A stretch of DNA of 64,000 nt from Citrobacter sp. Cu233. Lineage in GTDB: Bacteria; Pseudomonadota; Gammaproteobacteria; Enterobacterales; Enterobacteriaceae. Positions 1 through 64,000 of the stretch are shown piece by piece. Under the pieces are notes generated by a model. It ran no database searches, was not told where the DNA came from, and saw nothing but the letters and a program-made list of their open reading frames with translations. Position 1 is the first letter of the stretch. Every line of letters begins with the position of its first letter. The position numbers and the translations under genes were made by a program. The DNA lies in contig NZ_JAOWIF010000035.1 of the NCBI RefSeq assembly GCF_030332225.1, positions 124,001 through 188,000 on the forward strand. Direction: 5' to 3'.

Positions 1-1151
1 AACGCCACCGCCACCAGCCCTGCGGCCGCCAGATAGATAACCGGTACACCCGCCCATGTCATCACCAGTCCCGCCAAAGGCCCGGTGACACCCAGCGACA
101 AATCCATAAATACCGTATAGGTTGCCAGTGCCGCGCCCTGATTCTGCTGCGGGACCGCTTTTACCGCTACCACACCCAGCGCCGGGAAGACCAGCGAGAA
201 CCCTGCGCCGGCCAGCAGAACGCCAATTTTCGCCATCCACGGCATGGAAGCCATGCCCACCAACAGCAACCCAACAATTTCGACGCTAAAGCAGATCATC
301 GCGACATTCAGCCCGCCTAACCGGTTGATGCCATTTGGGAATAGCAGACGAGTACCGACAAACGTGCAGCTAAATAGCGTCAGCGCAAATGCCGCGCCGT
401 CCCAGCCTTTCGCGTCGTAAAACAGGGTAATAAACGTGGCAATCACCCCAAAGCCGGCAGAGGCCAACGCCAGTGCCATACCGTACAGCCAAACCCGCCC
501 AAGCACCGCGCGAAACGGTAACGGCTTGCCCTTGCCGGCCTTCACTGCCGGACGCGGAAGCGCCAGCAATATTGCCAGCAGCGCCACGGCCATCACGGTC
601 AACGCCAGTCCCTGTAAGCCACCCCAGGCGTAACACAGCACCCCCAACGGCGCACCGATCGCCATCGCCCCATAGGTGACGATACCGTTCCATGAAATCA
701 CCCGTCCAATGTGCATTGAGCCAACCACCCCAACGCCCCACAATGTAGAGCCGGTCCCGGCAAAACTTTGCCCGATACCCAGAATCACGCGCCCCAGGCA
801 CAGCAGTAATAAACTGGCCAGCGGCCAACCATGAGAGCTCCCTGCCAGCAAATAGCCCAGACCACTCAAAAAACAGCCGCACAGCCCAAATACCACAATC
901 TTCTTCGGCCCCAGTAAATCGGCATATCGACCGGCATGAGGGCGGCTCAACAACGTCGCGAAGTATTGCAGGCTGATAACCAGCCCGGCCCAGAAGGCGC
1001 TAAAGCCCATCACATCATGGACATAGCCAGGCAAAACCGCGAGCGGCAGGCCGATGGTCAGATAGCTGGCGAAGTTAAACATCACCACGGAGACAATGCG
1101 CAGATTGAGGCGCAATCCGCTTAGCGTCGGTTCAGCGACGGGTTCGGGCAT
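1..1151 (-). CDS. yhhS: MFS transporter YhhS (3' end outside window)
   Basis: Reading leftward from the ATG at 1151 gives a protein starting MPEPVAEPTLSGLRLNLRIV that matches E. coli YhhS almost residue for residue. It is an inner-membrane major facilitator with typical alternating hydrophobic segments. The loop after helix 2 carries RPHAGRYADLLGPKK, the MFS-type basic signature. YhhS is described as an arabinose-like and drug-type exporter of poorly defined substrate. About 383 codons are present and the last roughly 20 residues lie beyond position 1. It diverges from yhhT, with a 133-base shared upstream region. Confidence 0.95.
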   Translation of the reverse strand, partial: MPEPVAEPTLSGLRLNLRIVSVVMFNFASYLTIGLPLAVLPGYVHDVMGFSAFWAGLVISLQYFATLLSRPHAGRYADLLGPKKIVVFGLCGCFLSGLGYLLAGSSHGWPLASLLLLCLGRVILGIGQSFAGTGSTLWGVGVVGSMHIGRVISWNGIVTYGAMAIGAPLGVLCYAWGGLQGLALTVMAVALLAILLALPRPAVKAGKGKPLPFRAVLGRVWLYGMALALASAGFGVIATFITLFYDAKGWDGAAFALTLFSCTFVGTRLLFPNGINRLGGLNVAMICFSVEIVGLLLVGMASMPWMAKIGVLLAGAGFSLVFPALGVVAVKAVPQQNQGAALATYTVFMDLSLGVTGPLAGLVMTWAGVPVIYLAAAGLVAVA

Positions 1152-1284
1152 GGAGGGTCACCACATATTCACAACAGTGTTTCATTTCTACCATGTTGCA
1201 GCCCAGAAATCAGTAACCAGATTAGGAATATCGGCAGCAAGCCAGCCGCTACACTTAATGCAAAAATGCACACAGGAAGAAGAC

Positions 1285-2331
1285 ATGACAACCATCCAGC
1301 CTGACAAAACAGGTTTGCACATTTTGCTTAAACTGGCCGCGCTGGTGGTGATCCTCGCGGGTATACACGCCGCAGCCGATATTCTTGTGCAGCTACTGCT
1401 GGCCCTGTTTTTCGCCATTGTGTTGAACCCCCTGGTCACCTGGTTTATTCGTCGGGGAATCCGTCGCCCGGTTGCCATTACGCTGGTGGTCGTCGTGATG
1501 CTCATCGTCCTTACCGCGCTGGTGGGTGTCCTGGCGTCGTCGATCACAGAATTCATGGCCATGCTGCCCAAGTACAATAAGGAGCTGACGCGCAAAGTCC
1601 TGTATCTGCAAGAGATGGTGCCCTTTCTGAATTTGCATATGTCGCCAGAGCGCATCCTGCAACGTATCGATTCCGACAAACTCATGACCTTCACGACCAC
1701 GCTGATGACCAGCCTTTCCGGTGCGATGGCAAGTGTCGTTTTGCTGGTGATGACGGTGGTCTTTATGCTGTTTGAGGTACGTCACGTCCCCTATAAAATG
1801 CGCTTTGCGCTGAACAATCCGCAGATCCATATTGCGGGGCTGCATCGGGCATTAAAGGGCGTATCTCACTATCTGGCACTGAAAACGTTGCTCAGCTTAT
1901 GGACTGGCGCCATCGTCTGGCTGGGGTTGGCGCTAATGGGCATTCAGTTTGCTCTGATGTGGGGCGTACTGGCCTTCCTGCTCAATTATGTGCCCAATAT
2001 AGGCTCGGTTATTTCCGCCGTGCCGCCGATGATTCAGGCGTTGCTGTTCAATGGCCTTTACGAATGCGTGCTGGTCGGCGCGCTGTTTTTGGTGGTGCAT
2101 ATGGTAATTGGCAATATCCTTGAGCCGCGTATGATGGGGCATCGCCTGGGATTGTCGACGCTGATAGTTTTCCTCTCCCTGCTGGTATGGGGATGGCTGC
2201 TCGGTCCCGTGGGTATGTTGCTCTCCGTACCGTTAACCAGCGTGTGTAAAATCTGGATGGAAACCACCACCGGTGGCAGCAAACTGGCCATTTTGCTTGG
2301 TCCCGGCAGACCCAAAAGTCGGCTACCCTGA
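1285..2331 (+). CDS. yhhT: AI-2E family inner-membrane transporter YhhT
   Basis: This 348-residue polytopic membrane protein matches E. coli YhhT (349 aa) over its whole length. The family (PerM/AI-2E exporter) has about eight helices. The conserved C-terminal stretch LLNYVPNIGSVISAVPPM is present. The frame is open further upstream to 1096, but the ATG at 1285 is preceded by AGGAAGA at a good distance and matches the E. coli start, so I use it. The substrate is unknown. A short 7-bp hairpin (2334-2353) follows the stop codon. Confidence 0.95.
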   Translation: MTTIQPDKTGLHILLKLAALVVILAGIHAAADILVQLLLALFFAIVLNPLVTWFIRRGIRRPVAITLVVVVMLIVLTALVGVLASSITEFMAMLPKYNKELTRKVLYLQEMVPFLNLHMSPERILQRIDSDKLMTFTTTLMTSLSGAMASVVLLVMTVVFMLFEVRHVPYKMRFALNNPQIHIAGLHRALKGVSHYLALKTLLSLWTGAIVWLGLALMGIQFALMWGVLAFLLNYVPNIGSVISAVPPMIQALLFNGLYECVLVGALFLVVHMVIGNILEPRMMGHRLGLSTLIVFLSLLVWGWLLGPVGMLLSVPLTSVCKIWMETTTGGSKLAILLGPGRPKSRLP

Positions 2332-2770
2332 AAAACTACCAACCGAGGTAGTTCTTACACGACCATTAAACTGGTATAAGCGTAGATATATATGCTGATT
2401 TGCCATAAATAAGATAATGAAAATAAGTTCATTATCTTATTTAAGCAAACACATTAATTTCATGAATTAAATATATAAAACAATAATTTTCAAAAATCAT
2501 TTAACTCAAACTAACCCTCTATATTTAAAGGTCATTTCCATTGATATCGTTTGCCAGACAACCTATACTTATCATCGACGATGGTGACGCAGACTTACCG
2601 TTGCAGAAAGTCATAGAATATTATAATCAATTAACTCTATCATCTTGCTATCAACCTTGTGAAATAGACCATAAATTTAGCTTAAATAAAATCACAGGTG
2701 ATGCAGGGTGATCATTATTTCGCAACTTATTATTAAACACGTATAAACAGTACCTTGAGAGGGAGTTTTA
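2332..2770. other. AT-rich intergenic region between yhhT and the ape operon
   Basis: These 439 bases are markedly richer in A/T than the flanking genes. They contain a weak hairpin behind yhhT (AACTACC, 2334-2340, with GGTAGTT, 2347-2353), one 56-codon TTG-started open frame (2541-2711) and presumably the promoter of the ape operon. I could not assign clear -35/-10 boxes. The composition suggests H-NS-type silencing, which is an inference. Confidence 0.5.
2541..2711 (+). CDS. Possible small ORF, 56 aa, unknown
   Basis: A TTG codon at 2541 opens a 56-residue frame beginning LISFARQPILIIDDGDADLP and ending KITGDAG. A purine-rich AAAGG lies 9 bases upstream, and an in-frame TAA at 2526 limits the start. 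I do not recognise the product. The N-terminal hydrophobic strand followed by two acidic residues resembles the first strand of a receiver-like fold, so it may be a remnant of a regulator. The composition is AT-rich like the surrounding DNA, which weakens the coding case. Confidence 0.25.
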   Translation: MISFARQPILIIDDGDADLPLQKVIEYYNQLTLSSCYQPCEIDHKFSLNKITGDAG

Positions 2771-3160
2771 ATGAAACAGTATATTAAGTGGTTTGCGGCC
2801 ATTGCCGTTGTCGGTGCGCTGGCGGGATGTGCACGTACTGCACCGATCGATCAAGTTCACACCAGCGTGAGCGCGGGGCACACTCAGGATCAGGTTAAAA
2901 CCGCGATTCTGAAAGCGGGCATTCAACGCCAATGGGTCATGTCTGAAGCAGGTCCTGGAGTCATTAAAGCACGCCAACAAACCCGCGATCATGTGGCTGA
3001 AGTCCGTATCACTTATACCGCCACCAGCTATGACATTAAATACGACAGCAGCCTTAACCTGCAGGCTTCTGGTGGAAAAATTCATAAAAACTACAACCGC
3101 TGGGTACGCAATCTGGATAAAGACATCCAGCTCAATCTGTCAGCCGGTGCCAATCTGTAA
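2771..3160 (+). CDS. apeA: APE cluster lipoprotein ApeA
   Basis: This 129-residue protein starts with a lipoprotein signal peptide: basic MKQYIK, a hydrophobic core and the lipobox LAGC with Cys20. The mature part is small and beta-rich, with no catalytic motif that I recognise. Homologues open many APE clusters and are sometimes mislabelled excinuclease subunits. A GGGAG ribosome site lies 5 bases before the ATG. It is the first gene of the operon. A role in placing the pigment at the envelope is inferred only from its position and lipid anchor. Confidence 0.85.
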   Translation: MKQYIKWFAAIAVVGALAGCARTAPIDQVHTSVSAGHTQDQVKTAILKAGIQRQWVMSEAGPGVIKARQQTRDHVAEVRITYTATSYDIKYDSSLNLQASGGKIHKNYNRWVRNLDKDIQLNLSAGANL

Positions 3161-3172
3161 TTACGCCTAAAG

Positions 3173-3191
3173 TCGGGCCGAAAAGGCCCGA
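3173..3191 (+). terminator. Hairpin between apeA and apeB (attenuator-like)
   Basis: TCGGGCC (3173-3179) pairs with GGCCCGA (3185-3191) around a five-base loop. The following tract (TACTCTTACTTTC) is pyrimidine-rich but not a true T run, so it probably lowers read-through or protects the apeA message rather than ending transcription fully. Confidence 0.4.
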
Positions 3192-3228
3192 TACTCTTAC
3201 TTTCTGCCATTTAACAGGTTGTCCCCAC

Positions 3229-4290
3229 ATGTACGAACAGGATTCGCTTAGCGCACTGGATGCCATTACTGAAGCACAACGTATCGCATTTGCCCCTATG
3301 CTTTTTCAAACCGCGTTGTGTCTGCGAAATGCGGGAGTACTCACCTGGCTGGACAAGCAAGGTAAACGCGGCGCCACGCTCGACGAAATTACCGAGAACA
3401 GCACCATCAACGAATATGCCGCCAGCATCCTGTTGGATATGGGGTTAAGTGGGCGAATCATTACCCACAAAGAAGGATATTATTACCTCGCTAAAGTCGG
3501 CCACTTCCTTTTACATGACACGATGACGCGTGTGAATATGGATTTCACCCAGGATGTTTGTTATCAGGGACTGTTCTATCTGGAGAATGCGCTGAAAGAA
3601 GGAAAACCCGCTGGATTAAAAATTTTTGGCGACTGGCCAACAATCTATCCTGCACTGTCGCAATTACCACTGGCTGCGCGTGAAAGTTGGTTCGCTTTCG
3701 ATCATTACTATTCAGATGGCGCATTTGATGCCGCATTGCCATATGTATTCGCCAGCGCCCCTGCAACCCTGTACGATGTCGGCGGAAATACCGGGAAATG
3801 GGCATTACGTTGTTGTCAACATGATGACAATATTGCAGTCACTCTATTAGATTTGCCGCAACAAATTGCACTTGCCCGCGAAAATATCGAAAATGCGGGA
3901 TTATCCCATCGCATAAATTTCCATGCTGTGGATATGCTTAGCGACTCGCCTTTACCCGCAGAGGCAGATATCTGGTGGATGAGCCAATTTCTGGACTGTT
4001 TTTCCCCGGAACAAATTATCGCCATACTGAGCAACATTGCTCGGGTGATGAAACCGGGCGCGAAGCTGTGCATTATGGAACTGTTTTGGGATGCCCAAAA
4101 ATTTGAAGCGGCCTCATTTAGCCTGAATGCGTCTTCGCTTTATTTTACCTGTATGGCGAATGGCAACAGCCGCTTCTACAGCGTTGAGAAGTTTTATCAC
4201 TATCTGAAGCAGGCAGGTTTTCAGGTAGATGAACGCCACGACAACTTAGGTGTTGGGCATACTTTATTGATATGTCAGAAGAAAAAATAA
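3229..4290 (+). CDS. apeB: SAM-dependent methyltransferase ApeB
   Basis: The 353-residue product has an N-terminal helical dimerisation and winged-helix-like part (about 1-110) and a class I Rossmann methyltransferase domain. Motif I is DVGGNTGKWAL at about residues 183-193, and the acidic end of strand 2 is LLDLPQQ. The layout resembles caffeate/acetylserotonin-type O-methyltransferases (Methyltransf_2). In APE clusters this enzyme is thought to methylate the aryl head group; whether at carbon or oxygen cannot be read from the sequence. The ATG at 3229 has only a weak AGG upstream. Confidence 0.85.
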   Translation: MYEQDSLSALDAITEAQRIAFAPMLFQTALCLRNAGVLTWLDKQGKRGATLDEITENSTINEYAASILLDMGLSGRIITHKEGYYYLAKVGHFLLHDTMTRVNMDFTQDVCYQGLFYLENALKEGKPAGLKIFGDWPTIYPALSQLPLAARESWFAFDHYYSDGAFDAALPYVFASAPATLYDVGGNTGKWALRCCQHDDNIAVTLLDLPQQIALARENIENAGLSHRINFHAVDMLSDSPLPAEADIWWMSQFLDCFSPEQIIAILSNIARVMKPGAKLCIMELFWDAQKFEAASFSLNASSLYFTCMANGNSRFYSVEKFYHYLKQAGFQVDERHDNLGVGHTLLICQKKK

Positions 4291-4330
4291 GAAACAATCG
4301 GAACAACCGATTTACCGCGGATACGCGTTG

Positions 4331-5053
4331 ATGAAATTTGCACTCAACATTATCGACTGGCAGGCCAAGGCGCCAGGATTAAGCGAAACAGAACAGTGGC
4401 ATGAATGGTCACGGTTTTCGCACGCCATCGATCCCACCGCGCCATTGGCTAAACTCAGCGAGTTACCGATGATGACGGCTCGCCGCCTCAGCTCCGGTAG
4501 CAAACTGGCCGTCGATTGCGGGCTGGCGATGTTACGCCGTCATGATATCGATGCCGTGTTATACACCAGCCGCCATGGTGAACTGGAGCGTAACTACAGG
4601 ATCCTGCACGCCCTTGCGACTGAGCAGGCACTCTCACCGACCGATTTTGCCCTCTCTGTGCATAACTCTGCTGTGGGAAACCTGACCATCGCCGCGAAAA
4701 AACCGATTGTCTCCTCCTCGCTTTCTGCTGGCAGGGATACGTTCCAGCAGGGGCTATGCGAAGTCATGGGGCTGTTGCAGGCGGGATATCAGCGCGTATT
4801 GATGGTCGATTTTGACGGTTTTCTGCCCGAGTTTTATCATCCACAGTTGCCGCCTGATATGCCGACATGGCCGTTTGCCGTCGCGCTGGTTATTGAATCC
4901 GGTGATCGCTGGCAATGCGAAACCCGTCCATACCGCGCGCAAGGTGAGACGCCATTGCCACAAAGCCTGTTGTTTTTACAACATTATTTGCAAGATACCG
5001 AGGCGTTTACCCTACCAGGCGAACGCGTACAGTGGCAGTGGAGTCAGGGATGA
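4331..5053 (+). CDS. apeC: Beta-ketoacyl synthase-like chain length factor ApeC
   Basis: At 240 residues this protein covers only the N-terminal thiolase half of a ketosynthase. At the place of the nucleophilic cysteine it reads SVHNSAVGN (about residues 109-117), so the catalytic Cys is absent. That is what is expected of a chain length factor that pairs with the active ketosynthase ApeO, as shown for Xenorhabdus ApeO:ApeC. An adjacent TTG at 4328 could also serve as start, but I prefer the ATG at 4331. The stop codon overlaps the apeD start (ATGA). Confidence 0.85.
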   Translation: MKFALNIIDWQAKAPGLSETEQWHEWSRFSHAIDPTAPLAKLSELPMMTARRLSSGSKLAVDCGLAMLRRHDIDAVLYTSRHGELERNYRILHALATEQALSPTDFALSVHNSAVGNLTIAAKKPIVSSSLSAGRDTFQQGLCEVMGLLQAGYQRVLMVDFDGFLPEFYHPQLPPDMPTWPFAVALVIESGDRWQCETRPYRAQGETPLPQSLLFLQHYLQDTEAFTLPGERVQWQWSQG

Positions 5054-5865
5054 ATACGATGATCCTGCGGCTTAATTGGGTATGGCGACTGGTGATGACC
5101 GGTTTTTGCTTTGCCCTGTTTGGCCTCGGCGGACTACTCCTTTCTACGATCTGGTTTAACGTATTGCTCATCGCAGTATGGGATAAAGCCCGACGTCGGC
5201 GTATCGCCAGACGCAGCATTGCTGCCAGTTTTCGCCTCTTTTTAACGGTGGCAAAGCGACTTGGCGTGCTGGATTACCAGATTGAAGGACGAGACATTTT
5301 ACGCAACGAACAAGGGTGCCTGGTCGTCGCCAATCACCCGACGCTCATCGACTACGTGCTACTGGCTTCGGTCATGCCAGAAACCGACTGTCTGGTGAAA
5401 AGCGCATTACTAAAAAACCCGTTTCTCGGCGGCGTAGTCCGGGCAGCAGATTATCTGATTAACAGTCAGGCTGATGCGCTGTTACCCGCGTGCCAGCAAC
5501 GTCTGGAACAAGGCGACACCATTTTAATTTTCCCCGAGGGAACCCGTACACGCCCCGGAGAGGAAATGACGTTACAGCGTGGTGCGGCGAATATCGCCGT
5601 ACGCTGCAGCAGCGATTTACGCATCGTAACCATAAACTGCAGCGAACAAATGCTGGATAAAGAAAGCAAATGGTACGACGTCCCATTGATAAAGCCCATG
5701 TTTACCATTTCAGTACATGAGCGGGTTAAGATCGACCAATTTTACGACGCAAATTCACAAGAACCGGCGCTGGCAGCAAGGCAGTTGAACCGGCATCTTT
5801 TGCTTCAATTACAACCAGGTACTTTACCTTCTTCAGGAATTAATGATGCAAGCGCTTTATCTTGA
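5050..5865 (+). CDS. apeD: 1-acyl-glycerol-phosphate acyltransferase-like ApeD
   Basis: This 271-residue LPLAT-family acyltransferase has an N-terminal membrane segment (about residues 5-40), the HX4D motif as NHPTLID and the second block FPEGTRTRPG. Both are typical of PlsC-like enzymes. In the pathway it is expected to transfer the polyene or a fatty acyl group during assembly of the lipid-anchored pigment; the acceptor is unknown. The start ATG at 5050 overlaps the apeC stop as ATGA. The frame is open 18 bases upstream, but that start would lie inside apeC. Confidence 0.87.
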   Translation: MNTMILRLNWVWRLVMTGFCFALFGLGGLLLSTIWFNVLLIAVWDKARRRRIARRSIAASFRLFLTVAKRLGVLDYQIEGRDILRNEQGCLVVANHPTLIDYVLLASVMPETDCLVKSALLKNPFLGGVVRAADYLINSQADALLPACQQRLEQGDTILIFPEGTRTRPGEEMTLQRGAANIAVRCSSDLRIVTINCSEQMLDKESKWYDVPLIKPMFTISVHERVKIDQFYDANSQEPALAARQLNRHLLLQLQPGTLPSSGINDASALS

Positions 5866-6103
5866 AATCAAAAATCTCATTATAACGACATTGAATCTCG
5901 ACGAACTGACAGCTGACGATATTGATACCGAAGCGGCACTCTTTGGCGATGGCTTAGGTCTGGACTCAATCGACGCCCTGGAGCTGGGTCTGGCGGTGAA
6001 AAACGAGTATGGCGTGGTCCTCTCAGCAGAGAGCGAAGAAATGCGTCAGCACTTCTTCTCCGTCGCCACACTGGCATCGTTCATTCACGCGCAACGTGCC
6101 TGA
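5846..6103 (+). CDS. apeE: Acyl carrier protein ApeE
   Basis: An 85-residue acidic acyl carrier protein. The phosphopantetheine attachment site is LGLDSIDALEL, with Ser41 modified. Two adjacent ATG codons (5843, 5846) are possible starts. AGGA at 5835-5838 is 7 bases from the second, which I prefer. It overlaps the end of apeD by 20 bases. Its cognate transferase is expected to be AcpT at the end of the operon. It differs from the neighbouring ApeF, so the two carriers probably serve different steps. Confidence 0.93.
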   Translation: MQALYLEIKNLIITTLNLDELTADDIDTEAALFGDGLGLDSIDALELGLAVKNEYGVVLSAESEEMRQHFFSVATLASFIHAQRA

Positions 6104-6115
6104 GGATAGTCCGTT

Positions 6116-6367
6116 ATGACCGAACAAAAAGCCATTTACGAAGAAGTCTCCTCACTGCTGGTCAAGCTGTTTGAAGTCGACCCGCAGGACATTAAGCCTG
6201 AGGCGCGCCTGTACGAAGATCTGGAACTCGACAGCATCGACGCCGTCGACATGATCGTGCATCTGCAAAAGAAAACCGGTAAGAAAATCAAGCCGGAAGA
6301 GTTCAAAGCAGTACGCACCGTACAAGATGTCGTCGACGCGGTAGAACGTCTTCTCAAAGAAGCGTAA
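6116..6367 (+). CDS. apeF: Acyl carrier protein ApeF
   Basis: The second acyl carrier protein is 83 residues long, with the canonical LELDSIDAVDMI motif (Ser40). It is highly acidic and follows apeE after 12 bases. In the O157:H7 cluster the paired ACPs are substrates of AcpT rather than AcpS. One carrier is thought to load the aryl starter and the other malonyl extender units; which does which cannot be decided from the sequence. Confidence 0.93.
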   Translation: MTEQKAIYEEVSSLLVKLFEVDPQDIKPEARLYEDLELDSIDAVDMIVHLQKKTGKKIKPEEFKAVRTVQDVVDAVERLLKEA

Positions 6368-6373
6368 TTCACC

Positions 6374-6955
6374 GTGTCGGGCACTCGCTCGCTGCCAGTC
6401 GTACAACTGCTAACAGGCCTACTGTTGTTGGCCTGGCCGTTTTTGATCTGGTTTGGCCTTGCGCATAACAGTCTGCACTGGTTGCTACCGTTGATGGCGC
6501 TACTCCTTTTTTTACGCTTTCGCCAGACCCGGCGACAGGCGGGGCCGTTGCGCGTCGTGACACAGGTCGTGGCGGTTGCAGGTATCACTTTGTGCATTGC
6601 CAGTTATCTGCTCAAAACGCATCAGCTGCTGCTGTTTTACCCGGTAGTGGTAAACGGCGTCATGCTGTCGGTATTTGGTGGATCTCTGTGGTCCGCGATG
6701 CCCATTGTTGAACGCCTGGCGCGGCTGCGCGACCCCAATCTGCCCGAGGCAGGCGTACGCTACACTCGCCGTGTGACACAAATCTGGTGCGCCTTTTTCA
6801 TCATCAATGGCAGCGTTGCGCTCTTTACCGCACTGAATGGCGATATGACCCTGTGGACGACCTGGAACGGTATGGTTTCCTATCTGCTGATGGGAACATT
6901 GATGGCCGGCGAGTGGTTAGTTCGCCAACTGGTGATAAAACGAGATACCCAATGA
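6374..6955 (+). CDS. apeG: APE cluster inner-membrane protein ApeG (COG4648-like)
   Basis: This 193-residue, strongly hydrophobic protein has about six predicted membrane spans, including VQLLTGLLLLAWPFLIWF near the N-terminus and FFIINGSVALFTALNG later. It starts at a GTG (6374) six bases after apeF and overlaps apeH by ATGA. Members of this family occur almost only in APE and related clusters. No enzymatic motif is visible. It may form a membrane platform for assembly or export, which is an inference from location. Confidence 0.8.
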   Translation: MSGTRSLPVVQLLTGLLLLAWPFLIWFGLAHNSLHWLLPLMALLLFLRFRQTRRQAGPLRVVTQVVAVAGITLCIASYLLKTHQLLLFYPVVVNGVMLSVFGGSLWSAMPIVERLARLRDPNLPEAGVRYTRRVTQIWCAFFIINGSVALFTALNGDMTLWTTWNGMVSYLLMGTLMAGEWLVRQLVIKRDTQ

Positions 6956-8313
6956 AGCAGCCCCTCACACTTGCTCAATGGCTCTGTGACCCACGTCCGA
7001 ACGACGTTCCTGTGGCGTGGCAGGAAGAGCATACCTGGACGCTTGGTCATCTGCGCCACGATGTGGCCCAGTTGATGACGTACCTGCAGCAGCAGGAAGG
7101 TGAGCGCTGGGCATTGTGCTTCGAAAACAGCTATTTATTTATCGTCGCGCTACTGGCCACGCTACATGCTGGCAAAACGCCAGTGATCCCAGGACATTGT
7201 CGCGTTTCGTTGTTAAACGAGCAGCATAGGCTGTTTGACGGGGTACTGAGCGATAAAGCGCTGGAGTGGCAGGGAACGCTGCGAGTGGTCAGTTCTGCCA
7301 TGACCCCCGTGACCCACGACATCACGTTTCCGGCAATACGCAGCGACGCCTTTGTGGAGCTGTTCACTTCCGGTTCGACCGGCCAGCCGAAACGCGTGAT
7401 CAAACCGATCGCTCGCCTGGACAGCGAAGCGGCATTGCTCGCGACGCGCTTTGCCGATCGTCTGGCAGGTTGCCGGGTGGTCGCGTCAGTGGTTCCGCAA
7501 CATCTGTACGGTCTGACGTTTCGTATCTTCTTGCCGATGGCCTTAGGTCTGCCGCTGCACGCGGCAATGCTTTGGTATGCCGAACAACTGGCGGCATTGA
7601 GCCATGAGCATCGGTATGCGTTTATCAGCAGTCCGGCGTTTCTGAAACGCCTCGACCACCACCTGACACCGCCGCCAGTCGAACTGATTCTGTCTGCGGG
7701 CGGTATGCTACCCTGGCAGGACGTCACACAGGCTGCTGACTGGCTGAATGTCTGGCCCGATGAGATCTACGGCAGCACTGAAACCGGAATCCTTGCGTGG
7801 CGTTATCGCCATCAAGATGATGTGGCATGGCTGCCTTTCCCCGGCGTCAGATTTCAGCCAGAAAATGACGCGTTTCGCGTATTTTCACCGCTAATTGCCG
7901 CTGATGATGGCCTGTTGCTGGATGATATTCTGCAATTTACTGAAAACGGTCAGTTTCGCCTGATGGGCAGGCGTGGACGAGTCGTTAAGATTGAAGAGAA
8001 ACGCATTTCACTCAGCGAAGTGGAGCAACGCTTGCTGGCGCTGGACGGTATCTGTGACGTCGCAGCATTGCCGGTCTCACGCGGGGGGCGCCAGGGCGTT
8101 GGCGTCCTGCTGGTACTGGATGACAAAGCCCATCAACGCTGGCTCGAGTGCGGAGGAAAACCGCAAGAACTGACCTGGCGCCGTTCGCTGTTGCCCTGGC
8201 TGGAACCGGTCGCCGTTCCCCGCTACTGGCGGGTGATTGATGAGATTCCGGTCAACAGTATGAACAAGCGTGTCTATGCGCAATTACAGGAGTTATTTCA
8301 TGAAACCCCATGA
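6952..8313 (+). CDS. apeH: AMP-dependent aryl/acyl ligase ApeH
   Basis: The 453-residue protein belongs to the adenylate-forming (ANL) superfamily. The P-loop TSGSTGQPKR lies at about residues 139-148, and YGSTETG follows in the middle. A C-terminal lid with MGRRGRVVKIEEKRIS ends the enzyme. It is shorter than fatty-acyl-CoA ligases, as is usual for APE ligases. It is expected to activate the aromatic starter (4-hydroxybenzoate-like, from chorismate) and load it on an ACP. The substrate is inferred from family knowledge. Confidence 0.88.
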   Translation: MKQPLTLAQWLCDPRPNDVPVAWQEEHTWTLGHLRHDVAQLMTYLQQQEGERWALCFENSYLFIVALLATLHAGKTPVIPGHCRVSLLNEQHRLFDGVLSDKALEWQGTLRVVSSAMTPVTHDITFPAIRSDAFVELFTSGSTGQPKRVIKPIARLDSEAALLATRFADRLAGCRVVASVVPQHLYGLTFRIFLPMALGLPLHAAMLWYAEQLAALSHEHRYAFISSPAFLKRLDHHLTPPPVELILSAGGMLPWQDVTQAADWLNVWPDEIYGSTETGILAWRYRHQDDVAWLPFPGVRFQPENDAFRVFSPLIAADDGLLLDDILQFTENGQFRLMGRRGRVVKIEEKRISLSEVEQRLLALDGICDVAALPVSRGGRQGVGVLLVLDDKAHQRWLECGGKPQELTWRRSLLPWLEPVAVPRYWRVIDEIPVNSMNKRVYAQLQELFHETP

Positions 8314-8653
8314 AATCGAGCGCCATCAGGCACAGCCTCAACAGGCTGAGATTGTTTTACATCTCGACCCTTCGCTGTTTTGGTTCAGCGGGCATTTTGC
8401 CGTGCAGCCACTACTGCCAGGCGTTGCACAGCTGGATTGGGCGATGCATTACGCCACCACGTTGCTGGTCCCTGGCTGGCGTTTTCACAGTATTCAGAAC
8501 GTGAAGTTCCAGTCACCGCTATTGCCCGAAACCACCGTCACCCTGAGTCTGAGCTGGCAGGAAGAACGTCAGATGCTCTCTTTTAGTTACCAGCGCCACG
8601 ACGGTGACGCGCGCCATACCGCCAGCAGCGGGAAGATTCGGTTATGCCGCTGA
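8300..8653 (+). CDS. apeI: Hot-dog fold 3-hydroxyacyl-ACP dehydratase ApeI
   Basis: A 117-residue FabZ-like hot-dog protein. The catalytic-type histidine is in FSGHFAVQPLLPGVAQLDW, equivalent to GHFP..P.MPGV of FabZ. AGGAG at 8288-8292 lies 7 bases before the ATG at 8300, inside the end of apeH. In Xenorhabdus ApeI forms a heterodimer with ApeP. The same is likely here because both partners are present and neither alone has a complete classical FabA or FabZ sequence. Confidence 0.87.
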   Translation: MKPHEIERHQAQPQQAEIVLHLDPSLFWFSGHFAVQPLLPGVAQLDWAMHYATTLLVPGWRFHSIQNVKFQSPLLPETTVTLSLSWQEERQMLSFSYQRHDGDARHTASSGKIRLCR

Positions 8654-10335
8654 CATTTTCCCCGTGCGTGTTGATCCCCTGCTATAACCACGGTGCGATG
8701 ATGTCGGGCGTATTGGATCGTCTTCAGCCGTTCAATCTCCCCTGCATTGTGGTGGACGATGGCAGCGACAAGACCACACGAGATGAACTGGCACGCCTGG
8801 CGGCAGAATACTGCAATCTGACGTTAATTCGCCTGCCGGTCAACGCAGGCAAAGGCGCGGCGGTGATTAGCGGAATACAGGCGGCAGCAGATGCCGGGTT
8901 CAGTCATGCCGTGCAGGTCGATGCCGACGGGCAGCATGCCATTGAAGATATTCCCAGGCTGCTTGCATTGGCAAAAGAACATCCGACAGCGCTAATTTCC
9001 GGGCAACCGATTTACGATGATTCTGTTCCTCGCTCGCGCCTGTACGGACGCTGGGTAACCCACATCTGGGTGTGGATAGAAACACTCTCGTTGCAGCTAA
9101 AAGACAGCATGTGCGGCTTCCGGGTGTATCCGGTGGCACCGACACTGCAACTGGCGCAGCGCGTGACGCTCGGCAAACGGATGGATTTTGATACCGAAGT
9201 GATGGTGCGCCTCTACTGGCAAGGCAACACCAGCTATTTTATCCCAACGCGAGTCACCTATCCGCAGGACGGGCTATCCCATTTCGACGCGCTCAAAGAC
9301 AATCTGCGCATTTCATTAATGCACACTCGCCTGTTTTTTGGCATGTTGCCACGCATCCCCTCCCTGCTTTTTCGTCGTTCATCAACACACTGGGCGCAGC
9401 AGCAGGAAGTCAAAGGGCTGTGGGGAATGCGTCTGATGCTGCTGGTCTGGCGTTTACTGGGTCGCAAAGCCTTCTCCCTGCTACTGTATCCGGTAGTCGG
9501 CGTTTACTGGCTCACCGCATCAACTGCCCGAAAAGCCTCTCAGAGCTGGATTAGCCGCGTACGGGCGCAACTGATCACACGCCGGATGCCAGTACCGTCA
9601 AACCTGACCAGTTATCAGCACTTCCTGCGTTTTGGCGGTGCGATGCTGGATAAGATTGCCAGTTGGCGCGGTGAACTGCACGTCGGCCGCGATGTTGTTT
9701 TTGCACCAGGCGCAGAAGAGACGCTAAATATCAGCGACCCGCGAGGAAAACTGCTGCTGGCTTCGCATCTGGGCGACGTCGAAGCCTGTCGGGCACTGGC
9801 CCAGCTACAGGGCAGTAAAACAATCAATGCGTTGGTATTTAGCGATAACGCCCAACGCTTTAAACAAATCATGGAAGAGATGGCCCCGCAGGCTGGGTTA
9901 AACCTGCTTCCGGTGAACGATATCGGCCCGGATACCGCCATTCTGCTCAAAGAGAAACTGGATCGTGGCGAATGGATAGCCATCGTCGGCGATCGCATCG
10001 CAGTCAATACCCAACGAGGCGGCGAATGGCGTGTCTGCTGGAGCCGCTTTATGGGGCAAGTTGCGCCATTCCCACAGGGCCCGTTCATTCTTGCGTCTAT
10101 TTTACACTGCCCGGTGGATCTGATTTTCGCCCTGCGCCAGCAGGAGAAGCTCCATATCCACTGCGAACCGTTTGCTGACCCGTTGCTCTTGCCACGCGCC
10201 ACCCGACAACAGGCATTACAAAATACCGTCGATCGCTACGCCAAACGCCTTGAGCACTATGCACTTCAGTCGCCACTCGACTGGTTTAACTTTTTCGATT
10301 TCTGGCAACTGCCGGACACCAAAGACAAGGAGTAA
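8644..10335 (+). CDS. apeJ: Glycosyltransferase 2 / lauroyl-type acyltransferase fusion ApeJ
   Basis: This 563-residue two-domain protein has an N-terminal GT2 domain (about 1-240) with CYNHGAMMSG, VVDDGSDKTT and the metal site VDADGQH. A membrane-associated linker follows. The C-terminal domain (about 320-555) is of the LpxL/HtrB acyltransferase type, with SHLGDVEACRAL carrying the HX4E motif. The fusion is standard in APE clusters. It is expected to attach a sugar and a fatty acyl chain to make the lipid anchor; donors are not defined by sequence. It overlaps apeI by 10 bases. Confidence 0.88.
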   Translation: MPLTFSPCVLIPCYNHGAMMSGVLDRLQPFNLPCIVVDDGSDKTTRDELARLAAEYCNLTLIRLPVNAGKGAAVISGIQAAADAGFSHAVQVDADGQHAIEDIPRLLALAKEHPTALISGQPIYDDSVPRSRLYGRWVTHIWVWIETLSLQLKDSMCGFRVYPVAPTLQLAQRVTLGKRMDFDTEVMVRLYWQGNTSYFIPTRVTYPQDGLSHFDALKDNLRISLMHTRLFFGMLPRIPSLLFRRSSTHWAQQQEVKGLWGMRLMLLVWRLLGRKAFSLLLYPVVGVYWLTASTARKASQSWISRVRAQLITRRMPVPSNLTSYQHFLRFGGAMLDKIASWRGELHVGRDVVFAPGAEETLNISDPRGKLLLASHLGDVEACRALAQLQGSKTINALVFSDNAQRFKQIMEEMAPQAGLNLLPVNDIGPDTAILLKEKLDRGEWIAIVGDRIAVNTQRGGEWRVCWSRFMGQVAPFPQGPFILASILHCPVDLIFALRQQEKLHIHCEPFADPLLLPRATRQQALQNTVDRYAKRLEHYALQSPLDWFNFFDFWQLPDTKDKE

Positions 10336-10338
10336 AGG

Positions 10339-10761
10339 GTGCTTAACGATCCCCGCTTTACGGCTGAAGTCGAGCTGACTATTCCGTTTCACGACGTCGA
10401 TATGATGGGTGTAGCGTGGCATGGCAACTACTTCCGCTATTTCGAGATTGCCCGTGAGGCACTGCTGAACCAATTCGATTACGGTTATCGGCAGATGAAA
10501 GAATCAGGCTATCTGTGGCCAGTGGTCGACACCCGGGTAAAGTATCGCAATGCCCTGACTTTCGAGCAGCGTATCCGTGTACGCGCCCAAATTAAAGAGT
10601 TCGAAAATCGCCTGCGTATCGGCTACGAAATTTTTGATGCTGAAACAGGGAAACGCGCCACAACAGGCTACACCATCCAGGTCGCCGTAGACGAAAAAAG
10701 CCGTGAACTGTGCTTTGTCAGCCCCGATATTCTGTTTGAACGGATGGGAGTGACACCATGA
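10339..10761 (+). CDS. apeK: 4-hydroxybenzoyl-CoA-type thioesterase ApeK
   Basis: A 140-residue hot-dog thioesterase of the YbgC/FcbB type. It has the signature HDVDMMGVAWHGNYFRYFEI with its nucleophilic-type aspartate. Translation starts at a GTG (10339) behind AAGGAG, three bases after apeJ. It likely releases or edits acyl chains bound to the pathway ACPs. The stop codon overlaps the apeL ATG. Confidence 0.88.
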   Translation: MLNDPRFTAEVELTIPFHDVDMMGVAWHGNYFRYFEIAREALLNQFDYGYRQMKESGYLWPVVDTRVKYRNALTFEQRIRVRAQIKEFENRLRIGYEIFDAETGKRATTGYTIQVAVDEKSRELCFVSPDILFERMGVTP

Positions 10762-11363
10762 GATTATGGCCATTGCTCCTGCTGCTCGTCAGCCCTTTCG
10801 TCAGCGCTCTGACGCTCGATGCCCTGCAACAGCGTTTTACCGAACAACCGGTGGTTCGCGCCCACTTCGATCAAACCCGGACGATAAAGGATCTGCCGCA
10901 GCCGCTGCGATCTCAGGGCAAAATGTTGATCGCCCGCGACCAGGGTTTGTTATGGGACCAAACAGCTCCGTTCCCGATGCAGTTGCTACTGGACGACAAA
11001 CGGATGGTTCAGGCGATTAACGGTCAACCACCGCAGACCATCACCGCGGAGAATAACCCGCAAATGTTCCAGTTTAATCATCTGCTACGGGCGCTATTCC
11101 AGGCAGATCGTAAGGTGCTGGAACAAAACTTCCGCGTGGCGTTTGCAGACTTAGGGGACGGTCGCTGGACGCTACGCCTGACACCAATCACCACACCGCT
11201 GGATAAGATTTTTGCGACGATTGATTTAGCCGGAAAGACCTACCTGGAGAGTATTCAGCTCAATGATAAGCAGGGCGATCGCACCGATATCGCGCTTTCC
11301 CAACACCAACTCACGCCAGCGCAACTGACCGATGACGAACGCCAACGCTTTGCCGCCCAGTAA
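10758..11363 (+). CDS. apeL: LolA-like outer membrane lipoprotein carrier ApeL
   Basis: The 201-residue product has a clear Sec signal peptide (MRLWPLLLLLVSPFVSA), then a LolA-type half-barrel domain beginning LTLDALQQRFTEQPVVRAHF. LolA-like proteins carry hydrophobic molecules through the periplasm. With the MMPL protein ApeM it probably ferries the lipid-like polyene to the outer membrane. It begins at the ATGA overlap with apeK. Confidence 0.88.
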   Translation: MRLWPLLLLLVSPFVSALTLDALQQRFTEQPVVRAHFDQTRTIKDLPQPLRSQGKMLIARDQGLLWDQTAPFPMQLLLDDKRMVQAINGQPPQTITAENNPQMFQFNHLLRALFQADRKVLEQNFRVAFADLGDGRWTLRLTPITTPLDKIFATIDLAGKTYLESIQLNDKQGDRTDIALSQHQLTPAQLTDDERQRFAAQ

Positions 11364-13650
11364 ACGCCCCACGCTGTTATGGGGAGCCGCCTGCCTGATT
11401 CTGCTGGGCATCTTGCTGGCGCTGCTACCTCAGGCCCGGCTTAACAGCAGCGTGCTGGCAATGTTGCCAAAACAGACACTGGGGGCCATCCCTCCGAGTC
11501 TGAACGAGGGTTTTATGCAGCGCCTTGACCGGCAATTGGTCTGGCTGGTGAGCCCCGGTAAACAACCGGACCCGATGGTGGCGCGCGACTGGCTGGCTCT
11601 ACTGCAAAAATCTCACGCGCTGGCCGAGGTAAAAGGCCCGATGGATGCCAACAGCCAGCAGGCCTGGGGGGCTTTCTTCTGGCAACATCGTAACGGCCTG
11701 ATAGATAAAGACACCCGCGCCCGTCTGCAAAACGGCGGCGAAGCGCAGGCTCAGTGGATTCTGTCCCAACTTTACTCTGCGTTCTCCGGCGTTAGCGGCA
11801 AAGAGCTACAAAACGATCCCCTCATGCTGATGCGCGGCTCGCAGTTGGCCATGGCTAAAAATGGGCAGCGTTTACGCCTGATGGACGGTTGGCTGGTCAC
11901 TCAGGACGAGCAAGGCAACTACTGGTATCTGTTACATGGCGAGCTGACCGGCTCATCGTTTGATATGCAACAGACGCACCAATTGGTCACCACGCTGAAT
12001 ACGCTGGAAGGTGAGCTCAAAGCCCACTATCCGCAGGCGCAACTGCTGTCTCGCGGGACGCTTTTCTACAGCGATTACGCCAGCCAGCAGGCGAAACAGG
12101 ATATCTCGACCCTCGGCATAGCGACCGTGATCGGGGTGCTCCTGCTCATCGTGGCCGTGTTTCGTTCGCTACGTCCGCTGCTGCTGTGCCTGATTTCAAT
12201 TGGTATTGGCGCGCTGGCGGGAACCGTCGTCACGCTGCTGATTTTTGGCGAGCTCCATCTGATGACGCTGGTGATGAGTATGAGCATCATCGGTATTTCC
12301 GCCGACTATACGCTCTACTATTTGACCGAGCGGATGGTGCACGGTGCAGAAACATCGCCATGGCAAAGCCTTGCCAAAGTACGCAATGCCCTGCTCCTGG
12401 CACTACTGACCACCGTGGCAGCTTATCTGATTATGATGCTGGCCCCCTTCCCCGGTATTCGCCAGATGGCGGTATTCGCGGCGGTGGGTCTGAGTGCCTC
12501 GTGTTTGACCGTCATTTTCTGGCACCCATGGCTGTGTCATAAGTTGCCGGTGCGCCCGGTTCCGGCAATGGTACTCATGCTACGCTGGCTTGCTGCCTGG
12601 CGGCGGAATAAGAAATTATCCGTTGGCCTGCCGGTGGCTCTGGCGTTGTTCTCACTGGCAGGCATGGCGACGCTACGCGTAGACGATGATATCTCCCAGT
12701 TACAGGCGCTGCCGCAGGGCATTCTCGCTCAGGAAAAAGCGATTACCGCTCTGACCGGGCAAAGCGTCGACCAGAAGTGGTTTGTCGTGTACGGAAAATC
12801 CGCGCAACAAACGCTGGAGCGACTGGAAGCCTTTACTCCCGCGCTGGAAGAGGCAAAAAAAGACGGCTTACTCAGCGGATATCGCACCATTCCGTTAAAT
12901 TCGCTCGCCCGGCAGCAGCAGGATCTCACCCTGTTAAAAGATGCCGCGCCCGCCGTCACACAGGCCTTAAACAGCGCCGGACTGGTAACGGTGAAACCCG
13001 ATCTTAGCGCCATGCCGGTCACCGTCGATGCCTGGCTTGCCAGCCCGGCCAGTGAAGGTTGGCGCTTGCTGTGGCTGTCGCTGGCGGACGGCGAAAGCAG
13101 CGTACTGGTTCCCGTTGAAGGAGTGAAACAAAGTGATGCTTTAAACACACTCAGCACGAAATATTCCGGCGTTGCGTGGGTGGATCGTAAGAGCAGCTTT
13201 GACAATCTGTTTGCCCTTTATCGCCATATTCTGACTGGCTTGCTGTGTGTTGCACTGACGGTAATTGCCTGTGGTGCCATGATTCGACTTGGCTGGCGTA
13301 AGGGCTTAATTAGCCTGGTACCCTCAGTGTTATCTTTAGGTTGTGGTCTGGCGGTACTGGCCCTGAGTGGTCATGCACTCAACTTGTTCTCGCTGCTGGC
13401 ATTGGTGCTGGTACTGGGGATTGGCATTAACTACACGCTGTTTTTCAGTAATCCACGCGGTACGCCACTGACGTCGCTACTGGCTATCACGCTGGCGATG
13501 ATGACCACGCTCCTGACGCTCGGCATGCTGGTCTTTAGCGCCACTCAGGCAATCAGCAGTTTTGGCATTGTGTTAGTGAGCGGTATTTTCACTGCATTTA
13601 TGCTGTCACCGCTGGCGATGCCAACGAAAAGAGAGAAGAAAAAACGATGA
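11332..13650 (+). CDS. apeM: MMPL/RND-family exporter ApeM
   Basis: This 772-residue membrane protein has the MMPL architecture: one N-terminal helix, a large periplasmic domain (about 40-245), five to six helices, then a second copy of the same pattern from about residue 420. It is related to HpnN and mycobacterial MmpL lipid exporters. It likely extracts the aryl polyene lipid from the inner membrane and hands it to ApeL. The ATG at 11332 overlaps apeL by 32 bases. A TTG at 11350 is an alternative start that would shorten the overlap. Confidence 0.86.
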   Translation: MTNANALPPSKRPTLLWGAACLILLGILLALLPQARLNSSVLAMLPKQTLGAIPPSLNEGFMQRLDRQLVWLVSPGKQPDPMVARDWLALLQKSHALAEVKGPMDANSQQAWGAFFWQHRNGLIDKDTRARLQNGGEAQAQWILSQLYSAFSGVSGKELQNDPLMLMRGSQLAMAKNGQRLRLMDGWLVTQDEQGNYWYLLHGELTGSSFDMQQTHQLVTTLNTLEGELKAHYPQAQLLSRGTLFYSDYASQQAKQDISTLGIATVIGVLLLIVAVFRSLRPLLLCLISIGIGALAGTVVTLLIFGELHLMTLVMSMSIIGISADYTLYYLTERMVHGAETSPWQSLAKVRNALLLALLTTVAAYLIMMLAPFPGIRQMAVFAAVGLSASCLTVIFWHPWLCHKLPVRPVPAMVLMLRWLAAWRRNKKLSVGLPVALALFSLAGMATLRVDDDISQLQALPQGILAQEKAITALTGQSVDQKWFVVYGKSAQQTLERLEAFTPALEEAKKDGLLSGYRTIPLNSLARQQQDLTLLKDAAPAVTQALNSAGLVTVKPDLSAMPVTVDAWLASPASEGWRLLWLSLADGESSVLVPVEGVKQSDALNTLSTKYSGVAWVDRKSSFDNLFALYRHILTGLLCVALTVIACGAMIRLGWRKGLISLVPSVLSLGCGLAVLALSGHALNLFSLLALVLVLGIGINYTLFFSNPRGTPLTSLLAITLAMMTTLLTLGMLVFSATQAISSFGIVLVSGIFTAFMLSPLAMPTKREKKKR

Positions 13651-14315
13651 GTAAACCGATATTTCGTTGGTTGAGTGGGCTTTTGCCGGATGGCGGCATT
13701 GCCGGCCAACCTCAGCACATCAATGGTAGGCCGGATAAGCGCAGCGCCATCCGGCGGGGCCTGCTCGTCGCCACGTTGCTGCTGGCCGGATGCGGCCACT
13801 CGCAGCCAGAACAGAAAGGCCGCCCGCAAGCCTGGTTAGAGCCGGGCGCACGTGTGACGCTACCTGCTCCGGGAATTTCTCCCGCAGTGAATTCACAACA
13901 GCTGCTGACCGGAAGTTTTAACGGCAAAACTCAGTCGCTGTTGGTCATGCTTAATGCTGATGATAAGAAAATCACACTGGCCGGGTTGTCATCAGTTGGC
14001 ATTCGCCTGTTCCTCGTGACGTACGATGAAAAAGGATTGCACACCGAACAATCGATCATCGTTCCGCAACTGCCGCCTGCCAGTCAGGTGCTGGCTGACG
14101 TGATGCTCAGCCATTGGCCAATTAGCGCCTGGCAACCGCAATTACCTCAAGGCTGGACGCTTGTCGATACGGGTGATACACGTGAACTGCGCAATAGCCG
14201 CGGCAAACTGGTCACGGAAATCACGTATCTGAATCGAAAAGGAAAACGCGAACCGATCAGCATTGAGCAGCACGTTTTTAAATACCACATCACCATTCAA
14301 TACCTGGGTGACTGA
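13647..14315 (+). CDS. apeN: DUF3261-type lipoprotein ApeN with REP-expanded signal region
   Basis: The 222-residue product has a lipobox LAGC, but the cysteine is at about residue 49 instead of the usual 18-25. The extra stretch (about 27 residues from PDGGIAG to RRGLL) is encoded by a REP/BIME palindrome pair. Deleting it would leave a normal signal peptide, MSKPIFRWLSGLL joined to VATLLLAGC. RRGLLVATLLLAGC can still act as signal core. The mature part is a DUF3261-like domain seen in APE clusters, probably at the outer membrane. The ATG overlaps the apeM stop (ATGA). Confidence 0.82.
   Translation: MSKPIFRWLSGLLPDGGIAGQPQHINGRPDKRSAIRRGLLVATLLLAGCGHSQPEQKGRPQAWLEPGARVTLPAPGISPAVNSQQLLTGSFNGKTQSLLVMLNADDKKITLAGLSSVGIRLFLVTYDEKGLHTEQSIIVPQLPPASQVLADVMLSHWPISAWQPQLPQGWTLVDTGDTRELRNSRGKLVTEITYLNRKGKREPISIEQHVFKYHITIQYLGD
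13684..13756. repeat. REP/BIME pair inside apeN
   Basis: GCCGGATGGCG at about 13686-13696 and its reverse complement CGCCATCCGGC at about 13745-13755 frame the element. The right half, from GGTAGGCCGGATAAGCGC on, is a full REP read on the minus strand; the left half is a partial REP. The copy is in frame with apeN and changes its signal peptide. Confidence 0.85.
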
Positions 14316-14316
14316 G

Positions 14317-15486
14317 ATGATCTACATTTCTGCCGTTGGCATGATTAACGCGTTGGGCAATAACACCGATGAAATCGCAGCCAACCTCACACGTGGCATA
14401 GCGCCGGGAATGCGCCCGCGCGCGAACTGGCTGCAAGGACATCCACCCGCCGTATTAGCAGGCGTAGACGGTGAGCTGCCCGCGATCCCTCAGCAATTTA
14501 GCGCACATCGTTCGCGCAATAACCAGCTACTGCTGGCAGCACTGGCACAAATCCAGCCACAGGTGGACGACGCTATCGCCCGGTTTGGCCGCGATCGTAT
14601 TGCTGTCGTTCTCGGTACCAGCACCTCCGGTCTGGATGAAGGTGACGTTCACGTTGATCTGATGCTCAACGACAAAGAGAGCACCGACTGGCGCTACCCG
14701 CAGCAGGAACTGGGCGATCCGTCGCGTTTTCTTAGCCACTGGCTGGCGCTGGATGGCCCGGCCTTTACGCTCTCAACCGCCTGCTCGTCCAGTGCACGGG
14801 CTATCATGAGCGGGCGTCGCTTAATCGAATCTGGTCTGGTGGATATTGCCATTGTCGGCGGTGCCGATACGCTAAGTCGGATGCCCATCAACGGTTTCCA
14901 CAGTCTGGAATCGCTCTCCCCAACGCGATGTCAGCCGTTTGGCCGCGACCGCAATGGGATCACTATCGGCGAAGGTGCCGCATTGATGGTATTAACCCGC
15001 GAGCCACAGCCCATTGCGCTCCTGGGCGTCGGCGAATCCAGCGATGCGTACCATATTTCGGCTCCCCACCCGCAGGGAGAAGGTGCCATTCGCGCTATAG
15101 GCCAGGCGCTTAACGACGCAGGAATGACACCGGAACACGTGGGCTATATCAATCTGCACGGAACGGCCACTCCGCTAAATGATCAGATTGAGTCCAGCGT
15201 CGTGAGCACACTATTTGGCGACACGGTCCCATGCAGTTCGACCAAACACCTGACCGGGCACACGCTGGGCGCTGCAGGGATCACCGAAGCAGCGATCAGT
15301 ATGCTGATTCTGCAACGCAACCTGCCGCTGCCACCGCAGGATTTTAGCCAGTCGCCGCGCGATGAAACATTGCCACCCTGCGGCATCATTGCACAGCCGC
15401 AGCCGCTGACTCGTCCGGTAATCTTATCTAACTCGTTCGCCTTCGGCGGTAATAATGCCAGCATCCTGCTCGGGAGAATCTCATGA
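14317..15486 (+). CDS. apeO: Beta-ketoacyl-ACP synthase ApeO
   Basis: This 389-residue FabF-type ketosynthase has all catalytic elements: Cys156 in STACSSSARA, histidine in NLHGTATPLND and histidine in TKHLTGHTLGAAG. It is the condensing enzyme that extends the polyene, and it likely forms a heterodimer with the cysteine-less ApeC. The ATG at 14317 follows the apeN stop by one base. An in-frame upstream extension to 14263 would run through apeN and is not needed. Confidence 0.9.
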   Translation: MIYISAVGMINALGNNTDEIAANLTRGIAPGMRPRANWLQGHPPAVLAGVDGELPAIPQQFSAHRSRNNQLLLAALAQIQPQVDDAIARFGRDRIAVVLGTSTSGLDEGDVHVDLMLNDKESTDWRYPQQELGDPSRFLSHWLALDGPAFTLSTACSSSARAIMSGRRLIESGLVDIAIVGGADTLSRMPINGFHSLESLSPTRCQPFGRDRNGITIGEGAALMVLTREPQPIALLGVGESSDAYHISAPHPQGEGAIRAIGQALNDAGMTPEHVGYINLHGTATPLNDQIESSVVSTLFGDTVPCSSTKHLTGHTLGAAGITEAAISMLILQRNLPLPPQDFSQSPRDETLPPCGIIAQPQPLTRPVILSNSFAFGGNNASILLGRIS

Positions 15487-15959
15487 GCCACTATTTATCT
15501 CCGGGCGATTATTTACCGCATGATGCGCCGATGCTGCTCCTTGAAGAGGTCGTCAGTGTGGCGGACGAAACCGCCACCTGCCACGTGACGGTATCAGCAA
15601 ACAGCGTACTGGCCCCTTTCCTCGACCCTGATGGCAATCTGCCCGGCTGGTTCGCACTGGAATTAATGGCGCAGACCATTGGTGTCTGGTCTGGCTGGCA
15701 CCGCCAGCAACACGGTCAGGCGAGTATTGCGTTAGGTATGGTGCTGGGCGCACGCGAGTTAGTCTGTGCTGCGGGTGTTCTGCCTGCCGGGAAGATGCTG
15801 AGCATTCATGTCAAATTGCTGATGCAGGATGCACGATTCGGTAGCTTTGAATGCGTCATTCAGGCAGACAACAAGACGCTGGCAACCGGTCGCGTCAACA
15901 CCTTCCAGCCGACAGCAGAAGAAATTAACACGCTATTTCAACAAGGAGCGTCCACATGA
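15483..15959 (+). CDS. apeP: Hot-dog 3-hydroxyacyl-ACP dehydratase ApeP
   Basis: This 158-residue hot-dog protein is related to FabA/FabZ, with NLPGWFALELMAQTIGVWSG containing the glutamate of the dehydratase helix. In Xenorhabdus ApeP pairs with ApeI to make the active dehydratase that produces the all-trans polyene. It overlaps the upstream apeO stop and the downstream apeQ start as ATGA. Confidence 0.87.
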   Translation: MSHYLSPGDYLPHDAPMLLLEEVVSVADETATCHVTVSANSVLAPFLDPDGNLPGWFALELMAQTIGVWSGWHRQQHGQASIALGMVLGARELVCAAGVLPAGKMLSIHVKLLMQDARFGSFECVIQADNKTLATGRVNTFQPTAEEINTLFQQGAST

Positions 15960-16687
15960 GTCGTTCAGTTTTAGTTACGGGTGCCAGCAAAGGTATCGGT
16001 CGCGCCATCGCCAGACAACTGGCGGCAGACGGCTTTGTGGTCGGCGTGCACTATCATCGCGATGCGCAAGGTGCACAAGACACGCTGGAGGCTATCCTCG
16101 CCGCTGGCGGCGCAGGGCGTCTGTTGACGTTTGACGTTGCCAATCGCGAGCAGTGCCGTGAAGTACTGGAGCACGATATTGAGATTAACGGCGCATGGTA
16201 CGGCATTGTCAGCAACGCCGGGGTGACGCGTGATGCCGCCTTCCCTGCGCTCAGCGATAACGACTGGGATGCGGTGATCCACACCAACCTCGACAGCTTT
16301 TACAACGTCATTCATCCGTGCATTATGCCAATGATTAGTGCACGCCAGGGGGGACGTATCATCACACTGTCTTCGGTTTCCGGCGTGATGGGCAACCGCG
16401 GTCAGGTTAATTACAGTGCAGCAAAAGCCGGTATTATTGGCGCCACCAAAGCGCTGGCCATCGAACTGGCAAAACGCAAAATTACCGTAAACTGCATTGC
16501 ACCGGGACTGATTGATACCGGGATGATCGAGATGGAAGAAGCTGCATTGAAAGAAGCGATGTCGATGATCCCCATGAAACGGATAGGTCAGGCTGAAGAA
16601 GTGGCCGGGCTTGCCAGTTATTTAATGTCGGATGTGGCGGGCTATGTCACTCGCCAGGTGATTTCCATCAATGGAGGGATGTTATGA
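15956..16687 (+). CDS. apeQ: 3-ketoacyl-ACP reductase ApeQ (SDR)
   Basis: The 243-residue FabG-like short-chain dehydrogenase has the cofactor motif TGASKGIG at 8-15, NAG in the middle (SNAGVTRD), and the catalytic Ser, Tyr153 and Lys157 (YSAAK). It reduces the beta-keto group after each condensation, probably with NADPH. It is coupled to apeP and apeR by ATGA overlaps. Confidence 0.92.
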   Translation: MSRSVLVTGASKGIGRAIARQLAADGFVVGVHYHRDAQGAQDTLEAILAAGGAGRLLTFDVANREQCREVLEHDIEINGAWYGIVSNAGVTRDAAFPALSDNDWDAVIHTNLDSFYNVIHPCIMPMISARQGGRIITLSSVSGVMGNRGQVNYSAAKAGIIGATKALAIELAKRKITVNCIAPGLIDTGMIEMEEAALKEAMSMIPMKRIGQAEEVAGLASYLMSDVAGYVTRQVISINGGML

Positions 16688-17913
16688 CACGTCGCGTCGT
16701 GATTACAGGCATGGGCGGCGTCACCGCCTTTGGGGAAAACTGGCAGGATGTCTCCGCCAGGCTATTGGCGTATGAAAATGCGGTACGCAAAATGCCGGAG
16801 TGGCAGGTTTATGACGGACTGCACACGCTGTTGGGCGCGCCAATCGACAACTTCACGCTGCCGGAACACTATACCCGCAAACGCATTCGCGCCATGGGCC
16901 GCGTGTCGCTGATGTCCACTCGCGCATCAGAACTGGCGTTAGAACAAGCCGGACTGATTGGCGATCGGGTACTGACCAACGGTGAAACCGGAATAGCATA
17001 CGGTTCCTCCACAGGCAGCACCGGGCCAGTGAGTGAGTTTGCGACCATGCTGACCGAGAAGCATACCAATAACATCACCGGCACGACCTACGTGCAAATG
17101 ATGCCGCACACCACTGCCGTTAACACTGGATTGTTTTTCGGCCTGCGTGGGCGAGTCATCCCGACCTCCAGCGCCTGCACCTCCGGTAGCCAGGCAATTG
17201 GTTACGCATGGGAAGCCATCCGACACGGTTATCAAACGGTGATGGTTGCCGGCGGTGCAGAAGAACTGTGCCCTTCTGAAGCCGCCGTATTTGATACGCT
17301 GTTCGCCACCAGCCAACGCAACGACGAACCGAAAACCACCCCCTCCCCATTTGATGAAAAACGCGATGGTCTGGTCATCGGGGAAGGTGCAGGTACGCTG
17401 GTGCTGGAAGAGTTGGAACACGCCAAAGCACGCGGAGCAACGATTTACGGTGAAATCGTCGGCTTTGCCACTAACTGCGATGCTGCCCATATCACCCAGC
17501 CACAGCGTGAGACAATGCAGATTTGCATGGAAAAATCGCTGAGCATGGCCGGTATTAGCGCCCGGGATATCGGCTATATTTCAGCGCACGGTACCGCAAC
17601 CGATCGTGGCGATATTGCAGAAAGTCAGGCGACTGCCGCAATTTATGGTGATAATGTGCCGCTATCCTCGCTTAAAAGCTATTTTGGGCATACCCTTGGC
17701 GCTTGTGGCGCACTGGAGGCCTGGATGAGTCTGCAAATGATGCGTGAAGGCTGGTTTGCGCCTACGCTGAATTTGAGTCAGCCAGATGCCAATTGTGGCG
17801 CGCTGGATTACATTATGGGTGAAGCCCGCAAGATTGATTGCGAGTTTTTGCAGAGCAATAACTTTGCGTTTGGCGGCATCAATACTTCTATCATCATCAA
17901 ACGTTGGCCGTGA
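16684..17913 (+). CDS. apeR: Beta-ketoacyl-ACP synthase ApeR
   Basis: This 409-residue ketosynthase keeps Cys165 in SSACTSGSQAIGY and the two histidines in ISAHGTATDRGD and KSYFGHTLGACGALE. It is the second complete KS of the pathway. In Xenorhabdus it acts as a homodimer in the first condensation with the aryl starter. One base separates its stop codon from the acpT start, so acpT belongs to the same unit. Confidence 0.9.
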   Translation: MTRRVVITGMGGVTAFGENWQDVSARLLAYENAVRKMPEWQVYDGLHTLLGAPIDNFTLPEHYTRKRIRAMGRVSLMSTRASELALEQAGLIGDRVLTNGETGIAYGSSTGSTGPVSEFATMLTEKHTNNITGTTYVQMMPHTTAVNTGLFFGLRGRVIPTSSACTSGSQAIGYAWEAIRHGYQTVMVAGGAEELCPSEAAVFDTLFATSQRNDEPKTTPSPFDEKRDGLVIGEGAGTLVLEELEHAKARGATIYGEIVGFATNCDAAHITQPQRETMQICMEKSLSMAGISARDIGYISAHGTATDRGDIAESQATAAIYGDNVPLSSLKSYFGHTLGACGALEAWMSLQMMREGWFAPTLNLSQPDANCGALDYIMGEARKIDCEFLQSNNFAFGGINTSIIIKRWP

Positions 17914-17914
17914 T

Positions 17915-18493
17915 ATGTACCGGATCGTTCTGGGGAAAGTTTCTGATTTAAGCACCGGCGTACTGCCTCATGCTCTCTATGAGCAGGCACCGCAGGGTGC
18001 TCGCCGCGCACGCTGGCTGGCGGGCCGCGTGCTGCTTTCCCATGCCCTTTCGCCATTGCCTGATATCGTCTACGGTGAGCAAGGAAAACCGGCCTTTTCA
18101 GCCGACACGCCGCTGTGGTTCAATCTTAGCCACAGCGGTGATGACATTGCTCTGCTGCTTAGCGACGAAGGGGAAGTGGGCTGTGATATTGAAGTCGTGC
18201 GCCCGCGCGAAAACTGGAAGACGCTGGCGAATACGGTGTTCAGTCTTGGGGAACATGCCGAAATCGAAGCAGAACATCCGGACCACCAACTGGCGACTTT
18301 CTGGCGCATCTGGACGCGCAAAGAAGCCATCGTTAAGCAGCGTGGCGGCAGTGCCTGGCAAATTGTCAGCGTCGATAGCACTACGCTGACAACCTCGCTC
18401 TCTGTCAGCCAGTGCCAGCTCGAAACACTGAGTCTGGCCGTGTGCACGCCAACGCCATTTACCCTGACAGCCGACGCCGTGCAGAGGCTGTAA
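17915..18493 (+). CDS. acpT: 4'-phosphopantetheinyl transferase AcpT
   Basis: The 192-residue Sfp-type transferase matches E. coli AcpT closely. Family motifs are visible: LAGRVLLSHAL, FNLSHSGDDIALLL, VGCDIEVVRPR with the Mg-binding acidic pair, and FWRIWTRKEAIVKQRG. It transfers phosphopantetheine from CoA to the serine of ApeE and ApeF. In K-12 this gene lost its partner cluster; here it is still the last gene of the operon. The ATG at 17915 follows the apeR stop by one base; longer open frames lie inside apeR. Confidence 0.95.
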   Translation: MYRIVLGKVSDLSTGVLPHALYEQAPQGARRARWLAGRVLLSHALSPLPDIVYGEQGKPAFSADTPLWFNLSHSGDDIALLLSDEGEVGCDIEVVRPRENWKTLANTVFSLGEHAEIEAEHPDHQLATFWRIWTRKEAIVKQRGGSAWQIVSVDSTTLTTSLSVSQCQLETLSLAVCTPTPFTLTADAVQRL

Positions 18494-18536
18494 CTCCCGC
18501 ATTCCCTGTGCGCCGAGGCGCGACATGAAAGGTTAA

Positions 18537-18944
<408 letters not shown>

Positions 18945-18959
18945 GCCCTGCAATGATGT

Positions 18960-20084
18960 TTACGCCATGGTACCAATCGTCTTTCTGAAACGCAGCAAGG
19001 CTATCAGGAAGAACGCGCTGCCGATCGCCAGTAACGTCAGGAACTGTGGCCAGACAATATCCAACCCGGCGCCGCGATAGAGTATCGCTTGCGCGAGACT
19101 GACAAAGTGGGTGGTCGGCATGGTTAGCATGATGTCCTGCACGGCCTGCGGCATACTTTCACGCGGCGTAGAGCCCCCTGAGAGCATCTGTAACGGCAAC
19201 AGCACCAGAATCATCAGCAATCCCAGTTGCGGCATCGACCGTGCCAGTGTCCCCATAAAAATACCGATCGACGTCGTCGCAAACAGGCTCAGCGCCACAC
19301 CCAGCATAAATAGTGGTATCGAGCCTTCAATCGGCACGCCGAGTACCCCTTTCACCATCAACATCAGCGACAACCCGGAAACAACCAGCACCACCAGCCC
19401 CATCGACCAGATTTTTGCCATCATGATTTCAAACGGTGTCACCGGCATCACCAGCAGGTGCTCTATCGTCCCGTGCTCACGTTCGCGGATCAGCGCCGAC
19501 CCGGTGAGCACAATCGCCAGCATGGTAATGTTGTTGATAATTGCCATCACCGCCCCGAAGCGGGCAGGCTCCAGATTAGGGTTAAAGCGCATGCGCATTT
19601 CCAGTGCCACCGGCGGTTCAGTGTTGTCACGGTAACGCGCCACAAAGCTGTTTACTTCGCCACTGATGATATTCTGGATATAACTGTTGCCAGTAAACGC
19701 CTGACTCATTCGCGTGGCGTCCACGTTAACCTGAATATCCGGCTGTCGTCCTGCCAGCACATCGCGCTGAAAATCAGGTGGAATATTCACAGCAAAGGTA
19801 TAGCGCCCGGCATCCAGACCGGCATCCATTTCATCGGCAGTGATCATCTCCGGCGGTAAAAACCACGGGCGATAAAAGCTGTTCACAATTCGGTTCGACA
19901 GCTGCGACTGGTCCATATCGGCGATAGCAATCGGCGCAAGATGCAGCGAACCCGGCAGGACGGTGGCGGAAGAGTAAACTGATACCGTGAAAGCGAAAAC
20001 AATCAGCGTCAGCATCGCTTTGTCGCCCAGCAGGCTGCGCAACTCTTTGATACCAAGATTATAAATATTGCGTAATCGGCGCAT
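18960..20084 (-). CDS. yhhJ: ABC-2 type inner-membrane permease YhhJ
   Basis: This 374-residue membrane protein matches E. coli YhhJ. It has one N-terminal helix, a periplasmic domain (about 50-180) and five C-terminal helices typical of ABC-2 permeases. The RbbA stop overlaps two consecutive ATG codons (20087 and 20084) behind AGGAGG; I use the second for spacing and match to the E. coli start. It forms an export unit with rbbA and yhiI. It is convergent with nikR, with 15 bases between stops and no visible terminator. Confidence 0.93.
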   Translation of the reverse strand: MRRLRNIYNLGIKELRSLLGDKAMLTLIVFAFTVSVYSSATVLPGSLHLAPIAIADMDQSQLSNRIVNSFYRPWFLPPEMITADEMDAGLDAGRYTFAVNIPPDFQRDVLAGRQPDIQVNVDATRMSQAFTGNSYIQNIISGEVNSFVARYRDNTEPPVALEMRMRFNPNLEPARFGAVMAIINNITMLAIVLTGSALIREREHGTIEHLLVMPVTPFEIMMAKIWSMGLVVLVVSGLSLMLMVKGVLGVPIEGSIPLFMLGVALSLFATTSIGIFMGTLARSMPQLGLLMILVLLPLQMLSGGSTPRESMPQAVQDIMLTMPTTHFVSLAQAILYRGAGLDIVWPQFLTLLAIGSAFFLIALLRFRKTIGTMA

Positions 20085-22831
20085 CATCCCTCCTGTTTTT
20101 TCAGCAGTAATACGCTCAGACCGATCACCACCGGAATGGCGATTGCCAACGGGATAAACAGCTGCCACAGATCCATCAGATCCAACGCTTTAGAGAACGT
20201 TCCACGCGCAATGGTCAGAAAATGACTGGTCGGGTAAATTTCACCAATCCAGCGGCCCGGCCCTTCCAGCGAAGCCACCGGGTCGATCATCCCAGAAAAC
20301 TGCGTTGCCGGGATCAGCGTGATAATCGCGGTACCAAAAATGGCGGCGATCTGGCTTTTCATAAACGTGGAGATTAACAGCCCCAGTCCGGTAGCAATGG
20401 TGACGTACAGCAGCGCGGCCAGCGTCAGGGTTAAAAAACTCCCCTTATGCGGCACGCCGAACACAAACACCGACAACGCGCACAGCAGCAGGAAGTTAAG
20501 CATCCCCAGCACGATGTACGGCAACTGTTTGCCGAGTAAAAACTCACTACGGGTGGTAGGAGTAACGTACAGGTTGATAATCGATCCCAGTTCTTTTTCG
20601 CGCACCACGCTGAGTGCGCTGAGCATGGAAGGGATCATCATCAACAGCAGCGGGATCACCGCCGGAACAATCGCCGGCAGGCTCTTCACATCCGGGTTAT
20701 AGCGATAACGCGTTTCAATGGTCATCAGCCCGTTTTGCCCGCTGGCGTTGGGTTGACGCGCCATCACATCCTGCAGCCAGGTCTGGTGCATTGCCTGTAC
20801 GTAACCCCTTACCGTTTCGGCCCGGCTCGGCATCGCGCCATCAACCCAGACGCCAATCTTAACCGGCGTTCCGCGCGCGATATCGCGGCCAAAGTTGGGT
20901 GGGATTTCTATTGCCACCGCCACTTCGCCCGAGCGCATACGCTTGTCCAGCTCGTCATAGCTGGTGAGCGGCGGCTGCTCGATAAAATAGCGCGATCCCG
21001 CCAGATTCAGCGTCCACGCCTGGCTGCTGACGGTCTGGTCACGGTCGAGTACGGAGAAACGCAAGTTTTCCACATCCATGCTGATGCCGTAACCCATGAT
21101 CAGCATCAGGATCACCGTACCCATCAGCGCCAGCGTTGAACGCACCGGGTCGCGCCGCAGCTCCAGCGCTTCACGCCGGCTGTAGCTGAACAAGCGCCGC
21201 AGGCTAAAACCCTGGCGTGGCGGCTGACTGTGTTCATGCACCACCGGGGCAGCCGCTTGCGAAAGCGTCGTTTCCGGTGCCGGGCCCGCTGCTTCCTGTA
21301 GCCAGGAGATAAACGCCTCTTCCAGGTTGGCTGCGCCACGCTGCTTCACCAGTTCCTGCGGCGTACCGCTGGCGAGCACTTTTCCGGCGTGCATCAGCGA
21401 CATACGGTCGCAGCGCTCCGCCTCATTCATAAAGTGGGTAGAAATAAAAATGGTCACTTTATCCTGGCGCGACAGATCGACCATCAGTTGCCAGAACATA
21501 TCTCTCGCCACCGGATCAACACCGGAAGTCGGTTCGTCGAGAATCAACATTTCCGGGCGATGAATCACCGCCACGGCCAGCGACAGGCGCTGACGAATCC
21601 CCAGCGGTAAGGCACCAGGCAGCACATCGTCAACATCGGTCAGCGAAAAGCGTTCGCTCATCTCTTGCACGCGCCCGGGGATTTCCGCTTCGGGGATATG
21701 GAACAGCCGTGCATGAAGCTCAAGGTTTTGCCGCACGGTCAGCTCGCTGTAAAGCGAAAACGCCTGCGACATATAGCCCACCCGACGGCGGGTATCGATA
21801 TTCTTCGGGTCAACCGCTTGCCCAAACAACCACGCCTCACCTTCGCTTGCGGGCAGCAGCCCGGTGAGCATCTTCATGGTGGTGGATTTACCGCAGCCGT
21901 TGGAGCCGAGAAAACCGAAGATCTCCCCGCGGGGAATGCGAAAGTTAACGTGGTCAACAGCGACGAACTTGCCGAAGCGCATGGTCAGATCTTTCGCCTC
22001 AATGGCGACCTCTTCCTGCTCAGCGTGATACGGCGGGATCACCACCGGTTTATGCGCCTGACGCTGGGCTTCGGGTAACAGCGCGATAAACGCCTGCTCC
22101 AGCGTATCGCTGGTGGTTTGTTCGCGTAGCTGCTGCGCGCTGCCGGTGGCCAATACCTCACCCGCGTTCATCGCCACCAGCCAGTCGAAGCGCTCGGCTT
22201 CTTCCATGTACGCGGTGGCGACCAGCACGCTCATATTGGTCTGACGCTGGCGAATGCTGTTAATCAGATCCCAGAACTGGGCACGTGACAGCGGGTCTAC
22301 CCCCGTGGTGGGTTCATCAAGAATGAGCAATTCCGGGTCGTGGATCAACGCACAGCACAGCCCCAGTTTTTGTTTCATCCCGCCCGAGAGTTTCCCGGCA
22401 GGGCGGTCGCGAAACGGCGCCAGCCCGGTGCTGTTCAGCAGTTCGGTAATCCGTGCTTCACGCTCCGCTTTGTCATGGCCAAACAACCGTGCAAAGAAAT
22501 CGACGTTCTCATACACCGACAGGGTGTGGTACAGGTTTTTACCCAGCCCTTGCGGCATCCAGGCAATACGCGGGCAGACATCACGACGATGCTTCGGGTC
22601 ACGCATGTCGCCACCCAGCACCATCACGTTACCCTGTTCAATCACCCGCGCACCGGAAATAAGCGACAGCAGGCTCGATTTTCCGACGCCATCCGGCCCA
22701 ATCAGCCCCACCATACAGCGGGCGGGGATATCCAGCGTGATATTGTTCAGCGCGACCGTTGTCCCGTAATGCTGACTCACGCCGTCAAGGTGCGCCACGG
22801 GAGGAACGGGAACCAGCGCCAGATGCGTCAT
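20084..22831 (-). CDS. rbbA: Ribosome-associated ATPase / ABC transporter RbbA
   Basis: The 915-residue fusion carries two ABC ATPase domains and a C-terminal ABC-2 permease. Walker A motifs are [11 protein letters not shown] (domain 1) and [12 protein letters not shown] (domain 2). The signature is LSGGMKQKL in domain 1 and the degenerate LPLGIRQRL in domain 2. The membrane part begins near residue 550. E. coli RbbA binds ribosomes and stimulates translation, while its layout and neighbours argue for a transporter. It overlaps yhiI and yhhJ. Confidence 0.95.
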
Positions 22832-23895
22832 TGCGGCAACCTCACCACCAGGGAGTCAGGCCAGGCGCGACGTTCATCCAGACGCACCCAGGCCATGCCC
22901 GGCAGGCCGGTTTTCACGTACTCCAGGTGCTGCTGTAACAGCTCCGGCGGGATACGCGCTTTCACGCGGAACATCAGTTTTAGCCGCTCATCACTGGTTT
23001 CAACCGTTTTCGGCGTAAACTGCGCGACGCTGGCGACAAAGCTGATGGTTGCCGGAATACGCAGATCCGGCGCGGCATCCAGCACCAGTCGCGCTTCACC
23101 GCCAATCTTCAGCAGGCCAGCCTGTTCGGTCGGCAAGAAGAACGTCATATAGACATCGCTGAGATCGACCATATTCAGCACGCGCCCGCCTGCTGACAGC
23201 ACCTCGCCCGGTTCAGCCACGCGGTACTGCACGCGCCCGTCGCGCGGGGCTTTAAGCTCGCTATCATCGATATCTGCTGCAATGCGTCGTTCGGTAGCCT
23301 GTGCAGCTTCGACCCGGGTTTGTGCCTGGATAATACTGGTGCGGGCGGCTTCAATCGCAGCTTTCGCGGCAGAGACCTGTGCTTTTGCCGATTCCAGCGC
23401 AGCACGCGCGCTTTCAGCAGCGGCCCTGTCGTCATCCAGTTGTTGCTCAGACACCGCACCACGCTGGGACAGTGAACGGGAGCGCAGGTGGCGTTTAGAG
23501 ACCGACTGCAGCTCTGCTTCACGCTGTTTGACTACCGACTGCGCGGCCCGCATTTCACTTTGCCGTTGTTCCAGCAGCGCCCGTGCCGCCGCCACCGCAC
23601 TTTCCGCTTCTTTGATTTGCGCGACCGCTTCCAGTCGCTGCTCGTGCAGCACGCGGGTATCCATTTTCGCCAGCACCTCGCCCTGACGGACAAACTGCCC
23701 TTCCGACACGAGGATCGTATCAATACGTCCGGCAATTTTGGTGGCGATATCCACTTCAGTGGCTTCAATTCTGCCGTTGCTGGCTGCAAACCCTTCAGGT
23801 ATCCCCGCAGGACGTAGCATCCACCATGCTATCGCGGCCACCACCACCAGGATGCCCGCTCCCCACCACACCAAATGACGCTTAAACTTATCCAT
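22828..23895 (-). CDS. yhiI: HlyD-family periplasmic adaptor YhiI
   Basis: This 355-residue membrane fusion protein has an N-terminal anchor (about 9-28), a lipoyl-like beta half ([23 protein letters not shown]), a long alpha-helical hairpin (about 85-220, rich in Ala, Glu and Arg) and a C-terminal beta-barrel. It matches E. coli YhiI. It should link the RbbA/YhhJ exporter to an outer-membrane channel. Its ATG end overlaps the rbbA start by four bases. Confidence 0.94.
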
Positions 23896-24246
23896 ATTCG
23901 ACCCGCCGTAATCCCTGTTATCAAACGATGCGTGTCACAAAACCCACTGAACAGCTATTCAGTGAGAGATTCCATCCGGGATGAGAAGGAATGAAAAACG
24001 ATGGCCAAAGAGCGGACAGGCGTTAAGGCAACGCTTACCGCGAAGGAAGTGAATGACGAAAATGCTGTGAAATCGGGTAGTAATGTTGTCATCATCAGCG
24101 TTCCTGGCCGGAAATGAAACACGCATACTCATAACTGCTATCTATTGAATACTAACACCTGGATTCGATATGTCTATTCGGTTGTTCTCGCGATGTCATC
24201 GACCAAAACAGTGTCCGGCAATCCGCTCGCCGGACACCTATAGTGC
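23896..24246. other. Intergenic region upstream of yhiI
   Basis: About 350 bases without a convincing gene. They should hold the yhiI promoter on the minus strand. A 38-codon plus-strand frame (24001-24117, starting MAKERTGVK) has no good ribosome site and is unlikely to be real. A strong hairpin at 24211-24237 ends the decayed minus-strand genes to the right. Confidence 0.6.
24206..24237 (-). terminator. Intrinsic terminator of the decayed adh operon
   Basis: On the minus strand GTGTCCGGC pairs with GCCGGACAC (24211-24219 and 24229-24237) around a nine-base loop, and TGTTTTGG follows. It lies 10 bases after the stop of the alcohol dehydrogenase remnant. Confidence 0.65.
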
Positions 24247-24536
24247 TTAAAAAGCTTGCTGATAAAGTCGCAACGCATCGCCTTCAGTAAGCGTCACAGG
24301 ATTGTTATCCAGTAAACGGGTCTGTTGCATGGCATCCTGAGCCAATATCGCCAGTGTTTCAGCAGGTATATCGACATCGCGCCACCTTTTCAGTGCACCA
24401 GATTCAGCAATAATGCGTACCATCGCAGCAATAAATATCGCGGCTGAATAATCTCCCCAGCTCGGGATGCTCCCGCCCACTCGACGATAATTTCCGGTAC
24501 AGTTGAAAACGTAAAATCCTTCATGACATTGTTCAT
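24247..24536 (-). pseudogene. Iron-containing alcohol dehydrogenase remnant (internal deletion)
   Basis: An ATG at 24536 behind AGGAG starts MNNVMKDFTFSTVPEIIVEW, the N-terminus typical of iron-dependent alcohol dehydrogenase or maleylacetate reductase proteins. After about 24 codons the frame breaks, and another frame continues into a bona fide C-terminus (ALKRWRDVDIPAETLAILAQ, ending LRLYQQAF). The family normally has about 350-390 residues, so around 270 codons, including the NAD and iron sites, are gone. The gene is dead. It follows the monooxygenase-like gene on the same strand, probably as one former operon. Confidence 0.75.
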
Positions 24537-24569
24537 TGATGTACTCCTGGTAGTAAAAATGGCCAGCGT

Positions 24570-24884
24570 TTAACTACGCGGTGCATCGGCATGAGTGAGA
24601 AAGCTTTTCACCTCTTTACGCTCAAGCAACGGATTGATAATCCCAACGCCAATACGTTGAAAATGCTACGTTTGTCGATGAAGCTCGAGGCCCTCAGGAC
24701 AACGATAGGTTTCAACAATAACGAAGCGGTCGTCGTCTTCTGTCGAGCGGAAAAACGTATAGGTGATGTTTTCAGGTTCGTTACGCGTCGCCTCTGCCAG
24801 CAGTCTGAGCACATCATTGACCTTGTCCCCCGTTCCCTGACGAGAAAAGTAATGTGCAATAACAAAAAGTTGTGAATTCTCCAT
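24570..24884 (-). pseudogene. Antibiotic biosynthesis monooxygenase-domain gene with in-frame amber
   Basis: An ATG at 24884 opens a frame starting MENSQLFVIAHYFSRQGTGD with the ABM/YgiN-like ferredoxin fold pattern. The frame stops at TAG 24666-24668 after RCPEGLELHRQT. The same frame continues without another break as HFQRIGVGIINPLLERKE up to TAA at 24570-24572. The full product would be about 104 residues, the normal size for this domain. One base change (for example GAG or CAG to TAG) therefore explains the interruption. A 72-residue truncated product could still be made. Confidence 0.7.
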
Positions 24885-25188
24885 AGCCGGGCTCCCGGAA
24901 GCCTGATGCCACTATCGGCGGCAACACATTTCGGTCAGCCTGTACGACGCTATTGCAATATCCACCCAAAATAGGTGTTGAATACGAAGTTCGCTTTTAT
25001 CCTAAATTTCACCGTTAACAACAAAAACCTTAAAATTCATAAATATATACCCACTCACATTTGAACATGATTATTTAAAGCGCTAATTTTTCGTTATGTT
25101 GATCACATTCACATCAAAATAATGGTGATCTTAAAATAGGTTTTAAATATTGTGGTCAGGCCGCTAGACCACAATAAGAGGATATATC
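24885..25188. other. Divergent regulatory region upstream of the acid-sugar operon
   Basis: About 300 AT-rich bases separate the decayed minus-strand genes from the transporter gene. They contain a 9-bp inverted repeat (25149-25175) directly before the ribosome site and, around 25096-25118, a CRP-like but imperfect sequence (TGTTGATCACATTCACATCA). No confident -35/-10 pair was assigned. Confidence 0.5.
25149..25175 (+). promoter_or_regulatory. Palindromic operator before the transporter gene
   Basis: ATTGTGGTC (25149-25157) and GACCACAAT (25167-25175) are perfect inverted arms with nine bases between. TGGTCAGGCC in the left half resembles FadR/PdhR-type GntR sites (TGGTCnGACC). The element sits 13 bases before the ATG, next to the ribosome site, and is a likely target of the GntR/FCD regulator at 30269-30940. 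Confidence 0.5.
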
Positions 25189-26478
25189 ATGAAAAGAAAA
25201 ACAATGGGATGGCTTATCGTTTTTCTTCTTTTTATAGTTTACATGCTTAACTATATGGATCGTTCAGCATTGTCGATCACCGCTCCACTCATCGAAAAGG
25301 AATTAGGATTCAATGCTGCTGAGATGGGTATGATATTCAGCGCATTCTTTGTTGGTTATGCACTATTTAACTTTATCGGTGGCTGGGCCAGTGACCGATT
25401 TGGCCCCAAAACAGTATTTCTGGTCGCCGCATTACTCTGGTCAGTATTTTGTGGGATGACCAGTCTGGTTACTGGCTTATGGACTATGCTGGCTGTTCGC
25501 GTATTATTCGGCATGGCTGAAGGGCCGGTCAGTGCTGCAGGTAACAAAATTATCAACAACTGGATTTCGCGTAAAGAATCTGCCACTGCTATCGGTATTT
25601 TCAGCGCTGGATCGCCGTTGGGTGGCGCAATTTCCGGTCCGGTAGTTGGCCTGCTGGCTCTTTCATTAGGCTGGCGTCCGGCATTCGGTATTATTTTCCT
25701 GTTTGGTTTAGCCTGGGTATTACTTTGGTATTTCATTGCCAGTGATAAACCCTCAAAAAGTAAACACCTTGCCCCGGAAGAACGGGTCGATTTTGAAAAC
25801 CATGATGACATCATTTTAGCGGATGACGGTAAAGCGATGCCTTCTCTCGGCTACTACATGAAGCAGCCGATGGTGTGGGCAACGACGCTGGCCTTCTTCA
25901 GCTATAACTACATACTCTTTTTCTTCCTGACCTGGTTCCCAAGCTATCTGAACCACTCGCTACATCTTGATATTAAAGAAATCAGTATTGCAACCGTGAT
26001 TCCTTGGGTGATTGGTGCAATCGGCATGGTATTGGGTGGCGTATGCTCTGACTTTATCTATCGGGTAACGGGCAATGCCCTGCTTTCTCGCCGTCTCATT
26101 CTCGGTGTTTGCCTGGCTGGAGCGGCAATCTGTGTGGCGGTTTCTGGAACGGTTACCACTATCGGCAGTGCCGTTGGACTGATGTCAGTCTCGTTATTCC
26201 TGCTGTATTTGACTGGTCCTATTTATTGGGCAGTTATTCAGGATGTCGTGCACAAAGATAAAGTGGGTAGCGTCGGTGGCGCCATGCATGGGCTGGCAAA
26301 TATATCCGGAATTATTGGCCCTCTGGTCACCGGATTTATTGTTCAGTTCAGCGGTAAATATGATTACGCATTCTATCTGGCTGGTGCTATTGCGATTGTT
26401 TCCAGCTGTCTGGTATTCGTATTTGTCAAAAATAAAGGATTAAAAACAAATGAAAGTCAAAGCTGTCTACATCAATAA
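25189..26478 (+). CDS. MFS transporter, anion:cation symporter (hexuronate/aldonate type)
   Basis: This 429-residue protein has 12 predicted helices and the ACS-family pattern of ExuT and related carriers: NYMDRSALSITAPLIEKELG in helix 1, GGWASDRFGPK in the first cytoplasmic loop, and RVLFGMAEGPVSAAGNKI in helix 4. It most likely imports an acid sugar used by the downstream enzymes. AAGAGGA lies just before the ATG. The next gene begins 29 bases before this one ends, which couples the two. The exact substrate is not readable. Confidence 0.85.
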   Translation: MKRKTMGWLIVFLLFIVYMLNYMDRSALSITAPLIEKELGFNAAEMGMIFSAFFVGYALFNFIGGWASDRFGPKTVFLVAALLWSVFCGMTSLVTGLWTMLAVRVLFGMAEGPVSAAGNKIINNWISRKESATAIGIFSAGSPLGGAISGPVVGLLALSLGWRPAFGIIFLFGLAWVLLWYFIASDKPSKSKHLAPEERVDFENHDDIILADDGKAMPSLGYYMKQPMVWATTLAFFSYNYILFFFLTWFPSYLNHSLHLDIKEISIATVIPWVIGAIGMVLGGVCSDFIYRVTGNALLSRRLILGVCLAGAAICVAVSGTVTTIGSAVGLMSVSLFLLYLTGPIYWAVIQDVVHKDKVGSVGGAMHGLANISGIIGPLVTGFIVQFSGKYDYAFYLAGAIAIVSSCLVFVFVKNKGLKTNESQSCLHQ

Positions 26479-27475
26479 ACCTGGTGAAATTGAAACCCGT
26501 TGGGTTGATTATCCAGAAAAGAAAGATAATGAAGTATTAATAAAAGTTGATGCTGCTGGAATATGTGGCTCTGATATAGGTGCATTTCGCGGCACTAATC
26601 CCCTGGTGACCTATCCACGTATTATTGGACATGAAGTCACTGGTATTGTTATTAAACAAGGCAATGGCATGCCAGAAAATATTAAGGAAGGTGACCGCGT
26701 TATTGTTGATCCTTATATTTATTGTGGTCATTGCTATCCCTGCTCAGTGGGGAGAACAAATTGCTGTGAAAACCTGAAGGTCATTGGCGTACATATTGAT
26801 GGTGCGATGCAGGAGGTGGTTGCTCACCCCGCGCATTTGATTCACAAAATCCCGGATGACGTCGCCACTGAGATGGCTCCGTTGGCTGAACCACTGACGA
26901 TCGCACTGCATGCGCTACATCGCGCCAAACTGACGGCCGGGGAGCATATCGCCATTATTGGAGCCGGTGCGATTGGTCTGATGGCAGCATTGAGCGCATT
27001 GCGCTACGGTGCGACGCCAATTCTGATCGATATCGTGGACGAACGACTTCAGTACGCAAAATCGCTGGGTGTGCCTTACGTCATCAATCCGTCGAACACC
27101 CAGGTTGTTGAGGCGATAAAAGATATCACGCAAGGGACGATGGCGCAGGTTGTCGTCGAAGCATCTGGTGCCAACAGTGCAATTCGCGAAACGCTGGATC
27201 TTGCTTCGTTTGCGGGTCGTATTGCTTTCACCGGCTGGCCAAAACAGGAGACATCGTTACCCACTAACCTGATCACGTTTAAAGAGTTGGATCTGCGCGG
27301 ATCACGTACCAGTGCTGGCGAATTCGAAGAAGCGTTACAGATGCTGGCTACGCTGAACATTAATCCTGCGGATGTCGTCAGCAAGGTGGTGAATATTGAT
27401 GATGTGCCTGACGCCGTGAAGGAACTCGATCAATACCCGGAACGCTATCTGAAGATCAATGCGACCTTTCATTAA
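26450..27475 (+). CDS. Zinc-dependent dehydrogenase, RspB/LgoD-like (possible L-gulonate or L-galactonate 5-dehydrogenase)
   Basis: This 341-residue medium-chain dehydrogenase has the catalytic zinc region (Cys39 in GICGSD, His61-Glu62 in GHEV), four structural zinc cysteines (92, 95, 98, 106) in [15 protein letters not shown], and the NAD motif GAGAIGL at 171-177. It resembles E. coli RspB and the L-galactonate dehydrogenase LgoD. With UxuA and UxuB downstream, oxidation of L-gulonate to D-fructuronate would feed the pathway directly; this assignment is an inference. L-idonate- or sorbitol-type activity is the main alternative. Confidence 0.8.
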
Positions 27476-27495
27476 TTTTTCCAGGAGATAAAGCG

Positions 27496-28680
27496 ATGGA
27501 ACAAACCTGGCGTTGGTATGGCCCGAACGATCCCGTGTCGTTGTCCGATGTTCGTCAAGCCGGTGCAACGGGTGTGGTCACTGCGCTGCACCATATTCCA
27601 AACGGTGAAGTCTGGTCCGTAGAAGAAATTCTCAAACGCAAAACGATCGTGGAAAAAGCCGGTCTGGTCTGGTCGGTCGTGGAAAGCGTGCCGATCCATG
27701 AAGACATCAAGACCCACACGGGCCAGTACGATCTGTGGATCAAGAATTACCAGCAGACGCTGCGCAATCTCGCCCAATGCGGCATCTTTACCGTGTGCTA
27801 CAACTTTATGCCGGTTCTGGACTGGACCCGTACCGACCTGGAGTATGTGCTACCGGACGGTTCAAAGGCTCTGCGCTTTGACCAGATTGAGTTTGCCGCC
27901 TTTGAACTGCATATCCTCAAGCGTCCCGGTGCGGAAGCGGACTACAGCGCGGAGGAAATTGCACAGGCTCACCAGCGTTTTGCGAAGATGAGCGAAGAGG
28001 ACAAAGCCCGGCTGACGCGAAATATCATTGCAGGTCTGCCTGGTGCCGAGGAAGGCTATACGCTGGACCAATTCCGTCGCCACCTTGCAACCTATAAAGA
28101 TATCGACAAAACGGCCTTACGGGAAAATTTCGCCAGGTTCCTGAAAGCCATTATCCCGGTAGCGGAAGAAGTGGGTGTACGCATGGCGGTTCATCCGGAC
28201 GATCCACCGCGCCCAATTCTGGGCCTGCCGCGCATCGTTTCTACTGTAGAAGATATGCAGTGGATGGTGGATACCGTAAACAGTAGCGCCAACGGTTTTA
28301 CGATGTGTACAGGATCTTACGGCGTACGCGCAGACAACGATCTGGTGGATATGATCAAACAGTTCGGCCCGCGGATTTACTTTACGCACCTGCGTTCCAC
28401 TCAACGCGAAGAGAATCCCAAAACCTTCCATGAGGCGGCGCATCTTTCCGGGGATGTCGATATGTACAGCGTCGTGAAAGCGATAGTCGAAGAAGAACAG
28501 CGACGTAAAGCTGAAGGCAATGCCTCACTCATCCCCATGCGACCAGACCATGGTCATCAAATGCTTGATGATCTGAAAAAGAAAACCAATCCAGGGTATT
28601 CCGCTATTGGTCGCCTTAAAGGCCTGGCTGAAGTACGCGGCGTTGAACTGGCTATCCAGCGCGCCTTCTTCAATCAGTAA
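27496..28680 (+). CDS. uxuA: Mannonate dehydratase UxuA-type
   Basis: The 394-residue product matches UxuA over its length, starting [20 protein letters not shown] and containing [20 protein letters not shown] and [11 protein letters not shown] with the metal-binding histidines. It dehydrates D-mannonate to 2-keto-3-deoxygluconate, using Fe/Mn, in the cytoplasm. AGGAG stands 8 bases before the ATG. A proper terminator follows the gene. This may be a second copy in the genome, because the standard uxuAB locus of relatives lies elsewhere. Confidence 0.93.
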
Positions 28681-28688
28681 CCACATTG

Positions 28689-28717
28689 CCGCATGGTATC
28701 CCCGCCATGCGGTTTTT
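28689..28717 (+). terminator. Intrinsic terminator after uxuA
   Basis: CCGCATGG (28689-28696) pairs with CCATGCGG (28705-28712), followed by TTTTT. It should end or attenuate transcription before the uxuB-type gene, so uxuB may have its own promoter or receive read-through. Confidence 0.8.
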
Positions 28718-28785
28718 CACTTTCAGTCAGGACCGGTCTTTGATAGCGCATTATCAAAGAAGATCATCAATGACAGGAGTTTGTC

Positions 28786-30258
28786 ATGGACAAGAATCTC
28801 GCCACCGCCCAGGTTTCCACCCCACGCCCGCGCTGGGATCGTTCACGCCTCGTTTCGCGTATCGTACATCTTGGTTGCGGTGCTTTTCACCGCGCTCATC
28901 AGGCACTCTATACACATCATTTGCTGGAGAGCAGTGACAGCGACTGGGGTATCTGTGAGGTCAACCTGATGCCTGGAAATGATGCCACACTGATTCAAAA
29001 CCTGAAGGCGCAGGATCTGCTGTACACCGTTGCCGAGCGCGGAGCACAAACTACAGAGCTTAAAATTATTGGCTCGATGAAAGAAGCGCTGCATCCTGAA
29101 TTTGACGGCTGTGAAGCCATTATCCACGCAATGGCACGTCCAGAAACTGCCATCGTTTCGCTGACCATCACCGAAAAAGGATATTGCACAGATGCCGCCA
29201 GCGGCGAGCTGGATCTGAATCATCCGTTTATCCAGCACGACATGGCTCACCCACAGTCCCCCAAATCAGCAATTGGTTATATCGTCGAAGCCCTCGCACT
29301 ACGCCGCCAGCAGGGATTGAAGGCTTTTACTGTGCTGTCCTGCGACAACGTGCGAGAAAATGGCCACGTCGCAAAAACCGCTGTTCTGGGTTTAGCCGCC
29401 GGGCGCGATCCGCATCTGGCTGAGTGGATTGCCGAACAGGCAACGTTCCCATGCACGATGGTAGACCGCATCGTTCCGGCAGCAACAGAAGAGACGTTAG
29501 CGCAAATCGCTGAACAGCTTGGGGTAGATGATCCCTGTGCCATTGCCTGTGAGCCGTTCCGTCAGTGGGTGATTGAAGATAACTTTGTAAATGGACGCCC
29601 GGACTGGGATCGCGTGGGCGCACAGTTTGTAGCAGATGTGGTGCCATTTGAGATGATGAAGTTACGCATGCTCAACGGCAGCCACTCTTTCCTGGCCTAC
29701 CTTGGTTATCTGGGCGGTTATGAAACGATTGCCGATACGATGACCAACCCGGCGTATCGCAACGCTGCGCTGGCTTTGATGCTCAATGAACAAGCGCCGA
29801 CGCTGTCGATGCCGGAAGGAACAGACCTTGCGGGTTATGCAGAGCTGCTGATCGCACGCTTTACTAATCCATCACTGAAGCACCGAACCTGGCAAATTGC
29901 GATGGATGGCAGCCAGAAATTACCGCAACGCTTGCTGGACCCCATTCGATTCCATCTGAAAAAAGGCGAAGACGCTCGCCATCTGACGTTGGGAGTCGCC
30001 GGTTGGATGCGCTACATCAGCGGTGTGGATGAACAAGGTCATCCGATTGAGGTGATAGATCCGCTGTCAGCACAGTATCAGGCTATTTATCAACAGTATC
30101 CATCAATAGAAGAACGTGTCCGGGCGCTGTTAGCAATTGACACTATCTTTGGGCGAGACCTTTGCGATAACGCAGACTTTATCGAACGCGTAACCGCTGC
30201 CTGTCAGCAATTGCACAGCGTAGGCGCACGTGCAGCGGTAGCCGCGCTAAGCCAATAG
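28786..30258 (+). CDS. uxuB: Fructuronate reductase UxuB-type (mannitol dehydrogenase family)
   Basis: This 490-residue protein is close to E. coli UxuB, with IVHLGCGAFHRAHQALYTHH in the Rossmann start and KLRMLNGSHSFLAYLGYLGG holding the catalytic lysine. It reduces D-fructuronate to D-mannonate with NADH. AGGAG lies 6 bases before the ATG. Together with uxuA it converts fructuronate to 2-keto-3-deoxygluconate, the substrate of KdgK (61733-62662). A palindrome at 28738-28759 lies just upstream. Confidence 0.93.
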   Translation: MDKNLATAQVSTPRPRWDRSRLVSRIVHLGCGAFHRAHQALYTHHLLESSDSDWGICEVNLMPGNDATLIQNLKAQDLLYTVAERGAQTTELKIIGSMKEALHPEFDGCEAIIHAMARPETAIVSLTITEKGYCTDAASGELDLNHPFIQHDMAHPQSPKSAIGYIVEALALRRQQGLKAFTVLSCDNVRENGHVAKTAVLGLAAGRDPHLAEWIAEQATFPCTMVDRIVPAATEETLAQIAEQLGVDDPCAIACEPFRQWVIEDNFVNGRPDWDRVGAQFVADVVPFEMMKLRMLNGSHSFLAYLGYLGGYETIADTMTNPAYRNAALALMLNEQAPTLSMPEGTDLAGYAELLIARFTNPSLKHRTWQIAMDGSQKLPQRLLDPIRFHLKKGEDARHLTLGVAGWMRYISGVDEQGHPIEVIDPLSAQYQAIYQQYPSIEERVRALLAIDTIFGRDLCDNADFIERVTAACQQLHSVGARAAVAALSQ

Positions 30259-30268
30259 CGTGGTGTTA

Positions 30269-30940
30269 TTAAAGACCCACGATCTGTCTGACATAGGCCA
30301 GGTGTTCCAGCGATTTTTGGTAAGCACCGTCAGCATCAGCCTGGCGGATCGCATCCACAATCGCTTTATGCTGTGTATTCATGCTGGTTAATACATCCCG
30401 ATTGCCGGAACGTTTGTCCAGTCCGGCATACGGGATGTTAACGCGCTGTTCCCACAGCATTCGCGACATATCAAGCAGTACACGGTTCTGGCTGGCTTCT
30501 GAAACTGTTAGATGGAATTGCTTATCGAGGGAATAAAAACCATGCACATTGTTTTCGCTAATGGCCTTTTCCATGCTGAGATGCAGTGTTTCAAGCTGGC
30601 TAATTAGATCCTCTTTCCCGGCCTGCGCAGCAAGACGCGCACAATGGCTGTCGACCAACTCACGCGAATAGAGGATTTCTTCAATCGTATAATCACTGGT
30701 GGAATGCTTTTTATCAGCAACAATCACACCATTACCTGACTGGATGGTGATCCATCCGGAAATCTCCAGCACAATCAGCGCTTCTCTGAGCGATGCGCGA
30801 CTTACACCGAGTTGCTTTGCCAGCTCACGTTCGGGTGGTAAGAAGCTTCCCGGCGGAAAAATACTATCATTGATGAGCTTAATGATGAGATTGGCTATCT
30901 TTTGATAGAGCCGCTCCTGTTTTACCTCAGGAATAACCAT
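30269..30940 (-). CDS. GntR family (FadR/FCD) transcriptional regulator
   Basis: The 223-residue protein has an N-terminal winged helix (PPERELAKQLGVSRASLREA, about 38-57) and an FCD ligand domain whose metal-type residues appear in DKQFHLTVSEASQN. It resembles the UxuR/ExuR group of regulators. It lies convergent to the uxuB-type gene, 10 bases stop to stop, and is the obvious regulator of the operon. The likely effector is a uronate or aldonate, inferred from neighbours. Confidence 0.85.
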   Translation of the reverse strand: MVIPEVKQERLYQKIANLIIKLINDSIFPPGSFLPPERELAKQLGVSRASLREALIVLEISGWITIQSGNGVIVADKKHSTSDYTIEEILYSRELVDSHCARLAAQAGKEDLISQLETLHLSMEKAISENNVHGFYSLDKQFHLTVSEASQNRVLLDMSRMLWEQRVNIPYAGLDKRSGNRDVLTSMNTQHKAIVDAIRQADADGAYQKSLEHLAYVRQIVGL

Positions 30941-31083
30941 GTGTCTCCCGTTCTCTTATCTGTGCGATTTTTAACTGATTTATCATATCATTCCTGGAGT
31001 TAAGAAACGCACGTCAGAGTCAGTTCATGTATCACACATCACTATGATATTTTTTCTTATCGTGTGCAGACAGCGTCTTTCAC

Positions 31084-32277
31084 TTATTCAGACACCAAAT
31101 CCTGTGCACATGCCCAGGCGCTCGACCACGCCCACTGGAAGTTATACCCACCCAACCAGCCGGTGACATCCATCACTTCACCAATAAAGTACAGCCCTGG
31201 CACTTTGCGGGCTTCCATCGTACGCGAAGACAGTTCGTTGGTATCCACACCCCCCAGCGTGACCTCCGCTGTGCGATACCCTTCGGTACCGTTCGGCTGC
31301 ACCCGCCATTCAGTAAGCGTCTCCACCAGCGTTTGCTGATCGCGTACGTTAAGTTGTTTCAGCGTCACATCCGGGATTTGCCCTAATTGCTGCAGACATT
31401 CCACCAGACGTTTCGGCAACTGCATCGCTAACGTGTTCTTTAAGCTCTGATTTGGATGTACGCTTCGTTGTTCGTCGAGAAAGCTCGCAAGGTCAACATC
31501 CGGCAACAAATTAATGCTGACAAATTCGCCGGGCTGCCAAAAACTGGAAATCTGCAAAACGGCCGGGCCTGAGAGCCCACGGTGCGTAAAGAGCAGGTTT
31601 TCACGAAATACGGTACCGTCTTCAGCGGTGATAACAGAAGGAACAGACACGCCAGAGAGTACCTGAAGCTGCTCCAACAGTGGCTTATGCAACGTAAAGG
31701 GCACCAGGCCTGCGCGCGTCGGCAACACCTTCAGTCCAAACTGCTCGGCAATTTTATAACCAAACGGCGTTGCCCCCAGACCCGGCATAGAAAGTCCACC
31801 GGAGGCAATCACCAATTTCTTTGCACCGACCGTCATCCCGTTCAGCTCCAGAATGAAGCCGTCATCATCTCGTGCGACGCTCAGGACTTCGCTACGTAAC
31901 CGCATCGTAACGTTACCTTTTTCGCACTCGGCAACCAGCATATCGACGATTTGTTGGGCCGAATCATCGCAGAACAGCTGACCGAGCGTTTTTTCGTGCC
32001 AGGCAATACCGTGTTTACCTACCAGATCGATAAAGTCCCACTGCGTATAGCGAGCCAGCGCCGATTTGCAAAAATGCGGGTTTTGACTCAAATATGCGGC
32101 CGGTTCCACATAAAGATTGGTAAAGTTGCAGCGCCCTCCGCCGGACATGAGGATCTTACGTCCAGGCTTTTTACCATTATCAATCAGCAGTACTTGACTG
32201 CCTGCTTGCCCTGCCTGCGCGGCACAGAACATACCCGCTGCGCCAGCGCCTATAATAACGGTATCAAACCTTTCCAC
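31084..32277 (-). CDS. yhiN: BaiN/HI0933-family NAD(P)/FAD oxidoreductase YhiN
   Basis: A 397-residue flavoprotein nearly identical in layout to E. coli YhiN. It has FAD motif IIGAGAAGMFCAAQAGQAG, the GRKILMSGGGRCNFTN signature and the C-terminal GYNFQWAWSSAWACAQDL block. The start is GTG at 32277 with GAGAGGA upstream; the open frame continues 54 codons further, but E. coli alignment supports this shorter form. Its cellular reaction is unknown. Confidence 0.94.
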   Translation of the reverse strand: MERFDTVIIGAGAAGMFCAAQAGQAGSQVLLIDNGKKPGRKILMSGGGRCNFTNLYVEPAAYLSQNPHFCKSALARYTQWDFIDLVGKHGIAWHEKTLGQLFCDDSAQQIVDMLVAECEKGNVTMRLRSEVLSVARDDDGFILELNGMTVGAKKLVIASGGLSMPGLGATPFGYKIAEQFGLKVLPTRAGLVPFTLHKPLLEQLQVLSGVSVPSVITAEDGTVFRENLLFTHRGLSGPAVLQISSFWQPGEFVSINLLPDVDLASFLDEQRSVHPNQSLKNTLAMQLPKRLVECLQQLGQIPDVTLKQLNVRDQQTLVETLTEWRVQPNGTEGYRTAEVTLGGVDTNELSSRTMEARKVPGLYFIGEVMDVTGWLGGYNFQWAWSSAWACAQDLVSE

Positions 32278-32506
32278 GTTGCGATCCTCTCTAAAAAGCG
32301 GGCGTGAATTGTAAAGATTCCTCAGTGGTCGCACCAGCACCAAACCACCAATAATAGGTATTTGTCTGAATTCTATAAGATAATTCTTTAGTGGTGTAAA
32401 ACAAAGCAGGAGACAAATCAAAAAAACTCTATATTTCACTTTGCCCGCGCCGCCAAAGTCACTGATAATGCGCCGCGTTCATGTCCTCAAAATGGCGTAA
32501 CGTCCT

Positions 32507-34006
32507 ATGCTACATTTGTTTGCTGGCCTGGATTTACATACCGGGCTTTTACTATTGCTTGCTCTGGCTTTTGTGCTGTTCTACGAAGCAATTAACGGCT
32601 TCCACGATACAGCCAATGCTGTCGCAACCGTGATCTATACCCGTGCAATGCGTTCGCAATTGGCGGTGGTCATGGCTGCGTTGTTCAACTTCTTTGGTGT
32701 TTTGCTGGGTGGTCTCAGCGTAGCGTATGCCATCGTGCATATGCTACCAACGGATCTGCTGCTCAACATGGGTTCTTCACATGGCCTCGCCATGGTGTTC
32801 TCTATGCTGCTGGCGGCAATTATCTGGAACCTCGGTACCTGGTACTTTGGTCTGCCTGCATCCAGCTCCCACACGCTGATTGGCGCGATCATCGGTATTG
32901 GCTTAACCAATGCGTTGATGAACGGGACCTCAGTGGTGGATGCACTTAACATCCCGAAAGTACTCAATATTTTCGGTTCGCTGATCATTTCCCCTATTGT
33001 CGGTCTGGTGTTCGCAGGCGGTCTGATCTTCTTGCTGCGTCGTTACTGGAACGGCACCAAGAAGCGGGCGCGTATTCACCTGACGCCAGCAGAGCGTGAA
33101 AAGAAAGACGGTAAGAAAAAGCCGCCGTTCTGGACGCGTATCGCGCTTATCCTCTCCGCTATCGGTGTGGCGTTCTCCCACGGTGCGAACGATGGTCAGA
33201 AAGGTATTGGTCTGGTCATGCTGGTACTGATTGGCGTTGCGCCTGCAGGCTTCGTGGTGAATATGAATGCTTCTGGTTACGAAATTACACGTACCCGTGA
33301 TGCTATCAATAACGTCGAAACCTACTTCCAGCAGCGTCCTGATCTGCTCAAACAGGCGACTGGCGTTGATCAGTTGGTTCCGTCTCCGACGGAAACGGCG
33401 ACAACGACACCGGCAGAGTTCCATTGTCACCCGGCAAATACCATCAACGCGCTTGAGCGTGCGAAAGGTATGCTGGCGAACCTGGAAACCTACGACAAGT
33501 TAAGCGTTGAGCAGCGTAGCCAGCTGCGTCGCATTATGCTGTGCATTTCTGATACGACCGATAAAGTCGTGAAACTGCCTGGCGTAAGCAGCGACGATCA
33601 GCGACTGCTGAAGAAACTGAAAACCGACATGCTGAGCACCATTGAGTATGCTCCAGTCTGGATTATCATGGCTGTTGCTCTGGCTCTGGGCTGCGGTACG
33701 ATGATTGGCTGGCGTCGCGTGGCGACCACTATCGGTGAGAAAATCGGTAAGAAAGGTATGACCTATGCTCAGGGGATGTCGGCACAGATGACTGCCGCAG
33801 TCTCTATCGGTCTCGCCAGTTACACCGGTATGCCTGTTTCCACCACTCACGTTCTCTCCTCTTCTGTTGCAGGGACGATGGTTGTTGACGGTGGCGGTTT
33901 GCAACGTAAAACGGTAACCAGCATTCTGATGGCCTGGGTCTTCACCCTGCCAGCAGCGATTATCCTTTCCGGGGGGCTGTACTGGCTCTCCCTGAAGCTA
34001 ATCTAA
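32507..34006 (+). CDS. pitA: Low-affinity inorganic phosphate transporter PitA
   Basis: The 499-residue inner-membrane protein has the PiT signature twice: [20 protein letters not shown] near the N-terminus and [12 protein letters not shown] in the middle, separated by a long cytoplasmic loop (about 255-375). It imports metal-phosphate complexes with protons. The match to E. coli PitA is essentially complete. It is followed by a strong intrinsic terminator. Confidence 0.97.
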
Positions 34007-34020
34007 GCGCATGCACAGTA

Positions 34021-34055
34021 AAAAAGCGGGTCAGGAAACTGACCCGCTTTTTTTA
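34021..34055. terminator. Bidirectional terminator between pitA and uspB
   Basis: AGCGGGTCAG (34025-34034) pairs with CTGACCCGCT (34039-34048) around GAAA. It is flanked by a run of A on the left and of T on the right, so it can end transcripts from both pitA (plus) and uspB (minus). Confidence 0.92.
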
Positions 34056-34070
34056 TATCTGTCGTAAAAA

Positions 34071-34406
34071 TCAGTGCCAGATAATCAGCGCGACCATACT
34101 GATTAACACCAGCCCACATAACGCGCTGGTAAGGATGAACTGACCGCGAACCCGCTCACAGCGGCGAATAAACTCATCGTCATGATGATCACGGTAACGC
34201 TGAGCGTAGATATACCACACCAGACGCATCTGCTTGTTAGGTTGCCCATGCGAGGTAAAAAAACCGCCCCCATCGACATACTGGTAAAGTAATGGATCGC
34301 AACCACGAAGTACCACTAACAGTGCGCGTAGCGAAGAAAAATAACGCGCCATATTAACAATGCAAACGACACATAAAGCCCAGAATAACGCAATGGTGCT
34401 TATCAT
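34071..34406 (-). CDS. uspB: Universal stress protein B
   Basis: This 111-residue inner-membrane protein has a transmembrane helix at each end ([19 protein letters not shown] and [13 protein letters not shown]) and a soluble middle part. It matches E. coli UspB, a sigma-S-dependent protein needed for ethanol resistance in stationary phase. It is divergent from uspA. Confidence 0.96.
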
Positions 34407-34800
34407 ATCTCCTCCCCGGCGACCCGCCCACAGAACTCCTTTCCGGGACTACCGCTCCCCGATACCCTGCCAAACCATTCAGTGAAGAGTACAACTGAAA
34501 CCGCTCGTGTTAGTGTCACGCATCCGAGCGCCTCTCTAAATAGTGTAGGAGATTAGTTAATTTTTTTGCCAGAAGGTTAATCACTATCAATGCAATTAAC
34601 TAAAAAATTTGTTTAACTACTTGGCAAGCAAGGCGGATTGACGGATTATCCCGGTCGCTATAATGTAAGGATAGTCCTTAAAAGGTACGTTTTTACGACT
34701 GGGCTAGCCCCGCGCACAAAGTTCGCAGGACGCGGATGACGCGGCGGCAGAATGAACGCCAGCAGGCTAGTCATCGACAACTTATGGAAGGAGTAACACT
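34407..34800. other. uspB-uspA divergent promoter region
   Basis: About 390 bases between the divergent start codons. The left part is expected to carry the sigma-S promoter of uspB; the right part has a TATAAT (34659-34664) about 135 bases before uspA, consistent with the long uspA leader known in E. coli. No ORF was found. Confidence 0.6.
34638..34664 (+). promoter_or_regulatory. Probable uspA promoter
   Basis: TTGACG (34638-34643) and TATAAT (34659-34664) are separated by 15 bases, slightly short for sigma-70. The expected start near 34671 gives a leader of about 130 bases, as in E. coli uspA. Confidence 0.5.
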
Positions 34801-35238
34801 ATGGCTTATAAACACATTCTTATCGCGGTTGATCTTTCTCCAGAAAGCAAAGTTCTGGTTGAAAAAGCGGTCTCTATGGCGCGGCCTTACAATGCGAAAG
34901 TCTCCCTTATCCACGTTGACGTAAACTATTCCGACCTGTACACCGGGCTAATCGACGTGAATCTGGGCGACATGCAGAAACGCATTTCTGAAGAAACCCA
35001 CCACGCGTTAACCGAGCTGTCCACCAATGCAGGCTACCCTATCACCGAAACCCTGAGCGGTAGCGGCGACCTGGGCCAGGTTCTGGTCGATGCCATCAAA
35101 AAATACGACATGGATCTCGTCGTTTGTGGCCACCACCAGGATTTCTGGAGCAAACTGATGTCCTCCGCGCGTCAACTGATCAACACCGTTCACGTCGACA
35201 TGTTGATTGTTCCGCTGCGTGACGACGAAGAAGCATAA
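34801..35238 (+). CDS. uspA: Universal stress protein A
   Basis: The 145-residue cytoplasmic protein matches E. coli UspA ([20 protein letters not shown]). It belongs to the non-ATP-binding UspA group and is induced by growth arrest and many stresses. GGAG stands before the ATG, and an intrinsic terminator follows. Confidence 0.97.
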
Positions 35239-35289
35239 AATGCTTGCTGCCGGGGAATAACCCGGCCCGCTGCAAACATTAAAGCCTGT

Positions 35290-35320
35290 AAACGCCCGCC
35301 TGTGCGGGCGTTTTTGTTTT
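35290..35320 (+). terminator. uspA intrinsic terminator
   Basis: AAACGCCCGC (35290-35299) pairs with GCGGGCGTTT (35304-35313) around CTGT, followed by TTGTTTTTG. Confidence 0.9.
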
Positions 35321-35519
35321 TGTTATTTGGGCACAATTAGTACATCAATCCAACAAACAAATCATAATTAGTGTGATCAACTAATTGGATCGAAAACTAT
35401 CTCTATAATAATCTACCCTTACGGCTAATCGCCGCAGTCTATAACAAAATAAGACTTTTTCGGCGCGTTTAACAATACGCGTTCATACTTTTCGGGATGG
35501 CTTTGAAAGGCGAAGGAAT

Positions 35520-36992
35520 ATGAATACTACTGCACCTACGGGCTTGCTGCAGCAACCTCGTCCGTTCTTCATGATCTTCTTTGTGGAATTATGGGAACGA
35601 TTTGGCTATTACGGCGTTCAGGGCATCCTGGCGGTATTTTTTGTTAAGCAACTCGGATTCTCTCAGGAACAGGCATTTGTCACCTTTGGCGCGTTTGCTG
35701 CATTGGTATACGGCCTGATCTCCATCGGCGGCTATGTCGGCGACCATCTTTTAGGTACCAAACGCACGCTGGTGCTCGGCGCTATCGTGCTGGCACTTGG
35801 TTACTTCATGACCGGGATGTCACTGCTCAAGCCCGACCTGATTTTTGTCGCACTGGGTACCATTGCCGTGGGTAACGGACTGTTTAAAGCCAACCCGGCA
35901 AGCCTGCTGTCAAAATGCTATCCCCCGAAAGACGCACGTCTGGACGGTGCTTTTACCCTGTTTTATATGTCGATCAACATCGGTTCGTTGTTGTCACTGT
36001 CGCTGGCACCGGTGATTGCCGATAAGTTTGGCTACGCCGTTACCTATAACCTGTGCGGTGCCGGGCTTATCGTTGCGCTACTGGTCTACTTTGCCTGCCG
36101 TGGAATGGTAAAAAATATCGGCTCTGAACCCGATCATAAGCCGCTGAATTTCCGTAACCTGCTGTACGTGCTGGCCGGTACGGTAGTGATGGTATTCATC
36201 TGCGCCTGGCTGATGCACAACGTGCAGGTTGCCAACCTGGTGCTGATCGTCCTGTCGATTGCCGTGACTATCATCTTCTTCCGCCAGGCATTCAAACTGG
36301 ATAAAACCGGGCGCAACAAGATGTTCGTGGCCTTTATCCTGATGCTGGAAGCGGTGGTATTCTACGTGCTGTATGCACAGATGCCGACATCACTGAACTT
36401 CTTTGCCATCAATAACGTGCATCATGAAATTCTCGGTATTACCATCAACCCGGTGAGTTTCCAGGCGCTGAACCCGTTCTGGGTGGTACTGGCAAGCCCG
36501 GTGCTGGCCGCGATTTATACCCGTCTGGGTAACAAAGGCAAAGACCTGACCATGCCGATGAAGTTTACGCTTGGCATGTTCCTGTGCTCACTAGGCTTCC
36601 TGACTGCCGCCGCAGCCGGAATGTGGTTTGCCGATGCTCAGGGTTTGACGTCTCCGTGGTTTATCGTGCTGGTTTATCTGTTCCAGAGTCTGGGTGAGCT
36701 GCTGATTAGCGCCCTGGGACTGGCAATGGTCGCCGCGCTGGTGCCACAACACCTGATGGGCTTTATTCTTGGGATGTGGTTCCTGACACAGGCAGCAGCC
36801 TTCCTGATGGGGGGTTACGTCGCAACGTTTACAGCAGTACCGGAAAACATTACCGATCCACTCCAGACGCTGCCTATCTACACCAACGTGTTCAGTAAGA
36901 TCGGCCTGGTGACCCTGGCAGTAACGGTGGTGATGGCGCTTATGGTGCCATGGCTGAACCGAATGATTAATACGCCAAGTACCGAACAGTAA
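35520..36992 (+). CDS. dtpB: Dipeptide/tripeptide permease DtpB
   Basis: This 490-residue proton-coupled oligopeptide transporter (POT) matches E. coli DtpB (YhiP). The family signature [20 protein letters not shown] lies in helix 1 and [17 protein letters not shown] in the POT motif region. It imports di- and tripeptides with protons. The 280-base upstream region holds the uspA terminator and an AT-rich promoter area. A BIME follows. Confidence 0.96.
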
Positions 36993-37000
36993 TACACCGT

Positions 37001-37070
37001 GCCGGATAGCGGCTATTGCCTTATCCGGCCTGCGTTCAATATGCCCGGTACGCCTTGCGCTATCGGGCAT
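37001..37070. repeat. BIME after dtpB
   Basis: GCCGGATAGCGGC to TTATCCGGCCTGCG (37001-37034) is a REP, and ATGCCCG with CGGGCAT (37041-37070) forms a second hairpin. It separates dtpB from the convergent Rrf2 gene. Confidence 0.85.
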
Positions 37071-37079
37071 TTCCAACCG

Positions 37080-37583
37080 TTACCCTTTGCGCGCGTTTAT
37101 CCACTCCTGCACTTCCACCACGAAGGTATCTGGCGCTTTGCGGTACATCTTACGTGCCAAATCCAGAATGGTATGCTGGCCAAGCGCTTCTTCCATGCGC
37201 TGTTGCGCCATGTCCATTACCGAACGCACACCGCAAATGCCTTCACAAGCCCACTCCGGCGGATGCTCCTCAAAAACGGCTAAACGCTGGCGAATTTCAC
37301 GACATTCAAAAATACGCTTCTCACCATCTATGGCATTGACCACATCCAGCACGGTGATGTCTTCCGCGGGTTTGGCCAACTGGAACCCACCGCCCTTACC
37401 CTCGATACTGCGCACCAGACCGGCTTTCGACAGACGAGTGAAGATTTTTGCCAGATAGTCATACGGAACGCTTTGTAGTTCGGCGATTTCTCGCACGCTC
37501 ATATCCCGCGCGTCGCCTTTGCTGTCGACCATACACATCAGGCTATGGATGCCGTACTCAACCCCGGAACTGTAAAATGCCAT
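37080..37583 (-). CDS. Rrf2 family redox-type regulator with three cysteines
   Basis: This 167-residue Rrf2 protein has a winged helix with SVREIAELQSVPYDYLAKIF and GGGFQLAKPAEDITVLDVV. Cys94, Cys113 and Cys117 form a CX18CX3C arrangement in the region where IscR, NsrR and RsrR bind Fe-S clusters, but the spacing differs from IscR and NsrR. It is divergent from an NDH-2-like flavoprotein gene, its probable target. I do not know a named orthologue in E. coli K-12 at this site. Confidence 0.85.
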   Translation of the reverse strand: MAFYSSGVEYGIHSLMCMVDSKGDARDMSVREIAELQSVPYDYLAKIFTRLSKAGLVRSIEGKGGGFQLAKPAEDITVLDVVNAIDGEKRIFECREIRQRLAVFEEHPPEWACEGICGVRSVMDMAQQRMEEALGQHTILDLARKMYRKAPDTFVVEVQEWINARKG

Positions 37584-37814
37584 TTATTATCTCAGCCAAA
37601 ATGAATCTGAGTTTATTGTAGCTTTTTCATCTAAGGCATTCCAGAGAACAGAGTAATCCCGCATGAGAATAAAAATATAAATAGATACTTATCAAGTAGA
37701 TAATAAAAAATAACGACACAATAATGAAAAAAGGATCAGGATCGCATTGCAATCCATAACTACGACCAATAAAATCCGAGTAAATACATCGTAGTCACCA
37801 GTGAGATAACACTA
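37584..37814. promoter_or_regulatory. Divergent promoter region of the Rrf2 and flavoprotein genes
   Basis: This 231-base AT-rich spacer serves both genes. TACTT and AAGTA around three bases (about 37686-37698) give a short dyad that could be the Rrf2 operator. The evidence is weak because the DNA is AT-rich. Confidence 0.35.
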
Positions 37815-39014
37815 ATGCAAAAACAAATTCTGATCGTGGGTGCCGGTTTTGCCGGTATGTGGGCAGCATTGAGCGCCGCACGCCTGGCGGATAAAAACCA
37901 GCAGGCCATTGATATTACGGTGATTGCGCCACAGCCAGAGTTGCGTGTACGCCCGCGTTTTTATGAAAGCGCGGTCAACACGCTGGTCGCCCCGCTGCAA
38001 CCGTTATTCGACGCCACCGGCGTTAACTTCCTGCAAGGTCACGTTGAGCAGATCCTCCCGGCCTCTAAAGAAGTCAGCTGGAAAGACGTCAACGGTGAAA
38101 CCCATTTGCGCCATTACGACCGCCTGGTACTCGCCAGCGGTAGCCATGTCGACCGCAATAGGATTACTGGTGCTGCCGAACACGCTTTCGACCTCGATCA
38201 GCTGGAAAGCGCTGCTGTACTGGAACAACACCTGAAAGATCTGGCACACCGACCGGAAAGTGACGCGCGCAACACCGTAGTGGTCTGCGGCGGCGGTTTT
38301 ACCGGTATCGAAATGGCGCTGGAATTACCGGGCCGTCTGCGCGATATTCTCGGCGCCGATGCTAAGACCAGAGTTGTCGTAGTTGAACGCGGTGCACAGC
38401 CGGGCGCACGCTGGAGCCAGGAGCTGCGGGATGTCATCGCAGAGGCATCAGCCGAACTTGGCGTTGAATGGCGGGTGAATACGGAAGTGGAGTGCGTGGA
38501 TGCGTCCGGCGTAACACTAAAAGATGGGCAGATGATTGCATCAGAAACCGTTATCTGGACGGTCGGCGTGCAGGCGAACGGCTTAACGGCACAGATCGAC
38601 GCCCCACGCGATCGTCAGGGCCGTCTGCATGTGAATGCAAATCTTCAGGTTGTGGGTCATGAGGATATCTATGCGACGGGTGATGTTGCCTACGCCGCCA
38701 CCGATGACAAAGGCAATCACGCCTTAATGACCTGCCAGCACGCTATTTTATTGGGCAAATTTGCCGGTAACAACGCCGCAGCCAGCTTGCTAAACGTTGC
38801 GCCACTGCCGTACCGTCAGGAAAACTACGTCACCTGTCTGGATCTCGGCGCGTGGGGTGCGGTGTATAGCGAAGGCTGGGATCAGCAGGTGAAACTGACG
38901 CGTGCAGAGGCGAAAAAGCTGAAGGTATCAATTGTCAGTGAATTGATATATCCACCGAAGGCTGACAAGGCCATAGCGTTTGAGATTGCCGATCCGCTGG
39001 CTCCTTTTGTGTAG
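37815..39014 (+). CDS. NDH-2-like NAD(P)/FAD-dependent oxidoreductase
   Basis: The 399-residue flavoprotein has an FAD-binding start (ILIVGAGFAGMWAAL), a second Rossmann motif for NAD(P)H (VVVCGGGFTGIEMALELPG) and the late FAD contact IYATGDVAYA. The layout is that of type II NADH dehydrogenases and related quinone reductases. No clear C-terminal membrane helix is seen, so membrane attachment is uncertain. It probably removes excess NADH or reduces quinones under stress, under the neighbouring Rrf2 regulator. Confidence 0.85.
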   Translation: MQKQILIVGAGFAGMWAALSAARLADKNQQAIDITVIAPQPELRVRPRFYESAVNTLVAPLQPLFDATGVNFLQGHVEQILPASKEVSWKDVNGETHLRHYDRLVLASGSHVDRNRITGAAEHAFDLDQLESAAVLEQHLKDLAHRPESDARNTVVVCGGGFTGIEMALELPGRLRDILGADAKTRVVVVERGAQPGARWSQELRDVIAEASAELGVEWRVNTEVECVDASGVTLKDGQMIASETVIWTVGVQANGLTAQIDAPRDRQGRLHVNANLQVVGHEDIYATGDVAYAATDDKGNHALMTCQHAILLGKFAGNNAAASLLNVAPLPYRQENYVTCLDLGAWGAVYSEGWDQQVKLTRAEAKKLKVSIVSELIYPPKADKAIAFEIADPLAPFV

Positions 39015-39021
39015 TCGAATC

Positions 39022-39050
39022 GCCGGATGTGGCTAACGCCTCATCCGGCC
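39022..39050. repeat. REP element between the flavoprotein gene and rsmJ
   Basis: GCCGGATGTGGC (39022 on) with GCCTCATCCGGCC (to 39050) forms one REP hairpin between two convergent genes. Confidence 0.85.
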
Positions 39051-39056
39051 TGGAAA

Positions 39057-39806
39057 CTACGCAGTACCCGCATAAATATCAAACCGGTGCCCTTTGGTCA
39101 CCACCGCATTGGGCGTCGCCACATCCGCGAGCGGCGGTGCGTAATCCGGGCGTTTCACCACGACACGTTTAGTCGCCAGCTGACGTGCTGGCATCAACAA
39201 ACCATCGGCGTCTAAATCAGGCCCCACCAGCGACTGAAACACGCGCATCTCTTTTTTCACCAGCGCGCTTTTCTGCTTATGTGGAAACATCGGGTCGAGA
39301 TACACCACCTGCGGGCGCGGCGTGATATCGGTCAACGCCGTCAGACTGGACGCATGGATCAGTTGTAACCGCTCCTGCAGCCACAGCCCGATTTCCGGAT
39401 CGGCGTAACCACGGGCCAGACCATCGTCGAGCAGCGCCGCCACCACTGGGTTGCGCTCCAGCATCCGTACGCGGCAGCCAACGGAGGCCAGTACAAACGC
39501 ATCGCGCCCCAGCCCGGCTGTCGCATCGACTACATCCGGCAGATAATCGCCTTTAATGCCGACAGCCTTTGCCACCGCTTCGCCTCGTCCACCGCCAAAC
39601 TTACGCCGATGGGCCATCGCCCCGCCGACAAAATCAACGAAAATGCCGCCGAGCTTAGGTTCATCGCGTTTGCGCAGTTCCAGATGCTCCGCTGTCATCA
39701 CCAGCGCCATCAGATTGTCTTCATCGTGTTCCAGCCCCCAGCGGGCAGCAAGAACAGATAAGGCGCCGTCTCCGGCGCCTGTTTCATCAAGTAAGCAGAT
39801 TTTCAC
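39057..39806 (-). CDS. rsmJ: 16S rRNA m2G1516 methyltransferase RsmJ
   Basis: This 249-residue SAM-dependent methyltransferase matches E. coli RsmJ (YhiQ). The SAM motif is [19 protein letters not shown] and the catalytic motif is [13 protein letters not shown]. It modifies G1516 of 16S rRNA. The gene starts 8 bases after prlC on the same strand, an operon known in E. coli. Confidence 0.96.
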
Positions 39807-39814
39807 GCGAATAA

Positions 39815-41857
39815 TCAGCCTTTAATCCCGTAATGCTCCAGCATCGCATCCAGTTGCGGCTCGCGGCCACGGAAGCGTTTGAACAGCGTCATTGGCTCCT
39901 CAGAACCCCCACGAGTCAGGATGCTGTCCAGGAACGACTGTCCGGTTTCGCGGTTGAAAATCCCCTCTTCTTCAAAGCGAGAGAACGCGTCAGCCGCCAG
40001 CACGTCAGCCCACAGATAGCTGTAGTAACCCGCTGCGTAGCCGCCCGCAAAAATATGGCTGAAGGCATGCGGGAAACGGCCCCATGTCGGCCCTGGCACC
40101 ACAGCAACCTGCTTTTTAATCTCTGCCAGGGTTTCAAGGATTTTCGCCCCCTGCTGCGGGTTAAACTCAGCGTGCAGACGGAAATCAAACAGGCCGAATT
40201 CCAGCTGACGCAGAATAAACAGCGCCGCCTGGTAGTTTTTCGCCGCCAGCATTTTATCCAGCAGTTCTTTCGGCAGCGGTTCACCGGTTTCATAGTGACC
40301 GGAGATAAACGCCAGCGCTTGTGGCTCCCAGCACCAGTTCTCCATAAACTGGCTCGGCAGTTCGACGGCATCCCATGGCACACCGTTGATACCGGAAACG
40401 CCGGCCGTTTCGATACGGGTCAGCATGTGGTGCAGGCCGTGACCAAACTCATGGAACAGGGTGATCACTTCATCGTGGGTGAACAACGCCGGTTTACCGT
40501 TCACCGGACGGTTGAAGTTACAGGTCAGATAAGCGACCGGTTTTTGCAACGTGCCGTCGCTTTTACGCATCTGGCCGACACAGTCGTCCATCCACGCCCC
40601 GCCGCGTTTGTTTTCGCGAGCGTAGAGGTCAAGATAGAAGCTGCCACGCAGCTCGTTGTTTTCATCGTACAGTTCAAAGAAGCGAACTTCCGGATGCCAG
40701 ACGTCTACGTCAGTACGCTCTTTGGCGGTGATGCCGTAAATGCGCTTAACCACTTCAAACAGGCCGTTAACCGCTTTGTTTTCCGGGAAGTAAGGACGCA
40801 ACTGCTCGTCGCTGATGCTGTAAAGGTGCTGTTTTTGCTTCTCGCTGTAGTACGCGATGTCCCACGGCTGCAGCTCATCAATGCCAAATTCAGCTTTTGC
40901 GAAGGCGCGCAACTGAGCCAGCTCTTTTTCGCCCTGCGGACGCGCACGTTTGGCCAGATCCGTCAGGAACTCGAGCACCTGCTGCGGGTTTTCCGCCATT
41001 TTCGTGGCGAGAGATTTAAAGGCGTAGCTTTCAAAGCCCAGCAGTTGAGCCAGTTCGTGGCGCAGCGCGAGGATCTCTTCCATTATCGGGCTGTTATCCC
41101 ATTTGCCCGCGTTTGGCCCCTGGTCAGATGCGCGGGTGGAATAAGCGCGGTACATCTCTTCACGCAGAGCCTGGTTGTCGCAGTAGGTCATCACCGGCAG
41201 GTAGCTCGGGATGTCCAGCGTCAGCAGATAACCTTCCTGCTCTTTGGCTTCGGCCTGAGCTTTAGCGGCAGCCAGCGCACTTTCCGGCATCCCGGCAAGC
41301 GCAGATTCGTCGGTGACGAGTTTGGTCCAGCCCATGGTCGCATCAAGCACGTTGTTGCTGTACAGGTTACCCAGTTCAGACAGACGGGTCGCGATTTCGC
41401 CATAGCGCTGTTGTTTTTCTTTCGGCAAGCCAATGCCAGACAGCTCAAAATCACGCAGTGCGTTATCGACCGCTTTTTTCTGTGCGGTGTTCAGGGTGGC
41501 GTAATGATCGCCATCGCGCAGGTCGCGGTAGGCTTTGTACAGCCCCTCATGTTGCCCAACCCAGGTGCTGTATTCAGACAGCAGCGGCAGCGTTTGTTCG
41601 TAGGCTTCGCGCAGCTCCGGGCTGTTTTTCACCGAATTCAGGTGGCTGACCGGAGAGAAAATACGTCCCAGGACATCGTCCACTTCCGCCAGTTGCTGGC
41701 AGAGATTTTCCCAGGTATACGGCGCGCCCTGCGCAACCACTCGTTCAACGTTTTCGCGGCAATCGTTTAGCGCCTTAGTTACAGCGGGCACGACATGCTC
41801 AGGCTGAATTTTAGAAAACGGGGGCAGTTCGAAGGGAGTCAGCAATGGATTGGTCAT
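39815..41857 (-). CDS. prlC: Oligopeptidase A
   Basis: A 680-residue M3 metallopeptidase, the same length as E. coli OpdA/PrlC. The zinc motif HEFGH begins at His469 in [14 protein letters not shown]. It degrades signal peptides and short peptides in the cytoplasm. In E. coli it belongs to the heat-shock regulon; no clear sigma-32 box was identified here. Confidence 0.97.
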
Positions 41858-42070
41858 TAGCGCGGTCCTGTTGAAAAGAGTGAATGAAGCGCGTATCCGG
41901 CGCTGTGCATATTATTTGTAGAATGGGGTTAAGTGTAGAGGATTTCAATGCCAGGCGTTGCGCTTTCGCGGCAGTGACGACTTTTCTGTATACTGTGGCG
42001 ATACGCTCTATTTTCGCCCGATTGCACGCCGCTTTCGGGCCTACGTTTATAACCTGGAACACGTTTACCC

Positions 42071-42913
42071 ATGCTCAGTTATCGCCACAGCTATCACGCT
42101 GGCAACCACGCCGACGTCCTCAAACATACGGTTCAGAGCCTGATCATCGAGTCGCTCAAAGAGAAAGAAAAACCGTTTCTCTATCTGGACACCCATGCCG
42201 GGGCTGGCCGTTATCAGCTGAGCAGTGAACATGCCGAGCGCACAGGTGAATACCTGGAAGGCATCGCCCGTATCTGGCAACAGGACTCCCTCCCGGCGGA
42301 GCTGGAACCCTATATTTCTGTCGTGCAGCATTTCAACCGGAGTGGTCAGTTGCGCTACTACCCGGGTTCTCCGCTGATTGCCCGCCAGTTATTGCGTGAG
42401 CAGGACAGCCTGCAATTGACAGAACTGCACCCGAGCGATTTTCCGCTACTGCGTTCCGAGTTCCAGAAAGACGAACGTGCGCGCGTCGCTAAAGCCGACG
42501 GTTATCAGCAGTTAAAAGCAAAATTACCGCCGGTTTCCCGTCGCGGATTGATCCTTATCGATCCCCCATACGAAATTAAATCCGACTATCAGGCCGTCGT
42601 CACCGGCATCAGCGAAGGTTACAAACGTTTCGCAACCGGTACCTATGCACTGTGGTATCCGGTAGTCCTGCGTCAGCAAATCAAACGTATGATTCATGAT
42701 CTGGAAGACACCGGCATTCGTCGCATCCTGCAAATTGAGCTGGCGGTTCGCCCGGACAGCGATCAGCGCGGTATGACGGCTTCCGGCATGATTGTGATTA
42801 ACCCGCCGTGGAAGCTGGAACAGCAGATGAACAACGTCCTGCCGTGGCTACACAGCAAACTGGTTCCGGCAGGAACCGGGCACACTTCCGTCAGCTGGAT
42901 CGTGCCGGAGTAA
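42071..42913 (+). CDS. rlmJ: 23S rRNA m6A2030 methyltransferase RlmJ
   Basis: The 280-residue methyltransferase matches E. coli RlmJ (YhiR). The N-terminal MLSYRHSYHAGNHADVLKH is diagnostic, FLYLDTHAGAGRYQL is the SAM motif and LILIDPPYEIKSDY carries the catalytic DPPY. It is divergent from prlC. Confidence 0.96.
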   Translation: MLSYRHSYHAGNHADVLKHTVQSLIIESLKEKEKPFLYLDTHAGAGRYQLSSEHAERTGEYLEGIARIWQQDSLPAELEPYISVVQHFNRSGQLRYYPGSPLIARQLLREQDSLQLTELHPSDFPLLRSEFQKDERARVAKADGYQQLKAKLPPVSRRGLILIDPPYEIKSDYQAVVTGISEGYKRFATGTYALWYPVVLRQQIKRMIHDLEDTGIRRILQIELAVRPDSDQRGMTASGMIVINPPWKLEQQMNNVLPWLHSKLVPAGTGHTSVSWIVPE

Positions 42914-42966
42914 TCGCAGCCATCGGTGGAACCTTTTAATTTCAGGTATACAATCGCGAATATTTT

Positions 42967-42996
42967 GGCGGATGGCATAACGCTTCTCCGCCCTAC
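42967..42996. repeat. REP-like element between rlmJ and gor
   Basis: GGCGGATGGCATAACGC with CTTCTCCGCCCTAC forms a diverged REP 22 bases before gor. Confidence 0.7.
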
Positions 42997-43017
42997 AATG
43001 AACATGAAGGAGCGGTC

Positions 43018-44370
43018 ATGACCAAGCACTATGATTACATCGCTATCGGCGGCGGCAGCGGCGGAATTGCCTCCATTAACCGTGCGGCAATGTACGGCCA
43101 GAAATGCGCACTGATTGAAGCCAAAGAGCTAGGCGGCACTTGCGTCAACGTTGGCTGCGTACCGAAGAAAGTGATGTGGCATGCCGCGCAGATCCGCGAA
43201 GCTATTCATATGTATGGCCCGGATTATGGTTTCGACACTACTATCAATAAGTTCGATTGGGATAAACTGATCGCCAGCCGTACTGCCTATATCGATCGCA
43301 TTCATACCTCTTACGATAACGTGTTGGGTAAAAATAACGTCGATGTCATTAAAGGCTTTGCCCGCTTCGTTGATGCGAAAACCATTGAAGTGAACGGTGA
43401 AACGATCACTGCCGATCATATTTTAATTGCGACCGGCGGCCGCCCAAGCCATCCGAACATTCCGGGTGTGGAATACGGCATCGACTCCGACGGTTTCTTT
43501 GAGCTGCCAGCACTGCCGAAACGCGTGGCGGTCGTTGGCGCAGGCTACATCGCCGTTGAACTGGCTGGTGTGATTAACGGCCTGGGTGCAGAAACACATC
43601 TCTTTGTGCGTAAACACGCACCGCTGCGTAGCTTTGACCCGATGATTGTCGAAACACTGGTTGAAGTGATGAACACGGAAGGCCCAACTCTGCATACCCA
43701 CGCTATTCCAAAAGCCGTGGTTAAGAATGCAGACGGCAGCCTGACTCTGCAACTGGAAGATGGTCGTAGCGAAACGGTAGATTGCCTGATCTGGGCGATT
43801 GGTCGTGAACCGGCAACCGACAACTTCAACCTGGCTGCAACGGGTGTGAAAACCAACGAAAAAGGGTACATCGTTGTTGATAAATACCAGAATACCAGCG
43901 TTCCTGGTATTTATGCGGTCGGCGATAATACCGGTGCCGTTGAACTGACGCCAGTTGCGGTTGCTGCAGGCCGTCGTCTGTCCGAACGTCTGTTTAATAA
44001 CAAGCCGGACGAGCATCTGGACTACAGCAACATTCCAACCGTAGTCTTCAGTCATCCACCAATTGGTACTGTAGGGTTAACCGAGCAGCAGGCACGCGAA
44101 CAGCACGGTGATGATCAGGTAAAAGTGTATAAATCATCGTTTACCGCGATGTATACCGCTGTGACCTCTCACCGCCAACCGTGCCGCATGAAGCTGGTCT
44201 GCGTGGGGCCAGAAGAGAAGATTGTCGGTATTCACGGCATCGGCTTTGGCATGGACGAAATGCTACAAGGCTTCGCGGTGGCACTGAAAATGGGCGCGAC
44301 TAAGAAAGATTTCGACAACACCGTAGCGATCCACCCAACTGCGGCTGAAGAATTCGTCACCATGCGTTAA
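43018..44370 (+). CDS. gor: Glutathione reductase
   Basis: This 450-residue flavoprotein matches E. coli Gor. The redox pair Cys42/Cys47 is in [17 protein letters not shown] is bound by [18 protein letters not shown] by [14 protein letters not shown], and the C-terminal [10 protein letters not shown] carries the active-site histidine. It reduces glutathione disulfide with NADPH. AGGAG precedes the ATG. Confidence 0.98.
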
Positions 44371-44419
44371 GCGCACACGTGTAGAAAGATTGCGATCGCG
44401 ACTCACTACACGCTCAAAC

Positions 44420-44448
44420 AACGCCCCTCCGGCAACCAGAGGGGCGTT
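44420..44448. terminator. Hairpin between gor and the convergent dehydratase gene
   Basis: AACGCCCCTC (44420-44429) pairs with GAGGGGCGTT (44439-44448). It lacks a long T tract but is strong and lies between two stop codons. Confidence 0.7.
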
Positions 44449-44466
44449 ACATCATCTCAGCCAGCG

Positions 44467-45630
44467 CTATTCAGCCAACGCACGCATCTCTTTAATCAGG
44501 TCTGATTTCCCCTCAAAACCAATGCCCGGCAGTTCAGGCATGACGATATGACCGTCCTCCACCGTCACAGAATCCGGGAAACCGCCGTACGGCTGGAACA
44601 GGTCCGGGTAACTTTCATTGCCGCCCAGGCCAAGACCCGCCGCAATGTTCAGCGACATCTGGTGGCCGCCATGGGGTATGCAGCGTGATGGAGACCAGCC
44701 AAACTGCGCAAGGACATCCAGCGTGCGCAGGTATTCGACCAGACCGTAGGAAAGCGCGCAGTCAAATTGCAGGTAATCGCGATCCGGGCGCATGCCGCCA
44801 TAACGCAGCAGGTTACGCGCATCCTGATGAGAAAAGAGGTTTTCACCGGTCGCCATTGAGCCTGGGTAAAATTCAGCCAGTGCAGCCTGCAAGGAATAAT
44901 CTAGCGGGTCGCCCGCCTCTTCATACCAAAACAACGGGTATTCACGCAGCATTTTGGCGTAGGCAATACTGGTTTCCAGATCAAAACGACCATTGGCGTC
45001 GACGGCCAGGCGTGCTTCATCACCAATTTCGGCGAGTACCGCGTCAATTCGCCGGCGGTCTTCATCCAGCGATGCTCCGCCGATTTTCATTTTAACCACG
45101 TTATAGCCGCGATTCAGGTAGCCTCGCATTTCCTGACGCAACGCGCTCAAGTCTTTACCCGGATAATAGTAACCGCCCGCTGCGTAAACAAAGACGCGCG
45201 GGTTGGCCTCAACGCCCTTCATCTCAGCCAGCAGATGAAACAACGGCTTGTTGGCAATTTTGGCGACAGCATCCCAAATGGCCATATCCAGCGTGCCGAC
45301 GGCGACCGAACGCTCGCCATGCCCCCCCGGCTTCTCGTTACTCATCATGACGTCCCAGATTTTATGCGGATCCAGGTTATTACCTTTGGTATTCAGCAGG
45401 CTTTCTGGAGCAGCTTCCAGAATGCGGTTACGGAAGCGCTCGCGGATCAATCCCCCCTGACCATAACGACCATTAGAGTTAAATCCGTATCCCACAACGC
45501 GGCGTCCCTCTATTTCAACATCAGTCACAACAGCCACCAGGCTGGTTGTCATCTTGCTAAAATCGATATAGGCGTTACGAATAGGGGAAGCGATGGGTTT
45601 AGTTATTTCTACAACATCGAGGATACGCAT
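44467..45630 (-). CDS. D(-)-tartrate dehydratase-like enolase superfamily protein
   Basis: The 387-residue protein belongs to the mandelate racemase subgroup and closely resembles Bradyrhizobium TarD. Its residues fall two positions from those of TarD: Lys182 in VVKMKIGG, metal ligands Asp211, Glu237 and Glu263, and His320 in CIPHGGHQMS. This argues for dehydration of D-tartrate (or a close diacid) to oxaloacetate. A neighbouring transporter is absent, so uptake must be encoded elsewhere. Regulation is probably by the divergent LysR gene. Confidence 0.85.
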   Translation of the reverse strand: MRILDVVEITKPIASPIRNAYIDFSKMTTSLVAVVTDVEIEGRRVVGYGFNSNGRYGQGGLIRERFRNRILEAAPESLLNTKGNNLDPHKIWDVMMSNEKPGGHGERSVAVGTLDMAIWDAVAKIANKPLFHLLAEMKGVEANPRVFVYAAGGYYYPGKDLSALRQEMRGYLNRGYNVVKMKIGGASLDEDRRRIDAVLAEIGDEARLAVDANGRFDLETSIAYAKMLREYPLFWYEEAGDPLDYSLQAALAEFYPGSMATGENLFSHQDARNLLRYGGMRPDRDYLQFDCALSYGLVEYLRTLDVLAQFGWSPSRCIPHGGHQMSLNIAAGLGLGGNESYPDLFQPYGGFPDSVTVEDGHIVMPELPGIGFEGKSDLIKEMRALAE

Positions 45631-45813
45631 GTTTTCTCCGGCGGGTTCTTAGTCAGTTGTGCTCGCACTTACGCGCCTGTAAAAAGTGATAACTCATGCC
45701 GGTTTATTATTGGCATAATGCACGCAGGAAGCATTTAAGGACGCCATCGTCCTGTCTTTTTCCATCTTAAGCAGTGCTCATCTGCTGATCTAATGCCAAA
45801 GAGGCTGGCTGTA

Positions 45814-46740
45814 ATGCAAAATCGGCATCACCTGGAACTCACCTGGCTTGAAGACTGCATTGCGCTGGCGCAGTCACTCAATTTCTCCCGGGCAGCCGCT
45901 TCCCGATATGTGACGCAGCCCGCATTCAGTCGGCGCATTGTCTCGCTGGAAGAGTGGCTTGGAACGCCGATTTTTGAGCGCAACCGCCGTGGCGTCAGCC
46001 TGACTCGTGCAGGGGAAGTGTTCGTCGCTCAGGTACCCGAACTGATCCGGGCGCTTTACACCCTGAGAAATGAAACCATTGAAGCAGCAGGAAATACCCG
46101 ACCAGATGTTATTTTCTCTGCAACACACTCCCTGTCGTTTTCATTTTTTCCGGCGCTGATGCGTAATAACGAAAAAATCGCCCGTTTCGGCTCATTTCGC
46201 CTGCTATCCGACACGCTCAGCGCCTGTGAACGGATGATTGAAAAAGGGGATGCTCAGTTTCTGCTGTGTTATTACCACCCTCACATGCACATCAACCTTG
46301 AGCAGACGAAATATCTCAGCGTCCGCCTTGGACGAGAAATATTATTGCCCTACTCAAAATGCGCTCCCGGCGCTCCTCAGCCGCTCTGGCAGGCAACGGG
46401 GGGCAAAAAATTTCCGTTTCTCTCCTTTTCTGCAGAATCCGGTCTGGGGAGGATCCTCTCGAACACGTCTCCGGTGAATCATGCCCGACGCGGTATGGAC
46501 ATCGCCTTCACCGCCGATCTGGCCGCCACGCTGCTGGCGATGGTCAAAGCCGGGGACGGTATTGCCTGGCTACCGGAAAGTCTGGCGGCTCCGGACGTTC
46601 AGGCCGGGACAATCGTCGTTGCGGCCCCGCAACAGAGTGGATTATGGGTACCCATTGATATCAGACTGTTTCGACCTGCGGCCAGGATGTCCAGGGCAGT
46701 GGAAGAATTGTGGGAAATATTCGTAGGTGAGCAGATATAA
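45814..46740 (+). CDS. LysR family regulator divergent from the tartrate dehydratase gene
   Basis: A 308-residue LysR-type regulator with the N-terminal winged helix LNFSRAAASRYVTQPAFSRR and a C-terminal ligand domain ending ELWEIFVG. I start at ATG 45814 (MQNRHHLELTW) because AGAGG lies before it; an in-frame ATG at 45793 adds seven residues. The 162-183 base divergent spacer suggests it controls the dehydratase gene, with a dicarboxylate as likely effector (inference). Confidence 0.85.
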   Translation: MQNRHHLELTWLEDCIALAQSLNFSRAAASRYVTQPAFSRRIVSLEEWLGTPIFERNRRGVSLTRAGEVFVAQVPELIRALYTLRNETIEAAGNTRPDVIFSATHSLSFSFFPALMRNNEKIARFGSFRLLSDTLSACERMIEKGDAQFLLCYYHPHMHINLEQTKYLSVRLGREILLPYSKCAPGAPQPLWQATGGKKFPFLSFSAESGLGRILSNTSPVNHARRGMDIAFTADLAATLLAMVKAGDGIAWLPESLAAPDVQAGTIVVAAPQQSGLWVPIDIRLFRPAARMSRAVEELWEIFVGEQI

Positions 46741-46763
46741 CCGACGGCCAGGTAAAGGAAAAT

Positions 46764-46795
46764 TATCCAGCCTGCAAAACGTGTCAGGCTGGATA
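46764..46795. terminator. Hairpin between the LysR gene and ccp
   Basis: TATCCAGCCTG (46764-46774) pairs perfectly with CAGGCTGGATA (46785-46795) between two convergent genes. The right flank is AATTATTATT. Confidence 0.75.
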
Positions 46796-46805
46796 GGGGG
46801 AATTA

Positions 46806-48200
46806 TTATTTACCCTGCATATATGGCGTATACACCCCGTTAAGACTTTCAAGGAATGCCACGATATCGTCGATATCTTTCTGCGGCAGTTCTTTACCCA
46901 CCTGATAACGCAGCATCAGTTTCACCGCGCCATCGAGCGTAGGCACATCACCCCGGTGGAAATAAGGTGCGGTCAACGCAACGTTACGCAGACCCGGTAC
47001 TTTCTGGCGCAGTTTGTCACGTAATTCATTCGTGACGTTCATACGACCAATATCTGCCGTGGTGACTTCGCCAAAATTAAAGTCCTTTTTCAGCCCCAGG
47101 GGTTCGAATGAGCGTCCACCTAAAATAATACCGCCATGGCAGGTCGCACACTTATTATCCTTAAACAACTGATAGCCTTGTTTTTGCTGAGCCGTTAACG
47201 CGCCTTCATCACCACGTAGCCATTTATCAAACGGTGCATTTGGCGTAATGAGCGTTTTCTCAAACTCAGCAATCGCGTCAGTAATATTGTCACCACTGAA
47301 TCCCTGTGGATAAACGGCGATAAACTCTTGCTTCAAGGCCGGGTCTTTATCCAGTTTCTGGATAATCTCATCCCAGGATTTCGATGCCATTTCAATCGGA
47401 TTGAGCGGTGGACCACCCGCCTGAGCCTGCAATGTTGGCGCACGACCATCCCAGAACTGTTCAACGTTAAAGACCGAGTTAAAGACCGTCGGCGCATTGA
47501 TAGGGCCAACGGCACCACCGACACCGATTGACGTTTTTCTGCCATCCACACCGCCCGCATTCAGGGCATGGCAGTGCGCACAAGAAATCGTGCTGTCGCC
47601 AGAAATCCGTGGGTCATGATAGAGCGTGAAACCGAGCGCCACTTTACGGGCATCTGTCGGGATACTGTCCGGTATCGGTTGAACCGGTTCGTTGCGATGT
47701 TGAGCTGCCGTATCGCTGCTGGCATAGTACTGCTCGCGTTGTTTTGCGATCCAGCCAAGAATCTCTTTGCGCTCAGCATCACTAACCTTACCGGCCCAGT
47801 GCAGTGCGGTATAACGCGTTGGCGGCATGGTGTCGTACTGCATCACCCACTCAATTTTATTCAGATCGCTTTGTGAAACGGGTTTATCCGCGACCAGTGC
47901 CGCACGCACGGCTTCAAGATTGAAGGATTTATATCCCAGTTGAATATCGTAATTCATCAACTGTTTAGCGACAGGAAAAGAAGAATAGAAAGGTAATTCC
48001 GCTGAAGGGGTATGACAATAATCGCATCCTTTTTCGCGTAAAAACCCTAATACTTTATTATTTTCTTCCAGCGTAGAAGCCTGAACATCAGCTTGTTTAC
48101 TACGTTGATTATCGTGATACCACACATAACCGGATAATCCAAAATAACAAATCACGATGCCTGCTATAGCCATCGCGGTAAGACGGGTAATGATTTTCAT
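46806..48200 (-). CDS. ccp: Tri-heme cytochrome c peroxidase Ccp (YhjA)
   Basis: This 464-residue protein has an N-terminal membrane anchor (about 8-28) and three CXXCH heme sites at 59-63, 207-211 and 351-355, the number known for E. coli YhjA. It is a periplasmic quinol peroxidase that uses hydrogen peroxide as electron acceptor in low oxygen. GAGGG lies 7 bases before the ATG at 48200. The open frame extends 40 codons upstream, but the signal anchor and E. coli alignment favour this start. A perfect FNR box lies upstream. Confidence 0.95.
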   Translation of the reverse strand: MKIITRLTAMAIAGIVICYFGLSGYVWYHDNQRSKQADVQASTLEENNKVLGFLREKGCDYCHTPSAELPFYSSFPVAKQLMNYDIQLGYKSFNLEAVRAALVADKPVSQSDLNKIEWVMQYDTMPPTRYTALHWAGKVSDAERKEILGWIAKQREQYYASSDTAAQHRNEPVQPIPDSIPTDARKVALGFTLYHDPRISGDSTISCAHCHALNAGGVDGRKTSIGVGGAVGPINAPTVFNSVFNVEQFWDGRAPTLQAQAGGPPLNPIEMASKSWDEIIQKLDKDPALKQEFIAVYPQGFSGDNITDAIAEFEKTLITPNAPFDKWLRGDEGALTAQQKQGYQLFKDNKCATCHGGIILGGRSFEPLGLKKDFNFGEVTTADIGRMNVTNELRDKLRQKVPGLRNVALTAPYFHRGDVPTLDGAVKLMLRYQVGKELPQKDIDDIVAFLESLNGVYTPYMQGK

Positions 48201-50276
<2,076 letters not shown>

Positions 50277-50314
50277 ATGTCTGACGGCCTGATGCCACGA
50301 AATGCATCGGGCCC

Positions 50315-51904
50315 TTAGTTAATAGCATCGTACAGCGCGGTGTGGATTTTCTGCCATTTCTTGTTCTCTGCATTGGGATCTGCACGCACACGCAGTTGGG
50401 CCTGTTCCACATCATACTGCTGACGAGCAATGACCTCCGGTGTAGAGCAGAAACTTTGTAGGTAGCTTTTATGCAGTGACGTCAGTGATGCGCCATTCGA
50501 CATGGCATGACTGAGCGTATTCATAAACTGCTGGCAGGGTTTAGCCTCATCCATCTGTGAGGGGTATCGCAGCAGCAGCTTCAGAACTGCGGTATTCCCC
50601 GCGGAAAATGCCTGCTCCGTCCACGCCAGCTTCCAGTCCATCCCCCCTTGCAGAAACAGTGACGTGACGCGGGTATCGTTGCGATCGATAGCCGCTCGCA
50701 TATTAAAGGTATCCCATGTAATGCCCATTCGGGTCACCGATTCTCGCGCGGAAGGTGCATCACGCCGCGGCTCCTCCTGTACTATCTCAACAGCTTGCCC
50801 TGAAGATGCTTGCGGTGCGGGTGCATTGAATAGCCAGAAAGCACCCAGCGAGACTGCCAGTACCATGACACCGACAGCCCCCCACAGCATGCCGGAAATC
50901 AGCTGTTCGCGCTCTTCGGCCGTGCGCTGCGCTCGTTTTTCAGGAGGATCGATACTGTCGGCAATTTCTTTTTTATCGCCTCCGGCCTGCTCGTCTTTTT
51001 GCCTTGCCGTTTCCCAGAATTGACGAACTGTCGACTCATCAGAGTCCAGATATGATGCGGGATTGATACGCGTTCGGCGCTCTTCAAATGCCCGCTGCAC
51101 AGAATGCGTAATTTGCTGGTACTGGTAATTTAACAGCATCAGCTGTACTGACGTCAGCGGTTGCTGAGCAATGACGGCGTTTCGTGCCAGTCGGCAATCA
51201 TCCAGAAACATCCGTAGCGTTAAGCGCGGTTCGACAAACAGCATCAACACTGACGTATCATTAAAAATCTGCGTAAAGTGACGAACAAATAGCTTCTTAT
51301 CGACCACCATCAACGCCAGTTCGCTAAATAACATGCCGTCCAGCGCATCACGCCCTTCGCCCAGCTTTAACCAGCGGCGCAACCGTTCGGCGCCAAAGTG
51401 CTGCTTCAGGAAACTGTTTAGCGGATGCTGATCTGGCCATACCCGAGCGACGAGGGCTTTGAGCGTTAACTCGATTGCGCGAAGCTGACGCTGCGCCCGC
51501 ATCTGCGCATCCGTCCCCCCGATTTCGATATCGGTTTGATAGTTCAGGAGCGGCTGTTGCTGGCGTAATTGCTCCAGTGCCGCCACAAAACGCAGCGCGG
51601 AAATCAGCTGGTTTTCACTGACATCCTGACCACTTTCATACTGAGGCACACTCTGTTGAAGATGGCGTAAGCGCAACGTGAACTGGCTGAGTTGCGCATC
51701 ATTCATCTGCAAACGTCTGGCGACAGCCCCCCAACCGCCCAGATTCAACCGGGCCTGATCGAGTTGCTCCAGAAACCAACGCGGATCTTTGCCTTCAGCA
51801 ACATGCACGCCTAACAGCAGCAGGATTTCCACCGACGCCTGACGAATGATCCCCAAACAGTGTTCAAAGGGCGCACATGTCGCCTGTAACGTGCTATTGG
51901 TCAT
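50315..51904 (-). CDS. Membrane-anchored HEPN-like protein (STY4199-type)
   Basis: This 529-residue protein has a large soluble N-terminal part, one transmembrane helix (about 337-359, GMLWGAVGVMVLAVSLGAFW) and a C-terminal domain with ankyrin-like pairs (MRAAIDRNDTRVTSLFLQGG). Residues 241-250 read RNAVIAQQPL, like the RNxxxH-QxPL region of Swt1-type HEPN domains but with no histidine after the Arg-Asn. The family name is from memory and uncertain. The ATG at 51904 has AGGGA five bases upstream. Its role is unknown. Confidence 0.7.
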   Translation of the reverse strand: MTNSTLQATCAPFEHCLGIIRQASVEILLLLGVHVAEGKDPRWFLEQLDQARLNLGGWGAVARRLQMNDAQLSQFTLRLRHLQQSVPQYESGQDVSENQLISALRFVAALEQLRQQQPLLNYQTDIEIGGTDAQMRAQRQLRAIELTLKALVARVWPDQHPLNSFLKQHFGAERLRRWLKLGEGRDALDGMLFSELALMVVDKKLFVRHFTQIFNDTSVLMLFVEPRLTLRMFLDDCRLARNAVIAQQPLTSVQLMLLNYQYQQITHSVQRAFEERRTRINPASYLDSDESTVRQFWETARQKDEQAGGDKKEIADSIDPPEKRAQRTAEEREQLISGMLWGAVGVMVLAVSLGAFWLFNAPAPQASSGQAVEIVQEEPRRDAPSARESVTRMGITWDTFNMRAAIDRNDTRVTSLFLQGGMDWKLAWTEQAFSAGNTAVLKLLLRYPSQMDEAKPCQQFMNTLSHAMSNGASLTSLHKSYLQSFCSTPEVIARQQYDVEQAQLRVRADPNAENKKWQKIHTALYDAIN

Positions 51905-52083
51905 TATCTTCCCTAAAAGAGCCCAGAAAAGGTGCAGCCTCACGATGTATTTCGTTATCTTTTTATAAACGTGGTACTGCGCAGATTTATACCGCAGTAG
52001 ACCAGAACACATTCATATAACAAATAAATGTGTTTTGCAGTGATAACCACGTAATCATTGAAAATTATTCAGGAGGTAAGCCT

Positions 52084-52623
52084 GTGCCAGTGTTAAAAAC
52101 ATCACGTCTGACCTGCCGCCCGCTGACGGAGGCCGATTGGGATTTTTTCTTAGCGTTACAGCAGCACTCTGGTGTCATGCACTACGTCTCTGATGCACGC
52201 TCTGAAGAGAACGTACGGGCAATATTCAACTCGCGCTTACCTGAATGGTCTCCCGGAAGCCCACACTGGCTATGCCTGGTCGTGTGCGATAATGACTCAG
52301 GATCGCGGCTGGGTGTCACTGGATATGTTCACCAAAATAATGAATGTGCCGAAGTGGGTTTTCTGCTCGCGCCCGAAGCGCAAGGTAAAGGTTATGGCGC
52401 TGAGTCCTTGTATGCCGTGTGTGATTTTGCGTTTACCACCGGCGGGCTACGTCGTATGACGGCCTGCGTCACCGCAGGTAATTATGCCTCACGACGCCTG
52501 CTGGAAAAGGTGGGATTCGTTTACGAAGGTACGCTGCGCGAAAGCTACTGGCTGCATCAAACCTGGCACGATGACTGGATTTTCGGCCTGCTAAGGCAGG
52601 AATATCAGCCCCCCATGTCATAA
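52084..52623 (+). CDS. GNAT acetyltransferase (RimJ/RimL-like)
   Basis: The 179-residue protein has the RimJ/RimL acetyltransferase layout: LKTSRLTCRPLTEADWDFF at the start, PEAQGKGYGAESL as the acetyl-CoA loop and NYASRRLLEKVGFVYEGTLR at the end. Start is GTG 52084 with AGGAGG seven bases before; the open frame extends 18 codons upstream without a better signal. The substrate, a protein N-terminus or a small amine, is unknown. Confidence 0.85.
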   Translation: MPVLKTSRLTCRPLTEADWDFFLALQQHSGVMHYVSDARSEENVRAIFNSRLPEWSPGSPHWLCLVVCDNDSGSRLGVTGYVHQNNECAEVGFLLAPEAQGKGYGAESLYAVCDFAFTTGGLRRMTACVTAGNYASRRLLEKVGFVYEGTLRESYWLHQTWHDDWIFGLLRQEYQPPMS

Positions 52624-52709
52624 GGCGTTTTACTGAAAAAACGGGCTGCATGGCAACTACCGTAACGGGGTGCTTTCTCTAGAATGGCTCTCTTTGCGGA
52701 GAAATCAGT

Positions 52710-53060
52710 ATGTACCGCCATTCATCACATTTTACGTCCGCTTGTATCGCCTTTATTAAACAGGGACAAGGATTGTCACTGGAAAAATATCAGGATGAAC
52801 GTGGAGTCTGGGTCATTGGCTACGGGCATGAAATCACCGCAGGTGAAACCTTCAACAGCCCTATTTCAGTGGCACAGGCAGAAACACTGCTGCTCACGGA
52901 TCTTTCCGCCTGCGAGGAATTAATCCATACGAAGTTTCCACAGTTGGAAGATCTGTTTCAGCTGGAAGCGTTAATTGTGTGGGTATTTAGCGTGGGGATA
53001 ACCCAATTTTGCACATCAGGAATGTGGCCTGCTCATATTTCACAGCCAGAGATGCTCTGA
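52710..53060 (+). CDS. Truncated phage-type lysozyme-like protein, probably inactive
   Basis: This 116-residue protein has the GH24 lysozyme fold pattern (FIKQGQGLSLEKYQDERG, then IGYGHE). Compared with T4 lysozyme E11, D20 and T26, only the Asp is kept (D29); the Glu is Gln20 and the Thr is Val35. It also ends after GITQF, about 35-45 residues short of typical enzymes. It may be a decayed phage gene or a binding-only protein. A short related gene is recalled near treF in Salmonella, without certainty. Confidence 0.65.
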   Translation: MYRHSSHFTSACIAFIKQGQGLSLEKYQDERGVWVIGYGHEITAGETFNSPISVAQAETLLLTDLSACEELIHTKFPQLEDLFQLEALIVWVFSVGITQFCTSGMWPAHISQPEML

Positions 53061-53068
53061 CTGTGAAA
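53038..53068. terminator. Hairpin between lysozyme-like gene and yhjB
   Basis: TTTCACAG and CTGTGAAA with inner CAGAG/CTCTG form a long hairpin that includes the lysozyme-like stop codon. It lies between convergent genes. Confidence 0.7.
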
Positions 53069-53078
53069 TAAGCGTTGG

Positions 53079-53681
53079 TTAATGTACTTCGTTTAACATC
53101 ATTGCCGCCTGGGTACGGTTTTTTACCTCCAGGCGCTGATACAGCGATTCCAGATGCGCTTTTACCGTTCCGGTGCTGATATTTAACATGCGGCCAATTT
53201 GCTTATTGGACTCTCCGGCAGCCAGCATGGTCAGGATCTCTCGCTGGCGCGAACTTAATGTTTTAATATTGTGGTTACCACTCTCGATTGGCGTTAAGCA
53301 ATCTCTGGGGTAAAACATCATGCCCATGGCAACGCTATTAAGCGCCAGTGTGAACGTTTCTGCGTCAGAGTCGCGCGACACAATGGCCAGCACATTTAAC
53401 CGTGCTACCTCTTGCAGCCATTTTTTACGGCAATCCGTGGCGGTTATCAGTACTTTTACCGTCGAATAGCGCTGCGCAAGTTGTTGGAGCAGTCCACGGC
53501 AGAACTCACCGTCAAGATCGCCATCAAGCATGACTAACGCTTCCGGATTTGCTTCCAGTTTTTGCCAAAGGTCATCTGCCTGACTGACACCCTGAACATT
53601 CACTCCTGGAATTCGTTGCTGCAAACTTATATTCATTCCATGAATAAATATTGACTGCCTGTCAAACATTATTACCTGCAT
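53079..53681 (-). CDS. yhjB: LuxR-family response regulator YhjB
   Basis: This 200-residue protein matches E. coli YhjB. The N-terminal receiver is poorly conserved (ALVMLDGDLDGEFC around the acceptor aspartate), and the C-terminal LuxR helix-turn-helix is clear (ILTMLAAGESNKQIGRMLN and GTVKAHLESLYQRL). No partner kinase is nearby. It has an AT-rich upstream region. Confidence 0.93.
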   Translation of the reverse strand: MQVIMFDRQSIFIHGMNISLQQRIPGVNVQGVSQADDLWQKLEANPEALVMLDGDLDGEFCRGLLQQLAQRYSTVKVLITATDCRKKWLQEVARLNVLAIVSRDSDAETFTLALNSVAMGMMFYPRDCLTPIESGNHNIKTLSSRQREILTMLAAGESNKQIGRMLNISTGTVKAHLESLYQRLEVKNRTQAAMMLNEVH

Positions 53682-54048
53682 TATTAACTCTCCGTCTGAA
53701 AAATAGTGGCCTTGAGACGTGAAAGGGTATTATTCACGAGGAAAAATAAGAATTCACCATTTGGCAGGGGTCATTCTACCGATAAACGAAGAATAAAGAA
53801 GCAGGTGTTATAAATAGTTACAGCTCAAGAAAAAGGATTACACAAAGCGGGCAGAACAGGATAGTTCTCTAAGATATTCCTCATTTATCGCGGGTCATAA
53901 TTTTTTATTAATATTAATTTTTAAGAGAATACATTTTTAGCTGAAAATAAGACATCCTGAACAAACAATGAATATGTTACAAATGACAATATAGCATTAA
54001 GTGCTCATTCAACAGATACTGCGTCTACTGAATAAGCACGTTGCAGAG
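53682..54048. other. AT-rich intergenic region, yhjB to SDR gene
   Basis: About 370 bases, low in G/C, hold the yhjB promoter on the minus strand and, at 54000-54038, an 11-bp hairpin with one mismatch (GTGCTCATTCA with TGAATAAGCAC) that probably ends the SDR transcript. No ORF or RNA gene was recognised. Confidence 0.6.
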
Positions 54049-54807
54049 TTACAGGAACATCCCGCCAGATACCTCAATACGTTGTGCCGTCATCCAGGCA
54101 AGCTCATCGCTGAGCAACGCGGCGATGGCGTCCCCAATATCATCCGGCAGCCCAACGCGCCCCAGCGCCGTTTGCGAGGCAATATACGCATTCAGTTGCG
54201 CGTTATCCCGTACGTTCCCACCGCCAAAATCGGTCTCAATCGCGCCGGGCGCAATAATATTTGCCGTAATACCGCGTTCCCCCAACTCTTTAGCCTGATA
54301 ACGGGTGAGCACTTCCATCGCCCCTTTCATGGCGGCATAGGCGCTGTAGCCCGGTAGAGCAAAACGCGCCAGACCGGTCGAGACATTGAGGATCCTTCCC
54401 CCCTTGTTCATCAGCGGAAGAAGACTCTGCGTCAGGAAAAATGGCCCCTTAAACTGAATGTTCAACAGTTGGTCAAATTGCGCTTCGGTGAATGCAGAGT
54501 ACGGCGCATTAATGCCGATCCCGGCATTGTTCAATAAATAATCAAACCCTTCGCTGTGCCACTGTGTCTTTAAGGTGTGCTTCATCTGTTCAACGAAGGA
54601 TGGGAAAGTTGAAATATCGCCGACATTTAACGGTAATGCTGCTGCTTTTCCACCAGATTGCCGAATTTCATCCACAACCTGCTGCGCCTCTTTTTCATTG
54701 CTGTTCCACGTCAGGACGATACCTATTCCTTTGTTCGCCAGCTTAAGTGCCGCGTTTTTACCGAGCCCACGACCGCCACCGGTCACTAATGCGATACGTT
54801 GCGTCAT
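54049..54807 (-). CDS. Short-chain dehydrogenase/reductase divergent from yhjC
   Basis: The 252-residue SDR has the cofactor motif TGGGRGLG, NNAG in the middle, and Tyr/Lys in YAAMKGAMEV. The TGxxxGxG start with Arg in the loop suggests NADP(H). It begins at 54807 (MTQRIALVTG); a longer open frame of 21 codons is ignored because it would reach into the spacer. It has no counterpart between yhjB and yhjC in K-12. The divergent YhjC is its likely regulator. Confidence 0.88.
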   Translation of the reverse strand: MTQRIALVTGGGRGLGKNAALKLANKGIGIVLTWNSNEKEAQQVVDEIRQSGGKAAALPLNVGDISTFPSFVEQMKHTLKTQWHSEGFDYLLNNAGIGINAPYSAFTEAQFDQLLNIQFKGPFFLTQSLLPLMNKGGRILNVSTGLARFALPGYSAYAAMKGAMEVLTRYQAKELGERGITANIIAPGAIETDFGGGNVRDNAQLNAYIASQTALGRVGLPDDIGDAIAALLSDELAWMTAQRIEVSGGMFL

Positions 54808-54926
54808 AAGAAACCTCATTTCAGGTGTTGTGATGATTGAGACAAAGCTTATTAGGTGGTAGAAGAACAATAAATATCGCTAATTGCGCATTACTGTTTC
54901 ATTAAGAACAACAATAGGGCATGAGA

Positions 54927-55826
54927 ATGGATAAAATTCACGCAATGCAGTTGTTCATCCGCGTCGCGGAACTGGAGAGTTTTTCGCGTGCGGCAGATAC
55001 CCTTGGACTTCCTAAAGGTAGCGTATCGCGCCAAATTCAGGCCCTGGAAAATCATCTGGGTACGCAACTTCTGCACCGCACTACCCGGCGCGTTCAGCTG
55101 ACGCAGGACGGCATGATCTATTACGAACGTGCAAAAGATCTGTTGAGCAATCTGGATGAACTGGATGGGTTGTTCCATCACGATCCAGCCAGTATCAGCG
55201 GTAAGCTGCGAGTCGATATGCCTATTGGTGTCGCAAAAAATCTGGTCATGCCCCGCCTGCCCGCCTTTTTGCATCAGTATCCGGGGCTGGAGCTTGAACT
55301 CAGCAGCAGTGACCGCCTGGTAGACTTAATTCGTGAGGGTTTCGACTGCGTCGTACGCGTTGGCACACTGAAAGATTCGGGGTTGATTGCCCGACCGCTG
55401 GGGAAACTCACGCAGATTAACTGTGCCAGCCCACAATATCTGGCCCGCTTTGGTTATCCGGAAAGCCTGGAGGATTTGGCCTCACATGCCGTGGTGCATT
55501 ACTCGGTGAATTTGGGTACGCGCGCACAGGGTTTCGAGGTGGCGACAGACAATGGGGCTGCATGGGTAAAAACAGGCGGCATGCTGACGGTGAACAGCAC
55601 CGAAACCTATCATGCAGCATGCCTTGCCGGGCTGGGCATTATTCAGGTACCACGCGTCGGGGTGCGTGAAGCCCTTCGCACCGGTATGCTGGTTGAAGTG
55701 TTGCCGCAATATCGGGCTGAGCCCATGCCCGTTTCTTTGCTGTATCCACATCGCCGTAACCTTTCCCGCCGGGTACATCTGTTCATGGAATGGTTGACCG
55801 GTGTGATGAAAGACTATGTGGATTAG
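54927..55826 (+). CDS. yhjC: LysR family regulator YhjC
   Basis: A 299-residue LysR regulator, the same length as E. coli YhjC and about 70% similar by eye. The helix-turn-helix is SFSRAADTLGLPKGSVSRQI. I choose ATG 54927 (AGGG eight bases upstream) over ATG 54921. A 119-base spacer to the divergent SDR gene fits a LysR-controlled pair. Confidence 0.93.
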   Translation: MDKIHAMQLFIRVAELESFSRAADTLGLPKGSVSRQIQALENHLGTQLLHRTTRRVQLTQDGMIYYERAKDLLSNLDELDGLFHHDPASISGKLRVDMPIGVAKNLVMPRLPAFLHQYPGLELELSSSDRLVDLIREGFDCVVRVGTLKDSGLIARPLGKLTQINCASPQYLARFGYPESLEDLASHAVVHYSVNLGTRAQGFEVATDNGAAWVKTGGMLTVNSTETYHAACLAGLGIIQVPRVGVREALRTGMLVEVLPQYRAEPMPVSLLYPHRRNLSRRVHLFMEWLTGVMKDYVD

Positions 55827-55896
55827 CCCATTTTTCGGGAAGTGGGTCTGAGCGGCTATAATGTCATGAGTAAACAAAATAAGGACTACCGATCGG

Positions 55897-56898
55897 ATGA
55901 CGCAGGAACACGACGCAAAGCACCCTACGCCTGAACAACAGCAAGCCACCACAACGCCGGTGAAAAACGCCAAAGCGAACCAGGCGCTGAAAACAGCCAT
56001 AACCTTCGCAGATAAAATTCAACGTCAACCTGTTATCGCCCACCTGCTCCGTGCTGCAGAGCGTTTTAATGACCGAATGGGGAATCAGTTTGGCGCAGCC
56101 ATCACGTATTTCTCGTTCCTGTCGATGATCCCTATACTGATGGTGTCGTTTGCGGCGGCCGGTTTTATTCTCGCCTCACACCCCACGTTATTACAGGATA
56201 TCTTCAGTAAAATATTGCTCAACGTTAGCGATCCGACGCTGGCCTCGACGCTGAAAAACACCATCAATACTGCCGTTCAGCAACGTACCACCGTGGGCCT
56301 GGTGGGGCTTGGCATCGCCCTCTACTCTGGTATCAACTGGATGGGAAACCTGCGTGAAGCTATTCGTGCACAGTCGCGGGACGTCTGGGAACGCACACCG
56401 CAGGATCAGGAAAAAATATGGGTTAAATACCTGCGTGATTTTGTCTCCTTGATTGGATTGCTGATTGCGCTGATCGTGACGTTGTCGATTACCTCCATTG
56501 CCGGTTCTGCCCAGCAAATGATCATCTCGGCACTGTATCTCGATGGTATTGAATGGCTGAAACCCGCATGGCGGTTGATTGGCCTGGCGATCTCCATTTT
56601 CGCCAACTATTTGCTGTTCTTCTGGATTTTCTGGCGTCTGCCGCGCCATCGCCCACGCAAGAGAGCGTTGATTCGTGGCACATTTATCGCCGCGCTGGGC
56701 TTTGAAGCGATCAAAATGATTATGACGTATACGCTGCCATCGTTGGTGCAATCACCGTCGGGTGCGGCATTTGGCTCGGTACTTGGACTGATGGCATTTT
56801 TCTACTTCTTCGCCCGTCTGACCTTGTTCTGCGCGGCCTGGATTGCCACCGCAGAATACAAAGATGACCCGCGCATGCCGGGGAAAACGCACCGCTAA
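55897..56898 (+). CDS. yhjD: YihY/BrkB-family inner-membrane protein YhjD
   Basis: This 333-residue protein has about six transmembrane helices and the UPF0761 pattern (FGAAITYFSFLSMIPILMVSF near residue 70). It matches E. coli YhjD, in which point mutations allow growth without Kdo in lipid A, suggesting a role in lipid IVA transport. The hydrophilic N-terminus is about 60 residues long. Confidence 0.95.
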   Translation: MTQEHDAKHPTPEQQQATTTPVKNAKANQALKTAITFADKIQRQPVIAHLLRAAERFNDRMGNQFGAAITYFSFLSMIPILMVSFAAAGFILASHPTLLQDIFSKILLNVSDPTLASTLKNTINTAVQQRTTVGLVGLGIALYSGINWMGNLREAIRAQSRDVWERTPQDQEKIWVKYLRDFVSLIGLLIALIVTLSITSIAGSAQQMIISALYLDGIEWLKPAWRLIGLAISIFANYLLFFWIFWRLPRHRPRKRALIRGTFIAALGFEAIKMIMTYTLPSLVQSPSGAAFGSVLGLMAFFYFFARLTLFCAAWIATAEYKDDPRMPGKTHR

Positions 56899-57195
56899 TC
56901 TACCCTTGGAAGCCGGGTGGCGCTGTGCTTCTCCGGCCTACCATACGTACTTGCTTCGTCATCCAACGCATTATCAGAACATAAATCCAACCTGTAACTT
57001 TTATTTAACCAAAAACCAGTTTTATCAACTAAGTTTTAAATTGTGTGAAGCATTTCATAGAAGTGAAAACGCCAGCCTAAAAATTATCCACTTTTTGACT
57101 TTATTTTGACCACATTCAGCGTTTGTTACAGATTGAAATGTCTCTTTTGCTGTGCGTAATATGACCTTTCGTTCGACCCAAAATAAGAAAATATT
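56899..57195. other. yhjD-yhjE intergenic region
   Basis: Nearly 300 bases hold a REP element (56912-56941) directly after yhjD and then an AT-rich stretch that should contain the yhjE promoter. No gene was seen. Confidence 0.6.
56912..56941. repeat. REP element after yhjD
   Basis: GCCGGGTGGCGCTGTGC with TTCTCCGGCCTAC forms a REP hairpin. Confidence 0.8.
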
Positions 57196-58518
57196 ATGCA
57201 AGCAACCGCCACAACACTCGATAACGAACAGGAACACGCCCCGGTCAACTCGCGCAATAAAGTCGTCGTCGCTTCGCTCATCGGCACCGCTATTGAGTTC
57301 TTCGACTTCTATATTTACGCGACCGCAGCGGTGATCGTGTTCCCCCACATCTTCTTCCCGCAGGGTGACCCCGCGGCGGCAACGCTACAGTCGCTGGCTA
57401 CCTTTGCTATCGCCTTTGTAGCCCGTCCGATCGGCTCTGCCGTGTTCGGCCATTTCGGCGATCGTGTTGGACGTAAAGTCACGCTGGTTGCTTCACTGCT
57501 CACCATGGGGATTTCAACGGTCGTCATCGGTCTGCTGCCGGGTTATGAAACCATCGGCATTTTCGCCCCGTTGCTGCTGGCGCTGGCGCGTTTTGGCCAG
57601 GGTTTAGGCTTGGGAGGTGAATGGGGCGGCGCTGCACTGTTGGCAACGGAAAACGCGCCACCACGTAAACGTGCACTGTACGGCTCATTCCCGCAGTTGG
57701 GTGCGCCTATCGGTTTCTTCTTCGCCAACGGCACGTTCCTGTTGCTCTCCTGGCTGTTGACCGATGAGCAATTTATGAGCTGGGGATGGCGCGTACCGTT
57801 TATATCCTCTGCGGTACTGGTGATTATCGGACTGTACGTCCGTGTTTCGCTCCACGAATCGCCGGTATTTGCCAAAGTCGCCGCAGCGAAAAAGCAGGTA
57901 AAAATCCCGCTGGGCACTCTGCTGACAAAGCATGTTCGCGTGACCATCCTCGGCACGTTTATCATGCTGGCGACCTATACGCTGTTCTATATCATGACCG
58001 TCTACTCGATGACGTTCAGTACCGCCGCAGCACCTGTGGGTCTTGGCTTACCGCGTAATGACGTATTGTGGATGCTGATGATGGCGGTGATTGGCTTCGG
58101 CGTGATGGTACCGGTGGCAGGTCTGCTGGCCGATGCGTTTGGTCGTCGCAAAAGCATGCTCATCATCACCACGCTTATCATTCTGTTTGCACTGTTTGCC
58201 TTTAAGCCGTTGCTGGGTTCCGGTAACCCGGTGCTGGTGTTCGCTTTCCTGTTGTTGGGGTTGAGCCTGATGGGGCTGACATTCGGCCCGATGGGGGCAC
58301 TGCTGCCGGAGTTGTTCCCGACCGAAGTTCGCTACACGGGCGCATCATTCTCGTATAACGTCTCGTCGATTCTCGGTGCCTCTGTTGCCCCTTATATTGC
58401 CGCATGGCTGCAGGGGAACTACGGTCTGGCGGCGGTAGGAACCTATCTGGCATCAATGGCAGCGTTAACCCTGGTAGCACTGTTGTTAACCCATGAGACA
58501 CGGCATCAGTCATTGTAA
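57196..58518 (+). CDS. yhjE: MFS metabolite:H+ symporter YhjE
   Basis: The 440-residue transporter matches E. coli YhjE, with twelve helices. It has GTAIEFFDFYIYATAAVIVF in helix 1, GHFGDRVGRKVTL in the first loop and GLGLGGEWGGAALL in helix 4, typical of the ProP/ShiA metabolite-proton symporter group. The substrate is undefined. Confidence 0.95.
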   Translation: MQATATTLDNEQEHAPVNSRNKVVVASLIGTAIEFFDFYIYATAAVIVFPHIFFPQGDPAAATLQSLATFAIAFVARPIGSAVFGHFGDRVGRKVTLVASLLTMGISTVVIGLLPGYETIGIFAPLLLALARFGQGLGLGGEWGGAALLATENAPPRKRALYGSFPQLGAPIGFFFANGTFLLLSWLLTDEQFMSWGWRVPFISSAVLVIIGLYVRVSLHESPVFAKVAAAKKQVKIPLGTLLTKHVRVTILGTFIMLATYTLFYIMTVYSMTFSTAAAPVGLGLPRNDVLWMLMMAVIGFGVMVPVAGLLADAFGRRKSMLIITTLIILFALFAFKPLLGSGNPVLVFAFLLLGLSLMGLTFGPMGALLPELFPTEVRYTGASFSYNVSSILGASVAPYIAAWLQGNYGLAAVGTYLASMAALTLVALLLTHETRHQSL

Positions 58519-58524
58519 TTTTTT

Positions 58525-58595
58525 GCCGGATGGCGGTGCCCCCCCTTCTCCGGCCCGGGTTGAGCATAAAATCCAGGCCGGATAAACATCCGGCC
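58525..58595. repeat. BIME between yhjE and yhjG
   Basis: A diverged REP (GCCGGATGGCGG, from 58525) is followed by a perfect hairpin GGCCGGAT-AAAC-ATCCGGCC (58576-58595). The two neighbouring genes are convergent. Confidence 0.85.
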
Positions 58596-58600
58596 AGACA

Positions 58601-60661
58601 TCACGGCTTCATCTGCGACAAAATCGCCCGGCACTGATTCGTTTCGTTTTCAGACGGAGAAATCAGCGCCAACAGCGCCGCCGCTGGCGTAACCAGCGTT
58701 GCCAGCGCGGCAGCCACCGCACCACGTGCAATCAACGGCCCAGCTTTTACCCCGGCCTGTGGGTTCTTAAATGTCCCGCGAACATACAGTGGTGAACGCA
58801 GGGTAATAATACGAATGCCTTTGCTCTCCGGGTCGATGGTTAAATCCAGTTGCTCCGATGCAAAGCTTGCAGTCCCGGTCACGTTGATCACCGCGTTTTC
58901 CGTGTCGAACGCGAAAATTTGTGGGCGCGCGATGCCATTGACGATATCCAGATTTGCCGCTGCGCAGTTCACCCGTACTTCATCATCACCGAATATTTGC
59001 CCGACGAGATAGTTACCCAGATTCAGCCCAACGATTTCCATCAGATTGCGACTGACCAATCCATCATTCATCAACAGCTTCAGGTTACCGTTGCTGTTAC
59101 CCAGCAGTGCAGCCACTGAATTTCCGCTACCGCTCAACCTGGCGTCACCGTTCATCTCACCGAGCGTTTTCTGCATCAGCGCCACATCCGGCATCAGTGC
59201 TTTTAGCTTAAGCCGCCGCGCCTGAATATCCGCCTGCCCCCGCATCGGCTTTTTATCACCTTCCAGATGGATGCTGGAAACAATGCTGCCCCCTGCCAGG
59301 CCAAATTTCAGTGGCTGCAGGCGCAGGTCGGCATTTTTCAGGAGGATATGGGTGGAGAGATCGCTGATGGGCAAGCGGCTACCGTGCTCAATCCGTTGCC
59401 CTTTGAAACGCACGTCAGCATCCATCACGTTCCATTTATCGGTTTCAAAACGGTCATACGGCAAGACTTTGCCTGCGGGTTGCACGCTGTTCTCACCTTT
59501 ACGTCGTTCAGATTGTTTTGCCCGCCCGGCCCCTTTACCAGAATCAACGCCAATCAGAGGTCCTAAATCCGCCAGTCGCAGCTGGCGTGATTCAACGTCG
59601 CCTTTCAGCATCGGGCGTGGCTTGCCGGTGGTATAGGCAAGCGTTCCGTGAATATCGCTATCGCCAATGCGACCATTAAAATGACGGTATTCAAAAAGAG
59701 AGGGCTTTTCCGGATCGATTTTCGCCACCAGACGCCCGTCCGTTTCAAACGATGGCGTATCCGGTAACAGCACACCGGTCAAATCGTATAAATCCCCGAG
59801 TGAATCACCAGAGAATTTAAGCCGTAGATCGACACCGCCCATATTCATCGGATCATTAATCGTGCCGCTAAATACCACGCGCGTGTTGCCCGAGCGAAAG
59901 TCAGCCTGTATCGGAAAAGGGGTACCTTCGCCGCGTAACGCCAGCATCCCGCCTATTTTCCCCGTTCCGGTTAGCGGTTCACCGTTGTAGCGGCCCTGGG
60001 CTTTCAGACCAAAAACGTAATCCTCAACGCTGGCGCCCCCTTCTTTGCTGTTGGTGCCTGTCACTTCGCTAAACGGTAGCGGCTTGCCTAACGGATCGAC
60101 CAGGATCTCCAGCTCAGATTGCGTCACCTTATCGTTAACAACGATATGCCCTTGATCGAACAGAATACTGTCCAGGCGAAATGACCAGGCAGAGGAAGTG
60201 GCGCTCGGATCGCGGTTTTTATCCCCAGCGAGCGTAAAGGTCCAGTTGTTGTTTTCCTTCGACAGCCGAATGAGCCGCGCATCAGGTTTCACCAGCTTGA
60301 CCCACGGTAGCCAGATGGTTTTTGTCAGCAGCGCCAACGGGGCAAGCGTCGCTTCAACGCGGGGGAGGTGTACCATTGTGATGTCGGGAATATCTGGCGG
60401 GTTGCCGAGGATAATATCTTCAGCATGAACCTGCGGCCACGGAACCCAACTGCGCCAGCCGGTTTCCTGCTTCTGGCGTTCCCAGACGACGCCCAGGTCA
60501 CCGCGTATGGCGAATGGACGGTGGAGTTCAGTAGAGACTTTCTGGTTGATGGTCGGTTTGAGCCGGTTCCAGTCAAATGTCGCAATCACAATGATGAGCA
60601 CGACGATCAACAACAAGAAAACCCCTGCTATGGATATGGCTATTTTGCTTGTTTTCGTCAC
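58601..60661 (-). CDS. yhjG: AsmA-family envelope protein YhjG
   Basis: This 686-residue protein has an N-terminal membrane helix (about 7-28) and a long periplasmic beta-rich part typical of AsmA/TamB-like bridge proteins. It matches E. coli YhjG in length. These proteins are thought to carry phospholipids between membranes. The C-terminus GVKAGPLIARGAVAAALATL is conserved in AsmA. Confidence 0.94.
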   Translation of the reverse strand: MTKTSKIAISIAGVFLLLIVVLIIVIATFDWNRLKPTINQKVSTELHRPFAIRGDLGVVWERQKQETGWRSWVPWPQVHAEDIILGNPPDIPDITMVHLPRVEATLAPLALLTKTIWLPWVKLVKPDARLIRLSKENNNWTFTLAGDKNRDPSATSSAWSFRLDSILFDQGHIVVNDKVTQSELEILVDPLGKPLPFSEVTGTNSKEGGASVEDYVFGLKAQGRYNGEPLTGTGKIGGMLALRGEGTPFPIQADFRSGNTRVVFSGTINDPMNMGGVDLRLKFSGDSLGDLYDLTGVLLPDTPSFETDGRLVAKIDPEKPSLFEYRHFNGRIGDSDIHGTLAYTTGKPRPMLKGDVESRQLRLADLGPLIGVDSGKGAGRAKQSERRKGENSVQPAGKVLPYDRFETDKWNVMDADVRFKGQRIEHGSRLPISDLSTHILLKNADLRLQPLKFGLAGGSIVSSIHLEGDKKPMRGQADIQARRLKLKALMPDVALMQKTLGEMNGDARLSGSGNSVAALLGNSNGNLKLLMNDGLVSRNLMEIVGLNLGNYLVGQIFGDDEVRVNCAAANLDIVNGIARPQIFAFDTENAVINVTGTASFASEQLDLTIDPESKGIRIITLRSPLYVRGTFKNPQAGVKAGPLIARGAVAAALATLVTPAAALLALISPSENETNQCRAILSQMKP

Positions 60662-60737
60662 TTTTCCTCCTGACTTCCTCCCTTGCCTGACCTAAAGATA
60701 GTCCAGCAGGGCGAAAAGGAGGCACGCTACATCCACA

Positions 60738-61505
60738 TCAAAGCGACAGAATCACCTCTTCAAGGGTGCTTAGTGGCACCGGACGAGAGAGGAAATAGCC
60801 CTGTGCAGCAAAAGCCGGTGAGTTTTGCACATCGCGCCACTCTTCCAGGGTTTCAACACCTTCAACAATCACGCCACGGCAATAGCGGTTCATAAGCTGG
60901 AGCAGCAAAGTGAAGAGATTACGGCCTTCCGGCGTCTGACGCAGCATCACAAACAGATCCCGCGCCACTTTGATGTAGTCGTAGCTCACCTCGCTAAGGG
61001 CCGAGAAATTGGCCATCCCGGTACCAAAATCATCCAGCCAGAGCGGGCCGAATTCGCACATCGAGGCAAACGACGACCCCTTCGGTAAGCGGATATGCTC
61101 GACCAACTCAAAGCGCAACCAGGGCAGACATTCAATGATTTTCAGGATCTCGGGGTCCTGGCGCATCGCAATGAGCGTCGGGCCATCGACATTGACGGAG
61201 GCCAGCAGATCGTGGGCTCTGAAAAAATCACTTTTCAGTTCAAGTTGTTCAAGTTGCTCTTTCACTACCTCAACGCGATGCCGAACAGCAACTTCGGCAA
61301 AATAACGGTCTGGCGCAATGCGTTGAGAAGGGTTATCAGGATGGCTCACGACGGTTAGCAGCTCAACGGCCATCAGCCGACCATTGGTCTGGTAAATGGG
61401 CTGATAAGTGTAAGCACGCTCGCACTGCAGCCAATAGCGTCGCTCCTGCAAGCATTCGATACTCGCATCTGGCGTAATTAGCTGCTGGGTGACCTGCTTT
61501 ATCAT
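60738..61505 (-). CDS. pdeH: Cyclic-di-GMP phosphodiesterase PdeH (YhjH)
   Basis: A 255-residue stand-alone EAL-domain enzyme, the same length as E. coli PdeH. The EAL motif reads MAVELL (Glu48), and DDFGTGMANF and VEGVET carry the remaining metal and catalytic residues. It keeps c-di-GMP low to favour swimming. The start ATG 61505 follows the FliA-dependent promoter. Confidence 0.96.
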   Translation of the reverse strand: MIKQVTQQLITPDASIECLQERRYWLQCERAYTYQPIYQTNGRLMAVELLTVVSHPDNPSQRIAPDRYFAEVAVRHRVEVVKEQLEQLELKSDFFRAHDLLASVNVDGPTLIAMRQDPEILKIIECLPWLRFELVEHIRLPKGSSFASMCEFGPLWLDDFGTGMANFSALSEVSYDYIKVARDLFVMLRQTPEGRNLFTLLLQLMNRYCRGVIVEGVETLEEWRDVQNSPAFAAQGYFLSRPVPLSTLEEVILSL

Positions 61506-61553
61506 CTGAGGTGTCCTGTAAATAAGAGTGTGACTGACCGGACTCGTCAAAGG

Positions 61554-61580
61554 TTATCGGCGCTCAGGCGCAGAACTTTA
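61554..61580 (-). promoter_or_regulatory. FliA (sigma-28) promoter of pdeH
   Basis: On the minus strand TAAAGTTC (61580-61573), 11 bases and GCCGATAA (61561-61554) match the sigma-28 consensus (TAAAGTTT-N11-GCCGATAA) at 15 of 16 positions. It lies about 50 bases before the pdeH start. Confidence 0.92.
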
Positions 61581-61648
61581 CGTTCAGCAGTACGCAAAAT
61601 AAAAACAGCAGCAAAAACGACACAGAACACGTTCTGGCTCAAAAAAAT

Positions 61649-61667
61649 AATGGAACGTTGTTTTAAT
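61649..61667 (+). promoter_or_regulatory. KdgR-like operator upstream of kdgK
   Basis: AATGGAACGTTGTTTTAAT agrees with the KdgR consensus (AATRAAAYNNYRTTTYATT) at all but two positions. It lies 66 bases before the kdgK ATG, where the E. coli repressor KdgR acts. Confidence 0.65.
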
Positions 61668-61732
61668 ATAGTTGACCACTTAACACCCACAGCGCACACT
61701 AACGCTAATTTTTTTCAGAGCAGGTTACGACT

Positions 61733-62662
61733 ATGTCCAGGAAGATTGCCGTGATTGGCGAATGCATGATTGAGCTGTCACAGAAAGGCGCTGACGTTCA
61801 GCGCGGATTCGGTGGCGACACGTTGAATACATCCGTTTATATTGCCCGTCAGGTCGATTCTGCGGCCCTTTCCGTACATTACGTCACGGCGCTGGGCACT
61901 GACAGTTTCAGCCAGCAAATGCTGGAATCCTGGCAGGGCGAAAACGTCGATACGTCATTAACCCAGCGTATGGAAAACCGCCTGCCGGGTCTCTATTACA
62001 TTGAGACTGACAGTACTGGCGAGCGCACCTTCTATTACTGGCGTAATGAAGCAGCGGCGAAATTCTGGCTGGAGAGTGAACAATCCGACGCCATTTGCAA
62101 AACGTTGGCGACATTCGACTACCTGTACCTGAGCGGAATCAGCCTGGCGATTTTAAGCCCGGCCAGCCGTGACAAACTGCTGTCGCTGCTGCGCGAGTGC
62201 CGCGCCAACGGCGGCAAGGTCATTTTTGACAACAACTACCGCCCGCGTCTGTGGAGCAGCAAAGAAGAAACTCAGCAGGTGTATCAGCAGATGCTGGAGT
62301 GCACCAATATTGCGTTCCTGACGCTGGACGATGAAGACGCGCTGTGGGGTGAAAAACCCGTAGAGGACGTGATTGCCCGGACTCACGCAGCTGGCGTACA
62401 GGAAGTGGTTGTGAAGCGCGGCGCAGACTCTTGCCTGGTGTCCATCGAGGGTGAAGAACTTATCGATGTACCGGCTGTAAAATTACCGAAAGAGAAAGTG
62501 ATCGATACCACAGCGGCAGGAGACTCCTTCAGTGCCGGGTATCTGGCAGTACGTTTAACCGGTGGCGATGCCGCAGAAGCCGCTAAACGCGGCCACCTGA
62601 CGGCAAGCACAGTTATTCAGCATCGCGGGGCGATTATCCCACGCGACGCCATGCCGCAATAA
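61733..62662 (+). CDS. kdgK: 2-keto-3-deoxygluconate kinase KdgK
   Basis: The 309-residue PfkB-family kinase matches E. coli KdgK. It has GGDTLNTSVYIARQ near the N-terminus and DTTAAGDSFSAGYLA from residue 258, with the catalytic Asp264. It phosphorylates KDG, the product of the UxuA step encoded at 27.5 kb, to KDPG for the Entner-Doudoroff aldolase. A BIME follows. Confidence 0.97.
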   Translation: MSRKIAVIGECMIELSQKGADVQRGFGGDTLNTSVYIARQVDSAALSVHYVTALGTDSFSQQMLESWQGENVDTSLTQRMENRLPGLYYIETDSTGERTFYYWRNEAAAKFWLESEQSDAICKTLATFDYLYLSGISLAILSPASRDKLLSLLRECRANGGKVIFDNNYRPRLWSSKEETQQVYQQMLECTNIAFLTLDDEDALWGEKPVEDVIARTHAAGVQEVVVKRGADSCLVSIEGEELIDVPAVKLPKEKVIDTTAAGDSFSAGYLAVRLTGGDAAEAAKRGHLTASTVIQHRGAIIPRDAMPQ

Positions 62663-62677
62663 CGTGTTGTTCTTCCA

Positions 62678-62742
62678 GGCCGGATAAGGCGTTAACACCG
62701 CATCCGGCATTGGGTACGCCGGGAGCGCTTCGCTTGCCCGGC
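62678..62742. repeat. BIME between kdgK and yhjJ
   Basis: GGCCGGATAAGGCG with CGCATCCGGC (62678-62708) is a REP, and GCCGGGAGCGC with GCTTGCCCGGC (62718-62742) a second hairpin, between two convergent genes. Confidence 0.88.
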
Positions 62743-62749
62743 TTACCCT

Positions 62750-64000
62750 TTACTGTACTGCCGGAATATCCGTCACTTCTGGGTGAGATTCATCCGTTTC
62801 AACCGGCGTTGCCACAGCAGTCGCTGGCACCATGATGCTATCCCATGTCGCCTGCAGATCCTTCATGTTGAACTCAGGTTCCCCTTTCGGCTGAAGCAGA
62901 ATGAGAGCCATATCCTGCGATAGCTGTTGACGCAAATCCTGATTCAACATCTCAACGGTCAGACCATTAAGGAAGTTCTGCCGTAAACGCTGATACTGTT
63001 CTGGCGCGATATCCACCACCTGGTTTTGCAACGAGCGCAAACGCTGGCTGATCAAAATATCGGTATCGGTGCGGCCGTAGGTGGCAAACAGTTTCTGCAA
63101 CTCCAGATTTTTTTGCGCCACCAGCGCATTGAACTCTTCTTCCGGCAGACCCTTGTCCCGCACTTTCGCCAGTTCGCGTGCCACCGTGCCCAGGTTCGCA
63201 TTTAGCTTATCGTTCGGCGATTCAACGTTAATGGCGCACTGTGCACGCAGGAACAGCACCCGACAGTCAAAGCCGAGGCCGATGTCTTTCGCGTTGTTCC
63301 TGGATAACGTCTGCTGAATATGCCAGAACAGCGCTTCACGGGCTAAATCGGCACGCCAGTAGCGTAACAACGCGGCGGATTCACGAATAGGTTGCCACGG
63401 CGCGTCCCACATGATGGAAAGACGATCCTGTCGTACCGCATCGGTCATAATGCTTACCGCTTCCGCACGCAGTGGAGAGAGCGTAGGCACCGGTGCCGGC
63501 GTTTCACGTTTTCCTTTTAACTCACCGAAGGTTTTATTGATTTGCTCAGCCACGCTGCGCGCGTCAACGTTACCGACGATAATTAGCGTCATTGCGTCCG
63601 GGGTATACCATTTCTGGTAGAACGACTGAATTTTTGCTGCATCAATCGGCTTTTTCAGCGGATCGGCGGGATCGTGTCCTAACAGCGTGGAGCCTTTCAG
63701 ACGATAACGCCACCACCCTTCTTTGGTATCCGTCGGCCATGTTGCCACCATATCTTCGCTGCTCAGCGCATGGTTAACCGTTTCAGGGGTAATGGTCAGC
63801 TTGCCGGAGATATTCGCCAGATATGAGAGCGACTCTTTCAGCAGGTCATTCCGGTTATTGGGCAAGCTAAGGTTATACAGCGTGGAATCATAGGAAACGA
63901 TAACGGGCGGCATGGGGCGTTTAGGATCAAACCCCTGCTGCCACAGAGAACGGGCTTGCGTGGCATCAAGGCCACCGCTTTGCGTCAGCGCGATACGTGG
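62750..64000 (-). CDS. yhjJ: M16 peptidase-like periplasmic protein YhjJ (5' end outside window)
   Basis: The frame is open to the right edge and matches E. coli YhjJ from about residue 81 to the C-terminus (ending HPEVTDIPAVQ); the first roughly 80 residues with the signal peptide are outside the window. An internal ATG at 63913 is not the start. YhjJ is related to M16 zinc peptidases such as pitrilysin, but the part seen lacks the HXXEH motif. It is reported as a periplasmic protein of unknown function. Confidence 0.94.
   Translation of the reverse strand, partial: PRIALTQSGGLDATQARSLWQQGFDPKRPMPPVIVSYDSTLYNLSLPNNRNDLLKESLSYLANISGKLTITPETVNHALSSEDMVATWPTDTKEGWWRYRLKGSTLLGHDPADPLKKPIDAAKIQSFYQKWYTPDAMTLIIVGNVDARSVAEQINKTFGELKGKRETPAPVPTLSPLRAEAVSIMTDAVRQDRLSIMWDAPWQPIRESAALLRYWRADLAREALFWHIQQTLSRNNAKDIGLGFDCRVLFLRAQCAINVESPNDKLNANLGTVARELAKVRDKGLPEEEFNALVAQKNLELQKLFATYGRTDTDILISQRLRSLQNQVVDIAPEQYQRLRQNFLNGLTVEMLNQDLRQQLSQDMALILLQPKGEPEFNMKDLQATWDSIMVPATAVATPVETDESHPEVTDIPAVQ

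Follow-up and report, generated by a model that had tools for sequence, protein, structure and literature searches.

How can a repeat that is normally extragenic come to lie inside a protein gene, and what becomes of the residues that it encodes? This question is raised by apeN of Citrobacter sp. Cu233, in which an inverted pair of GTAG-type repetitive extragenic palindromic (REP) sequences, or BIME, was found at positions 13685–13755 of the window (the whole stretch of 64,000 nucleotides that was analyzed). The pair is in frame and occupies the n-region of the predicted signal peptide. The features of the locus are the following:

11332..13650, + strand: apeM-like MMPL/RND transporter gene (open reading frame; Pfam MMPL, PF03176)
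13647..14315, + strand: apeN, gene of a DUF3261 (LolB-like) lipoprotein of 222 amino acids (open reading frame; Pfam PF11659, E = 2.6×10−39)
13647..13684, + strand: 38 nucleotides ahead of the left REP, beginning with the start codon (codons 1–12 and part of codon 13), with TTTT abutting the REP
13685..13710, + strand: left, inverted REP, shorter than the C. gillenii copy by an in-frame deletion of 6 nucleotides
13711..13725, + strand: linker of the BIME
13726..13755, + strand: right REP, GTAG plus a palindrome with a perfect 7-bp outer stem (cmsearch, 55.7 bits, E = 3.2×10−9)
13758..13793, + strand: hydrophobic core and lipobox (GLLVATLLLAGC, from hydropathy), with Cys49 as the residue expected to be lipidated

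The lipobox follows the rule [LVI][ASTVI][GAS]C, and in the window ApeN it ends what reads as a complete lipoprotein signal peptide, with a basic n-region of 37 residues (net charge +5) followed by RR-GLLVATLLLAGC, whose mean hydropathy is 2.57. The original prediction had put the n-region at about 36 residues, with a basic RR pair just before the core. ApeN scores 134.6 bits against PF11659 (cut-off 22.3), which makes it a DUF3261 member in an ape cluster. The neighbors of apeN in E. coli are annotated as MMPL and beta-ketoacyl-ACP synthase, and, according to PMC8253772, ApeN of E. coli is a LolB-like product of the aryl polyene cluster, encoded next to ApeM, an RND transporter, and ApeL, which resembles LolA. 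In the window, the TGA of apeM (13648–13650) overlaps the ATG of apeN (ATGA), so that there is no untranslated gap between the two genes and the BIME is expected to be read.

The right REP has 37 copies in the genome at no more than three mismatches, 36 of them besides the one in apeN, whereas a reversed-pattern control gave 0. Its model score comes from a covariance model trained on 28 different REP strings from this genome, with the window copy excluded. The apeN copy shows the GTAG tag, an imperfect palindrome of 20–40 nucleotides and a high copy number, and the two REPs are arranged in inverse orientation around a linker; the pair is intact in C. gillenii, and its left half is decayed in the window. 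The BIME folds with −44.6 kcal/mol in the window (z = −4.7, the z-scores obtained ranging from −3.9 to −4.7) and with −57.0 kcal/mol in C. gillenii (z = −7.0). No Rfam family matched the repeat in apeN. Judged by its letters, the apeN copy is a REP by sequence and, being intragenic, an exception by location. A chance palindrome or a sequencing or assembly artefact is hardly conceivable and was ruled out by the copy number in the genome, the score of the right REP against a model from its own genome and the fold z-score, all of which speak against chance, and by the presence of the same insert in several separately sequenced relatives, which argues against an assembly error.

None of the 36 other REPs in the genome was found within a Pfam-supported coding part, in agreement with the earlier view that a normally extragenic repeat has become coding at apeN. 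Eleven ORFs of at least 90 amino acids cover REPs; nine of them were scanned with Pfam, and two of the nine gave families, namely the ribonucleotide reductase small chain and UvrD helicase, with the reservation that a Pfam-negative ORF may still be a gene. In both Pfam-positive ORFs the REP lies in an in-frame 5′ extension ahead of the domain, and it precedes what we take to be the start of the gene.

The repeat stands out as an insertion when apeN is compared with its orthologues. E. coli ApeN has 194 amino acids (585 nucleotides) at all five fetched loci, the locus being matched in 809 of 5,426 E. coli genomes, whereas the window ApeN has 222; the codons to the lipobox Cys number 21 in E. 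coli and 49 in the window. The window gene is therefore 84 nucleotides (28 codons) longer, and 71 of these nucleotides are the REP pair. The other ∼13 nucleotides are non-REP sequence, which counts against a simple REP insertion. E. coli and most of the orthologues compared lack the insert, and those without it keep the frame on both sides, as in palindromic insertions of the RPE type. These results agree with the original prediction that a REP pair lies in frame within the signal peptide and leaves the lipobox intact, and so does the inspection of start codons described below. The prediction had also expected that orthologues lack exactly 81 bases with intact flanks and that about 27 codons are read from the REP pair. 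Insert-free orthologues and REP-derived codons do exist, but the net difference is 84 nucleotides, the REP pair touches 25 codons within a net gain of 28, and the flanks are imperfectly preserved, since ∼13 nucleotides are not REP and the patch around the insert appears recombinant. A megablast search of the window patch against E. coli genomes gave no match.

The net charge of the n-region ranges from +3 to +8 in 16 REP-bearing alleles vs. +1 to +3 in nine uninserted ones, a comparison made without L104 and L030, whose long n-regions are possibly decayed inserts. One could ask whether ApeN has been rerouted from Sec to Tat by a Tat-like signal, RRxLL, whose RR would come from the terminal CGG CGG of the REP. 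RRGLL or RRCLL with a long n-region does stand directly before the core in the window, L009, L010, L067 and L075, but the RR pair is missing from other REP-bearing alleles, such as L011, L077, L081, L019 and L078; the core is strongly hydrophobic, and the full Tat consensus is not matched. The motif was judged weak, and rerouting is highly improbable.

A further question is whether the repeat is translated at all. Behind codon 1, the window apeN has three in-frame starts, all TTG. Those at codons 9 and 13 precede the REP or fall at its edge; the third, at codon 44, is the only canonical start behind it and lies in the core five codons before the Cys. The presence of this codon counts against readthrough, as do the ATG, GTG or TTG codons found within or beside the core of several other REP-bearing alleles. 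No ATG, GTG or TTG is found behind the REP in wls619 (L009), L160 and Kluyvera L019, so that translation must cross the repeat in these alleles unless other codons initiate. That translation starts behind the repeat, leaving the REP as 5′ untranslated sequence, would accord with the general caution voiced on 5′-end REPs by Di Nocera et al., who (PMC3733652) suggest that most REPs at the 5′ ends of ORFs in C. koseri, P. putida and S. maltophilia are untranslated. In L031, L034, L036, L038 and L050, moreover, the REP precedes a downstream ATG that has a GAGGT-type sequence ahead of it. Against this stand the three alleles without any canonical start behind the REP and the window itself, where a start at codon 44, within the hydrophobic core, would take away the whole n-region and nearly all of the core. 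Inspection of the start codons thus led us to reject a downstream start for the window, and we regard this reading as very improbable.

The explanation that very likely accounts for these observations, as far as sequence comparison can tell, is that a BIME entered the 5′ end of apeN, is translated through and is then discarded with the signal peptide, the mature ApeN being left unchanged. A copy of the REP pair would have arrived just downstream of the overlapping apeM stop, either directly in this apeN or in that of a relative whose patch was acquired later. Ribosomes would enter at the ATG at 13647 and read the 25 REP-touched codons as an extension of the basic n-region, after which Sec and signal peptidase II would handle an ordinary core and lipobox. 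Because the repeat-coded segment lies ahead of the lipobox, cleavage by signal peptidase II before Cys49 should remove the REP-coded residues and yield mature ApeN as before. This removal may be why the insert is tolerated. A consensus REP is free of stops in five of its six frames and most of these frames carry Arg, which suits an n-region; together with cleavage, these properties may explain why the insert persists. Expression of ApeN, its lipidation and cleavage, and the near-neutrality of the insert are presumed in this explanation. Mobilization in an ancestor by a RAYT-type enzyme (TnpA-REP, whose biology is treated in PMC8266576) may have supplied the copy. A search of the same genome with PF01797 for an ordinary RAYT found none, which counts against this step; the sole match to this Y1 transposase family sits in a HisRS-like fusion.

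We then compared the apeM/apeN junction among relatives, of which the nearest named ones at this locus belong to Citrobacter. The sample comprised 53 apeN loci (genome contigs), with apeN in eight of 17 genomes of the genus, one of them a weak match, and in 131 of 392 genomes of the family. The 131 family genomes held 132 apeN places, of which 30 are included as loci, 80 were fetched in addition and the 22 lowest-scoring were left out. Across the 53 loci, mostly 6.6 kb long (345 kb in total), the REP model gave 14 matches (E up to 1) in nine loci, and all 14 lie at the junction. In 100 further loci, all 20 matches are again at the junction, with the limit that 62 of these stretches are just 1.1 kb long. 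The model was run without L062, L069 and the 18 loci L164–L181; L147 and L079 are weak model matches (E = 0.05 and 0.26), and C. youngae L012/L063, L050, L082 and L160 were called REP-derived by eye rather than by the model. At least four REP arrangements were found at the junction across the Enterobacteriaceae, three of them intragenic, with the REP halves in different frames, and one between the genes:

Type 1: left REP 38 nucleotides behind the A of the ATG, read as LLPDGG (window, wls619, C. gillenii, G005, G251, Klebsiella indica, G149; half copies in G076 and G017)
Type 2: REP 21 nucleotides behind the ATG, left half read as AGWR (two Kluyvera, G241, C. youngae with one REP, and G367, decayed)
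Type 3: REP intergenic and the apeN start shifted downstream (Pluralibacter, Cedecea, three others)
Type 4: REP of a GTAGGGYGGA sub-family, 33 nucleotides behind the ATG (G080, G202)

The right REP half of type 2 is found in two frames, in G241 as in type 1 and in Kluyvera and G367 in another. The GTAGGGYGGA pattern has 146 matches in the G080 genome and 167 in that of G202. Pluralibacter keeps the former overlapping ATG in an open frame.

The patch that contains the signal peptide and the REP shows a history different from that of its flanks. The window and C. gillenii differ at five of 129 patch positions vs. 175 of 957 flanking positions (P = 4×10−6). The reverse is seen with C. youngae, where the flanks differ at 55 of 958 positions and the patch has large gaps and 22 differences at 72 alignable positions (P = 9×10−10). 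The window is thus a mosaic whose patch matches C. gillenii and whose flanks match C. youngae, and these contrasts suggest that a stretch of ∼130 bp has probably been exchanged between lineages. There is no such contrast with wls619 (patch 7/129, flanks 92/958, P = 0.14) or with K. indica (35/129 and 190/958, P = 0.06). Among the ten allele pairs tested, window/L010 and window/L067 are those in which the patch is strongly more alike than the flanks, window/C. youngae is the reverse, and the remaining seven have P values from 0.015 to 0.88, in both directions. A 29-nucleotide pattern that includes the BIME linker (up to three mismatches) occurs once, at apeN, in four of the eight genomes searched and is absent from the other four. 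Since the genomes that have this pattern carry it only at apeN, we rejected gene conversion by a second copy of this BIME; copying from elsewhere in the genome is therefore not the cause.

A tree of the flanking proteins (127 rows) scatters the REP types, requiring 13 changes. Rows below 60% identity or without a recognized lipobox were dropped from it, L067 and L150 were skipped, L123 was typed as having none although its contig is as long as that of the REP-bearing Cedecea locus L050, and an assembly present in two collections was merged only if identical. With all 127 rows, the AU test does not reject a single clade for type 1 (P = 0.303). On a 38-row subset chosen after the tree had been seen, such a clade is rejected for type 1 (P = 0.021) and for types 1 and 2 together (P = 0.009), with P = 0.056 for type 2. 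As patches recombine, the scattered types may mean transfer rather than new insertion, and recombination could produce the scatter alone; we therefore claim four arrangements and give no count of insertions. Independent origins within type 1 are not proven by these data.

A rival possibility is that the hairpin itself matters. The translated BIME could be a selected RNA element at the apeM/apeN boundary, acting on apeN translation or mRNA decay, with the peptide as a by-product; this is compatible with passage through the ribosome and removal with the signal peptide, and both can hold. The strong folds in the window and in C. gillenii are in its favor, and so is the fact that the frames differ among types, yet the stem is visible by eye in most alleles. 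C. gillenii and G251 differ by one synonymous change in 27 REP codons and at 47 of 144 mature codons (41 synonymous, six otherwise), which at the nucleotide level corresponds to 1/77 in the REP vs. 112/956 in the flanks (P = 0.002). Among the four full-length copies, third positions that are paired vary at 3 of 20 sites vs. 65 of 150 in mature apeN (P = 0.015), and paired columns vary at 5 of 60 vs. 5 of 17 unpaired ones (P = 0.037). These counts are small, however; they come from about three lineages and from pairs picked after the data had been seen. With six copies, paired and unpaired columns do not differ (P = 0.30); the contrast disappears owing to decay of the left REP in the window and in wls619. 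L082 and C. youngae have each lost one half of the pair. The patch has diverged further than the flanks in the comparison of C. gillenii with K. indica (31/135 vs. 137/957, P = 0.015). The REP begins 34 nucleotides after the apeM stop, beyond the range of 15 nucleotides within which stop-proximal REPs are reported to exert translational control (Liang 2015, as cited in PMC12306157). Taken together, the evidence for a function of the hairpin is weak and suggestive at most, and selection on an RNA element is possible and rather unlikely. Somewhat less likely still is the broader idea that the junction repeatedly captures REPs as a useful hairpin, that the overlap forces their translation in an n-region that is discarded, and that the stem is kept while frame and peptide are free and the ∼130-bp patch is exchanged between species.

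As far as is known, most Rickettsia palindromic elements (RPEs) remain in the mature protein. These elements (Ogata, Claverie) resemble the apeN insert in being small palindromic repeats in frame in protein genes, and PMC3733652 reports that R. conorii proteins with an N-terminal RPE-1 are expressed in vivo; RPE-1 differs in being a longer palindrome of another kind, and the apeN insert should be removed. The same source describes intragenic REPs, in which dimers or grouped repeats encode 20–30 amino acids, with N-terminal cases in several species including C. koseri. A close likeness is to the GTAG-tagged REPs and REP dimers within ORFs of Di Nocera et al. (2013; PMC3733652). Most of the N-terminal C. 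koseri cases were judged there to be possibly non-coding, whereas three apeN alleles lack canonical downstream starts; the apeN segment belongs to a signal peptide that is predicted to be cleaved, and different REPs occupy this one gene start in several lineages. Their table of cases may include apeN. An RU-2 repeat forms part of the signal peptide of Yersinia YPO1552 (Delihas 2007; PMC2759123), but RU-2/YPAL is another repeat family, of 168 bp, and this appears there as one signal-peptide case without a junction of several arrangements. Intragenic REPs and repeat-derived signal peptides are thus already published. A search of one open-access library found nothing that joins aryl polyene with repetitive extragenic palindromic sequences, which leaves novelty unproven; a search there on REP, signal peptide and in-frame returned texts on other subjects, as far as their titles and the beginnings of their abstracts indicate.

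The apeN case suggests a route by which an extragenic repeat may enter a protein at little cost, namely by landing in a segment that is later removed. The natural alleles without a REP, with half a REP and with a full BIME in different frames make both the neutrality of REPs and the action of a translated hairpin testable in one operon. It is also a caution for gene callers, by which the start of apeN might be moved. The intercistronic BIMEs of enterobacteria have the same REP sequence and the same inverted pair behind an upstream stop in an operon, but they are untranslated, whereas the BIME in apeN should be read. Within the 64-kb window, none of the eight other matches to the REP model (E up to 0.71) falls in a main ORF (150 amino acids or more), and five of them start 7–14 nucleotides after the stop of a main ORF; the one at 37001 is covered by a mechanical ORF of 161 amino acids antisense to an ORF of 490 amino acids.

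The two sister alleles of apeN that carry a GTAGGGYGGA sub-family REP, L147 in genome G080 and L160 in G202, have this element at equal spacing from the apeN ATG (33 nt). Their REPs belong to two sub-types, GTAGGGCGGA and ATAGGGTGGA, each of which was judged by eye to have its own matching stem. The difference between L147 and L160 could be explained either by compensatory change or by the swap of one REP for another.

The ApeN signal peptide of Citrobacter sedlakii (L016) is only 18 codons long. In the trees of flanking proteins this allele is placed near two alleles with a REP 21 nt behind the ATG (type 2; support 87), and TTTTTGCC is found where type-2 REPs begin. L016 possibly represents a lineage with a former REP that has since been deleted. 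Unusually long signal peptides up to the Cys are found in L030 (45 codons) and L104 (34 codons); no REP is recognisable in either, and both may be decayed inserts. In L031, L034, L036, L038 and L050, the REP is located between apeM and apeN, and soon after it a GAGGT-type sequence is found ahead of the new apeN start.

The Y1 transposase domain (PF01797) has a single Pfam match in the window's own genome:

L218 1462-3300 (G000:C22, near 155.5 kb), PF01797-bearing ORF of 612 aa

The match lies in the N-terminal part, and its HUH motif looks degenerate by eye. The C-terminal part matches histidyl-tRNA synthetase (PF13393), and a hisS-like ORF lies directly upstream. The ORF is a transposase-like domain joined to a second HisRS-like domain.
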